From the NCBI RefSeq assembly GCF_014700075.1, contig NZ_JACXBU010000002.1, forward strand, positions 372,001 through 436,000: a DNA stretch of 64,000 nucleotides, in the 5' to 3' direction. A model generated the notes under the pieces. The model worked only from the letters and a program-made list of their open reading frames with translations, was not told the DNA's origin and searched no databases. Below, piece after piece: positions 1-64,000 of the stretch. Position 1 is the first letter of the stretch, and each line of letters opens with the position of its first letter. This stretch comes from Pseudomonas sp. JM0905a (GTDB lineage Bacteria > Pseudomonadota > Gammaproteobacteria > Pseudomonadales > Pseudomonadaceae). The translations under genes were made by a program, and so were the position numbers.

Positions 1-34
1 AGCCCGAGAGCTCCCGTTTTTCACAGGTCACAAC

Positions 35-1483
35 TTACTGAGGGAAGGACGGCGGGTTTACACCAGCCATGTCTTCCATCACGCGGACCACCTGGCAGCT
101 GTAACCGAACTCGTTGTCGTACCAGACGTACAGGACAACGCGGTTGTCGTTGCAGATGGTGGCTTCGGCATCGACCACACCGGCGTGGCGGGAACCGACG
201 AAGTCGGAGGACACCACTTCCTGGGAGGAGACGTAATCGATCTGCTTGTGCAGGTCCGAATGCATGGCCGCCTGGCGCAGGTACTCGTTGATCTCGTCGC
301 GGCTGGTGGCCTTCTCCAGGTTCAGGTTCAGGATTGCCATGGAGACGTTCGGGGTCGGAACGCGGATAGCGTTGCCAGTCAGCTTGCCCTTCAGCACCGG
401 CAGGGCCTTGGCGGCGGCGGTGGCGGCACCGGTCTCGGTGATCACCATGTTCAGCGGAGCGCTGCGGCCGCGACGGCTGCCCTTGTGGAAGTTGTCGATC
501 AGGTTCTGGTCGTTGGTGTACGAGTGAACGGTTTCGACGTGGCCGTTGACGATGCCGAACTGATCGTTGACTGCCTTCAGCACCGGCACGATGGCGTTGG
601 TGGTGCAGGAAGCGGCGGAGATGATCTTGTCGTCAGCGGTGATGTCGCCGTGGTTGATGCCGTGAACGATGTTCTTCAGCGCACCCTTGCCCGGAGCGGT
701 CAGGACGACGCGGTCGATACCCGGGCACTTCAGGTGCTGGCCCAGGCCTTCGGCGTCACGCCATTTGCCGGTGTTGTCGACCAGCAGGGCGTTCTTGATG
801 CCGTAGGCGGTGTAGTCGATCGAGGCCGGATCGTTGGAGTAGATCACCTGGATCAGGTTGCCGTTGGCGGTCAGGGTGTTGTTTTCTTCGTCGATGACAA
901 TGGTGCCGTCGAACGGACCGTGTACGGAGTCACGGCGCAGCAGGCTGGCACGCTTGACCAGGTCGTTCTCGGCGCCCTTGCGGACGACGATGGCGCGCAG
1001 ACGCAGGCCGTCGCCACCACCGGTCTTCTCGATCAGGATGCGCGCCAGCAGGCGGCCGATGCGGCCGAAGCCGTACAGGACGACGTCGGTGCCTTCGCGG
1101 GCAGCGCCGTTCTGCTTGCCAACCACGTCGGCCAGTTCGTCCTTGGTGAACTGTTCGATGCTGCGGCCATTACCTTCGGCCTTGAACTTGGCAACCATCT
1201 TGCCCAGGTCCACGGAAGCGGCGCCCAGCTTGAGCTCGCTCATGGCCTTGAGGATCGGGAAGGTTTCGTGAACCGACAGCTCGGCTTCATCCGCGAGGCG
1301 GTGACGAGCAAAGCGGTGGGCCTTGAGGATGGCGATCACGGAGCGGTTGATCAGGCCACGGCCATAGATCGAAGTCACAACATTGTTGTTGCGATACAGC
1401 TGGCCAATCATCGGAATCATGGCTTCCGCGAGGGCTTCACGATCGATCCATTCACCGAGACACTGGTCGGGCTTCTGAGTCAC
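35..1483 (-). CDS. gap: Glyceraldehyde-3-phosphate dehydrogenase, long form with N-terminal extension
   Basis: Phosphorylating NAD(P)-dependent glyceraldehyde-3-phosphate dehydrogenase of central carbon metabolism. The Rossmann motif YGFGRIGRLLAR lies near residue 135 and the catalytic SAASCTTN places Cys at about 293, so roughly 130-140 residues precede the usual GAPDH core; C-terminal WYDNEFGYS is canonical. I chose the GTG at 1483 (protein begins VTQKPDQC, 482 aa) because GGAAGG sits about 8 bases upstream and relatives as I remember them start there. An in-frame ATG at 1501 is the alternative. The open frame reaching 1579 would start upstream of the predicted promoter. The gene is divergent from mfd. 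The extension is typical of a pseudomonad paralogue that I recall as PA3001; its function is not known to me. Confidence 0.9.
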   Translation of the reverse strand: MTQKPDQCLGEWIDREALAEAMIPMIGQLYRNNNVVTSIYGRGLINRSVIAILKAHRFARHRLADEAELSVHETFPILKAMSELKLGAASVDLGKMVAKFKAEGNGRSIEQFTKDELADVVGKQNGAAREGTDVVLYGFGRIGRLLARILIEKTGGGDGLRLRAIVVRKGAENDLVKRASLLRRDSVHGPFDGTIVIDEENNTLTANGNLIQVIYSNDPASIDYTAYGIKNALLVDNTGKWRDAEGLGQHLKCPGIDRVVLTAPGKGALKNIVHGINHGDITADDKIISAASCTTNAIVPVLKAVNDQFGIVNGHVETVHSYTNDQNLIDNFHKGSRRGRSAPLNMVITETGAATAAAKALPVLKGKLTGNAIRVPTPNVSMAILNLNLEKATSRDEINEYLRQAAMHSDLHKQIDYVSSQEVVSSDFVGSRHAGVVDAEATICNDNRVVLYVWYDNEFGYSCQVVRVMEDMAGVNPPSFPQ

Positions 1484-1525
1484 GGGCAGTACCTTCCACA
1501 TGTAGGGGATGAAAAAAGGGGCTAC

Positions 1526-1554
1526 ATTATGACGGCGCACGCAGGCGCCGGCAA
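1526..1554 (-). promoter_or_regulatory. Predicted sigma-70 promoter of gap
   Basis: On the minus strand TTGCCG and CATAAT are separated by exactly 17 bases. The predicted transcript would begin near 1519, about 36 bases before the GTG start. This placement excludes the longer open frame beginning at 1579. Confidence 0.55.
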
Positions 1555-1572
1555 TCAGCAGCAGGCCCAACA

Positions 1573-1602
1573 CTGACATCCGCTAGTCGGGATAGTTACA
1601 AT
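1573..1602 (+). promoter_or_regulatory. Predicted sigma-70 promoter of mfd
   Basis: CTGACA (5 of 6 to the -35 consensus) and TACAAT (5 of 6 to the -10 consensus) are separated by 18 bases. The transcript would start near 1609, giving a leader of about 22 bases. It is back to back with the gap promoter. Confidence 0.5.
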
Positions 1603-1631
1603 CCGCCGATCTTTTTCCGACCGGAGCCACC

Positions 1632-5078
<3,447 letters not shown>

Positions 5079-5112
5079 TCTGCGGAATGATTGCCCCTAT
5101 AAGGAACAACCC

Positions 5113-5634
5113 ATGCGTGCCATTCGTAACTTCGCCCTGCTGCTCGCCCTGCTGGCCCCGGCAGCTTTCGCCGACGGCCTCTATTCGGTGGAGATGATCA
5201 TCTTCCGCCAGTCCGGCGATCCGATCCCTGCCAGCCAGCCGGCGCCAGACGACTGGGCCGCGGGTAGCCAGTCCATCGAAGGCAGCGAGCGCGGCACCGC
5301 GCTGGACGGCGAAGCGGCCAAGCTCAACCCCAATGCCGGTTACGAAGTGCTGCTGCACAAAGCCTGGTCGCAGAACCTGTCCGCCACTCCGAACATGGTC
5401 TCGGTGACCTCCGGCGAACAGCAGCTCGGCCACTACCCGGTGGAAGGCACGCTGGCACTCACCCTCGACCGCAGCGTCGACGCCCAGGCCGATTTCTGGA
5501 TCAACCAGTTCGATGGCAGCGGCCTGATCAGCAGCAGCGAGCGCCTGCGTCAGGGCACCCGCCTGAAGAATGGCGAACTCACCTTCCTCGACCACGGCAA
5601 TCTGGGCATCCTGATCCGCGTCAGCCCGCTCTAA
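5113..5634 (+). CDS. CsiV-family periplasmic protein
   Basis: A 173-aa exported protein. Residues 1-20 form a clear Sec signal peptide (LLLALLAPAAFA before DGLYSVEM). The pattern of an early YSVEMIIFRQ strand and a conserved-looking C-terminus ending in LGILIRV matches the CsiV/DUF2803 family. CsiV was described in Vibrio as a peptidoglycan-binding protein that affects cell-wall synthesis; transfer of that role to Pseudomonas is inference. AAGGAAC lies 6 bases before the ATG. It follows mfd closely and precedes the helicase by 6 bases, so the three probably form one transcript. Confidence 0.7.
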   Translation: MRAIRNFALLLALLAPAAFADGLYSVEMIIFRQSGDPIPASQPAPDDWAAGSQSIEGSERGTALDGEAAKLNPNAGYEVLLHKAWSQNLSATPNMVSVTSGEQQLGHYPVEGTLALTLDRSVDAQADFWINQFDGSGLISSSERLRQGTRLKNGELTFLDHGNLGILIRVSPL

Positions 5635-5640
5635 GGCGCC

Positions 5641-8271
5641 ATGAGTGCCCTGCTCGACCAACTGAGGCAACTGGACTGGCGCCTGGACTTCGATCCAGGC
5701 GCGCTTTCCCGTGGCCTCAAGTACGCCACGGAAGACCGCATTCGACTGCTCAGCCTGAGCGAGAAGGCCATCGAGACCAGTTGCGAAGGCTCCGAAGGTC
5801 ACTTCTACACGCAACGAATCCGTCTTGCCCCCAAAGGTCTGGGCGTGGTCGGCAATTGCAGCTGTCCGGTGAACTACAACTGCAAGCACTGCGTCGCCGC
5901 TATCGTCGTATTACTGGCGCAACCTTCCGAAGGTTGGCAGTCGCCGCCCCCTCCAGCGGAGCGCCTGGTGGACGACCTCCAGCCGCTGCCACACCTGATC
6001 CTCGGCAGCCACGCCCAGAGCCAATACGACCTGCGCAGCGGGCGCATGGTGGGCAGCCAGCAACACCGCGCCGGCCTGATCTTCGAATATGGCAGCGCGC
6101 AAGTTCACGGCAAGACGGCGAAGCCGGAGCGGCTTCATCACCGCAGCAATGGCGAACGCCTGTCCATCGCCCGTCACCCCCGGGCCGAGCAGGCCTGGCG
6201 TGATGTCCTGCGCCAACTGGGCTTCAAGGAAGCCCTGCGGCAGAGCCTGGCGCTGCCCGCCAACAGCGCGGAGATGTTCGAACTGCCCAGCGACGAGCAG
6301 TGGCTGCACTTCATGCGCGAACAACTGCCGGCGTTGCGCGAGCAAGGCTGGAGGATCGATATTCGCCCGGGCTTCCAGTTCGACCTCACCCAGGTGGAAG
6401 GCTGGTACGCCGAAGTGGACGAGGCGCCGGGCCGCGAGTGGTTCGACCTTGAGCTGGGCATCGTCGTCGAGGGCCGCCGCATCAGCCTGCTGCCGGTGCT
6501 CCTGCGCCTGATCCAGCGCAACCCCGAATTGCTCGATCCGCAGAATCTGCAACGACGCAAGGACGACGACCAGCTGCGCCTGCAACTGGACGCCACCCGC
6601 GCCGTCGACGGTCGCCCCCTGCAGGTCATGCTGCCGTTCTCCCGCCTCAAGCCGGTGCTGACCACCCTGAGCGAGCTCTACCAGCGCGATGAGGACCCGG
6701 CCCAGAGCCTGCGCTTGTCCCGCCCCGATGCGGCGCGACTAAGCCAGCTGGAAGGCCTCGACCTGCATTGGCAGGGTGGCGACGAGCTACGCGAGCTGGC
6801 GCGCAAGCTGCGCGACAGTGGCAAGGTCACCATCACTCCCCCCAAAGGCCTGAATGCCGAACTCCGTCATTACCAACTGGAAGGCCTCGCCTGGCTGCAG
6901 ACCCTGCGGGACGTCAACGCCGGCGGCATCCTGGGTGACGACATGGGCCTGGGCAAGACCCTGCAAACCCTTGCCCATCTGCTGCTGGAGAAGGAAAGCG
7001 GTCGCCTCGATCGACCGGCCCTGGTGGTCATGCCCACCAGCCTCATTCCGAACTGGCTCGACGAGGCCGAACGCTTCGCACCGGACTTGCGCGTGCTCGC
7101 CCTGCATGGCCCCGGCCGGAAGAAGGCTTTCGAGCGAATGGCAGAGCACGACCTGTTGCTCACCACCTACGCGCTGCTCCCCCGGGACCTGGAGCATTTC
7201 GCCGAATTGCCGCTGCACCTGCTGATCCTCGACGAGGCGCAATTCATCAAGAACCCCACCAGCAAGGCGGCACAGGCAGCGCGGCAGCTGGAAGCCCGCC
7301 AACGGCTCTGCCTCACCGGCACGCCGCTGGAAAATCATCTGGGCGAGCTCTGGTCATTGTTCCATTTCCTGATGCCGGGCTGGCTCGGCGACAGCCAGAG
7401 CTTCCTGCGCAATTACCGCAACCCCATCGAAAAACACGGCGACGCCACCCGCCTGGCCCATCTCAATGCGCGCCTCAAACCCTTCCTGCTGCGTCGTAGC
7501 AAGGAAGCGGTGGCCACCGAGCTGCCGGCCAAGAGCGAGATCACCCAGTGGGTCGAACTCAGCGACCGCCAGCGCGACCTGTATGAAACCGTGCGCCTGG
7601 CGATGGATCACAAGGTGCGCGACGAGATCGACCGCAAGGGCCTCGCGCGTAGCCAGATCGTGATCCTGGAGGCACTGCTGAAACTGCGCCAGGTGTGTTG
7701 CGACACCCGCCTGATCGAAGAAGGCGGCACCCGCACGCGCGGCAGCAGTTCAGGCAAGCTGGACAGCCTGATGGAAATGCTGGAGGAACTGATCGCCGAG
7801 GGACGCAAGGTGCTGCTGTTCTCCCAGTTCACCAGCATGCTCGCCTTGATCGAGGACGAAATGCGCAAGCGCAGCATCGACTATGTGCAGATCACCGGCG
7901 ACACCCGCGACAGGCGCACGCCGGTGCAGCGTTTCCAGAATGGCGAGGTTCCGCTGTTCCTCATCAGCCTCAAGGCAGGCGGCACCGGCCTCAATCTCAC
8001 TGCCGCCGACACGGTGATCCACTACGACCCCTGGTGGAACCCGGCAGTGGAACGCCAGGCGACCGACCGCGCCTATCGCATCGGCCAGGACAAACCGGTT
8101 TTTGTCTATCGGCTGATTTCGCGGGGAACGGTGGAAGAGAAGATCCAGCAACTGCAGGCGCAGAAAGCGGCACTGGCACGAGGCGTTCTGGATGGTCGTG
8201 AAAAGGAAGGTTGGCGCTTGGCCGAAGAGGACATTGACGCACTCTTTGCGCCCCTGCCCCGACTCACCTGA
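5641..8271 (+). CDS. SWIM zinc-finger SNF2-family helicase/ATPase
   Basis: An 876-aa Swi2/Snf2-type DNA or nucleoprotein translocase. The N-terminal zinc-binding SWIM motif CSCPVNYNCKHC lies near residues 79-90. A long middle region has no motif I recognise. The SNF2 ATPase core starts at about residue 430 with GDDMGLGKTLQ, then DEAQFIKN (motif II), LTGTPLENHLGELWS (motif III), and the helicase C half with TGDTRDR, SLKAGGTGLNL and ATDRAYRIGQ (motif VI). Bacterial relatives include RapA/HepA-like proteins, but this one has SWIM instead of the RapA N-terminus. The ATG follows the CsiV-like stop by 6 bases with only a weak ribosome-binding site, consistent with coupling. From memory PAO1 has no helicase at this position. 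Confidence 0.88.
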   Translation: MSALLDQLRQLDWRLDFDPGALSRGLKYATEDRIRLLSLSEKAIETSCEGSEGHFYTQRIRLAPKGLGVVGNCSCPVNYNCKHCVAAIVVLLAQPSEGWQSPPPPAERLVDDLQPLPHLILGSHAQSQYDLRSGRMVGSQQHRAGLIFEYGSAQVHGKTAKPERLHHRSNGERLSIARHPRAEQAWRDVLRQLGFKEALRQSLALPANSAEMFELPSDEQWLHFMREQLPALREQGWRIDIRPGFQFDLTQVEGWYAEVDEAPGREWFDLELGIVVEGRRISLLPVLLRLIQRNPELLDPQNLQRRKDDDQLRLQLDATRAVDGRPLQVMLPFSRLKPVLTTLSELYQRDEDPAQSLRLSRPDAARLSQLEGLDLHWQGGDELRELARKLRDSGKVTITPPKGLNAELRHYQLEGLAWLQTLRDVNAGGILGDDMGLGKTLQTLAHLLLEKESGRLDRPALVVMPTSLIPNWLDEAERFAPDLRVLALHGPGRKKAFERMAEHDLLLTTYALLPRDLEHFAELPLHLLILDEAQFIKNPTSKAAQAARQLEARQRLCLTGTPLENHLGELWSLFHFLMPGWLGDSQSFLRNYRNPIEKHGDATRLAHLNARLKPFLLRRSKEAVATELPAKSEITQWVELSDRQRDLYETVRLAMDHKVRDEIDRKGLARSQIVILEALLKLRQVCCDTRLIEEGGTRTRGSSSGKLDSLMEMLEELIAEGRKVLLFSQFTSMLALIEDEMRKRSIDYVQITGDTRDRRTPVQRFQNGEVPLFLISLKAGGTGLNLTAADTVIHYDPWWNPAVERQATDRAYRIGQDKPVFVYRLISRGTVEEKIQQLQAQKAALARGVLDGREKEGWRLAEEDIDALFAPLPRLT

Positions 8272-8300
8272 GCCGCGGGGCGAACAGGTCGACCTTGCAG

Positions 8301-8330
8301 GCGTGTTGAATCATTCATGATTCAACACGC
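8301..8330. terminator. Perfect 13-bp inverted repeat between convergent genes
   Basis: Arms GCGTGTTGAATCA and TGATTCAACACGC flank a 4-base loop. The hairpin lies between the helicase stop and the phosphorylase stop. There is no T-tract on either side, so an intrinsic terminator is not certain; transcript-end protection or a protein site is equally possible. Confidence 0.5.
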
Positions 8331-8346
8331 CAACAGGTGAAAGGCC

Positions 8347-9093
<747 letters not shown>

Positions 9094-10092
9094 TCAATCG
9101 ATCAACTGAGCATCGCGCAGAGCCGCAACGGCCTGCAGCCAGCGGGGATCCTGGCGGTATTCGGTGCCGGGGAAGGCGCGACGACGCATCCGCCCCAGGC
9201 TGGCCGGAGGCTTGGCGCCGAGGTGCTGCAGGCGCGCCAGGGCCAGCTCGGCCGAAGCGCGGTCGTTGCACACCAGCCCCATGTCGCAACCGGCAGCCAG
9301 CGCTGCTTCGATACGCTCGGCGGCATCGCCTACCACATGGGCGCCGGCCATGGAGAGATCATCACTGAAGATGACGCCGGTGAATTTCAGCTCGCCGCGC
9401 AGGATTTCCTGCAGCCAGCGCCGGGAAAAGCCGGCGGGTTGGTTGTCCACCTGCGGATAGATGACGTGTGCGGGCATCATGCCGTCCAGCTCGGAAGCCA
9501 GGCGGGAGAAGGGAACCAGATCGCTCTGGCGAATCTGCTCCAGGCTGCGCTCGTCGGTAGGGATCGCAACGTGGGAGTCGGCCTCCGCCCAGCCGTGGCC
9601 GGGAAAGTGCTTGCCGGTAGCGGCCATGCCGGCCTGGCGCAGGCCACGAATGAAGGCACCTGCCAGGCGCACGGCACGCTCCGGGTCGCCTTCGAACGCG
9701 CGGCTGCCGACTACCGCACTGCGCTGGTGGTCGAGGTCCAGGACCGGGGCGAAGCTGATGTCCAGGCCAACGGCGAGCACTTCGGTCGCCATCAGCCAGC
9801 CGCACTGCTCCGCCAGCTGCTCGGCGTTGTCGTTGTCCGCCAGCGCGCGCATGGCAGGCAGGCGCAGGAAGCCCTGGCGCAGGCGCTGTACGCGACCGCC
9901 CTCCTGGTCGACCGCGAGGATCAGGTCGGGTCGAACTGCGCGAATGGAAGCACAGAGCTCGCGCACCTGGCGCGGGCTTTCGATATTGCGGGCAAAGATG
10001 ATCAGACCAGCGACTTCCGGCTGACGGAGGATCTGCCGATCCTCGGCGGTCAGCCAGGTGCCACCGATATCCAGCATCAGGGAACCTTGCAT
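9094..10092 (-). CDS. nagZ: Beta-N-acetylglucosaminidase NagZ
   Basis: Cytoplasmic GH3 enzyme that removes GlcNAc from GlcNAc-anhydroMurNAc-peptides in peptidoglycan recycling; its products feed the AmpR-AmpC induction signal. At 332 aa it has the usual length. KHFPGHG lies at 161-167, the catalytic His at 174 (ADSH) and the nucleophile Asp at 244 (FSDDLSM), the same numbers I recall for P. aeruginosa NagZ. AAGGA sits 7 bases before the ATG. The gene starts 9 bases after the YkuD-domain gene stop, and that neighbour probably acts in the same recycling pathway. Confidence 0.96.
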   Translation of the reverse strand: MQGSLMLDIGGTWLTAEDRQILRQPEVAGLIIFARNIESPRQVRELCASIRAVRPDLILAVDQEGGRVQRLRQGFLRLPAMRALADNDNAEQLAEQCGWLMATEVLAVGLDISFAPVLDLDHQRSAVVGSRAFEGDPERAVRLAGAFIRGLRQAGMAATGKHFPGHGWAEADSHVAIPTDERSLEQIRQSDLVPFSRLASELDGMMPAHVIYPQVDNQPAGFSRRWLQEILRGELKFTGVIFSDDLSMAGAHVVGDAAERIEAALAAGCDMGLVCNDRASAELALARLQHLGAKPPASLGRMRRRAFPGTEYRQDPRWLQAVAALRDAQLID

Positions 10093-10101
10093 GGAAAATC
10101 C

Positions 10102-10626
10102 TTAAGAAAGTTGTGCCACCGCCCAGTCCGGGCAAGGCGCTTCGTCTATGCGTACCGCACAGTGGACGGGCACGCGATCGAAGAGTTCCAGCACATCGGC
10201 GTTGCGCAGACGAATGCAGCCATGGGATAGCGGTACACCCATGGGTTCTGTGTCTGGCGTGCCGTGCAGGTAGATGTAGCGGCGGAAGCTGTCCACCTGG
10301 CCGAGGCGATTGCGGCCTGGCTCGCAACCGCTCAACCAGAGGATGCGGGTGAGAATCCAGTCCCTTCCGGGAAAGCGCTCATGAAGCTCAGTGTTCCAGA
10401 CCTCACCGGTCCAGCGCCGCCCACGCAGAACAGCACCGATAGGCAGGCCGTCACCGATTCGCGCGCGGATCTGGTGCAGCCCTCGGGGAGTGCAATTGGA
10501 ACCATTGGTTTCGCCCGCGCCATTCAGGGCAGTGGAGACAGGCATGCGCAGTACCAACCGCCCGCTGGCGAAGCCATAGAGCTGCTGGTCGGCGATGGAG
10601 ATATGCAGGAGATCGAGGTTTTGCAT
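10102..10626 (-). CDS. YkuD (L,D-transpeptidase fold) protein without signal peptide; candidate cytoplasmic L,D-carboxypeptidase
   Basis: A 174-aa protein made almost entirely of a YkuD domain. The family catalytic motifs are present: HGTPD (His 121) and SHGCIRL (Cys 137). The N-terminus (MQNLDLLHISIADQQ) has no signal peptide, lipobox or membrane segment, so it should stay in the cytoplasm. Signal-less YkuD proteins such as ElsL of Acinetobacter and LdcV of Vibrio act as L,D-carboxypeptidases that trim tetrapeptides during murein recycling. Location directly upstream of nagZ favours that role over cross-linking. I chose the ATG at 10626; a TTG three codons upstream is possible. Neither has a strong ribosome-binding site. 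Confidence 0.8.
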   Translation of the reverse strand: MQNLDLLHISIADQQLYGFASGRLVLRMPVSTALNGAGETNGSNCTPRGLHQIRARIGDGLPIGAVLRGRRWTGEVWNTELHERFPGRDWILTRILWLSGCEPGRNRLGQVDSFRRYIYLHGTPDTEPMGVPLSHGCIRLRNADVLELFDRVPVHCAVRIDEAPCPDWAVAQLS

Positions 10627-10670
10627 GGGCCGCAAGCTTAGCCGATCAGCCAGCCTGCGCCCAAGTAGAT

Positions 10671-11378
10671 TTAAGCCTTGGCGGGTGCTGCCGGCGCCTT
10701 GTTGCGCGGCTTGAGCACCGCACTGGCCAACGCATCGTCGGTGACTCCGGTTTCGGCCCGCATGCCGGCAGCCAAGAAAGGCACCATCAGGCGCATTACC
10801 TGCTCGATGGAGGTGTTCACGCCAAAGTCGTTTTCCGCCATCGCGCGCAGCGCCTTGATACCCGACATGCTGAACGCCGCGGCGCCGAGCATGAAATGCA
10901 CACGCCAGAACAGCTCAAGCGGTGGCACCTTGGGCGCGGATTCATTAACCAGCAGCATGTAGCGGCGGAAAACCTTGCCGTAAACCTCTTCGAGGTACTT
11001 GCGCAGGTGACCTTGGCTCTGACTGAATGCAAGTCCGAGCAAGCGCATGAAGATGGACAGGTCGTTGCCGCTACGAGGCTTTACCGCCAGGGCCTGCTCG
11101 ACGAGCATTTCCAGCAGCTCTTCGAGGCTGGCTTTGCTCTCCGCCTTGGATTGGCGGCGGTCCAGTTCTCGTTCGAGGCTCTGACAGAAAGGACCGAGGA
11201 AGCGCGAGAAGACCGCCTGGATCAGCGCCTTCTTCGAGCCGAAGTGATAGTTCACAGCCGCCAGGTTGACCCCGGCCTTGCTGGTGATCAGGCGCAACGA
11301 AGTCTCGGCGAAGCCTTTCTCCGCGAACAGCTGTTCCGCAGCATCCAGAATGCGTTCTACGGTTTCCGACTGGGCCAT
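10671..11378 (-). CDS. psrA: TetR-family fatty-acid-responsive regulator PsrA
   Basis: A 235-aa TetR-type repressor/activator. The N-terminal HTH spans about residues 8-50 (ILDAAEQLFAEKGF, AGVNLAAVNYHFGSK). In pseudomonads PsrA binds long-chain fatty acids, represses itself and beta-oxidation genes, and activates rpoS. The ATG at 11378 is chosen because GGAGGA lies just upstream; an in-frame open reading frame extends to 11471 but would run through the operators. Two PsrA palindromes lie immediately upstream, consistent with autoregulation. The lysine- and alanine-rich tail (RNKAPAAPAKA) is low complexity. The known target fadBA is about 9 kb away in this window. Confidence 0.95.
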   Translation of the reverse strand: MAQSETVERILDAAEQLFAEKGFAETSLRLITSKAGVNLAAVNYHFGSKKALIQAVFSRFLGPFCQSLERELDRRQSKAESKASLEELLEMLVEQALAVKPRSGNDLSIFMRLLGLAFSQSQGHLRKYLEEVYGKVFRRYMLLVNESAPKVPPLELFWRVHFMLGAAAFSMSGIKALRAMAENDFGVNTSIEQVMRLMVPFLAAGMRAETGVTDDALASAVLKPRNKAPAAPAKA

Positions 11379-11393
11379 GGCTCCTCCGCCTGA

Positions 11394-11420
11394 CAAACAC
11401 TTGTTTGAAACATACGTTTC
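11394..11420. promoter_or_regulatory. Two overlapping PsrA operators
   Basis: CAAAC-ACTT-GTTTG (11394-11407) and GAAAC-ATAC-GTTTC (11407-11420) both fit the published PsrA consensus G/CAAAC-N2-4-GTTTG/C exactly. They share one base, so their centres are 13 bases apart. The sites lie 16-42 bases upstream of the psrA start codon. Confidence 0.8.
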
Positions 11421-11556
11421 AGCCCGCCAGCTTGTCAAGCCGTGCTCACCATTATCTGACGCGATGGTCACTCACCGAGCCAGCGGACTTTCCCGACCAT
11501 TGGTCGACCCGTCTCCCTCCCCTCCCTGAAAAAGAAGCGTTGCCAAGGCCGGATCA

Positions 11557-11572
11557 CTGTATATAATTCCAG
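11557..11572 (+). promoter_or_regulatory. LexA (SOS) box 1, imperfect
   Basis: CTGTATATAATTCCAG keeps the CTGT half and the AT-rich centre of the SOS box but has CCAG in place of ACAG. It lies 19 bases (start to start) upstream of a better box. Confidence 0.65.
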
Positions 11573-11575
11573 TCA

Positions 11576-11591
11576 CTGTATAAAAAGACAG
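11576..11591 (+). promoter_or_regulatory. LexA (SOS) box 2
   Basis: CTGTATAAAAAGACAG has both CTGT and ACAG halves with an 8-base AT-rich centre. It ends 9 bases before the lexA start codon, so bound LexA would block transcription or the transcript start of lexA-sulA. Confidence 0.85.
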
Positions 11592-11600
11592 AGCTCCACC

Positions 11601-12212
11601 ATGCTGAAACTGACGCCCCGCCAAGCCGAGATTCTCGCATTCATCAAGCGCTGCCTTGAAGATAACGGCTTCCCTCCGACTCGTGCGGAAATTGCCCAGG
11701 AACTCGGCTTCAAGTCCCCCAACGCCGCCGAAGAACACCTCAAGGCCCTGGCCCGCAAGGGCGCGATCGAGATGACGCCAGGCGCCTCTCGCGGCATTCG
11801 CATCCCCGGATTCGAACCCGGCCAAAATGAAGACGACGGCCTTCCGGTGATCGGCCGGGTCGCCGCTGGCGCGCCGATTCTGGCGCAGCAGAACATCGAA
11901 GAATCCTGCCGTATCAACCCCGACTTCTTCCATCCCCGCGCCGACTACCTGCTGCGCGTTCGCGGCATGTCGATGAAAGACATCGGTATCTACGACGGCG
12001 ACCTGCTGGCCGTACACAGTACCCGCGAAGCCCGCAACGGACAGGTGGTCGTTGCCCGCCTGGGCGAAGAAGTCACCGTCAAGCGCTTCAAGCGCGAAGG
12101 CGAGAAGGTCTGGCTGATTGCCGAGAACCCCGAGTTCGCCCCTATTGAAGTGAACCTGGATGAGCAGGACCTGGTGATCGAAGGTTTGAGTGTCGGCGTG
12201 ATCCGCCGCTAA
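11601..12212 (+). CDS. lexA: SOS repressor LexA
   Basis: A 203-aa repressor-protease controlling the DNA-damage response. The winged HTH covers about residues 1-65 ([29 protein letters not shown]). The self-cleavage site is Ala89-Gly90 in RVAAGAP, the catalytic Ser is 124 in [10 protein letters not shown] and the catalytic Lys is 161 in VTVKRFKR. All key residues are intact. Two SOS boxes upstream give autoregulation. sulA follows 10 bases downstream and is very probably cotranscribed. The ATG has only a weak ribosome-binding site. Confidence 0.98.
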
Positions 12213-12222
12213 AGGAGGCGTT

Positions 12223-12696
12223 ATGCAGTTCCCGCAGTCGCTTGGTCGGTCCCAGCTTCCCCTGTTCCACGATGCCATCCTGGCCAATCCCGTGGTGCCA
12301 ATGCTGACCGAAGTGGTCGAAGATCCGCGCCCGGAAGAACCGGAAGCGTACAGCGAACTATCCCTGCGCGGCGCCACCGGGCACTGCCGAAACCTCCTGG
12401 CCTCGGTGCTGCGGGAACTGAGCGAGGAACAGGACGCGCGCTGGCTGACGCTGATCGGAGCCCCCGCCGGCCTCACTCGCGACTGGCTGCGCGAATCCGG
12501 ACTCAATCGGGAACGTATCCTGATCCTGCAACCCCGCGGCGAGCAAAGTGCCCTGGAACTGGCTTGCGAAGCCCTGCGACTGGGCCGCAGCCACACCGTC
12601 GTCAGCTGGCTGCGCCTGGGGCAGAAAGCCAAGCAGCAACTGGCCCGTGCCGCACGCCAAGGCGGTGCACAGAGCCTGAACATCCTGTTGGGTTGA
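12223..12696 (+). CDS. sulA: SOS cell-division inhibitor SulA
   Basis: A 157-aa inhibitor that blocks FtsZ polymerisation during DNA damage. The family pattern is visible in the central region (DARWLTLIGAP, LTRDWLRESGL) and in SHTVVSWLRLG. AAAGGAGG is ideally spaced before the ATG, and the gene starts 10 bases after lexA, so it depends on the lexA SOS boxes, not on a box of its own. This lexA-sulA arrangement is normal in pseudomonads, unlike E. coli. Confidence 0.93.
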   Translation: MQFPQSLGRSQLPLFHDAILANPVVPMLTEVVEDPRPEEPEAYSELSLRGATGHCRNLLASVLRELSEEQDARWLTLIGAPAGLTRDWLRESGLNRERILILQPRGEQSALELACEALRLGRSHTVVSWLRLGQKAKQQLARAARQGGAQSLNILLG

Positions 12697-12706
12697 ATTA
12701 GCGCCG

Positions 12707-12728
12707 GGGCCAGGGAAGACCTGGGCCC
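12707..12728 (+). terminator. Candidate hairpin after lexA-sulA
   Basis: GGGCCAGG and CCTGGGCCC pair with one bulged G around a 5-base loop, 11 bases after the sulA stop. There is no T-tract. The next gene is convergent. Confidence 0.35.
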
Positions 12729-12776
12729 TGTGACATCAGACGGTAACCGAATCAGCGGAAGATCCGGCTCCGGAGA

Positions 12777-13010
12777 TCAATGCAGGACGCGCGGACCTTC
12801 GTGATGGTCCATATCACCTTCGGCCAGACGGCCAGCCATCTGAACGCCAACATTCAGCATGGCCTTGGCGACTTCCAGATGGTGCCCCTGAAGGAAAGCC
12901 TTGGCGTCAGCGGAGAAATCCAGCGTCACCAGTGCTTCTTCGTCCTCGGCCCGGCGCAGAATGATGCGCCCGTCAGGCAGTTCGACTATTTCCAGAAAGG
13001 ACGTTGGCAT
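12777..13010 (-). CDS. Small conserved protein of unknown function (77 aa)
   Basis: I do not recognise a named family. The protein is short and acidic, begins MPTSFLEIVELPDG and ends in a His-rich tail (GDMDHHEGPRVLH). It has no signal peptide or membrane segment. The sequence looks like a small beta-plus-helix domain (RIILRRAEDEE, ALVTLDFS). The ATG at 13010 is preferred over an upstream in-frame ATG because the protein is compact and GGAG lies about 15 bases before it. It is convergent with sulA and sits 70 bases downstream of the next minus-strand gene. From memory the PAO1 counterpart is PA3009. Confidence 0.7.
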   Translation of the reverse strand: MPTSFLEIVELPDGRIILRRAEDEEALVTLDFSADAKAFLQGHHLEVAKAMLNVGVQMAGRLAEGDMDHHEGPRVLH

Positions 13011-13080
13011 AGGTTCAGATCTCCACAAAAGCGGACATTGTACCAGCGAGCCGCCAGCACGCCCTAGCCCGTCGATCAAA

Positions 13081-13599
13081 TCAGCATTCGCTGAGCGCTT
13101 CCCGGAAGCGCAAAGCGAGGGATTTCAGATTCTGCCTCCACGACTCGAGGCACTCCCGCGACAGCGGCGCCTCTACCTCTTCCACACTGACTGCAGTGAT
13201 CAGCGGCAAGGTCGGATCGACCTTGGCCTGCCTGGGTGCCTGCGGCGGCTGGAACAGCGCGGAATAGGCAGCAAGAAGTTCGCCCAGCCAGGTTTCCCGC
13301 TGCTGGGCGAGCTCCACCAGTTCCGCCAGCTCAGGACTGGGGGCAGCAGCCAGCACTTCTTGCGTCAGCAGTAATTCGACGCGAGGAGCATTGGCTTCCG
13401 GAAGGCGGTAGTAGCCAGCAATCTCGTGGCACAAGCCGAGCAACGCACCGTAGAGGTGGAAGAGCGATGCTTCCCGCTCGGATTGCACCAGCGCCTGGGC
13501 ATTCATCGCCCTACCCTCTTCCGCCTTGCGCCAGGACTCCAGCGACAGGCCGGCGAAGAATATCTTCTGGTTGGTGCGGGTATAAAGCTCGTGGGCCAT
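13081..13599 (-). CDS. Conserved protein of unknown function (DUF6586-type)
   Basis: A 172-aa, mostly helical cytoplasmic protein with no signal peptide or membrane segment. MAHELYTRTNQKIFFAGLSL at the start and the Leu/Ala/Glu-rich middle suggest a helical bundle. I believe it belongs to the Pseudomonas DUF6586 group, but its function is unknown to me. The ATG at 13599 is chosen because GGAGGG lies 8 bases upstream; the open frame extends five codons further. It is encoded downstream of topA on the same strand (66-base gap) and upstream of the 77-aa gene. Confidence 0.75.
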   Translation of the reverse strand: MAHELYTRTNQKIFFAGLSLESWRKAEEGRAMNAQALVQSEREASLFHLYGALLGLCHEIAGYYRLPEANAPRVELLLTQEVLAAAPSPELAELVELAQQRETWLGELLAAYSALFQPPQAPRQAKVDPTLPLITAVSVEEVEAPLSRECLESWRQNLKSLALRFREALSEC

Positions 13600-13665
13600 G
13601 ACGGCACCCTCCACAGGTGATTCGGGCAGTATATGCGCGCCCGATGCCAGGCGCGCTGCAGTCGG

Positions 13666-16272
13666 TCAGCGCTTGTCTTCGACCTTCCACTTGCCGCCAT
13701 CGAAGAAGGCGCGCCAGCCAGTGGGCTTGCCCTCGACCTCGGTCTGCACGTACTGCTCCTTGGTCTTGCGACTGAAGCGAATCACCGCCGGACGCCCCTC
13801 GGGGTCCTTCTTCGGCGCGTCGAGCAGGTAGTGATACTTCGCGTCCAGCTCATCCTTGTGCGGAATCAGTTCCTGCACCAGCGGCGCACGGGTTTCCCGG
13901 TTCTTCGGGAACTGGCTGGCAGCCAGGAACAGGCCAGACGCGCCGTCGCGCAGAACATAGATGTCGTCGACCTTCTCGCACTTCAGTTCCGGCATGCGGA
14001 TCGGGTCGATCTTCGGCGGCGCAGCCTCGCCGCTCTTCAGCAGCTTGCGGGTGTTCTTGCAGGTGGCGTTGGTGCAGCCGAAGAACTTGCCGAAGCGCCC
14101 TGTCTTGAGCTGCATCTCGCTACCGCACTTGTCGCACTCCAAGCTCGGACCTTCGTAGCCCTTGATGCGGTACTGGCCCTGCTCGATCTCGTAACCCGTG
14201 CAATCCGGGTTGTTGCCGCAGATATGCAGTTTGCGGGTTTCGTCCAGCAGATAGGCATCCATCGCAGTTGCGCAGATCGGGCAGCGATGCTTGCCACGCA
14301 GCACGCGGGATTCCGACTCACCCTCGTCGTCCGCGGCGATTTCGTCGCCCGGCACGAGATTGATGGTGGCCTTGCAGCGCTCTTTCGGCGGCAGGCTGTA
14401 GCCCGAGCAACCGAGGAACACACCGGTCGAGGCGGTACGGATCATCATCGGACGACCGCACTCGCGGCAGGGAATGTCGGTCAGCGTCGGCTGGTTGGCG
14501 CGCATGCCCTTGTCGGTGCCTTCGGCCAGCTCCAGCTTCTTTCTGAAGTCGCCGTAGAACTCGTCCAGCAGGTGCTTCCAGTCGCGCTCGCCCTGGGCGA
14601 CGTCGTCCAGATGCTCTTCCATGCCGGCGGTGAAGCCATAGTCCATCAGGTTGGCGAAGCTTTCATTCAGGCGCTCGGTAACGATGTCGCCCATCTTCTC
14701 CGCGTAGAAACGACGGTTGTGCACCGTGACGTAACCACGCTCCTGAATAGTGGAGATGATCGCCGCGTAAGTGGAGGGACGGCCAATGCCACGCTTCTCC
14801 AGCTCCTTGACCAGGCTGGCTTCGGAGTAGCGCGCTGGCGGCTTGGTGAAGTGCTGGCTGGGTTCGAGCTTGAGCAGCTCGAGCAGTTCGCCCTCGCTCA
14901 TTTCCGGCAGGACATCGTCCTCACCCGGTTTGCTCTGCTGCGGCAGAACGCGGGTGTAACCATCGAACTTGAGAATGCGGCCCTTGGCGCGCAGCTCGAA
15001 CTTGCTGGCGTTAACGCTGACGCTGGTGGACAGGTACTCGGCCGGCGGCATCTGGCACGCCACGAACTGGCGCCAGATCAGGTCGTATAGACGCTCGGCG
15101 TCACGCTCCATACCAGACAGCTGGGTTGGGCGCAGATTGACGTCGGACGGGCGAATTGCCTCGTGCGCCTCCTGGGCCCCTTCCTTGCTGGAATAGACGT
15201 TCGGCTTGGACGGCAGGTACTTCTGGCCGAACTCGCCTTCGATGAAGCCACGTACCATGGTGATGGCGTCGGCCGAGAGGTTGGTCGAGTCGGTACGCAT
15301 ATAGGTGATGTAGCCGGCCTCATAGAGGCGCTGGGCCATCATCATGGTCTTCTTCACCCCGAAGCCCAGGCGGTTGCTCGCGGCCTGCTGCAGGGTAGAA
15401 GTAATGAAGGGCGCGGACGGACGACTGGAGGTCGGCTTATCCTCTCGCTTGGCAACGGTGTAGCTGGACGCCTTGAGCTTCTCCAGCGCCGCCATGGCCT
15501 GGGCCTCGTTCAGCGGTTTGAAGGCCTCGCCGTTCTCCCGAGCTACTTCGAAGCGGACCTTGGCACCCTTGGCGGTACCGAGGTCAGCATGCACTTCCCA
15601 GTACTCTTCGGGTACGAAGGCACGGATTTCGCGCTCGCGCTCCACCACCAGCTTCACCGCCACCGACTGTACACGACCAGCGGACAGGCCACGGGCGATC
15701 TTCTGCCAGAGCAGCGGCGAGACCATATAGCCCACCACGCGATCGAGGAAGCGGCGCGCCTGCTGGGCGTTAACGCGGTTGATATCGAGATCGCCCGGCT
15801 GGGAGAAGGCTTCCTGGATGGCTTTCTTGGTGATTTCGTTGAACACCACGCGCTTATAGCGGCTGTCATCGCCACCAATGGATTCCCGCAGGTGCCAGGC
15901 AATGGCCTCCCCTTCGCGGTCCAAGTCGGTTGCGAGATAGATGGTGTCGGCATCCTTGGCTAGACGGCGCAGTTCCTCGATCACCTTTTCCTTGCCGGGA
16001 AGGATCTCGTACTTCGCCTTCCAGCCGTGTTCGGGATCAACGCCCATGCGCGCAACCAGTTGGCGCTTGGCTTTTTCCTTGGCGGACAGGGCCGGCGCTT
16101 CGCCGGCGGTCTTGCCACGCTTGGCCGGTTCCTTGGCGGCACTGGTCGAACCGCTGGTGGGAAGGTCACGGATGTGGCCGATGCTCGACTTCACCACGTA
16201 CTGGTTGCCCAGGTACTTGTTGATGGTCTTGGCCTTGGCCGGGGATTCCACGATGACCAGCGATTTGCCCAT
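13666..16272 (-). CDS. topA: DNA topoisomerase I (type IA)
   Basis: Relaxes negative supercoils via a 5'-phosphotyrosine intermediate. It is 868 aa. The Toprim domain begins at residue 3 ([13 protein letters not shown]) and includes [13 protein letters not shown]; the active-site Tyr is about residue 324 in YITYMRTDS. Three C-terminal zinc-finger-like modules are visible ([23 protein letters not shown]), followed by a basic tail. The ATG at 16272 gives the exact family start [10 protein letters not shown]; the open frame extends upstream to 16497 but would cross the predicted promoter. Confidence 0.97.
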
Positions 16273-16334
16273 GGATCGGTGTGTTCCTGAATGAAATATG
16301 TAAAAGGCGGGAGCCGCCTGTCGCGGCACCGCTA

Positions 16335-16362
16335 TATATAGTGGCCAGCGCAGCGCGGTCAA
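16335..16362 (-). promoter_or_regulatory. Predicted sigma-70 promoter of topA
   Basis: On the minus strand TTGACC and TATATA are separated by 16 bases. The GC-rich spacer next to an alternating TA -10 box would be sensitive to supercoiling, which fits the control expected for topA. The leader would be about 55 bases. Confidence 0.55.
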
Positions 16363-16388
16363 GCGCGCCCCTGGCTGCCCCAAGCCCC

Positions 16389-16625
16389 TCAGGGCTGCGG
16401 GAACGGGTCCGGCTCGGCACTTACCAGAGCGAAGCGCGCAATCTGCTCGCCGTCCACCTGAACCGTTTCGGTGAACATGCTGAGTGGTCGCACCCAAAGG
16501 CCGTATTCGCCGTAGAGGGCCTGGTAGACCACCAGTTCCTCCTCCGTCTCGGAATGACGCGCAATGCCGATGACACGGTACTGCTGACCCTTGTAGTGAC
16601 GATAGAGACCCGGTTGCAGGCGCAT
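16389..16625 (-). CDS. DUF1653 family protein
   Basis: A 78-aa small beta-rich domain. The start [20 protein letters not shown] and the stretch [20 protein letters not shown] are typical of the DUF1653 family, whose members are often this short. The molecular role is unknown. The ATG at 16625 has GAGGC 5 bases upstream; the longer open frame lacks a better start. It lies upstream of topA on the same strand and is transcribed after the fadA terminator. Confidence 0.8.
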
Positions 16626-16743
16626 GGTTGCCTCACAGTGATGAATGCAGGCTATCCCGCAAAGGTTGCGCATGGTGCCGTGTGATTCGGCATGAAGCCA
16701 GCCCTTGCATGAAAATTCCTGCGAAGTATCTCCACATAAAAGC

Positions 16744-16770
16744 AAAAACCGGGGCACGAGGCCCCGGTTT
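16744..16770 (-). terminator. Intrinsic terminator of the fadBA operon
   Basis: On the minus strand AAACCGGGGC and GCCCCGGTTT form a 10-bp stem with a 5-base loop, followed by a run of five T. It lies about 30 bases after the fadA stop. Confidence 0.9.
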
Positions 16771-16798
16771 CTTCATCTATCTTGCGCGCCGAGAAGAC

Positions 16799-17989
<1,191 letters not shown>

Positions 17990-17993
17990 TCAA

Positions 17994-20141
17994 TTAGCCG
18001 AAAAACTTCTGGCCGTTCTTGGCCATTTCGCGAAGCTTGGCGGTCGGGTGGTACAGCGCGCCCAGGTCAGCGTACTTGTCGGCGATGGCCACGAATTCGG
18101 CTACGCCAATGCTGTCGATGTAACGCAGTGCACCACCGCGGAAGGGCGGGAAGCCGATGCCGTAGATCAGGCCCATGTCGGCCTCGGCAGCGGTCGATAC
18201 GATGCCGTCTTCCAGGCAGCGTACGGTTTCCAGGCACAGCGGGATCATCATGAAGTTGATGATGTCCTCGTCGGTCAGCTCGCGCTGCTCCTTGACGATC
18301 GGCTTCAGCACTTCGTAGGCGACCGGGTCGGAGACCTTCTTCGGCTTGCCGCGCTTGTCCATTTCGTAGGCGTAGAAGCCCTTGCCGTTCTTCTGGCCCA
18401 GGCGGTTGGCGTCGTACATCACGTCGACGGCAGTCTTGCCTTCGACAGCCATACGATCCGGAAAGCCTTCAGCCATTACATCGCGACCGTGGTGGCCGGT
18501 GTCGATGCCAACCACGTCGGACAGGTAGGCCGGGCCCATGGGCCAGCCGAACTTCTCCATGATCTTGTCGATGCGGACGAAGTCGACGCCCAGTTCCAGC
18601 AGCTTGGCGAAGCCGCCGAAGTACGGGAACAGCACGCGGTTCACCAGGAAGCCGGGGCAGTCGTTGACCACGATCGGGTTCTTGCCCATCTTCTTGGCAT
18701 AGGCAACGGTGGTAGCAACAGCCACTTCGCTGGACTTCTCGCCACGGATCACTTCCACCAGCGGCATCATGTGCACCGGGTTGAAGAAGTGCATGCCGAC
18801 AAAGTTCTCCGGACGCTTCAGGGCCTGGGCCAGGTAGCTGATGGAGATGGTGGAGGTGTTGGAGGCGATGATCGCATCTTCGCGAACGTGGCCTTCCACT
18901 TCGGCCAGCACAGCGTGCTTGACCTTCGGGTTCTCGACCACGGCTTCAACAACGATATCGACGTTGCCGAAGTCGCCGTAGGACATGGTCGGCCGGATCG
19001 CATTCAGGGCTTCAGCCATCTTCTCGGGCTTCATGCGGCCCTTCTCGACGCGCTTGCCGAGCAGCTTGGAAGCTTCCTGCAGCCCCATCTGGATACCCTC
19101 TTCGCGGATATCCTTCATCAGGATCGGAGTGCCCTTGGAAGCGGACTGGTAGGCGATGCCGCCACCCATGATGCCAGCGCCGAGCACGGCAGCCAGTTTC
19201 ACGTCCTTGGCAGCTTCGTCGTACTGCTTGCCCTTTTTCTTCAGCTCCTGGTCATTCAGGAACAGGCCGATCAGGCTGGTGGCAACCGAAGTCTTGGCCA
19301 GCTTCACGAAACCGGCAGCTTCGACTTCCAGCGCCTTGTCACGGCCGAAGTTGGCCGCTTTCTGGATGGTCTTGATGGCTTCTACCGGGGCCGGGTAGTT
19401 CGGACCGGCCTGGCCTGCGACGAAGCCCTTGGCGGTCTCGAACGCCATCATCTGCTCGATGGCGTTGAGCTTGAGCTTTTCTAGCTTGGGCTGGCGCTTG
19501 GCCTTGAAGTCCAGCTCACCGGAGATGGCGCGCTTGACCAGGTCCAGGGCAGCGGCCGGCAGCAGCGCGGGAGTGACCACGGCGTCGACGGCGCCGACTT
19601 TCAGAGCGTCTTCGGCACGATTTTCCTTGCCGGAGGCGATCCACTCGATGGCGTTATCGGTACCGATGATGCGCGGCAGGCGCACGGTGCCACCGAAGCC
19701 CGGGTAGATACCCAGCTTGACTTCCGGCAGGCCGATCTTGGCGGCGGTGCTCATCACGCGGTAGTCGGCTGCCAGGCACATTTCCAGGCCGCCACCAAGG
19801 GCGATGCCGTTGATGGCGACAACGGTGGGGACTTCGAGGTCTTCGAAGGCGCTGAAGATCTTGTTGGCTTCGAGGTTGCCGGCAACCAGTTCTTCGTCGG
19901 GCAGCTGGAAGTTGTCGACGAATTCGGTGATATCGGCGCCGACGATGAAGACGTCCTTGCCGCTGCTGACGATCACGCCCTTGACCGAAGCATCGGCCTT
20001 GATGGCTGCCACTGCATCACGCAGTTCGTTCAGGGTGAGACGGTTGAACTTGTTGACGGACTCACCCTTGAGGTCGAATTTCAGTTCGACGATACCGCCC
20101 TCAAGAGCCTTAACCGTGATGGCTTTACCTTCGTAAATCAT
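17994..20141 (-). CDS. fadB: Fatty acid oxidation complex alpha subunit FadB
   Basis: Multifunctional enoyl-CoA hydratase / 3-hydroxyacyl-CoA dehydrogenase with isomerase and epimerase activity; forms the alpha2-beta2 complex with FadA. It is 715 aa. The crotonase half holds the catalytic Glu pair at 120 (LGGGLE) and 140 (GLPE). The NAD-binding motif [13 protein letters not shown] starts the dehydrogenase half at about residue 320, followed by [22 protein letters not shown] precedes the ATG at 20141; the open frame upstream to 20450 lacks family similarity. In pseudomonads this operon (fadBA5) is repressed by PsrA, and a PsrA-like site lies 150 bases upstream. Confidence 0.97.
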
Positions 20142-20615
20142 CAACTGATCTCCACGGTTTGGGAAACTGGACTGTACGCATCGGAGCCAACCGGCGGACT
20201 TGCCTCCCGGCGCTGCCGGAGCATAGTCCCGATCGGTAGGGCACACCCGCCGATGCGATATTCGGACTGTATGGCTAGAAACGTCATACAAGACAAACGC
20301 TTGATTCATACGCCCGTTTGATTTGGGTGAGCGCAGATTCGGGGAAAAGTCGGCGCTTGTCAATCTCACAGCGTGACCGACCGGCCACGTTCGAAACGCT
20401 CTGCCAATGGCCTCGCGGCCCAGCGGGCGAGAGCGCCGGTAAAAATTCACGCGAATGATCGCGACCTATCACGATCGCCATTGAATGACGCAAAAGCCCT
20501 CGGCAGGCCGCTGGCAAATTGCCTGCTCCACGAGTACATTCGTGCCACTCGAACCGTCAGGATTCGAGCGCCAGAACAACAACAATCAAGGCCAATGGCC
20601 CACGGAGAAGCACCC
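20142..20615. other. Intergenic region, divergent promoters of fadBA and the 268-aa exported protein
   Basis: This 474-base gap has no convincing gene. It holds a PsrA-like site at 20294-20307. On the minus strand a TTGACA hexamer lies at 20358-20363, but I could not pair it with a good -10. The fadB leader is therefore probably long. No repeat or terminator was seen. Confidence 0.6.
20294..20307. promoter_or_regulatory. Candidate PsrA operator upstream of fadBA
   Basis: CAAAC-GCTT-GATTC matches the PsrA consensus with a perfect left half, a 4-base spacer and one mismatch in the right half. It lies between fadB and its divergent neighbour. PsrA repression of the orthologous operon in P. aeruginosa is established. 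Confidence 0.6.
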
Positions 20616-21422
20616 ATGACGAGCCGCCTGCTTGCCATTCTGCTGGGTACCCTGCTCACCCTTCCCGCCCTCGCTTCCACCCAGACCTCCCCGGCGGACA
20701 ACCTCCTCAAGCTCCACCAGATGCGACTGGCAGCCCAGCGCAGCCTCGGTGACTTCTATATGTACAACGGCATGGAGGGCGACCAGCGCTACGCGCGCCT
20801 GATCGACGAGTCGGTGCAGCAAGCGGATGCCCGCCTGAAGGAACTGGGCGAGATGCCCGGCGAGGCGTCGAAAGTCCTGCGTACCCAACTGACGCAGGAA
20901 TGGCAGAGCTACAACAGCGAACTGACCGGCCTGGTCACTGCACTCAAGCAGCAGGGCTTTACCGACCTGCAGCCGGTCGCCGACCTGACCGCCCGCAACA
21001 AGCGCCTGATGGACCTCTCCAACGAGCTCTACGCCAAGATCCAGCAGGAAGGTGCGACCCAGGTCCCGCCCCTGACCCAACGCAGCCGCGACCAGAGCCT
21101 GCTGATGCAAACCATCGCCGTGGACTACGCCTCGCGCAGCGCATCCATCGGCGGCAGCTTCATGGGGGGCAACGGCGGCAAGGCCATCGATGAACTGGCC
21201 GGAGAGTTCGCCAACCAGCTGGCCAGCCTGGAACAGGCGCCGCAGAACACCCCGGAAATCCGCCAGGCGCTGGATGGCATCAGCACTAAATGGCGCTACA
21301 TCGAGAAGTCACTGAAGAACTACAACGAGAACAGCGTTCCGTTCCTCATCAACAAATACTCGGACCGCATTATTGACGGTCTTGAGGACGTCTCCGCGCG
21401 CTACTCGGCTGCCCAGAGCTGA
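20616..21422 (+). CDS. Exported helical protein, possibly PilJ/NarX-type sensor domain alone
   Basis: A 268-aa secreted protein. Residues 1-21 are a signal peptide (LLAILLGTLLTLPALAS). The mature part is helical, with heptad-like Leu/Ala spacing (NLLKLHQMRLAAQRSLGDFY; ADARLKELGEMPGEASKVLR). The pattern resembles the extracellular four-helix domain of PilJ/NarX-type receptors, but no membrane segment or signalling domain follows. That resemblance is by eye only. GGAGAAG precedes the ATG at 20616. It stands alone, divergent from fadB. I recall the PAO1 counterpart as PA3015, uncharacterised. Confidence 0.7.
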   Translation: MTSRLLAILLGTLLTLPALASTQTSPADNLLKLHQMRLAAQRSLGDFYMYNGMEGDQRYARLIDESVQQADARLKELGEMPGEASKVLRTQLTQEWQSYNSELTGLVTALKQQGFTDLQPVADLTARNKRLMDLSNELYAKIQQEGATQVPPLTQRSRDQSLLMQTIAVDYASRSASIGGSFMGGNGGKAIDELAGEFANQLASLEQAPQNTPEIRQALDGISTKWRYIEKSLKNYNENSVPFLINKYSDRIIDGLEDVSARYSAAQS

Positions 21423-21466
21423 ACCGCCGTCACTCGGCGCGGCGACGACAGCGCCGCGCCCACCTT

Positions 21467-21901
21467 TCAGGCCAGCGACTTCAGCGCATCGGCGATGCGC
21501 TGAAGGTCTTGCGCCGTGCCCCGCTCGCCCCAGTAGAGGGCGACCATCTGCGAGCTTGCTTCGACCTTGTAGACATCCTTTGGCAGGCCAGCCAGATGAG
21601 CCAGCACCGCTGCGTCCTCGCAAGGCTCACGCCACTGGTTCAGCCACTTGCCGGGCTCGCTCTGCCAGTAGCACCAGGCCTCACGCCCGCGCAGACGCGG
21701 TCGGTGGTATTGGGCGCAGGAATGCGGCGGTTCCTGGACCAGCCAATGGGGCCACTCCTGGCGCGACAGCTGCATGGCCAGCCCCATTCGCCGCGCCTGC
21801 ATGCGCAGCTCCATGCGACCTCGCTGCCCCTTCGAGGGCACCAGCCAGACCAGGGGGCTGAGCACTGCCAGAAGGAGCAACATGACAATCCAGAAGGTCA
21901 T
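21467..21901 (-). CDS. Single-pass membrane-anchored protein of unknown function
   Basis: A 144-aa protein. Residues 2-21 form one transmembrane helix (WIVMLLLLAVLSPLVWLV) followed by a basic stretch (SKGQRGRMELRMQARRMG) that would stay in the cytoplasm. The rest is a soluble domain rich in Trp (EWPHWLVQEPP, WCYWQSEPGKWLNQW). GGAGATAA precedes the ATG. It is convergent with the preceding exported protein and divergent from the universal stress protein gene. I do not recognise a named family; it is conserved in pseudomonads as far as I recall (PA3016). Confidence 0.7.
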   Translation of the reverse strand: MTFWIVMLLLLAVLSPLVWLVPSKGQRGRMELRMQARRMGLAMQLSRQEWPHWLVQEPPHSCAQYHRPRLRGREAWCYWQSEPGKWLNQWREPCEDAAVLAHLAGLPKDVYKVEASSQMVALYWGERGTAQDLQRIADALKSLA

Positions 21902-21988
21902 AAAGGTTATCTCCGCGCAAAAGCCTGTGTTAAACGTTCCGGACAGCCATACTTGTGAACATGTGAAATCTTAAGGAGGAGTCACCCC

Positions 21989-22429
21989 ATGCCCTACCAG
22001 CACATTCTGGTCGCCGTCGACCTTACCGATGAATGCCATCCGGTTGTGCGTCGTGCCCAGGCGCTGGCTCAGGCCAGCAAGGCCAAGCTGTCGCTGGTGC
22101 ACATCGTCGAACCGATGGCCATGGCCTTCGGCGGCGATGTCCCCATGGACCTTTCCATGCTCCAGCAGCAGCAGTTCGAACAGGCCCGAGAGCGCCTGCA
22201 GACCTTTGCAGGCATCTACTCCGAACTCACTGCCGACCAGCGTCACCTGGCCTATGGCCAACCCCGGCAGGAAATCCATCGCCTGGCCGAAGAACAGGGC
22301 TGCGACCTGATCGTGGTCGGCAGCCATGGCCGCCACGGCCTGGCCCTGCTGCTCGGCTCCACCGCCAATGACGTTCTCCACGGCGCACCTTGCGACGTGT
22401 TGGCAGTGCGCCTGAAGAAACCTGAATAA
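21989..22429 (+). CDS. Universal stress protein (UspA family)
   Basis: A 146-aa single-domain Usp. The N-terminal strand HILVAVDLTDE supplies the nucleotide-contacting Asp. The C-terminal motif GSHGRHGLALLLGST fits the ATP-binding pattern G-2x-G-9x-G-S/T, so it should be an ATP-binding Usp. AAGGAGGAG is well spaced before the ATG. It stands alone between two minus-strand genes. Such proteins support survival in stationary phase or low oxygen in P. aeruginosa; no regulator site was identified here. Confidence 0.9.
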   Translation: MPYQHILVAVDLTDECHPVVRRAQALAQASKAKLSLVHIVEPMAMAFGGDVPMDLSMLQQQQFEQARERLQTFAGIYSELTADQRHLAYGQPRQEIHRLAEEQGCDLIVVGSHGRHGLALLLGSTANDVLHGAPCDVLAVRLKKPE

Positions 22430-22456
22430 TTAGAAGCGAACCGCCGGGCGCGGGCT

Positions 22457-23143
22457 TCAATCGAAGCCTTCGCCCGCGCTCATCACCAGGGGCCGGATCT
22501 TCTGCAACTGGGTTTCCAGCGAATAGGTCATGCTGGACGCCATGGAGAAGAAGGTCAGGAAAGCCTTGAGGTTGGAATCACCTTCGCAGGTATCGTGGAT
22601 GCGCTGCCAGAAGGCCTGGTTCACCAGTTGCAATTGCTGGAACAATCGCACCAGCCCCTTCAGCTCCCAATCCGCGTGGCGCCCCTCGCGGAAATTGAAG
22701 TACTGCCGGGCCAGGTAGAGCGAAACCGCCCTGAGGATGAACTCCTGATTGGTGGCGAACGGCAGATGCTGCTGCGCCATTGGCTTGAGCTTGCCCAGCA
22801 CCGGGCAGGCGCTGGTGGCCATGATTACCCCCAGCAGGGCACGCAGCCCCTCTTCCAGGCCCACCACCTTGGCGTACTCACGATCCGGCGTACGCACCGA
22901 GACCTGGACCTTCTTGAAGGCCGGCAGCCCCTGGAAATCCTCGATCACACGGTGCAAGTCGACCGCGGCCGGGCAGTGGCTGTATGCATCCTTGCTGAGC
23001 GGGCAGTTGCTGCACTGCTGGTGCTCCAGGCGAGTCCACTTCGGCGCGGCGCTCGCACGCTCCGCGTCGTAAACACGCTCCAGCTCGATGCGGTAGCTGA
23101 ACTCGTGCAGATCATCCAGATTGATACGGTATTCGATGGCCAT
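22457..23143 (-). CDS. Conserved protein of unknown function with N-terminal Cys cluster
   Basis: A 228-aa cytoplasmic protein that I do not recognise. The N-terminal 50 residues form a beta-rich segment (IEYRINLDDLHEFSYRIEL). A four-Cys/His cluster follows near residues 44-58 (CSNCPLSKDAYSHCP), which looks able to bind a metal. Another Cys lies in ATSACPVLGKLKPMA. The C-terminal half is helical. GGAGCGCCC precedes the ATG. It lies 20 bases downstream of uup on the same strand, suggesting cotranscription. From memory it corresponds to PA3018. Confidence 0.75.
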   Translation of the reverse strand: MAIEYRINLDDLHEFSYRIELERVYDAERASAAPKWTRLEHQQCSNCPLSKDAYSHCPAAVDLHRVIEDFQGLPAFKKVQVSVRTPDREYAKVVGLEEGLRALLGVIMATSACPVLGKLKPMAQQHLPFATNQEFILRAVSLYLARQYFNFREGRHADWELKGLVRLFQQLQLVNQAFWQRIHDTCEGDSNLKAFLTFFSMASSMTYSLETQLQKIRPLVMSAGEGFD

Positions 23144-23163
23144 GGGCGCTCCGGCTCACTTCC

Positions 23164-25065
<1,902 letters not shown>

Positions 25066-25250
25066 TGCGGGGCCTCCAGGATCAGGGCGCGCATTCTACC
25101 CGACTTGCCGCACCGTCTCTCGGGCATTTTTTACCGCCGGTTTCCCCTGCTGGCGCAATGCTTTAACCGCCCCTGCCTAAAGGCTAAGCTAGGCGCTATT
25201 CGATGCCCCGCAGGGGGCATTCACAACGTTTTATCTGCCCCGGAAGTGTC

Positions 25251-27185
25251 ATGCGCAGTCGTCTGCTCAGCCTGTTTTCCTGCTTGTTCCTTTCCACGGT
25301 CGGCCTGCATGCCACCGAGGCATCCTCGGCCCCTCTCGCCCAGCAACGCTTGATGTACGACGAGGCCAAGCGCGCCCTCGCAAAGGGTGATTCCGGCCCC
25401 TACCAGCGCTACGCCAATGCCTTGCGCGACTACCCGCTGGAACCCTACCTGGCGTACGACGAGCTGACCGCCCGTCTGAAATGGGCAAGCAACGAGGAGA
25501 TCGAGAAATTCCTCGCCGAGCATGGTGATCTGCCCCAGGCCGGCTGGATGAAATTGCGCTGGCTGCGCTGGCTGGCCGAACGCGGCGAATGGCAGACCTT
25601 CGTCAACTACTACGACCCCAAGCTCAACTTCACCGAACTGGACTGCCTGTTCGGCCAGTATCAGCTCAAGCACGGGATGAAGAAGGAAGGCTATGCCACC
25701 GCCAAGAAGCTCTGGCTGGTGGGCAAGTCCCAGCCCGACGCTTGCGACGTCCTGTTCGGCATGTGGAGCGCCGAAGGCCAGCTGACTGAAGAGCTGCGCT
25801 GGAAGCGTGCCAAGCTGGCCGCCGAAGCGCGCAATTATGGCCTGGCCAAGCACCTGGTGAAAACCATGCCGCGCTTGGGTACTGTGGGCAATCTCATGGT
25901 GGAAGTGGCGCAGAAGCCCCAGCTGCTGAGCCAGACTGCCCGCTTTGCGCCCGCCGATCGCCACATGGCTGACGCCGCGGGCCTCGGCCTGCGCCGGCTG
26001 GCCCGCCAGGATCCGGAAAAGGCGCTGAGCCTGCTGGATGTCTATGCCGCCCGCCTGCCCTTCTCCAAGGAGGAAAAGGTCGCCATCGCCCGCGAAATCG
26101 GCCTGACCCTGGCCAAGCGCTTCGATTCCCGCGCGCTCACAATCATGACCCAGTATGACCCCGAGCTGCGCGACAACACCGTCAGCGAGTGGCGCGCGCG
26201 CCTGCTGCTGCGCCTCGGCCGCTGGGACGACGCCTACCAGTTGACCCGGCAGATGCCCGAAGACCTGGCCAAGACCAATCGCTGGCGTTACTGGCAGGCA
26301 CGCAGCCTGCAACTGGCCCAGCCGGAGAGCCAGCAGCCGATCCCCCTCTACCAGCCGGTCGCCCGTGAGCGTGATTTCTACGGTTTCCTTGCCGCCGACC
26401 GTATCCAGGCGCCGTATCAGCTGAACAACAAGCCGCTGGTGATCGATCCGAAGGTCATGCAGAAGGTGCGCAACGCTGCGGGTATCCGCCGTGCGCTGGA
26501 ATTCCACGACCGTGGCGAGATCGTCAACGGCCGTCGCGAGTGGTACCACGTCAGCCGCCTGTTCGACCGTGACGAGCTGGTCGCCCAGGCCAAGATCGCC
26601 TACGACCTACAGTGGTATTTCCCGGCCATTCGCACCATCAGCCAGGCCCAATACTGGGATGACCTGGACATCCGCTTCCCCATGGCCCACCGCTCAACCC
26701 TGACCCAGCAGGCGAAGATCCGCGGCCTGCACTCGAGCTGGGTGTTCGCCATTACCCGTCAGGAAAGCGCCTTCATGGCCGATGCGCGCTCCGGCGTCGG
26801 CGCCATGGGCCTGATGCAGCTGATGCCGGGTACCGCCAAGGAAACCGCGCGCAAGTTCGGCATTCCGCTGGCCTCGCCGAACCAGGCACTCAACCCCGAC
26901 GTCAACATCCAGCTCGGCGCGGCCTACCTGAGCCAGGTCCATGGCCAGTTCAACGGCAACCGGGTGCTCGCCTCGGCCGCCTACAACGCCGGCCCCGGCC
27001 GCGTGCGCCAGTGGCTGAAAGGCGCCAATCACCTGTCGTTCGACGTCTGGGTGGAAACCATTCCCTTCGACGAAACCCGCCAGTACGTGCAGAACGTGCT
27101 GTCCTACTCGGTGATCTACGGCCACAAGCTGAACGCGCCGCAGCCCCTGGTGGACTGGCACGAGCGGTATTTCGACGATCAGTAA
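25251..27185 (+). CDS. slt: Soluble lytic murein transglycosylase
   Basis: A 644-aa periplasmic enzyme that cleaves glycan strands to 1,6-anhydroMurNAc ends, producing NagZ substrates. Residues 1-20 are a signal peptide (LLSLFSCLFLSTVGLHA). A long helical superhelix (U and L domains) fills residues 25-470. The C-terminal lysozyme-like domain starts near residue 495 with the catalytic Glu about 505 in ITRQESAF, then SGVGAMGLMQLMPGTAKE and AAYNAGPGRVRQW. I chose the ATG at 25251 after CGGAAG; upstream codons would spoil the signal peptide. It is followed by a strong terminator. Confidence 0.95.
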   Translation: MRSRLLSLFSCLFLSTVGLHATEASSAPLAQQRLMYDEAKRALAKGDSGPYQRYANALRDYPLEPYLAYDELTARLKWASNEEIEKFLAEHGDLPQAGWMKLRWLRWLAERGEWQTFVNYYDPKLNFTELDCLFGQYQLKHGMKKEGYATAKKLWLVGKSQPDACDVLFGMWSAEGQLTEELRWKRAKLAAEARNYGLAKHLVKTMPRLGTVGNLMVEVAQKPQLLSQTARFAPADRHMADAAGLGLRRLARQDPEKALSLLDVYAARLPFSKEEKVAIAREIGLTLAKRFDSRALTIMTQYDPELRDNTVSEWRARLLLRLGRWDDAYQLTRQMPEDLAKTNRWRYWQARSLQLAQPESQQPIPLYQPVARERDFYGFLAADRIQAPYQLNNKPLVIDPKVMQKVRNAAGIRRALEFHDRGEIVNGRREWYHVSRLFDRDELVAQAKIAYDLQWYFPAIRTISQAQYWDDLDIRFPMAHRSTLTQQAKIRGLHSSWVFAITRQESAFMADARSGVGAMGLMQLMPGTAKETARKFGIPLASPNQALNPDVNIQLGAAYLSQVHGQFNGNRVLASAAYNAGPGRVRQWLKGANHLSFDVWVETIPFDETRQYVQNVLSYSVIYGHKLNAPQPLVDWHERYFDDQ

Positions 27186-27192
27186 GCAACAG

Positions 27193-27219
27193 AAAAGGGC
27201 GCCGTTTGGCGCCCTTTTT
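27193..27219 (+). terminator. Intrinsic terminator of slt
   Basis: AAAAGGGCGCC and GGCGCCCTTTT pair around a GTTT loop, ending in a T-run, 8 bases after the slt stop. Confidence 0.93.
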
Positions 27220-27257
27220 CATGATGGTCACGGAGTTTGGCTGACATCAGCTCGTAG

Positions 27258-27275
27258 GGTGGGCTTCAGCCCACC
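27258..27275. repeat. Short REP-like palindrome
   Basis: GGTGGGCT and AGCCCACC pair perfectly around TC. I recall this GTAGGGTGGGCTTCAGCCCACC-type unit as a dispersed repeat in Pseudomonas genomes. It lies between the slt terminator and the convergent MOSC gene. Confidence 0.5.
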
Positions 27276-27293
27276 AACACCCCCACCGGTCCG

Positions 27294-28097
27294 CTACTCC
27301 AGCACCTCGACCTCCATCCCCACTTCCAGCACGCCGGCGCTGCGGTTGATGAGGTTCTGTCCGAAGTAGACCTCACCTTCCCGCTCGCGGTAGGTCTTGA
27401 GCGTGGTCAGCGGCTCGCGGTCGGCGCTGCGTTCGCCGGTAGCCGGATCGATGGTTGTCAGGATGCAGCGGCTGCAGCCCTTGGCCACGCTGAAATCGAT
27501 GCCGCCGATGCGGATGCGCTTCCAGCCATCCTCGGCGTAAGCCTCGCTGCCCTCCACCACCAGGTTCGGACGGAAGCGCAGCATTTCCAGCGGCCGCCCT
27601 ACCCGCTTGCCGAGGTCGTCCAGCGAAGCCTGGCCGATCAGCAGCAGCGGAAAACCGTCGGCAAACCCCACCTTCTCCTCGGGCAGCAGGCTGCCGGGAA
27701 TATCCCGTGCACGATGATCCGGCACATGGACCAGGCGACAGGCCTTGCCGAGAAAGCCACTGAGCCATTCCGCCGCCTGGTCGCCGGCGTCCGGTACATG
27801 CATCGGCGCACCCCAGACGAAGGTGCCGCGCAGGTTAGCGTCGGGTTCCGGCAGCGGCACCTCCAGGGTGGGCAGGCCCGCGGCACTCAAGGTCAGGCCA
27901 CCGGCATCGTTCCAGCGCGCCGAGAGTTGGGACATCTGGGGAAAAGCGCGCTGGGTCAGGAATCGGCCATTGTCCGCATCCACCAGCATCCAGCGCCGAT
28001 CACCCGCCAGGCCCAGGCCATCGAGCCGAGCCTGCTGGAGGGGTTCGCCAATGGCGGATTTCATGGGGAAACGATAGAGGGACGAGAGACGCAACAT
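27294..28097 (-). CDS. MOSC-domain protein (YcbX/mARC-like molybdenum enzyme)
   Basis: A 267-aa protein with an N-terminal beta-barrel MOSC_N domain (LSSLYRFPMKSAIGEPL; LAGDRRWMLVD) and a C-terminal MOSC domain. The Cys in VAKGCSRCILTTIDPATG is placed where the molybdenum ligand lies in YcbX and mARC proteins. Those enzymes reduce N-hydroxylated compounds using molybdenum cofactor. It is shorter than E. coli YcbX because no 2Fe-2S domain is attached, so it would need a separate electron donor. AGGAAG precedes the ATG. Molybdenum cofactor genes lie 9 kb away, without direct linkage. Confidence 0.85.
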   Translation of the reverse strand: MLRLSSLYRFPMKSAIGEPLQQARLDGLGLAGDRRWMLVDADNGRFLTQRAFPQMSQLSARWNDAGGLTLSAAGLPTLEVPLPEPDANLRGTFVWGAPMHVPDAGDQAAEWLSGFLGKACRLVHVPDHRARDIPGSLLPEEKVGFADGFPLLLIGQASLDDLGKRVGRPLEMLRFRPNLVVEGSEAYAEDGWKRIRIGGIDFSVAKGCSRCILTTIDPATGERSADREPLTTLKTYREREGEVYFGQNLINRSAGVLEVGMEVEVLE

Positions 28098-28165
28098 GGC
28101 CAGCTTCCTGATCGGCGTTTGAGCGAAGTGCCCGTTATACGCAGCCGGCCCCTGTCAGCTCAAGC

Positions 28166-29092
28166 TCATCGATCTCGCTGAAGGCGATCCAGTACCACGT
28201 CCACCAGCTTGTCGGGCTGGAACTTGGAGAGGAAGTTGTCGCAACCAACCTTTTTCACCATGGCATCGTTGAAGCTGCCGGACAGCGAGGTGTGCAGCAC
28301 CACATAGAGATCGCGCAGGCGCGGATCGTTGCGGATCTCGGTGGTCAGGCGATAGCCGTCCATCTCCGGCATTTCCGCATCGGTGAAGATCATGAGCAGT
28401 TTTTCGTTCATGTCCACGCCACTATCGGCCCAGGCCTTCAGCATCTTCAGCGCCTTCAAGCCGTCGCCGGCCATGTGCATGCGCATGCCGAGTTGCGACA
28501 GGGTTTCGCGCAACTGGGTCAGTGCCACGCTGGAGTCGTCCACCAACAGCACCTCGCGCCCGACGGCCATCTGCAGCAGCGGGTTATCCAGGCGGTCCGA
28601 GGAAACGCGGGTACTCATGGGCACGATCTCAGCCAGGACCTTTTCGACGTCGATGATCTCGACGATCTGCTCGTCCACCTTGGTGATGGCCGTCAGGTAG
28701 TGCTGGCGACCGGCACTGCCGGGAGGCGGCATGATGGATTCCCAGTTGAGGTTGAGAATGCGGTCCACGCCGCCCACCAGGAATGCCTGCACCGAGCGGT
28801 TGTACTCGGTCACGATGATGGTGCTGCGTTCGTCCGGCACCAGCGGGCGCATGCCGATGGCCTGGGACAGGTCGATCACCGGCAGGGTCTGGCCGCGCAG
28901 GTTGACCACGCCGCACACCACCGGATGGCGCTGCGGGATCAGGGTCATCTTCGGCAACTGCAGGACTTCCTGCACCTTGAACACGTTGATGGCGAAGAGC
29001 TGACGGCCGCTCAGACGGAACATGAGGATTTCCAGCCGGTTCTCACCCACGAGCTGGGTGCGTTGATCGACGGTGTCGAGAATGCCGGCCAT
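28166..29092 (-). CDS. cheV: Chemotaxis coupling protein CheV
   Basis: A 308-aa CheW-REC fusion. Residues 17-165 form the CheW-like domain that docks on receptors and CheA (LEILMFRLSGRQLFAINVFK, VVNLRGQTLPVIDL). The receiver domain starts near residue 180 (VLLVDDSS) with the phospho-acceptor Asp at 238 (FTDAEMPEMDGY). It adjusts receptor-kinase coupling by phosphorylation. GAGGAAG precedes the ATG. No other chemotaxis gene is adjacent, which is common for CheV paralogues. Confidence 0.93.
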   Translation of the reverse strand: MAGILDTVDQRTQLVGENRLEILMFRLSGRQLFAINVFKVQEVLQLPKMTLIPQRHPVVCGVVNLRGQTLPVIDLSQAIGMRPLVPDERSTIIVTEYNRSVQAFLVGGVDRILNLNWESIMPPPGSAGRQHYLTAITKVDEQIVEIIDVEKVLAEIVPMSTRVSSDRLDNPLLQMAVGREVLLVDDSSVALTQLRETLSQLGMRMHMAGDGLKALKMLKAWADSGVDMNEKLLMIFTDAEMPEMDGYRLTTEIRNDPRLRDLYVVLHTSLSGSFNDAMVKKVGCDNFLSKFQPDKLVDVVLDRLQRDR

Positions 29093-29224
29093 GGAACTTC
29101 CTCTGCTGCGAATGCGATGGTGGGCAGGACTGCCTTGCAGCTTTTCGGCAAGGCACCGGAAAACTGAAGATATAGCACTGCGCCATCATGCAACAGCCAC
29201 CCCCATGACGCCAGCGCGCTGGCG

Positions 29225-30124
29225 CTATGCGGGAAGCAGCAATGGGGATTGTTCCGGCAGATGAACCCGCAGCGCGCCCACCCGCGCGGCGATGCGCAGA
29301 CGCACGCTTTCCAGCGGCTCGCCATCGAGGTTCAGGTCCAACCCTTCCGGCGCCTCCACCTCCACCCAAGGCAAGCGCACGCTGACCGAAACCGATTCCA
29401 GGCCCAGGATGCCACCGGAGAGCAGCGTGGTCAGGGTGCCCACCACGTCCTGCGGCGCCGGAATGATGCAGAGGTCCAGCAGTCCATCGTCCACCGTTGC
29501 CTGCGGACACAGCGGGTGCCCGCCGCCCGCCTGGCGTCCATTGCCGATACCAAGGGCGAGAAACTCCCCTTCCCAGGTGAAGCCCGGTCCACGGAAGCGG
29601 CCGAACGCCGAATGCACCTCGGAAAAGCGGCTCAGACCGGTCAGGAAGTAGGCCGCGCCGCCCAATACCTTCTTCAGGTCTTCCGGGGTATTGGCAGTGA
29701 TCTTCGAACCAAACCCGCCGGTTGCCATGTTGAGGAACAGATGCCCATCGGCGTCCCCCAGGTCGATTGCGCGCGGCGCCACGTCCAGCAACGCCAGGGC
29801 ACCCTGCGGATCCAGCGGCACGCCGGCCGCCCGCGCAAAATCATTCGCGGTGCCCAGGGGCAGCAGTGCCAAGCTGGCGTCACTGCCGGCCTGGACCACC
29901 GCTTCGGCCACGTCGCGCAGGGTGCCGTCGCCCCCACCGGCGATCAGCGTCCGATAGCCCGCAGCCAGGGCTTCTTCCACCAGCCGGCGGGCGTCACCGC
30001 CTTCCCAGGTCACCCGCACCGCAAGCTCCCAGCCCGCAGCGCGACGCGCCTGGACGGCCGCTCGCACCTCATCGTTGGACGCCTGCTTGCCGTGCAGGAT
30101 CAGCAAGGCCTTGCGCTCGACCAT
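29225..30124 (-). CDS. yegS: YegS-like lipid kinase (diacylglycerol kinase catalytic domain)
   Basis: A 299-aa cytoplasmic kinase. The nucleotide-binding signature AGGGDGTLRDVAEA lies near residue 65, with LLPLGTANDFARA following, as in YegS and DgkB. The family phosphorylates lipids such as phosphatidylglycerol or diacylglycerol; the in vivo substrate is uncertain. I chose the ATG at 30124 because GGAGG lies 6 bases upstream; an ATG four codons earlier overlaps that ribosome-binding site. It is a single gene, divergent from pirin across a gap of about 200 bases that is AT-rich near pirin. Confidence 0.9.
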   Translation of the reverse strand: MVERKALLILHGKQASNDEVRAAVQARRAAGWELAVRVTWEGGDARRLVEEALAAGYRTLIAGGGDGTLRDVAEAVVQAGSDASLALLPLGTANDFARAAGVPLDPQGALALLDVAPRAIDLGDADGHLFLNMATGGFGSKITANTPEDLKKVLGGAAYFLTGLSRFSEVHSAFGRFRGPGFTWEGEFLALGIGNGRQAGGGHPLCPQATVDDGLLDLCIIPAPQDVVGTLTTLLSGGILGLESVSVSVRLPWVEVEAPEGLDLNLDGEPLESVRLRIAARVGALRVHLPEQSPLLLPA

Positions 30125-30331
30125 GATCGCCTCCATCGCTCGGGATTGGCCGGAGTATAGGACCGTGAGCGCTCCAGCCCAGTGTTATCACGGCGCTCTC
30201 GGCAATCAATTGATCCATTTTTTTGATTGATAAAGCGGATAAATTGCGCTTTTACGCAGTTATATGATGATTGATCATGCCACCCATTCCTCCCGGAGAA
30301 CTCCCTCCGCGAGCAGACAGGAGACCCGAAC

Positions 30332-31030
30332 ATGATCGAAGTACGCCCCTTCGCCGAACTGGGTGGTGCCAACCACGGCTGGCTCAATGCGCGCCACCAC
30401 TTCTCCTTCGCCGGCTACTACGACAACCTGCGGATGAGCTGGGGCCAGCTGCGTGTGTGGAACGACGACGAAATCGCCCCCCACTCCGGCTTCCCGCCGC
30501 ACCCGCACCAGGACATGGAAATCATCACCTACGTCCGCGAAGGTGCCATCACCCACCAGGACAACCTGGGCAACAAGGGCCGCACCGAAGCCGGCGATGT
30601 GCAGGTAATGAGCGCAGGCACCGGTATCGCCCACAGCGAATACAACCTGGAGGATGAAACCACCAGGATCTTCCAGATCTGGATCATGCCCACCGAGTAT
30701 GGCGCAGAGCCGTCATGGGGTACCCGCCCGTTCCCGAAAGGCGAACGTTCTGGCAGCTTCGTGACCTTGGCCAGCGGCATCGATGAAGGCAGCGACGCCC
30801 TGCATATCCGCGCCAATGCCCGACTCGTCGCCGCGACCCTGAAGGCCGGCCAGAGCGCCGAGTACCGCCTGGAGAATGGCCGCAGGGCCTACCTGGTGGC
30901 CGCCAAGGGCCGATACGAGGTGAACGGCATCGCCGCCGAAGCCCGTGACGGCGTGGCGGTGCGCGATGTGGACGTGCTCAGCTTCACCGCCAGCGAAGAC
31001 AGCGAGATCGTCCTGGTGGATGTGGCCTGA
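30332..31030 (+). CDS. Pirin-family bicupin protein
   Basis: A 232-aa cupin protein. The metal-binding N-terminal cupin shows HHHFSFAGYYDN, PPHPHQDMEIITYV and GTGIAHSEYN, giving the His/His/His/Glu set of pirins. This short form resembles YhhW of E. coli, which has quercetinase activity in vitro; the physiological substrate is unknown. ACAGGAGAC precedes the ATG. The upstream gap includes ATCAAT/ATTGAT halves 15 bases apart (30205-30231). A palindromic repeat follows the gene. Confidence 0.88.
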   Translation: MIEVRPFAELGGANHGWLNARHHFSFAGYYDNLRMSWGQLRVWNDDEIAPHSGFPPHPHQDMEIITYVREGAITHQDNLGNKGRTEAGDVQVMSAGTGIAHSEYNLEDETTRIFQIWIMPTEYGAEPSWGTRPFPKGERSGSFVTLASGIDEGSDALHIRANARLVAATLKAGQSAEYRLENGRRAYLVAAKGRYEVNGIAAEARDGVAVRDVDVLSFTASEDSEIVLVDVA

Positions 31031-31041
31031 TCAGGCGCTTT

Positions 31042-31118
31042 CCCTTGTAGGGGCGATTTCAATCGCGATAAAGCAAGGCGTTGCGGCCCATTCGCGAATG
31101 AATTCGCCCCCACAGGGG
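31042..31118. repeat. Composite palindromic repeat, copy 1
   Basis: About 77 bases bounded by an imperfect inverted repeat (CCCTTGTAGGGGCGA against TCGCCCCCACAGGGG). The left end carries a small hairpin GCGATT-TC-AATCGC, the right end GCGAAT-GA-ATTCGC. It lies between convergent pirin and kinase genes. Copies at 37065 and 60466 share the two-ended design. Confidence 0.8.
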
Positions 31119-31138
31119 GATCCCCATCCATTTGGCGA

Positions 31139-32698
31139 TTACGCCGGATAGCCGGTGATATCCCTGATCTTCCGGTACAGCGGCCGCAGCTGCTTGTACA
31201 TCCCCTGGTAAACCTCCCGGTACAACCGCTCGTAGGTGAGCCGCGCCTGCGGGTCAGGCTGGAACACCCGACCCACCCGCGTCATGGCGCGGATCGCCGT
31301 GGGGAAGTCCGGGTGCAGACCCAGCCCCACAGCGCAGTCGATGGCCGCGCCCAGGCCCGACGTCTCGTAGACATGGGGCCGCTCCGCCGGCAGGCCGAAG
31401 ATATCGGCGGTCAGTTGCATGGCCGCATCGCTCTGGGAGCCGCCGCCCGACACCCGCAGGCGGGTGATGCTTGTGCCGGAGCGTTTCTCGATCTGCTCCT
31501 TGCCCTGGCGCAGGGCGTAGGCCAGACCCTCTAGGATGGCGCGGTAGATGTGCGCACGTGTGTGCACGTCGCCGAAACCTATGATCGAGCCCTTCGCCTC
31601 CAGGCCCGGCTCGCGAATGCCGGGTGACCAGTAAGGCTGCAGCATCAGCCCCATGGAGCCGGGCGGCACGCTGTTGACCAACTCGTCGAACAGCGCCTCG
31701 GGCTCCACGCCCAGTTCCTTCGCCTGCTGCATCTCGCGCAGGCCGAATTCCTGCTTGAACCAGCTGACCATCCAGAAGCCTCGGTAGATCATCACTTCGG
31801 TGTTGAAGTGATCGGGAATCGCGGCCGGATAGGGCGGGATCAGCGGGATGGTTTCCAGGTACTTGCGCCGCGTGGTGTTGATGGTCGCGGTCGTGCCATA
31901 CGACAGGCAGGCGGTGCTCGGCTCGACGCCACCGGCGCCGATCACTTCGCAGGCCTTATCGGCCCCCGCGGCGACTAGCGGCAGCCCCTCCGGAATACCG
32001 GTATGGCGGCTGGCTTCGGCAGTTATGCTGCCCAGGCGCTCGCCGGGCTTGAACAGCTCCGGCAACTGCTCGCGACGCACCGGCATCGACTGCCACTTCC
32101 AGTCCCGTGGGGCAGCCCATTGCAAGCGCTTGTAGTCGAACGGCAGATAGGCCACCTGGCACGCCACCGAGTCGACGAACCGGCCACACAGGCGATGGCT
32201 GAGGAAGCCCGAAAGCAGCAGCACCTTGTGGGTCCGCGACCAGAGCTCGGGCTGGTTCTGCGCTACCCAGTTGGCCTCGGCCTGGGCGCGGAAATAGTCC
32301 ACCGTGCCTTCCAGGCCAATCGCCTTGAACAACCAGCCCCAGGCCCCCTTGATGCGCCCCTGTACTTCGGCCTGGCGCTGGTCCAGCCAGAGGATGGCCG
32401 GGCGCAACGGCTTGCCCTGTTCGTCAACGTTGATCACCGTGCCGCGCTGGGTGGTCAGCGACACGCCACGGATCAGGCTGCGATCGATGTTCACCGACTC
32501 CCAGAGCAGCCGACAGGCTTCGCCCAGGCTGTCCCAGTAATAGTCCGGGTCCTGTTCGGCCCAGCCGGGCTGGCTCGAATAGTAGGCCTCGAGCGGCACC
32601 TTGCCCTTGCCCACCAGGTTGCCCTCCAGGTCGAACAGCAGCGCCCGCACGCTCTGGGTGCCGTTGTCGATGGCCAGCAGATAGCTCTTTTCGCTCAC
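31139..32698 (-). CDS. FGGY-family carbohydrate/polyol kinase
   Basis: A 519-aa cytoplasmic ATP-dependent kinase of the glycerol/xylulose kinase superfamily. The phosphate-1 motif DNGTQSVRALLFD is at the N-terminus. LSYGTTATINTT forms the phosphate-2 region, and the FGGY-C signature appears as RLRVSGGGSQSDAAMQLTADIFG. It does not look like GlpK itself. The GTG start at 32698 is supported by AAGGAC 5 bases upstream and by the 18-base spacing from the GlpD-like gene. As the last gene of an operon with a GlpD-like dehydrogenase and an alkyl-DHAP-synthase-like protein, it probably phosphorylates a glycerol-type alcohol. The substrate is unknown. Confidence 0.88.
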   Translation of the reverse strand: MSEKSYLLAIDNGTQSVRALLFDLEGNLVGKGKVPLEAYYSSQPGWAEQDPDYYWDSLGEACRLLWESVNIDRSLIRGVSLTTQRGTVINVDEQGKPLRPAILWLDQRQAEVQGRIKGAWGWLFKAIGLEGTVDYFRAQAEANWVAQNQPELWSRTHKVLLLSGFLSHRLCGRFVDSVACQVAYLPFDYKRLQWAAPRDWKWQSMPVRREQLPELFKPGERLGSITAEASRHTGIPEGLPLVAAGADKACEVIGAGGVEPSTACLSYGTTATINTTRRKYLETIPLIPPYPAAIPDHFNTEVMIYRGFWMVSWFKQEFGLREMQQAKELGVEPEALFDELVNSVPPGSMGLMLQPYWSPGIREPGLEAKGSIIGFGDVHTRAHIYRAILEGLAYALRQGKEQIEKRSGTSITRLRVSGGGSQSDAAMQLTADIFGLPAERPHVYETSGLGAAIDCAVGLGLHPDFPTAIRAMTRVGRVFQPDPQARLTYERLYREVYQGMYKQLRPLYRKIRDITGYPA

Positions 32699-32716
32699 GA
32701 TGCGTCCTTGTTCTTG

Positions 32717-34291
32717 TTATTCGGGCAGGCTGTAGCAGCGCAGGCAGAGCGCCAGGTAGTCGGCCTCTTCCTGCGCCCAGCGGGCGTCATCCCACCCCAG
32801 CAGCGGCTGGCACAGGGCACGGACGCGGGGCAGTTCTCCACGCGCGCCTTCGGGCAGCAGCAGGCCGAGCCGGGTCCGGCGCAGCATCAGGTCATCCAGG
32901 TGCAGCACCAGCTCGCCTTCCGCCGCCCAGGCCAGTTCGGCCCAGAGCGTATCGGTGGCGCCGACTCGTTCATTGCCCAGCCGCGCGACCCAGCGCGCCA
33001 GTTCCACCACTGTCCGCCCATGGCGCCCGACCAGACGCAGGCGCTGGGCAGGCGACAGGGCCGGAAGCGCGGGGGCGGCAACCGGTGGGAATACCGGGCC
33101 GTCGCCGTCCTCCACGGCACGACCGGCAGCCCCTGAGCACGCGTGCAGCACTTCCAGCGCCAGCAGGCGGAAGGTGGTCAGCTTGCCGCCGGCGAGGGTC
33201 ACACAGCCGGGCTCGGTCCAGAGGACATGCTCGCGTTTTTCATCCGAAGGCTTGATCTGCGAGTCGCCGTTGCTCACCACCGGCCGCACACCGGCCCAGG
33301 TGGACAGCACATCGGCGTGTGCAATCGCCGCCGCCGGGAACTGCAATGCGCAGGCCTGCAGCAGATAGTCCACTTCGGCCTCGCTGATGCGCGCGTCCTG
33401 GTCCAGCCCTTCCCCATGATCGAGGTCGGTGGTGCCGATCACCGTCGCCCCCTCCCAGGGGAACACGAACACCGGACGCCCATCGGTGGGGTGCATGAAG
33501 CTGATGGCATGGGCCAGCGGCAGACGCCAACCCGGCACCAGTAAGTGGCTGCCACGCAGCGGGCGGATGTGTTCGGTTCCCTGGGGCGCGCGCAGGCGAT
33601 CAGCCCAAGCGCCCGTCGCCAGCGCCACGGCGCGGGCTCGGAAAGTGAAACGCCGGCCGCTCTCCAGGTCCTCGGCCTCCAGGCCGTTCACCCTGCCCTG
33701 CTCACGCTTGAGGTCGACGACGCGCATGCCATTCAACGCCTCGCCGCCTTCGGCGCGCGCTTCGCCCAGCACCCGCATGACCAGTCGGGAATCGTCCGTC
33801 ACCGCGTCGTAGAAACGGGTGCCGCCCTGCAGCCCGCCTTCGCCCAGGCCAGGAACCAGGTAGCGCAGTTGCTGCAGGGGGTAATAGAGGTGATTGCGTC
33901 GTCCGGCCAGGGCGTCATAGACCGCCAGCAGGCTGCCGAACACGCGCGGCCCCGGAAAGCCGCCGCGATGGGGCATGACGAAGCTCAGCGGCTCCACCAG
34001 ACCGGGGGCTTCGGCCAGCAAGCGCTGGCGTTCACGTACCGAAGCACGGGTCAGCCCAAACTGCCCCTTGGCGATGTAGCGCAGGCCGCCATGGACCATC
34101 TTCGACGAGCGACTGGAGGTGCCCCAGGCAAAATCCCGCTGTTCCAGCAGCAGGCATTTCCAGCCACGCCGAGCCGCTTCCCGAAGGATGCCCGCGCCAC
34201 AGATGCCGCCACCGACGACGATCAGGTCCCAGTCCCGGGCGGCCAGCTCCGGCAAGGCCGCGGCGCGCCAGGCGGCGTTCCAGGTATCCAT
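32717..34291 (-). CDS. GlpD-like FAD-dependent glycerol-3-phosphate dehydrogenase/oxidase
   Basis: A 524-aa flavoprotein. The FAD dinucleotide-binding motif is at residues 23-30 (IVVGGGICGAGI), followed by TSSRSSKMVHGGLRYI, a hallmark of GlpD. GTTDLDHGEG and the later TLAGGKLTTFRLLA are also GlpD-like, and a C-terminal DAO_C domain is present. The enzyme should oxidise glycerol 3-phosphate or a 1-substituted analogue to the ketone, passing electrons to quinone. Its start lies 2 bases after the upstream stop (TGAACATG), so translation is coupled. Because it travels with an AGPS-like protein, an alkylated glycerol phosphate is a reasonable alternative substrate. Confidence 0.9.
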   Translation of the reverse strand: MDTWNAAWRAAALPELAARDWDLIVVGGGICGAGILREAARRGWKCLLLEQRDFAWGTSSRSSKMVHGGLRYIAKGQFGLTRASVRERQRLLAEAPGLVEPLSFVMPHRGGFPGPRVFGSLLAVYDALAGRRNHLYYPLQQLRYLVPGLGEGGLQGGTRFYDAVTDDSRLVMRVLGEARAEGGEALNGMRVVDLKREQGRVNGLEAEDLESGRRFTFRARAVALATGAWADRLRAPQGTEHIRPLRGSHLLVPGWRLPLAHAISFMHPTDGRPVFVFPWEGATVIGTTDLDHGEGLDQDARISEAEVDYLLQACALQFPAAAIAHADVLSTWAGVRPVVSNGDSQIKPSDEKREHVLWTEPGCVTLAGGKLTTFRLLALEVLHACSGAAGRAVEDGDGPVFPPVAAPALPALSPAQRLRLVGRHGRTVVELARWVARLGNERVGATDTLWAELAWAAEGELVLHLDDLMLRRTRLGLLLPEGARGELPRVRALCQPLLGWDDARWAQEEADYLALCLRCYSLPE

Positions 34292-34293
34292 GT

Positions 34294-35889
34294 TCAGTCC
34301 TCGAGGAGGACGCCGGGAGCGAGGCGCCCCTCGGGGTCGAAGTGCTGCGCCAGGCTGCGTAGCGCGGCCATGCCCAGCGGACCCTTCTCCACCGGCAGCC
34401 AGGGCGCGTGGTCGCGGCCGACGCCGTGCTGGTGGCTGATGGTGCCGCGATTCTGCGCGATCACTTCACTAGCGGCGCGCTTCAACTTGCTCCAGCGCGC
34501 CAGCGCTTCTGCGTAGCTGCCACCCGGACGGTAGACGTAGGTGGTGTAGATGCTCGATCCCTCGCCGTAGACATGGGACAAGTGGGTGAACACGTGGACG
34601 CGCTCGCCCTCCTCCTTCAACCCGGTGCGCAAGCTGGCTTCGATCTTGTTGAGCAGGCTGTCGACGTTGGTCCAGTCGGTGGCGGTTTCCAGAGTGTCCA
34701 CCACGTAGCCGGCGCTCCAGAGGGCGTGACGCAGGTAGGGGAAGCGGAAGCGGTTGTGTTCCCACTTCTTGCCCAGCAGCGTGCCGGTGAACACGCCGCC
34801 AAAGCCCTTCAGCAGACGACGCGCCTGCTTCAGCGAAGCGGCGTTCTGCGCACGGTTGCCGGTGACGCCGAAGGTCAGCATGCACTTGCCAGCCCCGGCA
34901 CCGCGCAGGGCGAGGTACTTCTCCAGCAAGGCGATCTGCCCAGGATGGCCGGCCAGCGCCAGCTGGGTTTCCGTCTCGATGGCATTGGACAGGCGCAGCA
35001 TGGACAGGGGCACCCGCGCCTGGGCGAGGCTGCGGATCCCCTTCAGCGCCTGGCTCCAGTTGGGCAGGAAGACCGCGTAGAAGGACTCCTGCTCGGCCAA
35101 CCGGGTGACCCGCACCCGTACTTCGGAGATCACCCCGAATCGCCCTTCCGAGCCGAGCACCACTTCGCGCAGGTCAGGGCCTGCCGCCGACGCCGGGAAG
35201 GTGGGCAGCGCCATGGGGCCGGCGAAAGTCTCCAGGGTGCCGCCAGCGAACAGCTGCTCGATGCGGCCGTAGCGCAGGGACTGCTGGCCGCTGGAACGGC
35301 TGGCGACCCAGCCACCGAGGGTGGACAGCTCCCAGGACTGCGGGAAATGGCCGAGGGTGTAGCCACGGGCCCGCAGCTGGCTTTCCACCTGCGGGCCACT
35401 GGCACCAGGGCCGAAGGTGGCGATCTGGCTGTCCTCGTCCAACTCCATCAGGCGGTTCATGCGTTCCAGGGAGACGGTCAACACCGGCCGCTCGCCGGCC
35501 TGGGGATTGATGTGGCCGGCTACCGACGTACCACCGCCATAAGGAATCAGTACCAGGTCACGTTCCACGGCCAGGCCCAGCAACTGGCGGATCTGCTCCG
35601 GGGTTTCCGGGAAGGCTACGCCGTCGGGGAACAACCCGAAGTCACCCTCACGCATCGCCAGCCAATCCGGCAGGCTCTGGCCACGGGCGTGACGCACGCG
35701 GGTCTCGGCATCCAGGGAGATCAGCGGGTGGGGGGCCAAACGCGAAGCCGGCACGCGGGCCAGCACCTGTTCCAGGCTGGCATCGGGCAGGGGCTGCCCT
35801 TCACTGATGCGCTCGGCGAGGAACATCGCTCCATTGGCGGGCAGTTCCACCACCGTCGCTTCATCGCCCCAGCCGTTCCACCGTCGCAT
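34294..35889 (-). CDS. Alkyldihydroxyacetonephosphate synthase-like FAD-binding protein
   Basis: A 531-aa VAO/PCMH-type flavoprotein. PYGGGTSVAGH (116-126), GHFPQSWELSTLGGWVASRS (180-199) and GSEGRFGVI (246-254) line up by eye with the FAD- and substrate-binding segments of mammalian AGPS. The C-terminal HQHGVGRDHAPWL (486 onward) occupies the place of the HHHGVG active-site loop, with one His replaced by Gln. AGPS exchanges the acyl group of acyl-DHAP for a fatty alcohol to form the ether bond; bacterial homologues are poorly characterised. AAGGAG lies 7 bases before the ATG. First gene of the operon, divergent from an AraC-type regulator. Confidence 0.88.
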   Translation of the reverse strand: MRRWNGWGDEATVVELPANGAMFLAERISEGQPLPDASLEQVLARVPASRLAPHPLISLDAETRVRHARGQSLPDWLAMREGDFGLFPDGVAFPETPEQIRQLLGLAVERDLVLIPYGGGTSVAGHINPQAGERPVLTVSLERMNRLMELDEDSQIATFGPGASGPQVESQLRARGYTLGHFPQSWELSTLGGWVASRSSGQQSLRYGRIEQLFAGGTLETFAGPMALPTFPASAAGPDLREVVLGSEGRFGVISEVRVRVTRLAEQESFYAVFLPNWSQALKGIRSLAQARVPLSMLRLSNAIETETQLALAGHPGQIALLEKYLALRGAGAGKCMLTFGVTGNRAQNAASLKQARRLLKGFGGVFTGTLLGKKWEHNRFRFPYLRHALWSAGYVVDTLETATDWTNVDSLLNKIEASLRTGLKEEGERVHVFTHLSHVYGEGSSIYTTYVYRPGGSYAEALARWSKLKRAASEVIAQNRGTISHQHGVGRDHAPWLPVEKGPLGMAALRSLAQHFDPEGRLAPGVLLED

Positions 35890-35961
35890 GCCGTTCTCCT
35901 TATTCGGGTTGTTTCGAAGGTTTTCGATGGCTGCCTATACTAGCCAGCCGCCCAAAGGCGT

Positions 35962-35982
35962 CACTGTCGGATCGGGACAGTG
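35962..35982. promoter_or_regulatory. Dyad in the AGPS-operon / AraC divergent promoter region
   Basis: CACTGTC and GACAGTG form a perfect 7-bp inverted repeat with a 7-base spacer. It sits 73 bases from the AGPS-like start and 33 bases from the AraC start, a sensible place for an operator. No footprint knowledge supports it. Confidence 0.45.
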
Positions 35983-36014
35983 GCAATCGCCAATCAGGAC
36001 ATAACAAGAAACAC

Positions 36015-37037
36015 ATGCAAGCGCTCGGCTATACCTCGGTCCCCGCACTTCTCAAGTACCTGCGTCATGCGGAACATCTCGGCATGGATCAGGCTTCCAC
36101 CCTGGCCGCAGCCGGCATTCGCCCGGACGACCTCGCGGACAACAGCAAGCGCCTGCCCAGTGAAGTCCACGAGCGCCTGCTGACCTACCTGATCCGCGAA
36201 TCCGGCGACACCCTCTTCGGCCTGCATTCGGCGCGCTACGTGCAGCCCGGCTCCTGGAGCGTGTTGGGCTACATCACCATGAACTGCGCCACCCTGGGCG
36301 AGGCCATGAGCCGCATCGCCCCCTACGAGAAACTGGTCGGCGACATGGGGGTGAGCCGCGTGGAAGCCGACGGCGACAGGGTGCGGATGATCTGGAGCTG
36401 CCGCCACCAGGACCCGGCGATCCGCCGCCACATGGTGGAGAACGTGCTCGCATCCTGGCTGCTTTACGCCCGCTGGATCGCAGACATGCAGCGCTCGCCG
36501 CAGGAAGTATGGTTCGAACACGCTCAGCCCGAAGCGACGCGCATCGAGGAATACGAAGAAGTGTTCGGCTGCCCGGTGCGTTTCGAGCAGCCCTGCAACG
36601 CCCTGCTGGTACCGATGGAGTACCTGGCCGTCCCCCTGCGCCAGGCGGACGCCAACCTGCTGCGCACCCTGGAAGAGCACGCCCTGGCCCTGATGGCCGG
36701 ACTGGATGACGACGAGCCGCTGCCGCAACGGGTGAAGAACGCCCTGCGCCTGCTGCTCAAGGACGGCCTGCCGCGCAAGGAACGGGTGGCGGAGAAATTC
36801 CATATGACGGTGCGCACCCTGCAACGCCACCTGCAGCAGGCCGGCACCAGCTATCAGCAGATCCTCGATGAATTGCGCCGCGAACTGGCCGAGCACTACC
36901 TGCTACGCAGCGACCTGCCGATCCAGGACATTGCCTGCTACCTGGGCTTCACCGAGTCCCGCTCCTTCCACCGCAGTTTCAAGGCATGGACGGGGCAGAC
37001 GCCGGGGGAGTACCGGGAGGCGAAGAGGCAGGGGTAA
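36015..37037 (+). CDS. AraC-family regulator with Arabinose_bd (OruR-type) sensor domain
   Basis: A 340-aa regulator. Residues 15-200 resemble the PF12625 sensor domain of OruR-like regulators (SVLGYITMNCATLGEAMSRI). The C-terminal AraC DNA-binding domain contains two HTH units: RKERVAEKFHMTVRTLQRHL and IQDIACYLGFTESRSFHRSF, then WTGQTPGEYR. It is divergent from the kinase/GlpD/AGPS operon and is the obvious candidate to control it. The effector is unknown; some relatives respond to fatty or amino compounds. The ATG has a weak ribosome-binding site (AAGAAAC). Confidence 0.9.
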   Translation: MQALGYTSVPALLKYLRHAEHLGMDQASTLAAAGIRPDDLADNSKRLPSEVHERLLTYLIRESGDTLFGLHSARYVQPGSWSVLGYITMNCATLGEAMSRIAPYEKLVGDMGVSRVEADGDRVRMIWSCRHQDPAIRRHMVENVLASWLLYARWIADMQRSPQEVWFEHAQPEATRIEEYEEVFGCPVRFEQPCNALLVPMEYLAVPLRQADANLLRTLEEHALALMAGLDDDEPLPQRVKNALRLLLKDGLPRKERVAEKFHMTVRTLQRHLQQAGTSYQQILDELRRELAEHYLLRSDLPIQDIACYLGFTESRSFHRSFKAWTGQTPGEYREAKRQG

Positions 37038-37064
37038 AAAATCGGAACTTGCCTGAGGGAAATC

Positions 37065-37162
37065 TGTGGGGGCGATTTCAATCGCTGAGCAGGACGCAGT
37101 CCTGCCATAAGGTCTCCCATGGGGCAGCGGCGCTGCCCTTAGCGAATAAATTCGCCCCCACA
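37065..37162. repeat. Composite palindromic repeat, copy 2
   Basis: 98 bases with a perfect 11-bp terminal inverted repeat (TGTGGGGGCGA / TCGCCCCCACA). The left end has GCGATTTCAATCGC, the right end GCGAATAAATTCGC. Internal small hairpins include AGGAC-GCA-GTCCT. It lies between the convergent AraC and moeA genes. Confidence 0.85.
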
Positions 37163-37187
37163 TAGAGAGGCAGAAGCCTCACGGCGA

Positions 37188-38402
37188 TTAAGCCTGCAAC
37201 TCACTCAACGGAATGAAGCGCAAGGTGTCACCCTCGGCCAGGGTGGTGCCTTCCAACACCTCCACCAGCCCCTCGGCCCAGGCCGCGCTGCGCAGCACGC
37301 CGGAGCTCTGGTTCGGGTAGATCACCGCACGGCCGTTCTCCAGCCGCGCCCGCAGGTACTCGCGCCGATTGCCCGGCTTTTTCCAGATGAATCCGGCCGG
37401 CACTGTGAAGCCGAGCGGCTCCACCTCTTCCACACCCAGGCGGCGCAGCAGGTAAGGCCGGGTCAGCAGGCCGAAGGTCACCAGGGTGGACGCCGGATTG
37501 CCCGGCAGGCCGATCACTGGCACCCCTCGGAAATGCCCAAAGGTCAGGGGCTTGCCCGGCTTGATGGCCAGCTTCCATAGCGCCAGCTCACCTTCCTCAC
37601 GCAATGCCACACCAAGGAAATCCGCTTCACCCACCGAGACGCCGCCAGTGGAGAGGATCAGGTCCACCTGCCCCAGCTCGCCCAGAGCCTTGCGGGTGAG
37701 GACGAAGTCATCGGCGAGGATGCCGGCGTCCACCACGGCGCAGCCCAGGCGCTTGAGCCAGGCGATCAGCAGGCTGCGGTTGCTGTTGTAGATCTGCCCC
37801 GGCCCGAGGGGCTGGCCGGGCGGTACCAATTCGTCACCGGTGGAGATCACCGCCACCACGGGACGGCGGCGCACCACCAGCTCGGCGGCGCCAAGAGAGG
37901 CACAGAGGCCCATTTCGATGGGGCCCAGACGAGTGCCGGCGGGCAGCACGGTTTCACCGATGCGGGTTTCCTGGCCACGTGCGCGAACGTTCTGCCCGGC
38001 CCTTATCGGTTCGAGAAAACGCACCCGGCCATCGGCCAGGACTTCGGCGTTCTCCTGCATTTCCACCAGGTCCGCACCCTCGGGCAGCGGAGCACCGGTG
38101 AAGATGCGCGCACAGGTTCCCGGTTGCAGGGGAGCCGGTGCGCTGCCGGCGAGGATCCGTTGGCTCACCACCAAGGGCTCGCCCTGCCAGTCGGCCATGC
38201 GCAAGGCGTAACCGTCCATGGCGCTGTTGTCCCACGGCGGGAGGTCGAGGCCTGCCAACAGCGGTTCGGCCAGCACGCGGCCATCGGCATCGGCCAGCGC
38301 GACGGTTTCACAGGCTTCGATCGGTGCGGCCGCCGCCAGGTCGAGCAGACGCCGCAGGGCGTCCTCGACCGGCATCAGACCGGGATGGTCGCAACCGCTC
38401 AT
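37188..38402 (-). CDS. moeA: Molybdopterin molybdenumtransferase MoeA
   Basis: A 404-aa cytoplasmic enzyme that inserts molybdate into adenylated molybdopterin. The N-terminal part has PPWDNSAMDGYAL and IFTGAPLPEGAD, both MoeA signatures. The MoaB/Mog-like core shows ISTGDELVPPGQPLGPGQIYNSN and ILSTGGVSVGEADF. The C-terminal beta-barrel domain IV is present (LRARLENGRAVIYPNQSSGVL). The ATG at 38402 overlaps the moaB stop by 4 bases (ATGA), giving tight coupling. From memory it corresponds to the second MoeA copy of P. aeruginosa. Confidence 0.94.
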   Translation of the reverse strand: MSGCDHPGLMPVEDALRRLLDLAAAAPIEACETVALADADGRVLAEPLLAGLDLPPWDNSAMDGYALRMADWQGEPLVVSQRILAGSAPAPLQPGTCARIFTGAPLPEGADLVEMQENAEVLADGRVRFLEPIRAGQNVRARGQETRIGETVLPAGTRLGPIEMGLCASLGAAELVVRRRPVVAVISTGDELVPPGQPLGPGQIYNSNRSLLIAWLKRLGCAVVDAGILADDFVLTRKALGELGQVDLILSTGGVSVGEADFLGVALREEGELALWKLAIKPGKPLTFGHFRGVPVIGLPGNPASTLVTFGLLTRPYLLRRLGVEEVEPLGFTVPAGFIWKKPGNRREYLRARLENGRAVIYPNQSSGVLRSAAWAEGLVEVLEGTTLAEGDTLRFIPLSELQA

Positions 38403-38938
38403 CCTCGGCTCTCGCAGGCGTTGGCCTGGGTCAGGTGCGGTACGAAGTTGCAGGGGCGATGACGGTTGTCCAGCTGCTCGGCGAGAATGCCGTCCCACGC
38501 AGTGCGGCAAGCATTGGTAGAGCCTGGCAGGCAGCAGACCAGGGTGCCATTGGAGAGGCCCGCCAGCGCGCGGGACTGCATGGTGGAAGTGCCGATATCG
38601 CTGACGGAAATCTGCCGGAAGTATTCGCCGAAGCCGTCCACCTGCTTGTCCAGAAGACAGGCGACCGCTTCCGGGGTGCTGTCGCGGCCGGTGAAACCGG
38701 TGCCGCCGGTGATCAGCACAACTTGCACATGGTCGTCGGCGATCCAGGTAGCAACCTGGGCGCGGATCTTGTACAGGTCGTCCTTCAGCAGCACGCGCGC
38801 GGCCAGGTTGTGGCCAGCGGCGGTGAGGCGATCAACGAAGAGCTGGCCGGAGGTGTCGGTCTCCAGGCTGCGGGTATCACTGACAGTAAGAACGGCAATA
38901 TTGAGCGGCACGAACACCGCCTCGGCCTTGTGACTCAT
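38399..38938 (-). CDS. moaB: Molybdenum cofactor biosynthesis protein B (MoaB)
   Basis: A 179-aa MoaB/Mog-fold protein. MoaB adenylates molybdopterin in organisms that lack or duplicate Mog. Visible motifs are IAVLTVSDTRSLETDTSG, LITGGTGFTGRDSTPEA and CCLPGSTNACRTAWDGIL. The C-terminus CNFVPHL is typical of proteobacterial MoaB. GGAAG precedes the ATG at 38938; the open frame extends far upstream but into the divergent mobA promoter. It is divergent from mobA and overlaps moeA, so the cluster covers three late cofactor steps. Confidence 0.94.
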   Translation of the reverse strand: MSHKAEAVFVPLNIAVLTVSDTRSLETDTSGQLFVDRLTAAGHNLAARVLLKDDLYKIRAQVATWIADDHVQVVLITGGTGFTGRDSTPEAVACLLDKQVDGFGEYFRQISVSDIGTSTMQSRALAGLSNGTLVCCLPGSTNACRTAWDGILAEQLDNRHRPCNFVPHLTQANACESRG

Positions 38939-39005
38939 GGCAGGCTTCCAGTTGTAGGAGTGAATGCCCGGTGTTATATCACAGCGCCGCCCCGGAGACC
39001 GTGCC

Positions 39006-39593
39006 ATGTCCGACAAGCCTCTGCCGCCCTGCTCTGTCCTGCTGCTTTCCGGCGGCCGAGGGCAGCGTCTTGGCGGCCTCGACAAGGGTCTGGTGCAGTG
39101 GCAAGGCCGACCGCTGATCGCCTGGCTGCATGAGCGGGTGCGCCCCCTCACCGACGACCTGATCATCTCTTGCAACCGCAATGCGGACCGCTATGCCGCC
39201 TGGGCCGACCAACTGGTGCAGGACGACAGCCCCGACTATCCCGGCCCGCTGGCCGGCATCCGCGCGGGTCTCGCGGTGGCCCGCCATGAGCAGGTACTGA
39301 TCCTCCCCTGCGACGCCCCCAGGGTCGACGATGCGCTGATCGCCGACCTGCTCGCCGCCGCCTGCGAGCGCCCCGTGATGGTCCGCCAGGGCAAATTCTG
39401 GGAGCCACTGTTCTGCGTCCTGCCGCGCGCGGTGCTGCCGGTACTGGAAGCCGGATGGCAGGCCGGGGAGCGCAGTCCGCAGCGCATCCTCCGCCAGTTG
39501 AATCCGGTTGCCGTGGTCTGCGCCGAAGGCGACCCACGACTGGCCAACTTCAATACACCCGACCTGCTGGCCCCTTCCCCGCTGAAGGACTGA
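39006..39593 (+). CDS. mobA: Molybdenum cofactor guanylyltransferase MobA
   Basis: A 195-aa nucleotidyltransferase that joins GMP to molybdopterin to make the bis-MGD cofactor of enzymes such as nitrate reductase and formate dehydrogenase. The GTP-binding signature [18 protein letters not shown] lies at residues 12-29, with the catalytic-metal site in [15 protein letters not shown] is 9 bases before the ATG. It is divergent from moaB-moeA across 67 bases. Confidence 0.94.
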
Positions 39594-39671
39594 GTCAGAT
39601 TGCCGGAACTTTGCCGGGAAGTTCTTCGTCAGAAGCTGCGTACAACCAGCGTAATCATCAAGGAGATGACG

Positions 39672-39893
39672 ATGAACCAGCGGATCGCCCCCGCTTTCCT
39701 GCTCGCAATGGGCCTTTTCACTCTGGCCGGCTGCTCCTCACCGACTGTGATCACCCTCAATGACGGGCGCGAGATCCAGGCCGTGGACAAACCCGACTAC
39801 GACGAAGACTCGGGCTTCTACGAGTTCGAACAACTGGATGGCAAACATGCCAAGGTGAACAAGGATCAGGTCCGCACCATTAAAGAGCTCTGA
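39672..39893 (+). CDS. YgdI/YgdR-family small lipoprotein
   Basis: A 73-aa lipoprotein. The signal sequence ends in the lipobox LAGC (AMGLFTLAGCSSPT), after which about 55 residues remain. The mature domain (VITLNDGREIQAVDKPDYD, and YEFEQLDGKHAKVNKDQV) is the SH3-like fold of YgdI/YgdR. I chose the ATG at 39672 because AAGGAG is 6 bases upstream; the ATG two codons earlier abuts that site. The role is unknown. It is expressed alone between mobA and the tRNA. Confidence 0.9.
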   Translation: MNQRIAPAFLLAMGLFTLAGCSSPTVITLNDGREIQAVDKPDYDEDSGFYEFEQLDGKHAKVNKDQVRTIKEL

Positions 39894-39900
39894 TTCCTCC

Positions 39901-39932
39901 GGCCCGCTTACGCCCTCCCGGTGAAGCGGGCC
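39901..39932 (+). terminator. Candidate hairpin after the YgdR-like gene
   Basis: GGCCCGCTT and AAGCGGGCC pair perfectly around a 14-base loop, 7 bases after the stop codon. No T-tract follows. Confidence 0.4.
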
Positions 39933-40014
39933 CTCACCTCCCCCGGCAACCCCGCGCCGTTCGCAGTCTCCCACCTCCCCTCGCAAAAAAATTAAAAAAT
40001 CTTTCGCTAACCCC

Positions 40015-40042
40015 TTGTAGGCCAAAAGTTTTTCTGTAGAAT
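40015..40042 (+). promoter_or_regulatory. Predicted tRNA-Pro promoter
   Basis: TTGTAG and TAGAAT are separated by 16 bases, with a GC-rich stretch (GCGCGCC) just after the -10. That GC-rich discriminator is typical of promoters under stringent control. The mature tRNA begins 13 bases after the -10. Confidence 0.6.
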
Positions 40043-40055
40043 GCGCGCCACACAA

Positions 40056-40132
40056 CGGAGCGTAGCGCAGCTTGGTAGCGCGTCTCGTTCGGGACGAGAA
40101 GGTCGCTGGTTCGAATCCAGTCGCTCCGACCA
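40056..40132 (+). tRNA. tRNA-Pro(CGG)
   Basis: A 77-base cloverleaf. The acceptor stem CGGAGCG pairs with CGCTCCG, followed by encoded ACCA. The anticodon stem TCTCG/CGAGA encloses the loop TTCGGGA, so the anticodon is CGG (40090-40092), reading the CCG proline codon. The T arm GCTGG-TTCGAAT-CCAGT is canonical. No integrase gene or duplicated tRNA end is nearby. Confidence 0.97.
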
Positions 40133-40140
40133 AATCCCGA

Positions 40141-40167
40141 AAAACCCGCCTTAACGGCGGGTTTTTT
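40141..40167 (+). terminator. Intrinsic terminator of tRNA-Pro
   Basis: AAAACCCGCC and GGCGGGTTTT pair around TTAAC and are followed by more T residues. It starts 8 bases after the tRNA end. Confidence 0.93.
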
Positions 40168-40364
40168 ATTGCCTGCGATTTTTCATCGCGACGACATTCC
40201 ACGACAGATGCCCTTTAGCCATCGACGGCTCCATCAGCGGTTCGAAGCGGAAGCATGCAGCCGTGTTCGGCCAGAACATCGTTGCGGGACGTAGTTGAGG
40301 GTAAATCTCTGCGCAGGACTGCCCGACGCTCAGCGACCGCAAAAGCCGCGTCAGGAAGCAGCGA

Positions 40365-40601
40365 TCACCTCAGAAAGGACGCCACCTGGCAGGCATCGAA
40401 GGGCCAGCCCAGTTCGCTGCCGGTATCGCAACGGCGCAGGACCGGAATGCGCAGGCCGTAGGTTTCGACCCACTCCTCGCGGTCGGCAATGTCCACCAGT
40501 TCCACCAACAAGCCACGTTCGACGAAGGGCATGAGCACGCCTTCAGCTACCTCGCAGAGGTGGCAGCCGAGGGTGCCGAAGAGTTGGCATTCAGGAAGCA
40601 T
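40365..40601 (-). CDS. Glutaredoxin-like protein (DUF836 type)
   Basis: A 78-aa thioredoxin-fold protein. The redox-like motif CHLC follows the first strand (LFGTLGCHLCEVAEGVL), and the cis-proline region appears as LRIPVLRRCDTG. The N-terminal Cys in LPECQ is also notable. Such short proteins are called glutaredoxin-family or DUF836; the partner is unknown. It stands alone between the tRNA and the DUF5610-type gene. The roughly 195 bases between its stop and the tRNA terminator hold nothing I recognise. Confidence 0.8.
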   Translation of the reverse strand: MLPECQLFGTLGCHLCEVAEGVLMPFVERGLLVELVDIADREEWVETYGLRIPVLRRCDTGSELGWPFDACQVASFLR

Positions 40602-40647
40602 GGGGACGCGCCTCGAAGATCAGCGAGGCGCGAAGTCTAGCACGGGG

Positions 40648-41799
40648 TCAGTCGTCAGTGGATTCGCTCTTGGCCTTGTCCAGCAAGGGCTGCAGGCCAT
40701 CCAGCAGGCGGCTGTTGAAGCGTTCGGCCTTGGCCAGTTGCTCCGAGTCGAAACGTTCATCGAGGCCAAATCCACCCTTGAGCAATTCCTCCAGCGCACC
40801 ACGGCCGTTCTCGGCCAGCTCGCCAGCATTGCGCAGCGCCTCCAGAAGGCTGGTGGCGTAATCCTTGAGGTTGCCGTTGACTGCGCTGGCCGCCTGGCCA
40901 CCCTGCTGGGCGACGGCGCCGTATGCGTCGGTCGCCTGCATGACCTTGGTCTGGGTCAGGTGCAGGGACATGGAAGCCAGTTGCTCGCCATCCATGTCCA
41001 GGGCCATGGCCCGGTCGAAGGCCCCAGCCACGTCGCCGGAGTAGAACTTGCTGGAGATGTCCTGAACCTGGCCAAGCAGGTCGCTCAGGGCAGCCTTCTC
41101 TTCGTCATCCAGCTCCCCATCCACTTCGATCTGCCAGGCGCCTATCTGCAGGCTGGACGATTGGCTACTGACGGACAGCAGCGAGTTCTTGCCGTCGCTT
41201 GCAGCCGCCACGCTGCTGCGTGACCAGCTGGACGAGGCCTGGGCGATGGAAATGCGCAGCTTGTCGCCGTCGCGGGTTTTCACTTCCAGGTCGAAGGTTT
41301 CCGCCTGGGCTTGGAAGCGTTCGCTGTAGCCCGCGACCGCCACCGCCCCGCCGACCTGGGGAGATTGCGCCGGCTGGCCGTAGGTCTTCTGCAATTGGTC
41401 CAGGCCATCCTGGATGCGGCCGAAGGTGTCGTCGATGTCGTCAGCGACCTTGCCGCCAAGTACACCGAGGCCATCGAGAACCTTGCGCGCGTCGTCGAAG
41501 CCTTTCTGAATCCCGGCGCGGGCCTGTTCCAGCAGCCCCTGCAGCTTGGCCGGATCGGCGCCGTCCGCCTTCTCTTTGCGCAGACGCTGGTCGATGAAGC
41601 CCAGTACTCGGTCTGCGACTTTCTCGGGGGTGTACTTGGATGCCTTGTCACTCAGGGCGCCCGGTTCGAGCCCCAGACGCTCACCAAGACGACCCGCGAG
41701 CACTTCCTGGGCATCCGCCTGTTTGCGGGCCAGGGCAGAAGCCAGGCCGGGGAAGGAGGAACGATGGGCGGCAGAAGCGAGGGAAGCCAGGGCATTCAT
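40648..41799 (-). CDS. DUF5610-type protein of unknown function
   Basis: A 383-aa protein with no signal peptide or membrane segment. The N-terminal half (LGLEPGALSDKASKYTPEKV, FIDQRLRKEKADGADPAKL) fits the DUF5610 pattern as I remember it. The centre is beta-like and Ser-rich (SSSWSRSSVAAASDGKN), and the C-terminal half is helical (LLEALRNAGELAENGRGALE). Overall composition is Ala/Gly/Asp-rich and low in Cys, reminiscent of secreted or surface proteins, but no secretion signal is visible. The ATG has only a weak ribosome-binding site. Confidence 0.65.
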   Translation of the reverse strand: MNALASLASAAHRSSFPGLASALARKQADAQEVLAGRLGERLGLEPGALSDKASKYTPEKVADRVLGFIDQRLRKEKADGADPAKLQGLLEQARAGIQKGFDDARKVLDGLGVLGGKVADDIDDTFGRIQDGLDQLQKTYGQPAQSPQVGGAVAVAGYSERFQAQAETFDLEVKTRDGDKLRISIAQASSSWSRSSVAAASDGKNSLLSVSSQSSSLQIGAWQIEVDGELDDEEKAALSDLLGQVQDISSKFYSGDVAGAFDRAMALDMDGEQLASMSLHLTQTKVMQATDAYGAVAQQGGQAASAVNGNLKDYATSLLEALRNAGELAENGRGALEELLKGGFGLDERFDSEQLAKAERFNSRLLDGLQPLLDKAKSESTDD

Positions 41800-41887
41800 G
41801 TCGGGAGCATCCGGAGTCGACGATGTCCCTTCTTTGGCGGCCGAAGGCCGAAGAACTTGAACCGCCGACGACGAACGGGGCCCGGCT

Positions 41888-42445
41888 TCAGACTCCCGCG
41901 GCGCGCAGCAGGTGTTCCGCGGCGTCCTTCGCCTCCAGCGCCTGATCGCTCGGCCCCTGGATGTGGGCCATGCTGATCGCCCCTTCCATCAGGTACTGCA
42001 GTTGACGTGCCAGGCGTTCGGGCTGGGCGGCGCCCAGGCTTTGCAGAGCGGCGATGAAGTAGTTCTGCGTGGCGATCTTGTAGGACGCCGCCAGGCGATG
42101 CACCGGATGGGTGCGGTCGTGGAATTCGGCCGCCGCATTGATAAAGGCGCAGCCACAGAACTCTTCCTGCCGCAGCCATTCATCCAGGCCGTCGAACACC
42201 CGCAGGATGGCTTCCCGTGGCGGCAGGTTGGCGAAAGCCCAGGCCATGCGCTCGGCCACTGGCACGAAGCGCGATTCCAGGGCGGCCATGATCAGCTCGT
42301 CCTTGGACTTGAAATGCTTGTAGAGGGTCATCTTGGCCACGCCGGACTCCGCCAGGATGCGGTCGATGCCGGTGGCGTGGAAGCCTTCGCGGTAGAAGAG
42401 CGAAAGGGCCGTGTTGACCAGTTGATCGCGTTTGCTCGATGCCAT
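41888..42445 (-). CDS. TetR-family transcriptional regulator
   Basis: A 185-aa repressor. The N-terminal HTH is clear (LVNTALSLFYREGFHATGID, ESGVAKMTLYKHFKSKDELI). The ligand domain contains FCGCAFINAAAEFHD, with two Cys that might sense electrophiles. The ATG at 42445 has GGAGG 6 bases upstream; the longer open frame crosses the operator. It is divergent from a GST/flavoprotein/MBL operon and should control it through the palindrome at 42549. By memory it matches PA3034. Confidence 0.9.
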   Translation of the reverse strand: MASSKRDQLVNTALSLFYREGFHATGIDRILAESGVAKMTLYKHFKSKDELIMAALESRFVPVAERMAWAFANLPPREAILRVFDGLDEWLRQEEFCGCAFINAAAEFHDRTHPVHRLAASYKIATQNYFIAALQSLGAAQPERLARQLQYLMEGAISMAHIQGPSDQALEAKDAAEHLLRAAGV

Positions 42446-42537
42446 TGCAGCCTCCTGAACCGGCGCATTATGCGCATCCCCCTTGAGCGGCTCAAACCAC
42501 ACGGGCGCGGAATGCGCGGGCGAAGCAAAATATGTCC

Positions 42538-42567
42538 TTGAAATATACAGACAGGTCTGTCTACTAT
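42538..42567 (+). promoter_or_regulatory. Promoter of the GST operon with TetR operator in its spacer
   Basis: TTGAAA and TACTAT are 18 bases apart. The spacer holds the palindrome AGACAG-GT-CTGTCT (42549-42562), a common TetR-family operator type. A repressor bound there would block RNA polymerase directly. The start codon is 36 bases downstream. Confidence 0.65.
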
Positions 42568-42602
42568 CCAGACCAGTTTTCAACCAATGCGAGGGACTCG
42601 CC

Positions 42603-43196
42603 ATGCAACTCCACGACTTCTACCTCTCTGGCAATTGCTACAAGGTCCGCCTGTTCCTTGGCCTGATCGGCCAGCCCGCCGAGCTACTGACCGTCGACTT
42701 GCCCAAGGGCGCGCAGAAGCGCCCGGAGTTCCTCGCCCTGAATCCGCGCGGACAGGTCCCGGTGCTGGTTGATGACGGCCAGCCACTGGTCGACTCCCAG
42801 GCCATCCTGGTCTACCTGGCGCGACGCTACGCAGATGCGCACTGGTACCCGCTGGACGCAGTCGCCCAGGCCCAGATCGCCAGTTGGTTGAGCCTGACCT
42901 CCAACGAAATCCACAACGGTGCGGCACGGGCCCGGATAGGACTGAAGTTTGGCCGCCCGATAGACCTGGACGACGCCCAGGCCCGTGGTCGCCAAGTGCT
43001 GGAACTGGTGGACGCGCACCTGGCGGATCGCGCCTGGCTGGTCGGCGAGCAGCCCACCATCGCCGACGTGGCGGTCTACCCCTACCTCGCCATGGCCGAC
43101 GAAGGCGGCCTGGACCTGGCGCCCTACGCGCACCTGAATGCCTGGTTCGAGCGCATCCGCGCCCTGCCCGGTTACGTCGAGCTGCCTCACTTCTGA
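42603..43196 (+). CDS. Glutathione S-transferase family protein
   Basis: A 197-aa GST. The thioredoxin-like N-terminal domain has SGNCYKVRLFLGL, NPRGQVPVLVDDG and the glutathione-contacting DSQAILVYLARRY. The helical C-terminal domain includes GEQPTIADVAVYPYLA. A Ser/Cys near the first helix (LSGNCYK) is the likely catalytic residue. GAGGG precedes the ATG. First gene of an operon with a flavin-type oxidase fold and an exported MBL-fold hydrolase, controlled by the divergent TetR gene; a role in detoxifying an electrophile is likely but unproven. Confidence 0.92.
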   Translation: MQLHDFYLSGNCYKVRLFLGLIGQPAELLTVDLPKGAQKRPEFLALNPRGQVPVLVDDGQPLVDSQAILVYLARRYADAHWYPLDAVAQAQIASWLSLTSNEIHNGAARARIGLKFGRPIDLDDAQARGRQVLELVDAHLADRAWLVGEQPTIADVAVYPYLAMADEGGLDLAPYAHLNAWFERIRALPGYVELPHF

Positions 43197-43213
43197 GGAG
43201 TCTGGAGGCCATC

Positions 43214-44140
43214 ATGAGCAGTCCGTTCCACCCTGGCGAACAAGCGATCCAGACCCGTGTCGGCGTGCGCGAGCAGGTAGAGGCCATGGGCAGCCGGATG
43301 ATCCGCGACCACATGCCGGAGCAGCATCGCCTGTTCTTCGCCCAACTGCCCTGGATGCTGGTGGGCAGCCTGGACAGCGACGGCCAGCCCCAAGCCTCCG
43401 TGCTGTGGGGTAAGCCGGGCTTCGCCCACTCGCCGGAACCCAGCCTGCTGCGGATCAACGCCCGCCCGGAAGCCGACGACCCGCTGGCCGCCAACCTGCA
43501 CAGTTCGGCACGCCTGGGCCTACTCGGCCTGGAACTGCCGACACGACGGCGCAACCGCATGAACGGCCCGCTGCTGGACAGCGACGGCGACGGCTTCGCC
43601 CTCGCGGTGCAGCAGTCCTTCGGCAATTGCCCGAAGTACATCCAGGCCCGTGACTGGCACTGGCACGACCGCGCCGCCGGCCCGCTGGAACAGGGTGATG
43701 GTCTCGACCCGCGCTGGCTGGAACTGGTCAAACGCAGCGACACATTGTTCATCGCCAGCCAGCATCTCGACCCGGAAACCGGCGGCGTCGACATCTCCCA
43801 CCGAGGTGGCATGCCGGGCTTCGTGCTGTTGGGCGAAGACGGCCGACTCTGGCTGCCGGACTACAGCGGCAACCAGATGTTCAACACCCTCGGCAACCTG
43901 TTGCTGGAACCTCGCTGCGGCCTGCTCTGGGTGGACTTCGCCAGTGGCGACCTGCTGCAACTGGAAGCCCGCGCGGAAATTCTCTGGCCCGGCCAGGACG
44001 GCTCGGCCGGCCTGCCCGACTTGCCCGGAGCCGAACGCCTGGTAGCGCTGACTCCGGGCCGCTGGCGCCTGCGTCGAAGCCGCCTGCCGCTGGGCTTCGA
44101 CAACACACGCCCCTCCCCCTTCCTGCCTCAAGGACATTGA
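43214..44140 (+). CDS. Pyridoxamine 5'-phosphate oxidase-like flavin-binding protein
   Basis: A 308-aa cytoplasmic protein with the split-barrel FMN-binding fold. FAQLPWMLVGSLDSDGQPQA is the first barrel strand pair, with SVLWGKPGF following. FGNCPKYIQARDWHW is conserved in this larger group of PNPOx-like proteins and differs from PdxH. RGGMPGFVLL and DYSGNQMFNTLGNL form a second barrel element. GGAGG precedes the ATG, 17 bases after the GST stop. The substrate is unknown; the operon suggests reduction or oxidation of a xenobiotic or stress metabolite. Confidence 0.85.
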   Translation: MSSPFHPGEQAIQTRVGVREQVEAMGSRMIRDHMPEQHRLFFAQLPWMLVGSLDSDGQPQASVLWGKPGFAHSPEPSLLRINARPEADDPLAANLHSSARLGLLGLELPTRRRNRMNGPLLDSDGDGFALAVQQSFGNCPKYIQARDWHWHDRAAGPLEQGDGLDPRWLELVKRSDTLFIASQHLDPETGGVDISHRGGMPGFVLLGEDGRLWLPDYSGNQMFNTLGNLLLEPRCGLLWVDFASGDLLQLEARAEILWPGQDGSAGLPDLPGAERLVALTPGRWRLRRSRLPLGFDNTRPSPFLPQGH

Positions 44141-44144
44141 TCCC

Positions 44145-45011
44145 ATGCGTCTACGTTCGTACTTCCTGCTGTTCCTGCTGGGGACCATCAGTGCGCTCGC
44201 CCAAGCCGAAGGGCTGCGCTTTTCGCTGGTGAAGACCTCCGAGACCGAAACCCTGGACGCCTTCACCGTGGCCGATGGCCAATGGACCGAGAAGGTGAAG
44301 GCCAACCATGTGGCGGTACTGATCGAGCACCACGCCGCCACCCTGCTATTCGATACCGGACTCGGCCGCCAGGTAGACAGCCAGTTCAGCGGCGAGATGC
44401 CCTGGTGGGACAAGCCGCTGATGCAGTACGGCGCCGTGACCCCGGCCCGCGACCAACTCGACAGGGACGGCATCCGGCTCGACCGCATCCTGCTCAGCCA
44501 TGTCCATTGGGACCACGCATCGGCGCTGGCGGACTTCCCCGAAGTACCGGTCTGGGCGCCCTATGAGGAGATCGAGTTCACCGAGATCGCCACGCCGCCG
44601 GCCATCCTGCCCAGCCAGTTCGCCCACGGCGTGAAATGGCGCCCCTTCACGTTCCTCCCCATCCCCTTCATGGGCTTCGAGGAAAGCCTCGACCTGTTCG
44701 GCGACCGTAGCCTGGTACTGGTGCCGCTCAGCGGCCATACGCCGGGTTCGGTGGGTCTGTTCCTGACCCTGGAGGATGGGCGGCGCTTCTTCTTCACCGG
44801 CGACGTCAGCTGGCGCCTGGAAGGTTTCACCGGCCCGAAGGAGAAGTTCTGGGTCAGCCGCAGGATGGTCGACAACGACCGTGAAGCCACGCGCGCCCAA
44901 CTGCAGAAAGTGCATGACCTGCTCCAGCGAGAACCCGGTCTGACCGTGGTTCCGGCTCATGATGCAGCGGTGCAGGATCGGCTCGGGTACTACCCGCAAT
45001 GGGTGCAGTGA
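44145..45011 (+). CDS. Exported metallo-beta-lactamase-fold hydrolase
   Basis: A 288-aa protein with a signal peptide (LLFLLGTISALAQA, cut near residue 21). The zinc motif HVHWDH is at 119-124, with later metal ligands in PLSGHTPGSVG, FTGDVSWR and VPAHD. The overall pattern is closest to N-acyl-homoserine lactonase-type or other MBL hydrolases, but the export signal argues for a periplasmic substrate. AAGGACATT precedes the ATG, 4 bases after the previous stop, so it is the third gene of the GST operon. The substrate is unknown. Confidence 0.88.
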   Translation: MRLRSYFLLFLLGTISALAQAEGLRFSLVKTSETETLDAFTVADGQWTEKVKANHVAVLIEHHAATLLFDTGLGRQVDSQFSGEMPWWDKPLMQYGAVTPARDQLDRDGIRLDRILLSHVHWDHASALADFPEVPVWAPYEEIEFTEIATPPAILPSQFAHGVKWRPFTFLPIPFMGFEESLDLFGDRSLVLVPLSGHTPGSVGLFLTLEDGRRFFFTGDVSWRLEGFTGPKEKFWVSRRMVDNDREATRAQLQKVHDLLQREPGLTVVPAHDAAVQDRLGYYPQWVQ

Positions 45012-45117
45012 ACGACCGACCATCGTCTAAATGCAAAAGTTGTAACGAAATGCTTTAGTCAAATTGTTGTAACAGGACGACCCGACCGACCTGAAAACCA
45101 ACGAGGAGACAATAACA

Positions 45118-46386
45118 ATGAGCAAAACCTCGCTTGCGCGAGCCGTGGCCCTGGCCGCGCTCGGCGCCAGTGTCACCCTGCCGGGCGTCGCCCAGGCCGA
45201 GTTCATCAAGGACAGCAAGGCCAGCCTGGAGCTGCGCAACTTCTACTTCAATCGTGACTTCCGCCAGGAAGGAGCCGCCCAGTCCAAAGCCGAGGAATGG
45301 GCCCAAGGCTTCCTCCTGCGTTACGAGTCCGGCTTCACCGAAGGCACCGTTGGCGTGGGTGTGGACGCCTTGGGCCTGCTCGGCGTCAAACTTGATTCCA
45401 GCCCCGACCGCAGCAACACCGGCCTGCTCAAGCGCGACCGCGAAACCGGTCGCGCCCAGGACGAGTACGGCGAGCTCGGTCTGACCGCCAAGCTGCGTGC
45501 GTCCAAGAGCGTGCTCAAGGTCGGCACCCTGCTGCCCAAGCTGCCGGTGGTTCAGTACAACGATTCGCGCCTGCTGCCGCAGACCTTCAAGGGCGGCCAG
45601 TTGAACTCCATGGAGCTCGACGGCCTGACCTTCGATGCCGGCCAGCTCAAGCAGGTGAACCAGCGCGACTCCTCCGACTACGAGGACATGACCATCACCA
45701 CCGGCGCCGCACGCGCCATCACCGTCCGCAGTGGCACCACCAGCGACAAGTTCAATTTCGGTGGCGCCAGCTACAAGTGGACCGACAACCTCGTCACCGG
45801 CTACCACTACGGCGAGCTGCAGGACTTCTACAAGCAGCACTATTTCAGCGCCGTGCACACGCTGCCACTGGCTGACAAGCAGTCGCTGAAGAGCGACCTG
45901 CGCTACGCCCGCTCCACCGACGACGGCACCAGCAACGTCGACAACAAAGCCTTCGGCGCCATGTTCACCTACGCCCTGGGCGGCCACGCCTTCGGCCTCG
46001 GCTACCAGAGCATGAGCGGCGACACCGGCTTCGCCTACATCAACGGCACCGACCCCTTCCTGGTGAACTACGTACAGATCGGCGACTTCGCCAACAAGGA
46101 CGAAAAATCCTGGCAGGCCCGCTACGATTACAACTTCGCCAGCATCGGCATTCCCGGCCTGACCTTCATGACCCGCTACCTGTCCGGCGACAACATCGAC
46201 CTGGGCGCGGGCCGCGAAGAAGGCAAGGAATGGGAACGCAATATGGACATCGCCTACGTATTCCAGGAAGGAGCGCTGAAGAACTTCGGCATCAAATGGC
46301 GTAATGCTACGGTGCGCTCCACCAACTTCGGCAACGACCTCGACGAGAATCGCCTGATCCTCAGCTACGTCGTGCCGCTTTGGTAA
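45118..46386 (+). CDS. opdQ: OprD-family outer-membrane porin (OpdQ-like)
   Basis: A 422-aa 18-strand porin for small nutrients. The signal peptide covers residues 1-28 (LAALGASVTLPGVAQA). DSKASLELRNFYFNRDFR begins the barrel as in all OprD proteins, and the chain ends in Trp after LILSYVVPL, the outer-membrane assembly signal (Phe is more usual). Assignment to OpdQ rests on gene order that I recall for PA3038, so the substrate is not established. GAGGAGA precedes the ATG. Two direct GTTGTAAC repeats, 27 bases apart, lie upstream at 45039 and 45066. A strong terminator follows. Confidence 0.85.
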   Translation: MSKTSLARAVALAALGASVTLPGVAQAEFIKDSKASLELRNFYFNRDFRQEGAAQSKAEEWAQGFLLRYESGFTEGTVGVGVDALGLLGVKLDSSPDRSNTGLLKRDRETGRAQDEYGELGLTAKLRASKSVLKVGTLLPKLPVVQYNDSRLLPQTFKGGQLNSMELDGLTFDAGQLKQVNQRDSSDYEDMTITTGAARAITVRSGTTSDKFNFGGASYKWTDNLVTGYHYGELQDFYKQHYFSAVHTLPLADKQSLKSDLRYARSTDDGTSNVDNKAFGAMFTYALGGHAFGLGYQSMSGDTGFAYINGTDPFLVNYVQIGDFANKDEKSWQARYDYNFASIGIPGLTFMTRYLSGDNIDLGAGREEGKEWERNMDIAYVFQEGALKNFGIKWRNATVRSTNFGNDLDENRLILSYVVPLW

Positions 46387-46401
46387 GTTCGCCCGGCTAT
46401 G

Positions 46402-46428
46402 AAAAGCCCGCCAGATGGCGGGCTTTTT
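46402..46428. terminator. Bidirectional intrinsic terminator
   Basis: AAAAGCCCGCC and GGCGGGCTTTT pair around AGAT with a T-run on the plus strand and an A-run on the other side. It serves the porin gene and the convergent amt gene. Confidence 0.9.
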
Positions 46429-46450
46429 CTTTGATCCTGCGTGCGAGTGC

Positions 46451-47659
46451 TCAATCCTGCGAGGTAGCCCCGATCTTGTGGATCGACAGGTCGGCGCCGT
46501 AGTACTCCTCTTCCTGGCTCAGGCGGATGCCCCAGACCGACTTGAGCAGGCCGTAGACCGCGAAACCGCCCACCAGCGCCACCAGCACGCCGACGCCGGT
46601 GCCGATCAATTGGCTGACGAAGCTGACACCACCCAGCCCACCCAGGGCCTCCTGGCCGAAGATGCCGCAGGCGATACCGCCCCAGACGCCGCACAGGCCA
46701 TGCAGCGGCCAGACGCCGAGCACGTCGTCGATCTTCCACTTCACCTGGGTGGCGGTGAACGCCCAGACGAACAGGGCGCCGGCAATCGCACCGGTGACCA
46801 GGGCGCCCACCGGGTGCATCAGGTCGGAGCCTGCGCAGATCGCCACCAGCCCGGCGAGCGGCCCGTTATGCAGGAAGCCGGGGTCGTTGCGGCCCACCAG
46901 CAGCGCGGCGACCGTGCCGCCGACCATGGCCATCAGCGAGTTCACCGCCACCAGGCCACTGACGCCTTGCAGGGTCTGGGCACTCATCACGTTGAAGCCG
47001 AACCAGCCGACGATGAGGATCCAGGACCCCAACGCCAGGAAGGGAATGTTCGACGGCGCAAAGGCCACCAGGCGGCCTTCTCGGTAGCGGCCATTGCGAT
47101 GGCCCAGCAGCACCACGGCGCCGAAGGCCAGCCAGCCGCCAACCGCGTGGACCACCACCGAGCCGGCGAAGTCATGGAAGCTCGCGCCGAAGCTGTTCTT
47201 CAGCCAGTCCTGCAGGCCGAAGTTGCCGCTCCAGATCATCCCCTCGAAGAAGGGATAGATGAAGGCGACGATCAGCAAGGTGGCGCAGAGCTGCGGGCAG
47301 AACCGGGCGCGCTCGGCGATGCCGCCGGAAATGATGGCCGGAATGGCGGCGGCGAAAGTCAGCAGGAAGAAGAACTTCACCAGGGCGTAACCATGGTCGG
47401 CGGCGAGCACGCTGGCCGGTTCCAGAAAGGTCACGCCATAGGCGATCCAGTAGCCGACGAAGAAGTAGGCCAGGGTCGAGATCGCAAAGTCGGAAAGGAT
47501 CTTCGACAGGGCGTTGACCTGGTTCTTCTGGCGCACCGTACCCACTTCGAGGAAGGCGAAGCCCGCGTGCATGGCCAGCACCATGACGGCGCCCATCAGA
47601 ATGAACAGAGTGTTGGAACCGTGGATCAGGGTTTCCACGGCGCTATTGAGGTTTTCCAT
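46451..47659 (-). CDS. amtB: Ammonium transporter (Amt/MEP/Rh family)
   Basis: A 402-aa inner-membrane channel with about 11 helices. Key Amt features are ALMHAGFAFLE-like MHAGFAFLEVGTVRQKN, DFAGSVVVHAVGG (conserved Asp and pore His), and the second pore His in GVWPLHGLCGVWGG. I chose the ATG at 47659, giving MENLNSAVETL; the open frame upstream starts at TTG. GGAG is 13 bases upstream, a long spacing. No glnK PII gene is adjacent, unlike the usual glnK-amtB pair, so this may be a second Amt copy. Confidence 0.92.
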   Translation of the reverse strand: MENLNSAVETLIHGSNTLFILMGAVMVLAMHAGFAFLEVGTVRQKNQVNALSKILSDFAISTLAYFFVGYWIAYGVTFLEPASVLAADHGYALVKFFFLLTFAAAIPAIISGGIAERARFCPQLCATLLIVAFIYPFFEGMIWSGNFGLQDWLKNSFGASFHDFAGSVVVHAVGGWLAFGAVVLLGHRNGRYREGRLVAFAPSNIPFLALGSWILIVGWFGFNVMSAQTLQGVSGLVAVNSLMAMVGGTVAALLVGRNDPGFLHNGPLAGLVAICAGSDLMHPVGALVTGAIAGALFVWAFTATQVKWKIDDVLGVWPLHGLCGVWGGIACGIFGQEALGGLGGVSFVSQLIGTGVGVLVALVGGFAVYGLLKSVWGIRLSQEEEYYGADLSIHKIGATSQD

Positions 47660-48014
47660 TGGCGAAGACAACTCCGGCAGCGAGGAAAAAAGCACCAAAG
47701 CGGTTCAGGTGAGGTTTTCTGCGCACCATCCTGAAGCCATACCGCACCGCAAAGGATCAAACCTGAATCCCGACTTGGTGCAGGCTGGCCAGCGCAGGCA
47801 AAATCCCGAACGGCGTTTCTCTTTGATTTTCATGAGGTTGGGCGCTGCTTTCGGGTCTCGAAGGGCCATCCAGGGCGCCCCGATCCAGCGCATTTCGCCA
47901 CAACCGCGCACCAGCCCGATGCAAGCGCTATACCAGCGGACGGAAGGAAATTCCGGGTGAACCTTGGACGAAGGCACCTACTCTTAGGCATTGAGTCCTA
48001 CAAGGAGAATCGCC
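47660..48014. other. Intergenic region with AlgU-like promoter
   Basis: This 355-base gap separates divergent amtB and elaB-like genes. A 90-codon minus-strand open frame (47705-47977) has no recognisable protein features and is not called. I searched by eye for a sigma-54 site before amtB and found no correctly spaced GG-N10-GC. The plus-strand part holds the AlgU-like promoter at 47959. Confidence 0.55.
47959..47986 (+). promoter_or_regulatory. Candidate AlgU (sigma-22/RpoE-type) promoter
   Basis: GAACCT-N17-TCTTA is close to the extracytoplasmic stress consensus GAACTT-N16/17-TCTGA. The transcript would start about 22 bases before the ElaB-like ATG. No sigma-70 pair fits better. Confidence 0.45.
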
Positions 48015-48329
48015 ATGCCCCGTAAGACCGCCGCCCGCGCCCAGGATGACCTGCTGGCCGACTTCCAGACCCTGGTCAGCGATACCGAGAAACTCCTGCA
48101 AGACACCGCCAGCCTGGCAGGCGAACAGGCCGACGAGCTGCGCCTGCAGATCCACGAAAGCCTCAAACGCGCCCGCGACACCCTCCGCGACACCGAGCAG
48201 AACCTGAAGGAACGCGGCCAGGCCGCGGTACAGGCCACCGAGGATTACGTCCAGGAGCATCCCTGGCAGAGCGTCGGCCTGGCTGCCGGTATCGGCTTCC
48301 TGCTCGGCCTTCTGGCCGCCCGGCGCTGA
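48015..48329 (+). CDS. ElaB/YqjD-family membrane-anchored ribosome-binding protein (DUF883)
   Basis: A 104-aa tail-anchored protein. The N-terminus is basic (MPRKTAARAQDD), the middle is an amphipathic coiled-coil-like helix (LVSDTEKLLQDTASLAGEQA; LKRARDTLRDTEQNLKERG), and the C-terminus has one membrane helix (SVGLAAGIGFLLGLLAARR). YqjD and ElaB bind stationary-phase ribosomes and localise them to the inner membrane in E. coli. AAGGAG is 7 bases before the ATG. It is first in a three-gene operon with YqjE- and YqjK-like genes. Confidence 0.9.
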   Translation: MPRKTAARAQDDLLADFQTLVSDTEKLLQDTASLAGEQADELRLQIHESLKRARDTLRDTEQNLKERGQAAVQATEDYVQEHPWQSVGLAAGIGFLLGLLAARR

Positions 48330-48331
48330 CC

Positions 48332-48721
48332 ATGAGTGAAGAAACCCCTTCCGCCCAGGAGGCGGGACGCGGCCCTTCGCCCAAACGCCTCAGCGCCTCG
48401 CTGCTCGGCCTGCTGCAAGGCCATGTGGAGCTGTTCGGCATCGAGTTGCAGGAACAGAAGGCCAACAGCCTCTACCTGTTGTTGTTCGGCGGGCTGACGC
48501 TGATTTTCGCCATGCTCCTGCTGATCGGGCTGTCCGGCCTGATCCTGGTCCTGCTCTGGGAGAACTGGCGTTTTGAGGCCCTAGGCGGTCTTTGCCTCTT
48601 CTACCTGCTGGCGACTATCTATTGCGGTGTGCGCCTGCGGGCGGCGGTGGATGACGAGGAATCGCCCTTCAGCGCGACCCTCGAAGAACTGGCCCGCGAC
48701 CGGGAGCGCCTGCTGCCATGA
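48332..48721 (+). CDS. YqjE-like phage-holin-superfamily membrane protein
   Basis: A 129-aa inner-membrane protein. An amphipathic start (LSASLLGLLQGHVELFGIEL) leads to two membrane helices (LYLLLFGGLTLIFAMLLLIG and GGLCLFYLLATIYCGVRL) and a charged C-terminus. This is the YqjE/holin_LLH-like pattern. It starts 2 bases after the ElaB-like stop and overlaps the next gene by 4 bases (ATGA), so the three are coupled. Confidence 0.88.
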   Translation: MSEETPSAQEAGRGPSPKRLSASLLGLLQGHVELFGIELQEQKANSLYLLLFGGLTLIFAMLLLIGLSGLILVLLWENWRFEALGGLCLFYLLATIYCGVRLRAAVDDEESPFSATLEELARDRERLLP

Positions 48722-49035
48722 GCCTACCGGAACTACCCCGCAATGCGAGCCGTCGCGACATGCGCAAGGCGCTGATCCGCCTGCGCCTGGAAATGCAGCG
48801 CCAGGAACTGCGACACGAGTCCCTGCTGCTGACCCAACCCTTGCGCCAGGCGCGGGAGTTGACCCGCAAGATGGACATCCCCCATGCCCCACTCTGGGGC
48901 ATCGCGGCGGTAGCAGCCCTGGGCTTCTTCGCCGCGCGCAAGGGCAGCCTGAAGCGCGGCCTGCGCCTGGGCGGTGCGCTTCTTCCCTTGCTCCAGGCGC
49001 TGTTGAAAGTCCCGCCGCGAGATGAATCCGGCTGA
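48718..49035 (+). CDS. YqjK-like protein with one membrane helix
   Basis: A 105-aa protein. A long basic helix rich in Arg/Leu/Gln (KALIRLRLEMQRQELRHESL) precedes a short membrane segment (PLWGIAAVAALGFFAARKG). It occupies the place of yqjK in the yqjD-yqjE-yqjK arrangement of enterics. Its start overlaps the previous stop. The role is unknown; the operon suggests envelope or ribosome-membrane function under stress. Confidence 0.75.
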   Translation: MSLPELPRNASRRDMRKALIRLRLEMQRQELRHESLLLTQPLRQARELTRKMDIPHAPLWGIAAVAALGFFAARKGSLKRGLRLGGALLPLLQALLKVPPRDESG

Positions 49036-49156
49036 CATCCAACCGGACGAAGGCAACTGGCCACATTCTTGCTACGGGTGAGCGGCCCGTCGCACCAGCC
49101 ATGGGCATCGACCTGCGCCGTGCGCAAACCCATGGCCTTCCAGCTAAGGAGTCAAC

Positions 49157-50329
49157 GTGATCGATGGGCAACCGCTCGCCTGCTTCCAGCCCTTCATCGA
49201 TACCGCCACCGGGCTGATCGCCGGCGTCGAGGCCCTGGGGCGGCTGCGCCAGCCGGACGGCAGCCTGCAATCGGTCGGCCCCCTCTTCCTCGACTCCAGG
49301 GCGTCCCCGACGGCCCTGCGCAGGCTCGACCGGCAATTGCGGGAAGATGCCCTGCAGCGCCTGCACAGCGCCCCGCCGGAGTGGTTCCTCAGCCTGAACA
49401 TTTCCCCGCGCTGGATCAGCCGCCTGCGTCCGGGCCAACCTCTGCCCAGCCTCAAGCAACTGCAGCGCTATGGCGTAGAGGCCGAACGCATCGTCTTCGA
49501 AATCACCGAACTGGGTGGCGCCAGCCAGCGCCTGGCGGAGGTGGTGGCGCGTTATCGTGCAGCCGGCGCGCGGATCGCCATCGACGACTTCGGCGCCGGC
49601 TACTCCCAGCTCGACCGGGTGCTGGCCCTGCAACCGGACATCCTCAAGCTCGACATGCGTCTGTTCCAGGCAGCAGCCCGTGGCGGCCCCAGTGGCGAAG
49701 TGGTGAAGGCCCTGGCGCAAATGGCCGAGAAGACCGGCTGCTGGATCATCGCCGAGGGCGTGGAAACCGAAGCCGAGCTGGATTTCGCACTGGAGTGCGG
49801 TGCCCGCTACGTGCAGGGTTACCTGTTCGCCGCACCGCGCCTGGAGTTCTTCGCGACCGACGCCTTCGTCCAGCGCTTCGCCCTGCTGCGCGACCGCTAT
49901 GTGCAGAGCAAGCTGGCCGAGCGTGCACGCCTGATGACACTGCGCCGCAGTCTCAACCAACTGATGGCGCGGCTGCGCATCTGGGCCGAAAGCGGCGCTC
50001 CGGCATCCAGCCTGGCCAGCCCCGTCGAATACCCCTGGCTGCTGCGCATCTACCAGTGCGACCGCAACGGCACCCAGATCAGCCCCAACCTGCAATGGGG
50101 GCCGGGTGGCTGGCAGGAGGACCCAAGCTATCTGGGCCACAACTGGTCCTGGCGGCCCTACTTCTACCAGCTGCTGGCCGAGGGCTGGGAAGAGCGCCGC
50201 CTGACCCTGTCCACGACCTATCGCGACGCCACCACCAACCAGTACTGCCTGACGGCCGGGCAATTCATCGACAACGGCCGCCGCCTGCTGCTGGTGGATA
50301 TCGACGCCGCCGGCCTGGCGAGGGACTGA
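49157..50329 (+). CDS. EAL-domain c-di-GMP phosphodiesterase with YkuI-type C-terminal domain
   Basis: A 390-aa cytoplasmic protein with no membrane segment. The EAL domain covers residues 1-235 and keeps the catalytic set: EAL at 25-27, Asn 81 (LSLNISPR), Glu 115 in [13 protein letters not shown] at 143-150, Lys 164, Glu 200 in AEGVET and Gln 220 in YVQGYLF. It should therefore be active. The last 120 residues ([47 protein letters not shown]) resemble the PAS/PDC-like YkuI_C domain, a probable ligand sensor. AAGGAG lies before the GTG start. A second frame running 49069-50358 is a shadow. Confidence 0.9.
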
Positions 50330-50390
50330 GCCGCAGGCAGGCGCTTGGGTTAGAGTAGGATCTTCGGCCACTGAACGGCGAGGACAGGCC

Positions 50391-51722
50391 TTGGACTGGC
50401 AGACCCTGCTCACCCGCGAACGCCTTGGCAAACCGGTGCACAGCACCGATGAGCTGGGCCGCAGCCCCTTCCACAAAGACCACGACCGCATCATCTTCTC
50501 CGGCGCCTTCCGGCGTCTCGGACGCAAGACCCAGGTGCACCCGGTCTCCAGCAACGACCACATCCACACACGCCTGACCCACTCGCTGGAAGTGAGCTGC
50601 GTCGGGCGATCCCTGGGCATGCGCGTGGGCGAAACACTGCGCGATGCGCTGCCGGATTGGTGCGAGCCTTCAGACCTCGGCGTCATCGTCCAGTCGGCCT
50701 GCCTGGCCCACGACATCGGCAACCCGCCGTTCGGCCACTCAGGCGAGGACGCCATCCGCCACTGGTTCGAGCAGGCTGCCGCACGGGGCTGGCTGGACGC
50801 CATGAGCGACACCGAGCGCGCCGACTTTCTCAGCTTCGAGGGCAACGCCCAGGGCCTGCGCGTGCTGACCCAGCTGGAGTATCACCAGTTCGACGGCGGA
50901 ATGCGCCTGACCTACGCCACCCTCGGCACCTACCTGAAATACCCCTGGACTTCGCGTCATGCCGAAGCCCTGGGCTACAAGAAGCACAAGTTCGGCTGCT
51001 ACCAGAGCGAGCTGCCTTTGCTGGAGCAGATCGCCACCAAGCTGGAACTGCCGCGCATCGACGAACACCGCTGGGCACGTCACCCGCTGGTCTACCTGAT
51101 GGAGGCGGCGGACGACATCTGCTACGGCCTCATCGATCTGGAAGACGGCCTGGAGATGGAGCTGCTGGATTACGAGGAGGTCGAATCCTTGCTCCTCGGC
51201 CTGGTGGGCGACGACCTGCCGGAAACCTACCGCCAGCTCGGCCCCAGGGATTCCCGCCGGCGCAAACTGGCCATCCTGCGCGGCAAGGCCATTGAGCACC
51301 TGACCAATGCCGCCGCCCGTGCCTTCGTCGATCAGCAGGACGCCTTGCTCGCCGGCAGCCTGCAGGGCGATCTGGTGGAACACATGCACGGCCCTGCCAA
51401 GCACTGTGTACTCCGCGCCAAGGCCATCGCCCGCGAAAAGATCTTCCAGGACAAGCGCAAGACGCTCCACGAGATCGGCGCTTACACGACGCTGGAGATC
51501 CTCCTCAACGCTTTCTGCGGCGCGGCGCTGGAGCAACATGGCGGGCGCTCGCCGTCGTTCAAGCACCGGCGCATCCTCGACCTGCTCGGCAACAATGCCC
51601 CCGATCCCGACTGGCCGCTCTATCGCGCGTTCATCCGGGTCATCGACTTCATTGCCGGGATGACCGACAGCTACGCTACCGAAATGGCCCGTGAGATGAC
51701 TGGCCGCTCCAGCCCGACCTGA
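50391..51722 (+). CDS. dgt: Deoxyguanosinetriphosphate triphosphohydrolase-like HD protein
   Basis: A 443-aa enzyme that splits dNTPs into deoxynucleoside and triphosphate. The HD set is intact: His 64 in RLTHSLEVS, His107-Asp108 in [23 protein letters not shown] and [18 protein letters not shown] are dGTPase signatures, and [19 protein letters not shown] supplies the last metal ligand. The start is TTG ([10 protein letters not shown]) with GAGGA 9 bases upstream. It is followed 25 bases later by the FUSC-family gene. Relatives in Pseudomonas form octamers or hexamers and prefer different dNTPs; specificity here is not known. Confidence 0.95.
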
Positions 51723-51747
51723 TCCAGCGCCTTCAGGAGCCGTGTCG

Positions 51748-52812
51748 ATGCGCAACCTGCTCAGTCGAAGCCTTAGCTGGCACGCCGGCCCACCCACCTG
51801 GGGCCCTGCCCTGATGGCGGGCATGGGCTGCGGCCTGCCGCTGGTGCTGGGCCTGTTCACCAGCCACAGCGGCTTCCTCTGGGCCGCCACCGGTGCGTTC
51901 CAGGCCGCCCTGGCCAATCCCTACCATCGCCTCGGCATGTTGCGCATGAGCCTGCTCACGAGTCTCGGTGCAATCGCTGCCGGGATGGGCTTCTGGGCCG
52001 CAAGCCATCCGCTGCTGAGTCTTGCCAGCTTCGCCTTCATGGGGCTGCTGTTGGCGGTGATGCAACGCTATGGCACGGAGTTCGGCAAGTTGGGCGCAGG
52101 GCTGGCTGCCTGCCTTTGCCTGGGTCAGGGCCAGGCGGGACTCGGTAACCTGCACAACGGCCTGGCGGTGGGGGCCTTGTTCGCCATCGGCGGGCTGTGG
52201 GTGATGCTGCTGGCGTTCGCCTTGCGCGCCTCCCGGGGGATGCGGCTGTGGCCGCTGATGCCGCGACTGGGCAACTTCGCTCGGGTCATGCGTCGCCATG
52301 CCCAGCGTCTGCCCCAGCGCCTCTGGCTGATCCATGCATTGGCCTGCACCCTGGCGGGCGCGCTGGCCGGCCTGGCGGTCAACCTGTCCGGACTGCCACG
52401 GGGCTACTGGCTGACGCTGACGGTGATGACCACCATCCAGATGGATCTCAACAACAGCCTGGAGCGCGGCATCCAGCGCAGCCTGGGCAGTCTCATCGGG
52501 GCGCTGATCCTGATCGGCATCGGCAGCTGGCTGCGGAGCCCGGCGCTGCTAGTAGCCTGCATGCTGCCGTTGATCGTGCTCAGCCGCGCCTACATCGCCC
52601 ATCACTACGGCCTGTTCGTGGTGCAGACCACCGTGTGTTTCGTGCTGCTGGCGGAGAGCCTTTCCAACGACTGGCACCTGCCCGAGCTTCGTCTCTACAA
52701 CACGCTTCTCGGGGCTGGATTGGCGCTGCTGGTGGCCTATCTCGCCCACCGCGTACGCCTGCGCTGGGCCACTCCCGCACCGCGAATGGAAGCCGCGCCC
52801 CAGGGCGACTGA
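51748..52812 (+). CDS. FUSC-family inner-membrane protein
   Basis: A 354-aa membrane protein with about ten hydrophobic segments in two blocks, starting at WGPALMAGMGCGLPLVLGLF and at LIHALACTLAGALAGLAVNL. The motif LPRGYWLTLTVMTTIQMDLNNSLERGIQRSLGSLIGA is split here only for description: YWLTLTVMTT and RGIQRSLGSLIGA are hallmarks of fusaric-acid-resistance/AaeB-type transporters. The protein is half the length of AaeB and lacks the cytoplasmic central domain. GGAG lies 8 bases before the ATG at 51748; a GTG two codons earlier is too close to it. Confidence 0.85.
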   Translation: MRNLLSRSLSWHAGPPTWGPALMAGMGCGLPLVLGLFTSHSGFLWAATGAFQAALANPYHRLGMLRMSLLTSLGAIAAGMGFWAASHPLLSLASFAFMGLLLAVMQRYGTEFGKLGAGLAACLCLGQGQAGLGNLHNGLAVGALFAIGGLWVMLLAFALRASRGMRLWPLMPRLGNFARVMRRHAQRLPQRLWLIHALACTLAGALAGLAVNLSGLPRGYWLTLTVMTTIQMDLNNSLERGIQRSLGSLIGALILIGIGSWLRSPALLVACMLPLIVLSRAYIAHHYGLFVVQTTVCFVLLAESLSNDWHLPELRLYNTLLGAGLALLVAYLAHRVRLRWATPAPRMEAAPQGD

Positions 52813-52824
52813 GCATTTACGCCC

Positions 52825-55800
52825 TCAATTGCCCAGCAGTTGCTCGAGTTCTCTCTGCAGGTTGCCAAGGCTCTTCCCTATGGCGTCGCCCAGATGCATC
52901 AGTTCGGCGGCGTTGGCGCCGCGTCCGTGGGCGGCTCCGAAGGCAATGCAGTGGGCAAGCAGCGGCTGCGCGTCGATCAATTCCATTGCACCCTTGATCT
53001 TGTGCACCAGCCGCTCCAGATCGTCCCAACGCTCCTCGCGTAGCAGGCCCGCCATCTCCTGGGCGTCCGCCTCGTTGGCCTTGTGCAGTTCGTGCAGCAG
53101 CCGGCGCGCCACGTCAGGTGATCCCCCCGTGGCACGATCCAGCAGGCTGAGGTCGAAACGGACGGAGTATTCGACCCAGCCCGCCCCGGCGTCGGGGCCA
53201 ACGACACGCAGCAGGTAACGCTGCAAGCCTTCGAGACCTATGGGTTTGAACAGACAGTCGTCCATCCCGGATTCGCGGCAGCGCGCCAGTTCCTCCGGCT
53301 GGGCATTGGCGGTAAGGCCGACGATCAGCGCCGGCTGCGTACCGCTTTCACGCTCGTGCTTGCGGATGCGTCGTACCAGCTCGTAGCCATCCATCACTGG
53401 CATGTTGCAGTCGGTGATGAGCAGGTCGAATGCCGACGCCTTCCACAAGCGCAGCGCTTCCTCGCCGTTCTCCGCCTGCTGCGCCGTCTGCCCCAATTGC
53501 TCGAGCTGCTGCACCAGCATCATGCGGTTGATCGGGTGGTCGTCCACCACCAGCACGCGCAGGGCGCCGACGGGTAGATCGCGAACTTCCGGCGACTCCG
53601 CGACCGTCGGCAGCGGCTCCAGCCGCGGCAGGCAAAGGCTCACCGCAATCCGCGTTCCAACACCCGTCTCGCTTCGCATCTCCAGTTGTCCATCCATCAT
53701 GTCCACCAGCCGGCGGCAGATGCTCAGGCCCAGACCAGTGCCTCCACGTCCCGCACTCATGCTGCCGGCCACCTGGGTGAATGGCTGGAACAACCGTTTC
53801 TGATCTGCTTCGGCAATGCCGATCCCGCTGTCCTCGACCACCAGCGTCAGTTGCAGACGCTCTTCGTCCACCGGGCGGGCTGCCAACTCCACGCGGATGG
53901 AACCCTGGTCGGTGAACTTGATGGCATTGCTGACGAGGTTCGAGAGAATCTGCTTGTAGCAGGACGGGTCCACCAGCACATCATCCTGGCACTGGATATC
54001 CAGACTCAGCGACAGTTGCAGCCCCTTCTGCCGCGCCAGCCCCTCGAAGACCCGGATCACTGTCTCGGTCAGGGCGCGGGGCGACTGACGACCGGGCTCG
54101 AGCGTCATGCGTCCGGACTCGATCTTGGCGATGTCGAGGATGTCGCCGATCAGTGCCAGCAGGGAGTCGGCAGAGCTGCGAGCCACCCGGATCGCCTCAC
54201 GATCCAGGCGCTCGCGTTTCAGGGCCAATTCGAGCATGCCGGTGATGGCGTTCAGCGGCGTGCGAATCTCATGGCTCATCGTGGCGAGAAAACTGCTCTT
54301 CGCCACATTGGCCGATTCCGCCTGCTCCTTGGCCTGGCGCAGCTCGCCGATCAGCCGGTTGCGCTCGGTGATGTCCACCCAGCCACAGATCAGGCCACGG
54401 ACGCGCTGCCTGGCATCGCGATAGGGAATCGCCCAGCAGGAGACCTCCAGCACGGAGTCGCGCAGGTGCAACTGCTGGTCTCGGAACTGTGCCTCCCCCT
54501 GTTCCAGGGCACGTTGGCTCAGCTCATCCAGTACCCTCAACTCTCCCTCGGCATCGGCATGCAGACCGTCAACCTTTGCCAGCCGCCGGCCGATCAATGC
54601 TTCACGCGGCACGCCGATGGCTTCGATGAAACTGCGGTTGCAGGTGATGGTGCAGCCATCCAGGTCCCGCACCGACAGCGGAAAGGGGATCCCATCGATC
54701 AGTGAACGCTTGAAGGCCAACTGGTCGTTCAAGCGATGCTGTTCCCGCTCGCGCCGGCGGACCTGGCGGCGCAGGTAGAAAACCCAAGCGGCAAACACCA
54801 TCGCCACGAGCAGAAAGATCACTCCCACCTGATAGAGCCGAGCCTGGTACTCGATCCAGCTGCCATCGACATCTTCGGCCCGGGTGTACCAGCGGTTGAT
54901 GAGGCTGCCCAGCTCGTCCGGGGAAATGGACAGCAATGCCTTGTCGAGGATGCTCTGCAATTCAGGTGCGTCGCGGGAAACGGCGAAGGCGAAGCGGCCC
55001 GGGTCCCGGCCGACGGTGTCAGCGATGCGGAGCCGCCCCGGAAAGTAGCGGCTGATCAGGAACGTGGAAGACGCCATCGCATGCAGCGCCGCGTCGAACC
55101 TGCCCTCAACGACGCCAGAAAGCCCCCGGATGCCGGTTTCCACCTCCTGCAGCAGCACCTTGGGGTAGTGCTCGCGAATGTACGGGATCAGCAAATGCCC
55201 GGCCGGAATGGCGAGCCTGCGCCCGTCGAGGTCGTCTAGCCCCTGCGGGCTGTTGTCGGAGTCCCGCACCACCAGCACGCTGCTGGTGCTGAAGTACGGG
55301 CGGGTGAAGCTGAGACCCTGGCTGCGCTCAGGGGTGGAGAACAGCGTGGCAGCCATGTCGGCCCGACCGGCGTTCAGGTCGGCGAGCAGGTCCCGGGCCG
55401 AGGAGCGCGCGCTGACTTCGAACTCCAGCCCCGTCCTTTGCTGGATCAGATCCAGGAGGTCCGGCACGATGCCTCGGAAACGGCCCTGGCTGTTGAAGAA
55501 GGTCATGGGCTCGAAGGTTTCATCGACCACCAGCCGTGCGGGGCTATGCCGCTCCAGCCAATGCATCTCGCGTTTGGTGAGCTGGGGACGAAGATTGTCC
55601 AGGAACATGCCCGAGCCACCGCCCCAGCGCTTCACGATTTCAGCGCTCATGGTCTCCGGGATCGCAGCGATCGCCGCGTTGAGAATCCGCAGCAAGCTTT
55701 CATTGCCCTGGGCTACTGAAAAACTCACGCCCACGCCATCGAACCCGGCGAAGTTGGTCATGCGCAGGTTGATGAGGTAGCCCTGCCTTATCAGGTAGTT

Positions 55801-56445
55801 GGCGGCGATGGCGTCGCCGATGAAGACATCGCTCTGGTCGAACGCCACCGACTGCAGCGCACTGCGCACCGAGTCGTAGCGTAAAGAACGTGCATCGGGG
55901 TAAGCCTGGCAGAGCTTTTCCAGGCTCGGGCCTTCCGCGGAATAGGCCAGACGCAGTCCGTCGAGGTTTCCCGACGCGGCACGCCGGTCATCGATGCGCG
56001 TCACCATTACCGGCTGCTGCTGCATGTAAGCGATGGTCTGGGACAGGCCGGGGCTGGCGGAGTCCCCGTCCATGCTGTTGCCCAACAGGTCGATCTTCCC
56101 TTTGCGCAGGGCGTCGCGAGCCAGCTCCCGATCTGCAAAGCGCACCACTTCGGTCTCGACACCGATGGACTGGGTGATCAACCGCACGAAGTCGGCAGTC
56201 ACGCCTTCGTAATCCTGGCCACTGGCGGTGATGTCGAATGGCGGAAAATCGGGCTCGTTGGTGCCGATCCGCAGGACGCGCTTCTCCCGCAGCCAGAGTC
56301 TGTCCTGCTCCTTCAGTGGCACTCGCAGGTCCCGGGCCTGGGAGCGCCCCAGCAGTTCCAGGCTGCGTTGATCCTCCGCCATGCAAATCGAGGGCAGCAG
56401 CGTACCGGCGAGCAGGAGGCAGATGAACAGGGCGAAAGGACGCAT
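52825..56445 (-). CDS. rocS2: BvgS/RocS-type hybrid sensor histidine kinase
   Basis: A 1206-aa inner-membrane sensor. A signal peptide (residues 1-23) is followed by two periplasmic solute-binding-protein-like domains (about 35-270 and 290-530; RIGTNEPDFPPFDI, MTFFNSQGRFRGIVPDLLDL), one membrane helix (VGVIFLLVAMVFAAWVFYL), a PAS domain, HisKA with His 725 in MSHEIRTPLNAIT, HATPase (GGTGLGLSICRRL), a receiver with Asp 1012 (TDCNMPVMDGY), and a C-terminal HPt with His 1148 in VHKIKGAME. This is the complete BvgS phosphorelay. The name rocS2 rests on recalled gene order near PA3044. It follows rocA2-like RR by 8 bases. Confidence 0.9.
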   Translation of the reverse strand: MRPFALFICLLLAGTLLPSICMAEDQRSLELLGRSQARDLRVPLKEQDRLWLREKRVLRIGTNEPDFPPFDITASGQDYEGVTADFVRLITQSIGVETEVVRFADRELARDALRKGKIDLLGNSMDGDSASPGLSQTIAYMQQQPVMVTRIDDRRAASGNLDGLRLAYSAEGPSLEKLCQAYPDARSLRYDSVRSALQSVAFDQSDVFIGDAIAANYLIRQGYLINLRMTNFAGFDGVGVSFSVAQGNESLLRILNAAIAAIPETMSAEIVKRWGGGSGMFLDNLRPQLTKREMHWLERHSPARLVVDETFEPMTFFNSQGRFRGIVPDLLDLIQQRTGLEFEVSARSSARDLLADLNAGRADMAATLFSTPERSQGLSFTRPYFSTSSVLVVRDSDNSPQGLDDLDGRRLAIPAGHLLIPYIREHYPKVLLQEVETGIRGLSGVVEGRFDAALHAMASSTFLISRYFPGRLRIADTVGRDPGRFAFAVSRDAPELQSILDKALLSISPDELGSLINRWYTRAEDVDGSWIEYQARLYQVGVIFLLVAMVFAAWVFYLRRQVRRREREQHRLNDQLAFKRSLIDGIPFPLSVRDLDGCTITCNRSFIEAIGVPREALIGRRLAKVDGLHADAEGELRVLDELSQRALEQGEAQFRDQQLHLRDSVLEVSCWAIPYRDARQRVRGLICGWVDITERNRLIGELRQAKEQAESANVAKSSFLATMSHEIRTPLNAITGMLELALKRERLDREAIRVARSSADSLLALIGDILDIAKIESGRMTLEPGRQSPRALTETVIRVFEGLARQKGLQLSLSLDIQCQDDVLVDPSCYKQILSNLVSNAIKFTDQGSIRVELAARPVDEERLQLTLVVEDSGIGIAEADQKRLFQPFTQVAGSMSAGRGGTGLGLSICRRLVDMMDGQLEMRSETGVGTRIAVSLCLPRLEPLPTVAESPEVRDLPVGALRVLVVDDHPINRMMLVQQLEQLGQTAQQAENGEEALRLWKASAFDLLITDCNMPVMDGYELVRRIRKHERESGTQPALIVGLTANAQPEELARCRESGMDDCLFKPIGLEGLQRYLLRVVGPDAGAGWVEYSVRFDLSLLDRATGGSPDVARRLLHELHKANEADAQEMAGLLREERWDDLERLVHKIKGAMELIDAQPLLAHCIAFGAAHGRGANAAELMHLGDAIGKSLGNLQRELEQLLGN

Positions 56446-56453
56446 GGGGACTA

Positions 56454-57131
56454 TCAGACCAGGGCGTTGCGGTTGGCGAACTCCACCAGTTCGATCAGGG
56501 AACGAGCATTGAGCTTGAGGAGCAGGCGGGTCTTGTAGGTACTGACGGTCTTGTTGCTGATGAACATTTCCTCGGCAATGTCCTTGTTGCTGTAGCCATT
56601 GGCGAGGAACTTGAGCACCACCAGCTCGCGGTCGGACAGGCGCTCGATCATATCGTTCTCATCGGGCAGGCCGACCTGCCGCTTGCCGGACCTGATCACG
56701 TCGCTGGGGAAGTAGCTGTAGCCGGACAGCACCGCGCGCACCGCCGCGATCACTTCGGCGAGGTCGCCTTCCTTGCAGACGAAGCCTGCTGCGCCGGCCT
56801 GCATGCAGCGGGTCGCATAGTGGTTTGGGTTCTGCCCGGTCAGCACCAGCACCCGCAGCGGCAGGTCCAGCGCGTGAAGGCGGCCAATGACATCCAGGCC
56901 GCCGAGCTTGGGAATACCAATGTCGAGGATCACCAGATCCGGCTGGTGCTCCCGCGCCAGGCCGATGGCATCCACGCCGTTGTCCGTCTCCGCGACGACT
57001 GCATAACCTTCGCGATCCAGCAGCAGGCGTACGGCAAGGCGAATGACCGGGTGATCGTCGACGATCATCACCTTGTAGGCAGACTCGCTTCCAGGTTCGA
57101 GGAAATCATCCAGATTGACCATTTTGCTCAC
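56454..57131 (-). CDS. rocA2: NarL/FixJ-type response regulator (BvgA/RocA-like)
   Basis: A 225-aa regulator. The receiver domain starts near residue 18 (VMIVDDHPVIRLAV) with phospho-acceptor Asp in LVILDIGIPKLGG, then VLTGQNPNHY and the conserved Lys in GFVCKEGDL. The C-terminal LuxR-type HTH is LSDRELVVLKFLANGYSNKD followed by MFISNKTVSTYKTRL. The GTG at 57131 is chosen because AAGGGAG is 7 bases upstream; an ATG three codons later is possible, while the longer frame begins upstream of the predicted promoter. It is first in an operon with the BvgS-like sensor and is its partner. Confidence 0.88.
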   Translation of the reverse strand: MSKMVNLDDFLEPGSESAYKVMIVDDHPVIRLAVRLLLDREGYAVVAETDNGVDAIGLAREHQPDLVILDIGIPKLGGLDVIGRLHALDLPLRVLVLTGQNPNHYATRCMQAGAAGFVCKEGDLAEVIAAVRAVLSGYSYFPSDVIRSGKRQVGLPDENDMIERLSDRELVVLKFLANGYSNKDIAEEMFISNKTVSTYKTRLLLKLNARSLIELVEFANRNALV

Positions 57132-57474
57132 AGCATCGCTCCCTTGGCGCGGTTTGGTGGCTGCCACGATAGAGAAGCGACCTGCACTGTCGACCCCAGA
57201 AACAGACCGGCTACAGCATTAAGGAATCTACCTACCTCACCTTGCGTTTCCTCCTACAACGGGGAGCTGATATCGGCGGCGATACGTGCTCGGTTCCGGG
57301 CGGATGGCGGTTATTTCCATGGCCACCAGCGCTCCCGAGAAACGCAGCGCCCCACCATTTCCAACTGTTCCTGGCACGCCGGCCGACAGCCCCATGGCAA
57401 ATTGCACGACGGGCGTCACAAGCCTCATCTATGCTCCTGTAGCCCCTCAGGGATGGGGTTAAGGAGCTGCTGCA
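57132..57474. other. Intergenic region between two-component operon and HD-GYP-like sensor
   Basis: This 343-base divergent promoter region has no convincing gene; short open frames in it share no features. It contains the predicted rocA2 promoter at 57166-57193. On the plus side only a good ribosome-binding site (AAGGAG, 57460) is clear; I found no convincing -35/-10 pair. Confidence 0.55.
57166..57193 (-). promoter_or_regulatory. Predicted promoter of the rocA2-rocS2-like operon
   Basis: On the minus strand TCGACA (5 of 6 to consensus) and TATCGT are 16 bases apart. The transcript would start near 57159, leaving a leader of about 28 bases before the GTG at 57131. Confidence 0.4.
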
Positions 57475-60429
57475 ATGCCGCAAAAGTTCGCTGAGCGTCG
57501 TTTTCCTCTGCACGTGCACATCAGTGCGCTCTTCACCCTGCTTCTATTGTTCACCGGTGTGGTTCTGGGCCTGTTCAACTATCGCCAGACCAGCCAGATC
57601 ATCCTTTCCAGCAGCGATGAACTCTTCGGCCGCATCAGCCAGGAAGTGGAAACCGACCTGCAGCAGACCTACCAGCCCATCTACCACCTGCTCAACCTGC
57701 TGGCCCTGGGTGGAACCAACCAGCGCCTGAACAGCTTCGACCGCCTGGACATCCTTCTCAGGCCCCTGACCCAGTCCCTGCAGGACAATCCCAAGCTGAC
57801 GGCGCTCTACGTCGGCTATGACGATGGCGACTTCTTCATGGTCCGCCACCTTCGCAACGACGCGCTGAAAAAGACCTTCAATGCCCCACCGAATGCGGTT
57901 TATCAGGTCTGGAGCATCGAGCGGGACAACCTGACACGCGCCCGATCCCTGACCTTCTTCTTCGACGGCCAGCTCAACGAGATAGTCCGTCGCCAGGAAC
58001 TGAAGGAGCGCTACGATCCGCGCAGCCGCCCCTGGTTCTACAAGGCACTGGAAGCGGATGAGCCGATCACCACGGCCCCCTATGTGTTCTTCTCCAGCGG
58101 CGCGGTCGGCACGACCCTGGCGCGTCCCGGCGGCAGCGATTCGGTGGTAGGCGCCGACCTGACCCTGGACGACCTGTCGGCCACGCTGGCCAGCCACCGG
58201 GTCACGTCTTCGACCGAAGTGGTCCTTTACCAGCCCGATGGCCGTGCGGTTGCCTACCCCGACACCAGCAAGCTGGTCAAACGCATCAACGGTTCGCCCG
58301 AACTGGGCGAGGTGAAGGACTTCAGCCCGCCGCTCGCCGCCCTGATCAACCTCCCCGGGCAGGAAGACCTGCGCACCAGCGCGGAAATCGGTGATCGCCG
58401 CTGGGTCATCGCGCGCCAGCATCTCGCCGAAGGCGGACCCAAGGGCCTGCATCTGGCCATCCTCGCCCCCGAGGACGAACTGCTGGACGATGCCTACCGC
58501 ATTCGCTGGCAGGGCGCGATGCTGACGCTGGCCATCCTGCTGCTGTGCATCCCGCTCGGCGTGCTGCTCTCGCGCATCGTGGTCAAGCCGCTGCGGGCGC
58601 TGGTGGTTCAGGCAGAAGCCATTCGCAGCTTCAATTTCAGCCTACCCGCCATGGGGCGTTCGCCAGTGCTGGAGGTGGACCAGTTGGCGGTTTCCATGGC
58701 GCGGATGAAGGAAACCATCTCCAGCTTCCTGGAGATCGCGTCCAGCCTCTCGGCGGAGAACCGCTTCGACAACCTGCTACGCCGCGTCCTGGACGAAACC
58801 ATCGACATCAGCGAAGCCTCCGGCGGCCTGCTTTACCTGATCGACAACCAGAAGGGCCGCCTGGAACCCCACGGCCTGTTCCTCAACGACCAGGAACAGG
58901 ATCTGGAAGCCCACGGCATCCGCGGCTTCGGCCTGGAAAGCCCGGCCATGCCGCACTGGCTCGACCTGCCGTCCCACGGTGGTCCGAGCCAGGTGTGCTC
59001 TTTCGGCTACGACCAGGCCGGCGCCTATCGGGACCTGCTGCAAACCCTGGAAAGCCCGCGAGTGCACCTGGTCAGCACCGGCCTGCATAACCGCCAGGGC
59101 ATCACCATTGGCGTGCTGGTCCTTCTCCACCGCGACACGGGCAAGGAATCTCGCCCCGCCATCCTCAGGCCGGAACGCATCGCCTTCGTCGAAGCCATTT
59201 CCGGCGTCGCCGCGCTGTGCATCGAAAGCCAGCGCCTGCTGGAGAAACAGAAGCAATTGCTGGACGCCTTCATCCAGCTGATGGCCGGCGCCATCGACGC
59301 CAAGAGCCCCTACACCGGTGGCCACTGCCAGCGCGTTCCGGAAATCACGCTGATGCTGGCCCGTGCTGCCGCCGCCAGCAACGAGACGGCGTTCCGTGGT
59401 TTCCAACCCACGGACGAAGAATGGGAAGCCCTGCACATCGCCGCCTGGCTGCACGATTGCGGCAAGGTGACCACCCCCGAGTATGTGGTGGACAAGGCCA
59501 CCAAGCTGGAAACCCTGAACGACCGCATCCATGAAGTCCGCACCCGCTTCGAGGTGCTCAAGCGCGACGCCTGGGTGCGCTACTGGCAGGCCCTGGCCCA
59601 GGGCGCCGACGAGAACGAACAGGCACGGCTGCGTGACGCGGAACTGGCCGCGCTGGACGACGACTTCGCCTTCATCGCCCGCTGCAACCTGGGTGGCGAA
59701 GCCATGGCCGAAGCTGATCAGGAACGCCTGAAAGGCATCGCCGCACGCACCTGGACCCGCACCCTGGACAACCGCCTGGGCGTGTCCTGGGAAGAGGCGC
59801 AGCGACTGGCGCGTACGCCGCCGCAAACCTTGCCGGTGGAGGAAAACCTGCTGGCCGACCGGCCCGACCATCTCTTCGAGCGCCCCGCCACTGATTTGAT
59901 GCCTCCGGACAACCCGTGGGGCTTCAAGCTGCAGGTGCCCGAATACAAGTTCAATCGGGGCGAGCTGCACAACCTGTCGGTCAGCCGCGGCACGCTGACC
60001 GATGAAGAGCGCTACATCATCAACCACCACATCGTGCAAACCATCCTGATGCTCAACCACCTGCCCTTCCCCGCGCATCTGGCGAACGTGGCGGAGATCG
60101 CCGGTGGGCACCACGAGAAGATGGACGGCACCGGCTACCCGAAGCGCCTGACCCGGGAAGAAATGAGCCTTCCAGCGCGGATGATGGCCATCGCCGACAT
60201 TTTTGAAGCACTGACGGCGGTGGACCGCCCCTACAAAAAGGGCAAGACCCTCTCCGAGGCGCTGGGGATCATGACCGGCATGTGCCGCGGCGCCCACATC
60301 GACCCCGACCTGTTCGGCCTGTTCATCCGTTCCGGGGTGTACATGGACTACGCCAGGCGCTTCCTGAAGCCGGAGCAGGTCGACCAGGTGGATGAGGAGG
60401 CGGTGTTGGCGAAAGCGGGTTTGGCTTGA
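57475..60429 (+). CDS. Membrane sensor with split HD-GYP-like domain (Cache-HAMP-GAF-HD)
   Basis: A 984-aa protein. One membrane helix (residues 17-36) leads to a periplasmic Cache-type sensor (about 40-340, with RYDPRSRPWFYKA and DSVVGADLTLDDL), a second helix (MLTLAILLLCIPLGVLLSRI), a HAMP-like linker, a GAF-like domain (about 430-590) and an HD domain. The HD pair is His660-Asp661 in WLHDCGKVTTPEY. The HHEKMDGTGYP motif comes at 879, with ADIFEALTAVDRPYKKGK after it. The spacing of 219 residues is much longer than in ordinary HD-GYP domains. The metal ligands look intact, so c-di-GMP hydrolysis is plausible but unproven. AAGGAG is 8 bases before the ATG. Confidence 0.88.
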   Translation: MPQKFAERRFPLHVHISALFTLLLLFTGVVLGLFNYRQTSQIILSSSDELFGRISQEVETDLQQTYQPIYHLLNLLALGGTNQRLNSFDRLDILLRPLTQSLQDNPKLTALYVGYDDGDFFMVRHLRNDALKKTFNAPPNAVYQVWSIERDNLTRARSLTFFFDGQLNEIVRRQELKERYDPRSRPWFYKALEADEPITTAPYVFFSSGAVGTTLARPGGSDSVVGADLTLDDLSATLASHRVTSSTEVVLYQPDGRAVAYPDTSKLVKRINGSPELGEVKDFSPPLAALINLPGQEDLRTSAEIGDRRWVIARQHLAEGGPKGLHLAILAPEDELLDDAYRIRWQGAMLTLAILLLCIPLGVLLSRIVVKPLRALVVQAEAIRSFNFSLPAMGRSPVLEVDQLAVSMARMKETISSFLEIASSLSAENRFDNLLRRVLDETIDISEASGGLLYLIDNQKGRLEPHGLFLNDQEQDLEAHGIRGFGLESPAMPHWLDLPSHGGPSQVCSFGYDQAGAYRDLLQTLESPRVHLVSTGLHNRQGITIGVLVLLHRDTGKESRPAILRPERIAFVEAISGVAALCIESQRLLEKQKQLLDAFIQLMAGAIDAKSPYTGGHCQRVPEITLMLARAAAASNETAFRGFQPTDEEWEALHIAAWLHDCGKVTTPEYVVDKATKLETLNDRIHEVRTRFEVLKRDAWVRYWQALAQGADENEQARLRDAELAALDDDFAFIARCNLGGEAMAEADQERLKGIAARTWTRTLDNRLGVSWEEAQRLARTPPQTLPVEENLLADRPDHLFERPATDLMPPDNPWGFKLQVPEYKFNRGELHNLSVSRGTLTDEERYIINHHIVQTILMLNHLPFPAHLANVAEIAGGHHEKMDGTGYPKRLTREEMSLPARMMAIADIFEALTAVDRPYKKGKTLSEALGIMTGMCRGAHIDPDLFGLFIRSGVYMDYARRFLKPEQVDQVDEEAVLAKAGLA

Positions 60430-60465
60430 GCCGCCCGCGTACGGATCGATCGAGGCGCCCCCCCT

Positions 60466-60562
60466 TGTAGGGGCGAACTTATTCGCCAAGGGCGACGAAG
60501 CGGCCCCTGGCAAAACGGCAGACAGACCCGTGGTCGGCTTGGCGATTGAAATCGTCCCTGCA
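60466..60562. repeat. Composite palindromic repeat, copy 3 (reversed)
   Basis: About 97 bases. The left end is TGTAGGGGCGAACTTATTCGCC and the right end is the complement of a TGCAGGGACGATTTCAATCGCC-type end, so the two end types are in reverse order compared with copies 1 and 2. It lies between the convergent HD-GYP-like and yggL genes. Confidence 0.75.
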
Positions 60563-60577
60563 GCAATTCGCAGGCAA

Positions 60578-60604
60578 CAAAAAAGGGCGCCAACAGGCGC
60601 CCTT
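60578..60604 (-). terminator. Intrinsic terminator of yggL
   Basis: On the minus strand AAGGGCGCC and GGCGCCCTT pair around TGTT and are followed by a T-run. It lies 20 bases after the yggL stop. Confidence 0.9.
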
Positions 60605-60623
60605 CTTCCATCCGACATCGCAC

Positions 60624-60965
60624 TCAGGCGTTGACCGGATTCTCCGGGTACCACACGTCGATCAGCGGGCTGACGGTGGAACCGGCCAGCTCGGCGTGGC
60701 CCTTCTGCAGCCAGGCTTCCACCTGGGTACGCTGCTCGGCGGTTACCGAACCACGCTTGCCGAGGCAAACGAAACCGTAGTCCTCGGCACCGATGAAGCC
60801 CAGGCCGTTGCTTTCGATCGCTTCGTCGATGAAACGCTCGAAGAACACCGAAACCGCTTCCGGATTCAGACCCTCCTTGTAGCTGAGGGTGAGTTCGAAA
60901 CCCAGTTCCTGGAATTCATCGACGCAAAGCTTCTTGCGCAGGCGGCGGGAGCGATTGGTGGCCAT
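60624..60965 (-). CDS. yggL: YggL-family 50S ribosome-binding protein (DUF469)
   Basis: A 113-aa small basic-start protein. The N-terminus NRSRRLRKKLCVDEFQELGF and the central VSVFFERFIDEAIESNGLGF are YggL signatures. YggL has been reported to associate with the large ribosomal subunit; the function is not settled. The ATG at 60965 is preceded by GAGGAAC; the open frame upstream to 61079 is unlikely. It is divergent from dacB and ends at a strong terminator. Confidence 0.9.
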   Translation of the reverse strand: MATNRSRRLRKKLCVDEFQELGFELTLSYKEGLNPEAVSVFFERFIDEAIESNGLGFIGAEDYGFVCLGKRGSVTAEQRTQVEAWLQKGHAELAGSTVSPLIDVWYPENPVNA

Positions 60966-61142
60966 AAGGCAGTTCCTCGGCAGAAATGACGGGCGGCACT
61001 CTAGCAGCTTCCGTCGCAACTTGCCCGCTCGCGGCGCACCCGAGGTTGCACTTGCAGACGAAATGAGTCGCGAACCCATAGCGTTGGGGCGGTGTTACGG
61101 CATAATGCGCCGATTTCCCGAACCCTCGTGGGAACAGTCACC

Positions 61143-61190
61143 ATGTCATCTTCTTTCGTTACCCGCCCTCGCCAGGAGGGCAAGCTTTGA
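61143..61190 (+). CDS. Possible 15-residue upstream leader peptide of dacB
   Basis: A short open frame (MSSSFVTRPRQEGKL) ends in TGA whose last base is the first base of the dacB ATG (TGATG). A GGGA lies about 11 bases before its start. The Shine-Dalgarno sequence of dacB (GGAGGG) is inside this frame. It could couple translation to dacB or be chance. Confidence 0.3.
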   Translation: MSSSFVTRPRQEGKL

Positions 61191-62647
61191 TGTTCAAGTC
61201 CATTCGTACCCTTACCCTTGCTGCCCTGATTCTCCCCGTTGCCCTGCCGCTGTCCGCCGCCCAGGTCAACACTAGCCTTCCCGCCAAGGTGCAGAAGGCC
61301 CTGACCGCCAACAAGATTTCCGCCAATTCGCTGTCCCTGGTGACCCTGCCGCTCACCGGCCCGGGCGCCCAGACGCTGGTCAACGCCGACGTGTCGGTAA
61401 ACCCCGCGTCCACCATGAAGCTGATCACCACCTACGCCGCCCTTGAGCTGCTCGGCCCCACCTACCAGTGGAAGACCGAGTTCTACGCCGACGGCCCGCT
61501 GAAGGACGGCGTGCTCAACGGCAACCTCTACCTCAAGGGTGGCGGCGATCCCAAGCTGAACATGGAAAAGCTCTGGCTGATGATGCGCGACCTGCGCGCC
61601 AACGGCGTGCGCGAGGTCACCGGCGACCTGGTGCTGGATCGCAGCTACTTCAACCACCCGCAGCTGCCGTCCTTCAACGACGACGGCGGCGACGACAACA
61701 AGCCCTTCCTGGTCGGCCCGGACTCGCTGCTGATCAACCTCAAGGCCGTGCGCCTGATCGCCCGCGCCGAAGGTGGCAAGGCCAGCCTGGCCATGGAGCC
61801 GCCGCTCGAGAACATCCGCATCGAGAACAAGCTGCAGGTGACCAAGGCCGCCAAGTGCCCCTCCTGGCCCGACGTGCGCTATAACCCGGTGACCCAGTTC
61901 GACGGCACCACCCTGATCGCCAGCGGAAAGCTGCCGGAAGGCTGCAGTGCCCAGACCTACATGTCCCTGCTCGACCATCCGGGCTACGCCGCCGGCGCCG
62001 TTCGCGCGTTCTGGAAGGAGCTCGGCGGCACCATCAACGGCAAGGACCGCGCGGGCGACGTGCCCAAGGACGCCAAGCTGCTGGCCCGCTCCTTCTCCCC
62101 GGACCTGGTTGAAGTCATCCGCGACATCAACAAGTACAGCAACAACACCATGGCCCAGCAGCTGTTCCTCAGCATCGGCGCGCGCTACCGCACCGATGCC
62201 GACGGCGACGACGCAAAGGCCGCACAACGGGTGATCCGCAACTGGCTGGCGAAGAAGGGCATCACCGCGCCGCACCTGGTGATGGAAAATGGTTCGGGCC
62301 TGTCGCGCAACGAGCGGGTCAGCGCCCGCGAGATGGCCACCATCCTCCAGGCCGCCTGGCAGAGCCCCTACGCGGCCGAGTTCATTTCCTCGCTGCCGCT
62401 GGTGGCGATGGACGGCACCATGCGCAAGCGCCTGCGCCGCACGGCCCTGGAAGGTGAGGCCCACATCAAGACCGGCACCCTGAACACGGTCCGAGCCATC
62501 GCCGGCTTCAGCCGCGACAGCAATGGCAACACCTGGGCTGTCGTGGCAATCCTCAACGATTCACGCCCCTGGGGCGCATCGGCGATTCTCGACCAGGTGC
62601 TGGTGGACCTGTACCGCCAGCCCAAGGGCGTCGCCGGCGCCAACTGA
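61190..62647 (+). CDS. dacB: D-alanyl-D-alanine carboxypeptidase/endopeptidase DacB (PBP4)
   Basis: A 485-aa periplasmic class C penicillin-binding protein. The signal peptide covers residues 1-23 (LTLAALILPVALPLSAA). The active-site SxxK is Ser74-Lys77 (NPASTMK), the SxN motif is YSNNTMAQQ and the KTG motif is in HIKTGTLN. DacB trims pentapeptides and cuts cross-links; in P. aeruginosa its loss triggers AmpR-dependent AmpC beta-lactamase, so it connects to NagZ elsewhere in the window. GGAGGG is about 9 bases before the ATG. Confidence 0.95.
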   Translation: MFKSIRTLTLAALILPVALPLSAAQVNTSLPAKVQKALTANKISANSLSLVTLPLTGPGAQTLVNADVSVNPASTMKLITTYAALELLGPTYQWKTEFYADGPLKDGVLNGNLYLKGGGDPKLNMEKLWLMMRDLRANGVREVTGDLVLDRSYFNHPQLPSFNDDGGDDNKPFLVGPDSLLINLKAVRLIARAEGGKASLAMEPPLENIRIENKLQVTKAAKCPSWPDVRYNPVTQFDGTTLIASGKLPEGCSAQTYMSLLDHPGYAAGAVRAFWKELGGTINGKDRAGDVPKDAKLLARSFSPDLVEVIRDINKYSNNTMAQQLFLSIGARYRTDADGDDAKAAQRVIRNWLAKKGITAPHLVMENGSGLSRNERVSAREMATILQAAWQSPYAAEFISSLPLVAMDGTMRKRLRRTALEGEAHIKTGTLNTVRAIAGFSRDSNGNTWAVVAILNDSRPWGASAILDQVLVDLYRQPKGVAGAN

Positions 62648-62650
62648 CCC

Positions 62651-62677
62651 CGATGGCCGCCGTGCGGGCGGCCATCG
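62651..62677. terminator. Perfect 11-bp hairpin between convergent dacB and GGDEF genes
   Basis: CGATGGCCGCC and GGCGGCCATCG pair around a 5-base loop, directly after the dacB stop and directly before the convergent stop. Only short T-runs follow. Confidence 0.6.
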
Positions 62678-62678
62678 T

Positions 62679-64000
62679 TCATTCCGCGATACGGATCTGG
62701 TTGCGCCCTGCCTGCTTCGCCGCATAGACGGCGGCATCCACGCGGCGCAGCAGATCGTCGGCATCTTCCCCATCTCGCCAGGCGGCGCAGCCGAAGCTGG
62801 CGGTTACCCGCCCCACCCCCGCCACGTTCTCCTTCGCCAGCGCCTGCCATAGCGCCTGGGCGACCTGGAATGCCTGCTCGACATTGGTGTCGGGGCAGAG
62901 CACGACGAACTCTTCACCGCCCAGCCGGCACAGCACGTCGATGCGCCGCAGGCGCTCGCCGACCCGCAGGCACAACGCCTTGAGCACCCGGTCCCCGGCC
63001 TCGTGGCCATGGCAGTCGTTGATCTGCTTGAAATGGTCGACATCCAGCATCACCAGCGCCAGCGGGCCTTCGCGGCGTTCGGCGCGAGCGATCTCCAGGT
63101 CCAGGCGCTCCTGGAAATAGCGCCGGTTGTAGACGCCGGTCAGGGCATCGGTGATCGAGAGCGCACGCAACTCCTGCTCCACCAGCTTCAGCCCGGTGAT
63201 GTCTGTGATGTAGCCATGCCAGAGCACGGCGCCATCCTCCCCGCGTTCGGGTACCGACTCCCCGCGTAGCCAGCGCAGGCCCTGGCGCGGCAGTAGCACG
63301 CGGAAATCCTCGCGCCAGGGTGTGAGCAATTCGGCGGAGCGGCGGATCGAGCTCTGCACCCGCTCCAGGTCATCGGGATGGACGCGCTCCAGCAGGCCCA
63401 TCGCATCTTCCCGCACGGTTTCCGGGTCCACTTCGAAGACTTCGAGGATACCGGCGCTGGTGTAGGGGAAGCTGAAGTGCTCGTTCGGCTCCATGCGAAA
63501 CTGGTAAAGCACGCCGGGCACCCGCGCGCTGAGCTTCTCCAGCAGGCGATCACGGGCCTCCAGGGCCTGCTGCACGTGCTTGCGCTCGGTGATGTCGATC
63601 GCCACGCCGAGGTAGCCCACCAGCACTTCGCGCTCGTCACGCACACCCGTGAGGATCAGGCTGCCGGTGAGGCGACTGCCATCGCGGCGCTGGAAGGTCC
63701 ATTCCTGTTCGTCGAAGCGGTCGTCCGCCGTGACCTCCTCCATATAGGCCTGGAAATCCGGGACCAGCTTGCCCAGGCGCTGCCCGAGCGCCCGACAGCG
63801 CTCCGCTACCTCACTCTCCAGATGCAGCACCACCGGATGACGGCCGATCATTTCCACGGCCCGGTAGCCGAACATGCGCTCGGCGCCGACATTGAACTGA
63901 AGGATGGCACCACGCAGGTCGGTGCTGACGATCGCGACCTGGGTCGCGGCGTTCAGCAGGCTGCGGAGCTGGCCGTGAGCCATGGCCAGTTGCAGCTCCA
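62679..64000 (-). CDS. PAS-PAS-GGDEF diguanylate cyclase, 5' end outside the window
   Basis: At least 440 aa are visible and the frame stays open to the window end. Two PAS domains (AIVSTDLRGAILQFNVGAER; FSFPYTSAGILEVFEVDPE with a PAC region) precede the GGDEF domain. The active site reads GGEEF in CRLGGEEFVVL, and RRID lies five residues before it, the position of the inhibitory RxxD site, so the enzyme should be active and product-inhibited. An ATG at 63983 exists, but the helical residues before it (ELQLA) suggest the real start is further upstream, so more sensor domains are likely. Confidence 0.88.
   Translation of the reverse strand, partial: ELQLAMAHGQLRSLLNAATQVAIVSTDLRGAILQFNVGAERMFGYRAVEMIGRHPVVLHLESEVAERCRALGQRLGKLVPDFQAYMEEVTADDRFDEQEWTFQRRDGSRLTGSLILTGVRDEREVLVGYLGVAIDITERKHVQQALEARDRLLEKLSARVPGVLYQFRMEPNEHFSFPYTSAGILEVFEVDPETVREDAMGLLERVHPDDLERVQSSIRRSAELLTPWREDFRVLLPRQGLRWLRGESVPERGEDGAVLWHGYITDITGLKLVEQELRALSITDALTGVYNRRYFQERLDLEIARAERREGPLALVMLDVDHFKQINDCHGHEAGDRVLKALCLRVGERLRRIDVLCRLGGEEFVVLCPDTNVEQAFQVAQALWQALAKENVAGVGRVTASFGCAAWRDGEDADDLLRRVDAAVYAAKQAGRNQIRIAE

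Follow-up and report, generated by a model that had tools for sequence, protein, structure and literature searches.

The window analyzed here, a stretch of 64,000 nucleotides from Pseudomonas sp. JM0905a, holds three packed genes for an AGPS-like flavoprotein, a GlpD-like FAD dehydrogenase and an FGGY kinase, and the question it raises is whether such an operon makes ether-linked glycerolipids or breaks them down. The corresponding operon of P. aeruginosa, PA3026-PA3024, and its activator GliR (PA3027) have already been published, with a biosynthetic direction proposed in silico; a strain lacking PA3026-PA3024 showed no phenotype when grown on rich medium, citrate, glycerol and BIOLOG plates, and the phospholipase C gene PA3464 is a further target of activation by GliR (PMC8151288). 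None of the papers listed by our searches of the open-access literature reported that this operon breaks down alkylglycerols. From comparisons of sequence and genomic context we tentatively favor, at somewhat under even confidence, catabolism in three steps of 1-O-substituted glycerols (1-O-alkyl-sn-glycerols being the most likely substrates), in which the ether bond would be cleaved by AGPS chemistry run in reverse (retro-AGPS).

Table 1. Features of the operon and its flanks in the window
Feature	Position	Strand	Description
AGPS-like flavoprotein (PA3026 type)	34294..35889	-	531 aa; Pfam FAD_binding_4 + FAD-oxidase_C
GlpD-like FAD dehydrogenase (PA3025 type)	32717..34291	-	524 aa; Pfam DAO + DAO_C
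FGGY kinase (PA3024 type)	31139..32698	-	519 aa, GTG start; Pfam FGGY_N/FGGY_C
GliR (PA3027) AraC-type activator, divergent	36015..37037	+	Pfam Arabinose_bd + HTH_18
Divergent promoter region between AGPS-like and AraC-type genes	35890..36014		125 nt; weak GliR motif A candidates only
YegS/DAGK-type lipid kinase (PA3023 type)	29225..30136	-	same strand as operon; possible auxiliary kinase

The three genes lie on the minus strand with gaps of 2 and 18 nt and diverge from the AraC-type regulator, exactly as the first-pass annotation had placed them (Table 1). This regulator scores 683 bits against the NCBIfam GliR equivalog (cut-off 570), and the divergence of a GliR equivalog from AGPS-GlpD-FGGY genes identifies the locus as a GliR/PA3026-PA3024 operon; as gene families, order and the divergent GliR are all shared with P. 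aeruginosa, we take the two loci as orthologous. They differ in that a plus-strand pirin gene sits between the YegS/DAGK-type gene and the operon in the window. Candidates for GliR motif A in the divergent promoter region, on the minus strand at 35966 and 35979, have three mismatches each, and about as many such candidates would be expected by chance; across the Pseudomonadaceae intergenic regions the motif occurs with two or fewer mismatches in 34/79 and with three or fewer in 78/79. No GliR motif with up to two mismatches was found upstream of one DUF2804 gene in the window genome; DUF2804 is found in 7 of the 16 triad genomes. With regard to published responses, PA3026 is lower on n-octadecane, with ratios of 0.5 and 0.57 (PMC5491041), and one table of PMC4412052 lists PA3025 among genes affected by cis-2-decenoic acid, a listing that is not informative here.

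A survey of genomes for all three genes together, proposed in the first-pass annotation, bore out their linkage. Of 80 Pseudomonadaceae loci, 78 have the triad of AGPS-like, GlpD-like and FGGY genes in one contiguous run with every gap below 400 nt; the exceptions are L040, at a contig end, and L048, with a 447-nt gap. Outside the family we fetched 13 loci whose AGPS-like proteins are 44-65% identical to that of the window, and in 11 of them the order is unbroken; in L120 an AAA gene on the opposite strand intervenes before FGGY, and in L121 GlpD is followed by other genes while an FGGY relative (60% identical) lies on a separate contig. The linkage of the triad is not a matter of chance. Gene presence was scored by tblastn, since the longest-ORF caller missed some true genes. 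Among the 20 scanned of 164 called neighbor ORFs, no family except GliR-type regulators recurred in more than two outside-family loci, and neither alcohol nor aldehyde dehydrogenases turned up.

The best match of the window AGPS-like protein is AGPS, both by sequence and by structure, and it shares with eukaryotic and bacterial AGPS the fold, the FAD domain and a WNGWG motif. Its residues R299, R387, Y448, H486, Q487 and H488 align with R419, R515, Y578, H615, H616 and H617 of guinea-pig AGPS. The AGPS residues checked are kept in the triad proteins save the middle histidine of HHH (H616), which is Gln in the window protein, so that the replacement of HHH by HQH, noticed in the first-pass annotation, is genuine (SHQHGVG as against SHHHGVG in the guinea-pig and Dictyostelium enzymes). 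HQH is found in 87/87 Pseudomonadaceae rows and 12/13 other triad-clade rows, the exception being L123 with HHH, and HHH is found in 22/22 rows of the other AGPS-like clades. In the tree the triad proteins (30 rows, 24 distinct) are monophyletic and separate from the clade of characterized eukaryotic AGPS (support 0.885). HQH is a genuine marker of the triad clade, and it might alter the chemistry, as the first-pass annotation suggested.

The neighborhoods also differ: AGPS genes can have acyltransferase, reductase or SDR genes beside them, and the AGPS-like gene of the window has a kinase and a GlpD-like gene. The clade that includes eukaryotic AGPS is represented by six bacterial loci, and in four of these a PF01553 acyltransferase adjoins AGPS or is fused to it: it lies next to AGPS in L119 and L124, in L125 it is likewise adjacent but joined to a fatty acyl reductase, and in L126 it is part of the AGPS protein itself; tblastn with the GlpD-like protein and the kinase found relatives of neither in these four. 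In contrast, none of the 13 outside-family triad loci has an adjacent PF01553 gene (Fisher p 0.004, loci treated as independent), and none was found on the window's own contig. The contrast is limited to adjacent genes, because PF01553 lies within 10 kb in 2/13 triad loci (L118, at about 1720-2112, same strand and two genes past FGGY; L116, at about 17981-18361, opposite strand), and on this looser count the Fisher p is 0.046. An earlier tblastn scan for acyltransferases gave none near the 13 triad loci and matches in 2/80 Pseudomonadaceae loci. The two alphaproteobacterial members of the six have a kinase and no annotated acyltransferase, and one genome (G112) holds both kinds of AGPS locus.

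The kinase and the dehydrogenase recall the GlpK/GlpD glycerol pathway, in which a kinase is likewise followed by an FAD dehydrogenase, but score well under the respective cut-offs: the window kinase reaches 156 bits against the GlpK model TIGR01311 (cut-off 590), and the GlpD-like protein 268 bits in one search and 251 in another against the GlpD model NF008899 (cut-off 360). In a fold search the kinase matched glycerol kinase, LsrK and xylulokinase equally. Compared with one glycerol kinase, it keeps R85, W104 and D247, whereas G86 and T272 replace the Glu and Phe of the glycerol pocket. The pocket Glu is replaced by A, G, S or Y in all 12 triad kinases outside Pseudomonadaceae and by Gly in 79/79 within it, while in all 91 the Phe has become Thr and the catalytic Asp is kept.

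Related clusters widen the comparison. Two actinobacterial loci have a YegS lipid kinase with GlpD-like and AGPS-like genes, in place of the FGGY kinase; in a third, L142, no YegS was seen. The actinobacterial GlpD - TetR - AGPS-like - YegS cluster resembles the window in combining a GlpD relative, an AGPS-like protein and a kinase, and differs in its lipid kinase, HHH loop and TetR regulator; its genes Rv2249c, Rv2250c, Rv2251 and Rv2252 stand in sequence in one table of PMC4564863. Two alphaproteobacterial plasmid loci, left out of the triad counts, pair AGPS-like (with Thr at the R515 position) and FGGY genes beside sugar ABC transporter and polyol dehydrogenase genes.

Given the HQH clade, the acyltransferase contrast, the kinase-pocket changes and the lipid kinase swap in two actinobacterial loci, the comparative evidence leans towards breakdown over synthesis. 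In the catabolic module that we favor, the FGGY kinase would phosphorylate the free sn-3 hydroxyl of a 1-O-substituted glycerol, and the GlpD-like enzyme would oxidize C2 and feed the electrons into the respiratory chain; the result would be alkyl-DHAP, which is what AGPS produces. The AGPS-like flavoenzyme would then form a flavin-DHAP adduct, with the alkoxide departing as fatty alcohol, and the adduct would be released by water as DHAP or by fatty acid as acyl-DHAP, the latter being the exact reversal that the first-pass annotation had in mind. Context and kinase pocket fit the phosphorylation, oxidation and cleavage put forward in the first-pass annotation; what we observe is the order and families of the genes, their conserved residues, the structure of the clades and the contrast in context, whereas substrate, direction and release step are inferred. 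Canonical GlpK in 15/16 triad genomes and activation of PA3464 by GliR count for such a module. Points against it are the lack of a deletion phenotype (PMC8151288), HHH in L123, the lower PA3026 on n-octadecane (PMC5491041), PF01553 within 10 kb in L116 and L118, the alphaproteobacterial pair, L142 without YegS, the lack of alcohol or aldehyde dehydrogenases in the scanned ORFs, and the GlpD-like protein being the sole strong GlpD relative found in 6/16 genomes.

The same three steps could act on a non-lipid 1-O-substituted glycerol, such as a glycosyl-, aryl- or short-chain glycerol ether. Most FGGY kinases are sugar or polyol kinases, and the plasmid pairs near sugar transporter and polyol dehydrogenase genes point the same way, but no transporter recurs among the 20 of 164 neighbor ORFs scanned, a lipid kinase serves instead in two actinobacterial loci, and GliR co-activates a phospholipase gene; we regard such a substrate as unlikely. 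Oxidative ether-lipid synthesis, with the kinase turning monoacylglycerol into lysophosphatidate, the GlpD-like enzyme yielding acyl-DHAP and the AGPS-like protein swapping in a fatty alcohol, would fit the kept AGPS residues and could obtain acyl-DHAP from the same enzymes without an acyltransferase. We hold it to be improbable: a FAR C-terminal domain occurs in just 3/16 triad genomes, all of a single genus, no reductase recurs beside the triad within what was scanned, and a quinone-linked GlpD-like enzyme would re-oxidize alkyl-G3P; we also know of no ether lipids in Pseudomonas.

Triad GlpD-like proteins may act on plain G3P, as they are the only strong GlpD relative found in 6/16 triad genomes (G210, G431, G544, G171, G148 and G037; threshold 33 bits, search outside the GlpA family, lone relative in G347 of uncertain assignment). 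This would suit the proposal that glycerol is converted via G3P to DHAP while the AGPS-like protein makes alkylglycerone phosphate from acylglycerone phosphate of other origin (PMC8151288, section 2.5), as would the PF01553 acyltransferases present somewhere in all 14 triad genomes tested. Nevertheless, canonical GlpK accompanies the triad in 15/16 genomes, the window genome has both canonical GlpK and canonical GlpD, the triad kinase pocket is unlike that of glycerol kinase and no acyltransferase adjoins the operon, making this proposal decidedly improbable; a plain glycerol pathway is disfavored even though those six genomes show no second GlpD relative above 33 bits. That the AGPS-like protein is instead a D-2-hydroxyacid dehydrogenase, a reading raised in the first-pass annotation, is hardly credible, for it is AGPS-type by both sequence and fold.

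Under the catabolic reading, the GliR operon, known from a species as well studied as P. aeruginosa, gains a testable function. Two kinds of bacterial 'AGPS', merged by annotation as FAD-binding oxidoreductase, are also told apart. AGMO (alkylglycerol monooxygenase), which we take to be a tetrahydrobiopterin-using oxygenase unrelated to the proteins of this operon, degrades alkylglycerols, the role proposed here. The abstract of PMC7911779 calls it the sole known enzyme for alkylglycerol breakdown. A broader version of our reading, possible but rather doubtful, is an oxygen-independent pathway in which alkylglycerol is phosphorylated, oxidized at C2 to alkyl-DHAP and cleaved by the HQH AGPS relative through a retro-AGPS flavin adduct, with AGPS-like flavoenzymes forming a class of bacterial ether-cleaving enzymes that includes relatives on plasmids of cyclic-ether degraders. 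If the catabolic reading is right, there would be another enzymatic way besides AGMO to break glycerol ethers, AGPS chemistry would be run both ways in nature, and bacterial use of host or marine ether lipids might find an explanation.

The three minus-strand genes of the triad lie as the first-pass annotation had described them, with gaps of 2 and 18 bases, and the divergent AraC-type gene is 125 nt away. Pfam and NCBIfam models recognized FAD_binding_4/FAD-oxidase_C in the AGPS-like protein, DAO/DAO_C in the GlpD-like protein and FGGY_N/FGGY_C in the kinase, and the regulator satisfies the NCBIfam GliR equivalog (683 bits; cut-off 570). For the AGPS-like protein, the five nearest named relatives (97 to 91% identity) all come from Pseudomonas records, P. 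resinovorans included. The operon is not new, since its P. aeruginosa counterpart has been published as PA3026-PA3024 with GliR/PA3027, with a different direction proposed. In that article, GliR is reported to bind the operon promoter and to activate it, mRNA of PA3464 (PlcA) and PA3342 also goes up, the proposed route leads from glycerol to alkylglycerone phosphate, and 12 genomes out of 1748 are said to carry the cluster, with the full gene set in 4 and a similar one in 8 more (PMC8151288). Its authors state that they found no glpD or glpK homologs outside Pseudomonas (PMC8151288); in contrast, canonical GlpK scored above cut-off in 15 of the 16 triad genomes of our sample. In P. aeruginosa a DUF2804 gene is among the GliR targets, and the window's genome has two genes of this family; the family is present in 7/16 triad genomes as against 0/14 control genomes.

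The first-pass annotation had called for a survey of the joint conservation of all three genes, and this bore out their linkage. AGPS-GlpD-FGGY are contiguous in 78 of 80 loci on genome contigs nearly all titled Pseudomonas. Outside the window's family, the GlpD-like gene follows the AGPS-like gene in 13/13 fetched loci and FGGY comes next in 12, once with an opposite-strand gene between; the thirteenth genome (G038) encodes a 60% identical FGGY protein on a separate contig. In the class sample 12 of 369 genomes matched at E 1e-40 or better, and 9 of these, counting the window's own, have a triad-type protein, defined by at least 44% identity and placement inside the triad clade of the tree; in the phylum sample 18/398 matched, 16 of them at 55% identity or more. 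When 164 called ORFs were clustered, GliR-type regulators from 3 loci grouped together beyond the triad, three further clusters each spanned two loci, and none of the functions of 20 scanned neighbor ORFs recurred in more than two loci.

The loop of the window's AGPS-like protein reads SHQHGVG, confirming the HQH noted earlier. Glutamine at position 616 (guinea-pig numbering) occupies 87/87 Pseudomonadaceae rows (83 distinct sequences) and 12/13 of the triad rows from beyond that family, where only L123 deviates and is also the deepest branch; histidine is found in all 22 rows (20 distinct) from other AGPS-like clades. On sequence grounds, HQH is a marker of the triad clade. A 51-row tree places all 30 triad-type rows, 24 of them distinct, in a single clade of their own (support 0.885), and a separate clade unites guinea-pig and Dictyostelium AGPS with the bacterial loci L119, L124, L125 and L126 and the alphaproteobacterial pair L138 and L139 (Shinella, Roseibium). 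Where the other four bacterial loci have an acyltransferase, this pair has an FGGY kinase and a sugar ABC transporter of UgpC type, along with an SDR and a dehydrogenase of the glycerol or iron-containing alcohol kind; together these would form a parallel module acting on a hydrophilic substrate. On the YN2 and ZM13 plasmids, the AGPS-like flavoprotein has Met at the R515 position and HHH, and a glutathione S-transferase gene adjoins. Glycolate oxidase and aldehyde dehydrogenase genes are nearby in YN2, and malate synthase in ZM13, with a diiron monooxygenase cluster farther away; this flavoprotein is a candidate ether-cleaving enzyme of cyclic-ether degradation.

Features located in the window's genome and in other AGPS-like loci
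Feature	Locus or contig	Coordinates
DUF2804 gene, window's genome	G000:C11	755105-756073
DUF2804 gene, window's genome	G000:C22	621913-622803
Fatty acyl reductase-acyltransferase (one protein), adjoining AGPS	L125	2106-4538
Acyltransferase-AGPS fusion (one protein)	L126	283-2751
Acyltransferase two genes past FGGY, triad's strand, after GGDEF/EAL and glutamate-synthase-type genes	L118 (genome G112)	1720-2112
AGPS-like gene with Thr at R515, then FGGY kinase, sugar transporter, dehydrogenase and SDR genes	L138	8031-17431
AGPS-like gene with Thr at R515, then FGGY kinase, sugar transporter, dehydrogenase and SDR genes	L139	7878-16779
AGPS-like gene, acyl-CoA synthetase and AraC regulator flanked by two Tn3 transposases, Moraxella osloensis plasmid	L140	7953-13431
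Plasmid AGPS-like loci, Xanthobacter dioxanivorans YN2 and Ancylobacter polymorphus ZM13	L149 (NZ_CP063363.1); L151 and L155 (NZ_CP083240.1)	

If the triad made ether lipid, its product would, we infer, be undone by the GlpD-like enzyme, which counts against such a role. A PF01553 acyltransferase occurs in 4/6 bacterial loci of the clade with eukaryotic AGPS, adjoining AGPS in L119 and L124, and an SDR is also present in L124 and L125. The gene sets of L119, L124, L125 and L126 are those expected for ether-lipid synthesis, the fusions in the last two being compact sets for it, and a tblastn search of these four for anything related to the triad's GlpD and kinase found none. With the same Pfam model run on whole genomes, PF01553 adjoins the triad in 0/13 loci (4/6 versus 0/13, Fisher p 0.004, for a small sample with loci treated as independent), and the window's own contig has none. 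Within 10 kb it is found in 2/13 triad loci, L118 and L116, which speaks against catabolism and narrows the difference (4/6 versus 2/13, p 0.046, with the same small sample and assumption). The two kinds of AGPS occur together in genome G112.

In fold searches the kinase was about equally close to glycerol kinases, LsrK and xylulokinases, and it scored below every specific NCBIfam cut-off listed. Compared with Thermococcus glycerol kinase, it retains the pocket Arg, Trp and catalytic Asp; the Glu position is A, G, S or Y in 12/12 sequences outside the family and Gly in 79/79 from Pseudomonadaceae, and the Phe position is Thr in all 91. As both lost residues contact glycerol in glycerol kinase, their loss would fit a substrate substituted at O1, although other FGGY kinases also differ there and the alphaproteobacterial pair likewise has Thr.

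Several observations count against the triad degrading alkylglycerols. Deletion of the P. aeruginosa operon is reported to be without phenotype in rich medium, citrate, glycerol and BIOLOG plates (PMC8151288), and another study lists PA3026 as down on n-octadecane (0.5 and 0.57; PMC5491041). A GliR site in the window scored no better than chance. The GlpD-like enzyme could serve plain G3P, because it is the sole strong GlpD relative seen in 6/16 triad genomes; the 1.5-Mb, 94% complete genome with locus L120 (G037:C60) keeps the triad with no GlpK above cut-off and no other GlpD relative.

In some related sets a non-orthologous lipid kinase takes the place of the FGGY kinase. Streptomyces fungicidicus and Tsukamurella tyrosinosolvens combine GlpD-like, TetR, AGPS-like and YegS-type lipid kinase genes, and a table in PMC4564863 orders Rv2249c glpD1, Rv2250c regulator, Rv2251 flavoprotein and Rv2252 diacylglycerol kinase. 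Nonomuraea has the GlpD-like and AGPS-like genes, and a search for YegS there found none. YegS is present in 68/80 Pseudomonadaceae loci, on the same strand in 68/68 and less than 500 nt from FGGY in 27; in the window a pirin gene lies between the two. This linkage points to a phosphorylated lipid as what the dehydrogenase acts on.

The catabolic idea of the first-pass annotation is the best-supported reading, with a probability just short of even, and we infer both direction and substrate as follows. The kinase would convert 1-O-alkyl-sn-glycerol to 1-O-alkyl-sn-glycerol 3-phosphate, and the GlpD-like enzyme would oxidize C2 to give alkyl-DHAP, the respiratory chain pulling this step forward. 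The AGPS-like enzyme would then cleave alkyl-DHAP by retro-AGPS chemistry; since AGPS catalysis proceeds via a flavin-DHAP adduct, it is chemically reasonable that water or a fatty acid may act as nucleophile in place of fatty alcohol.
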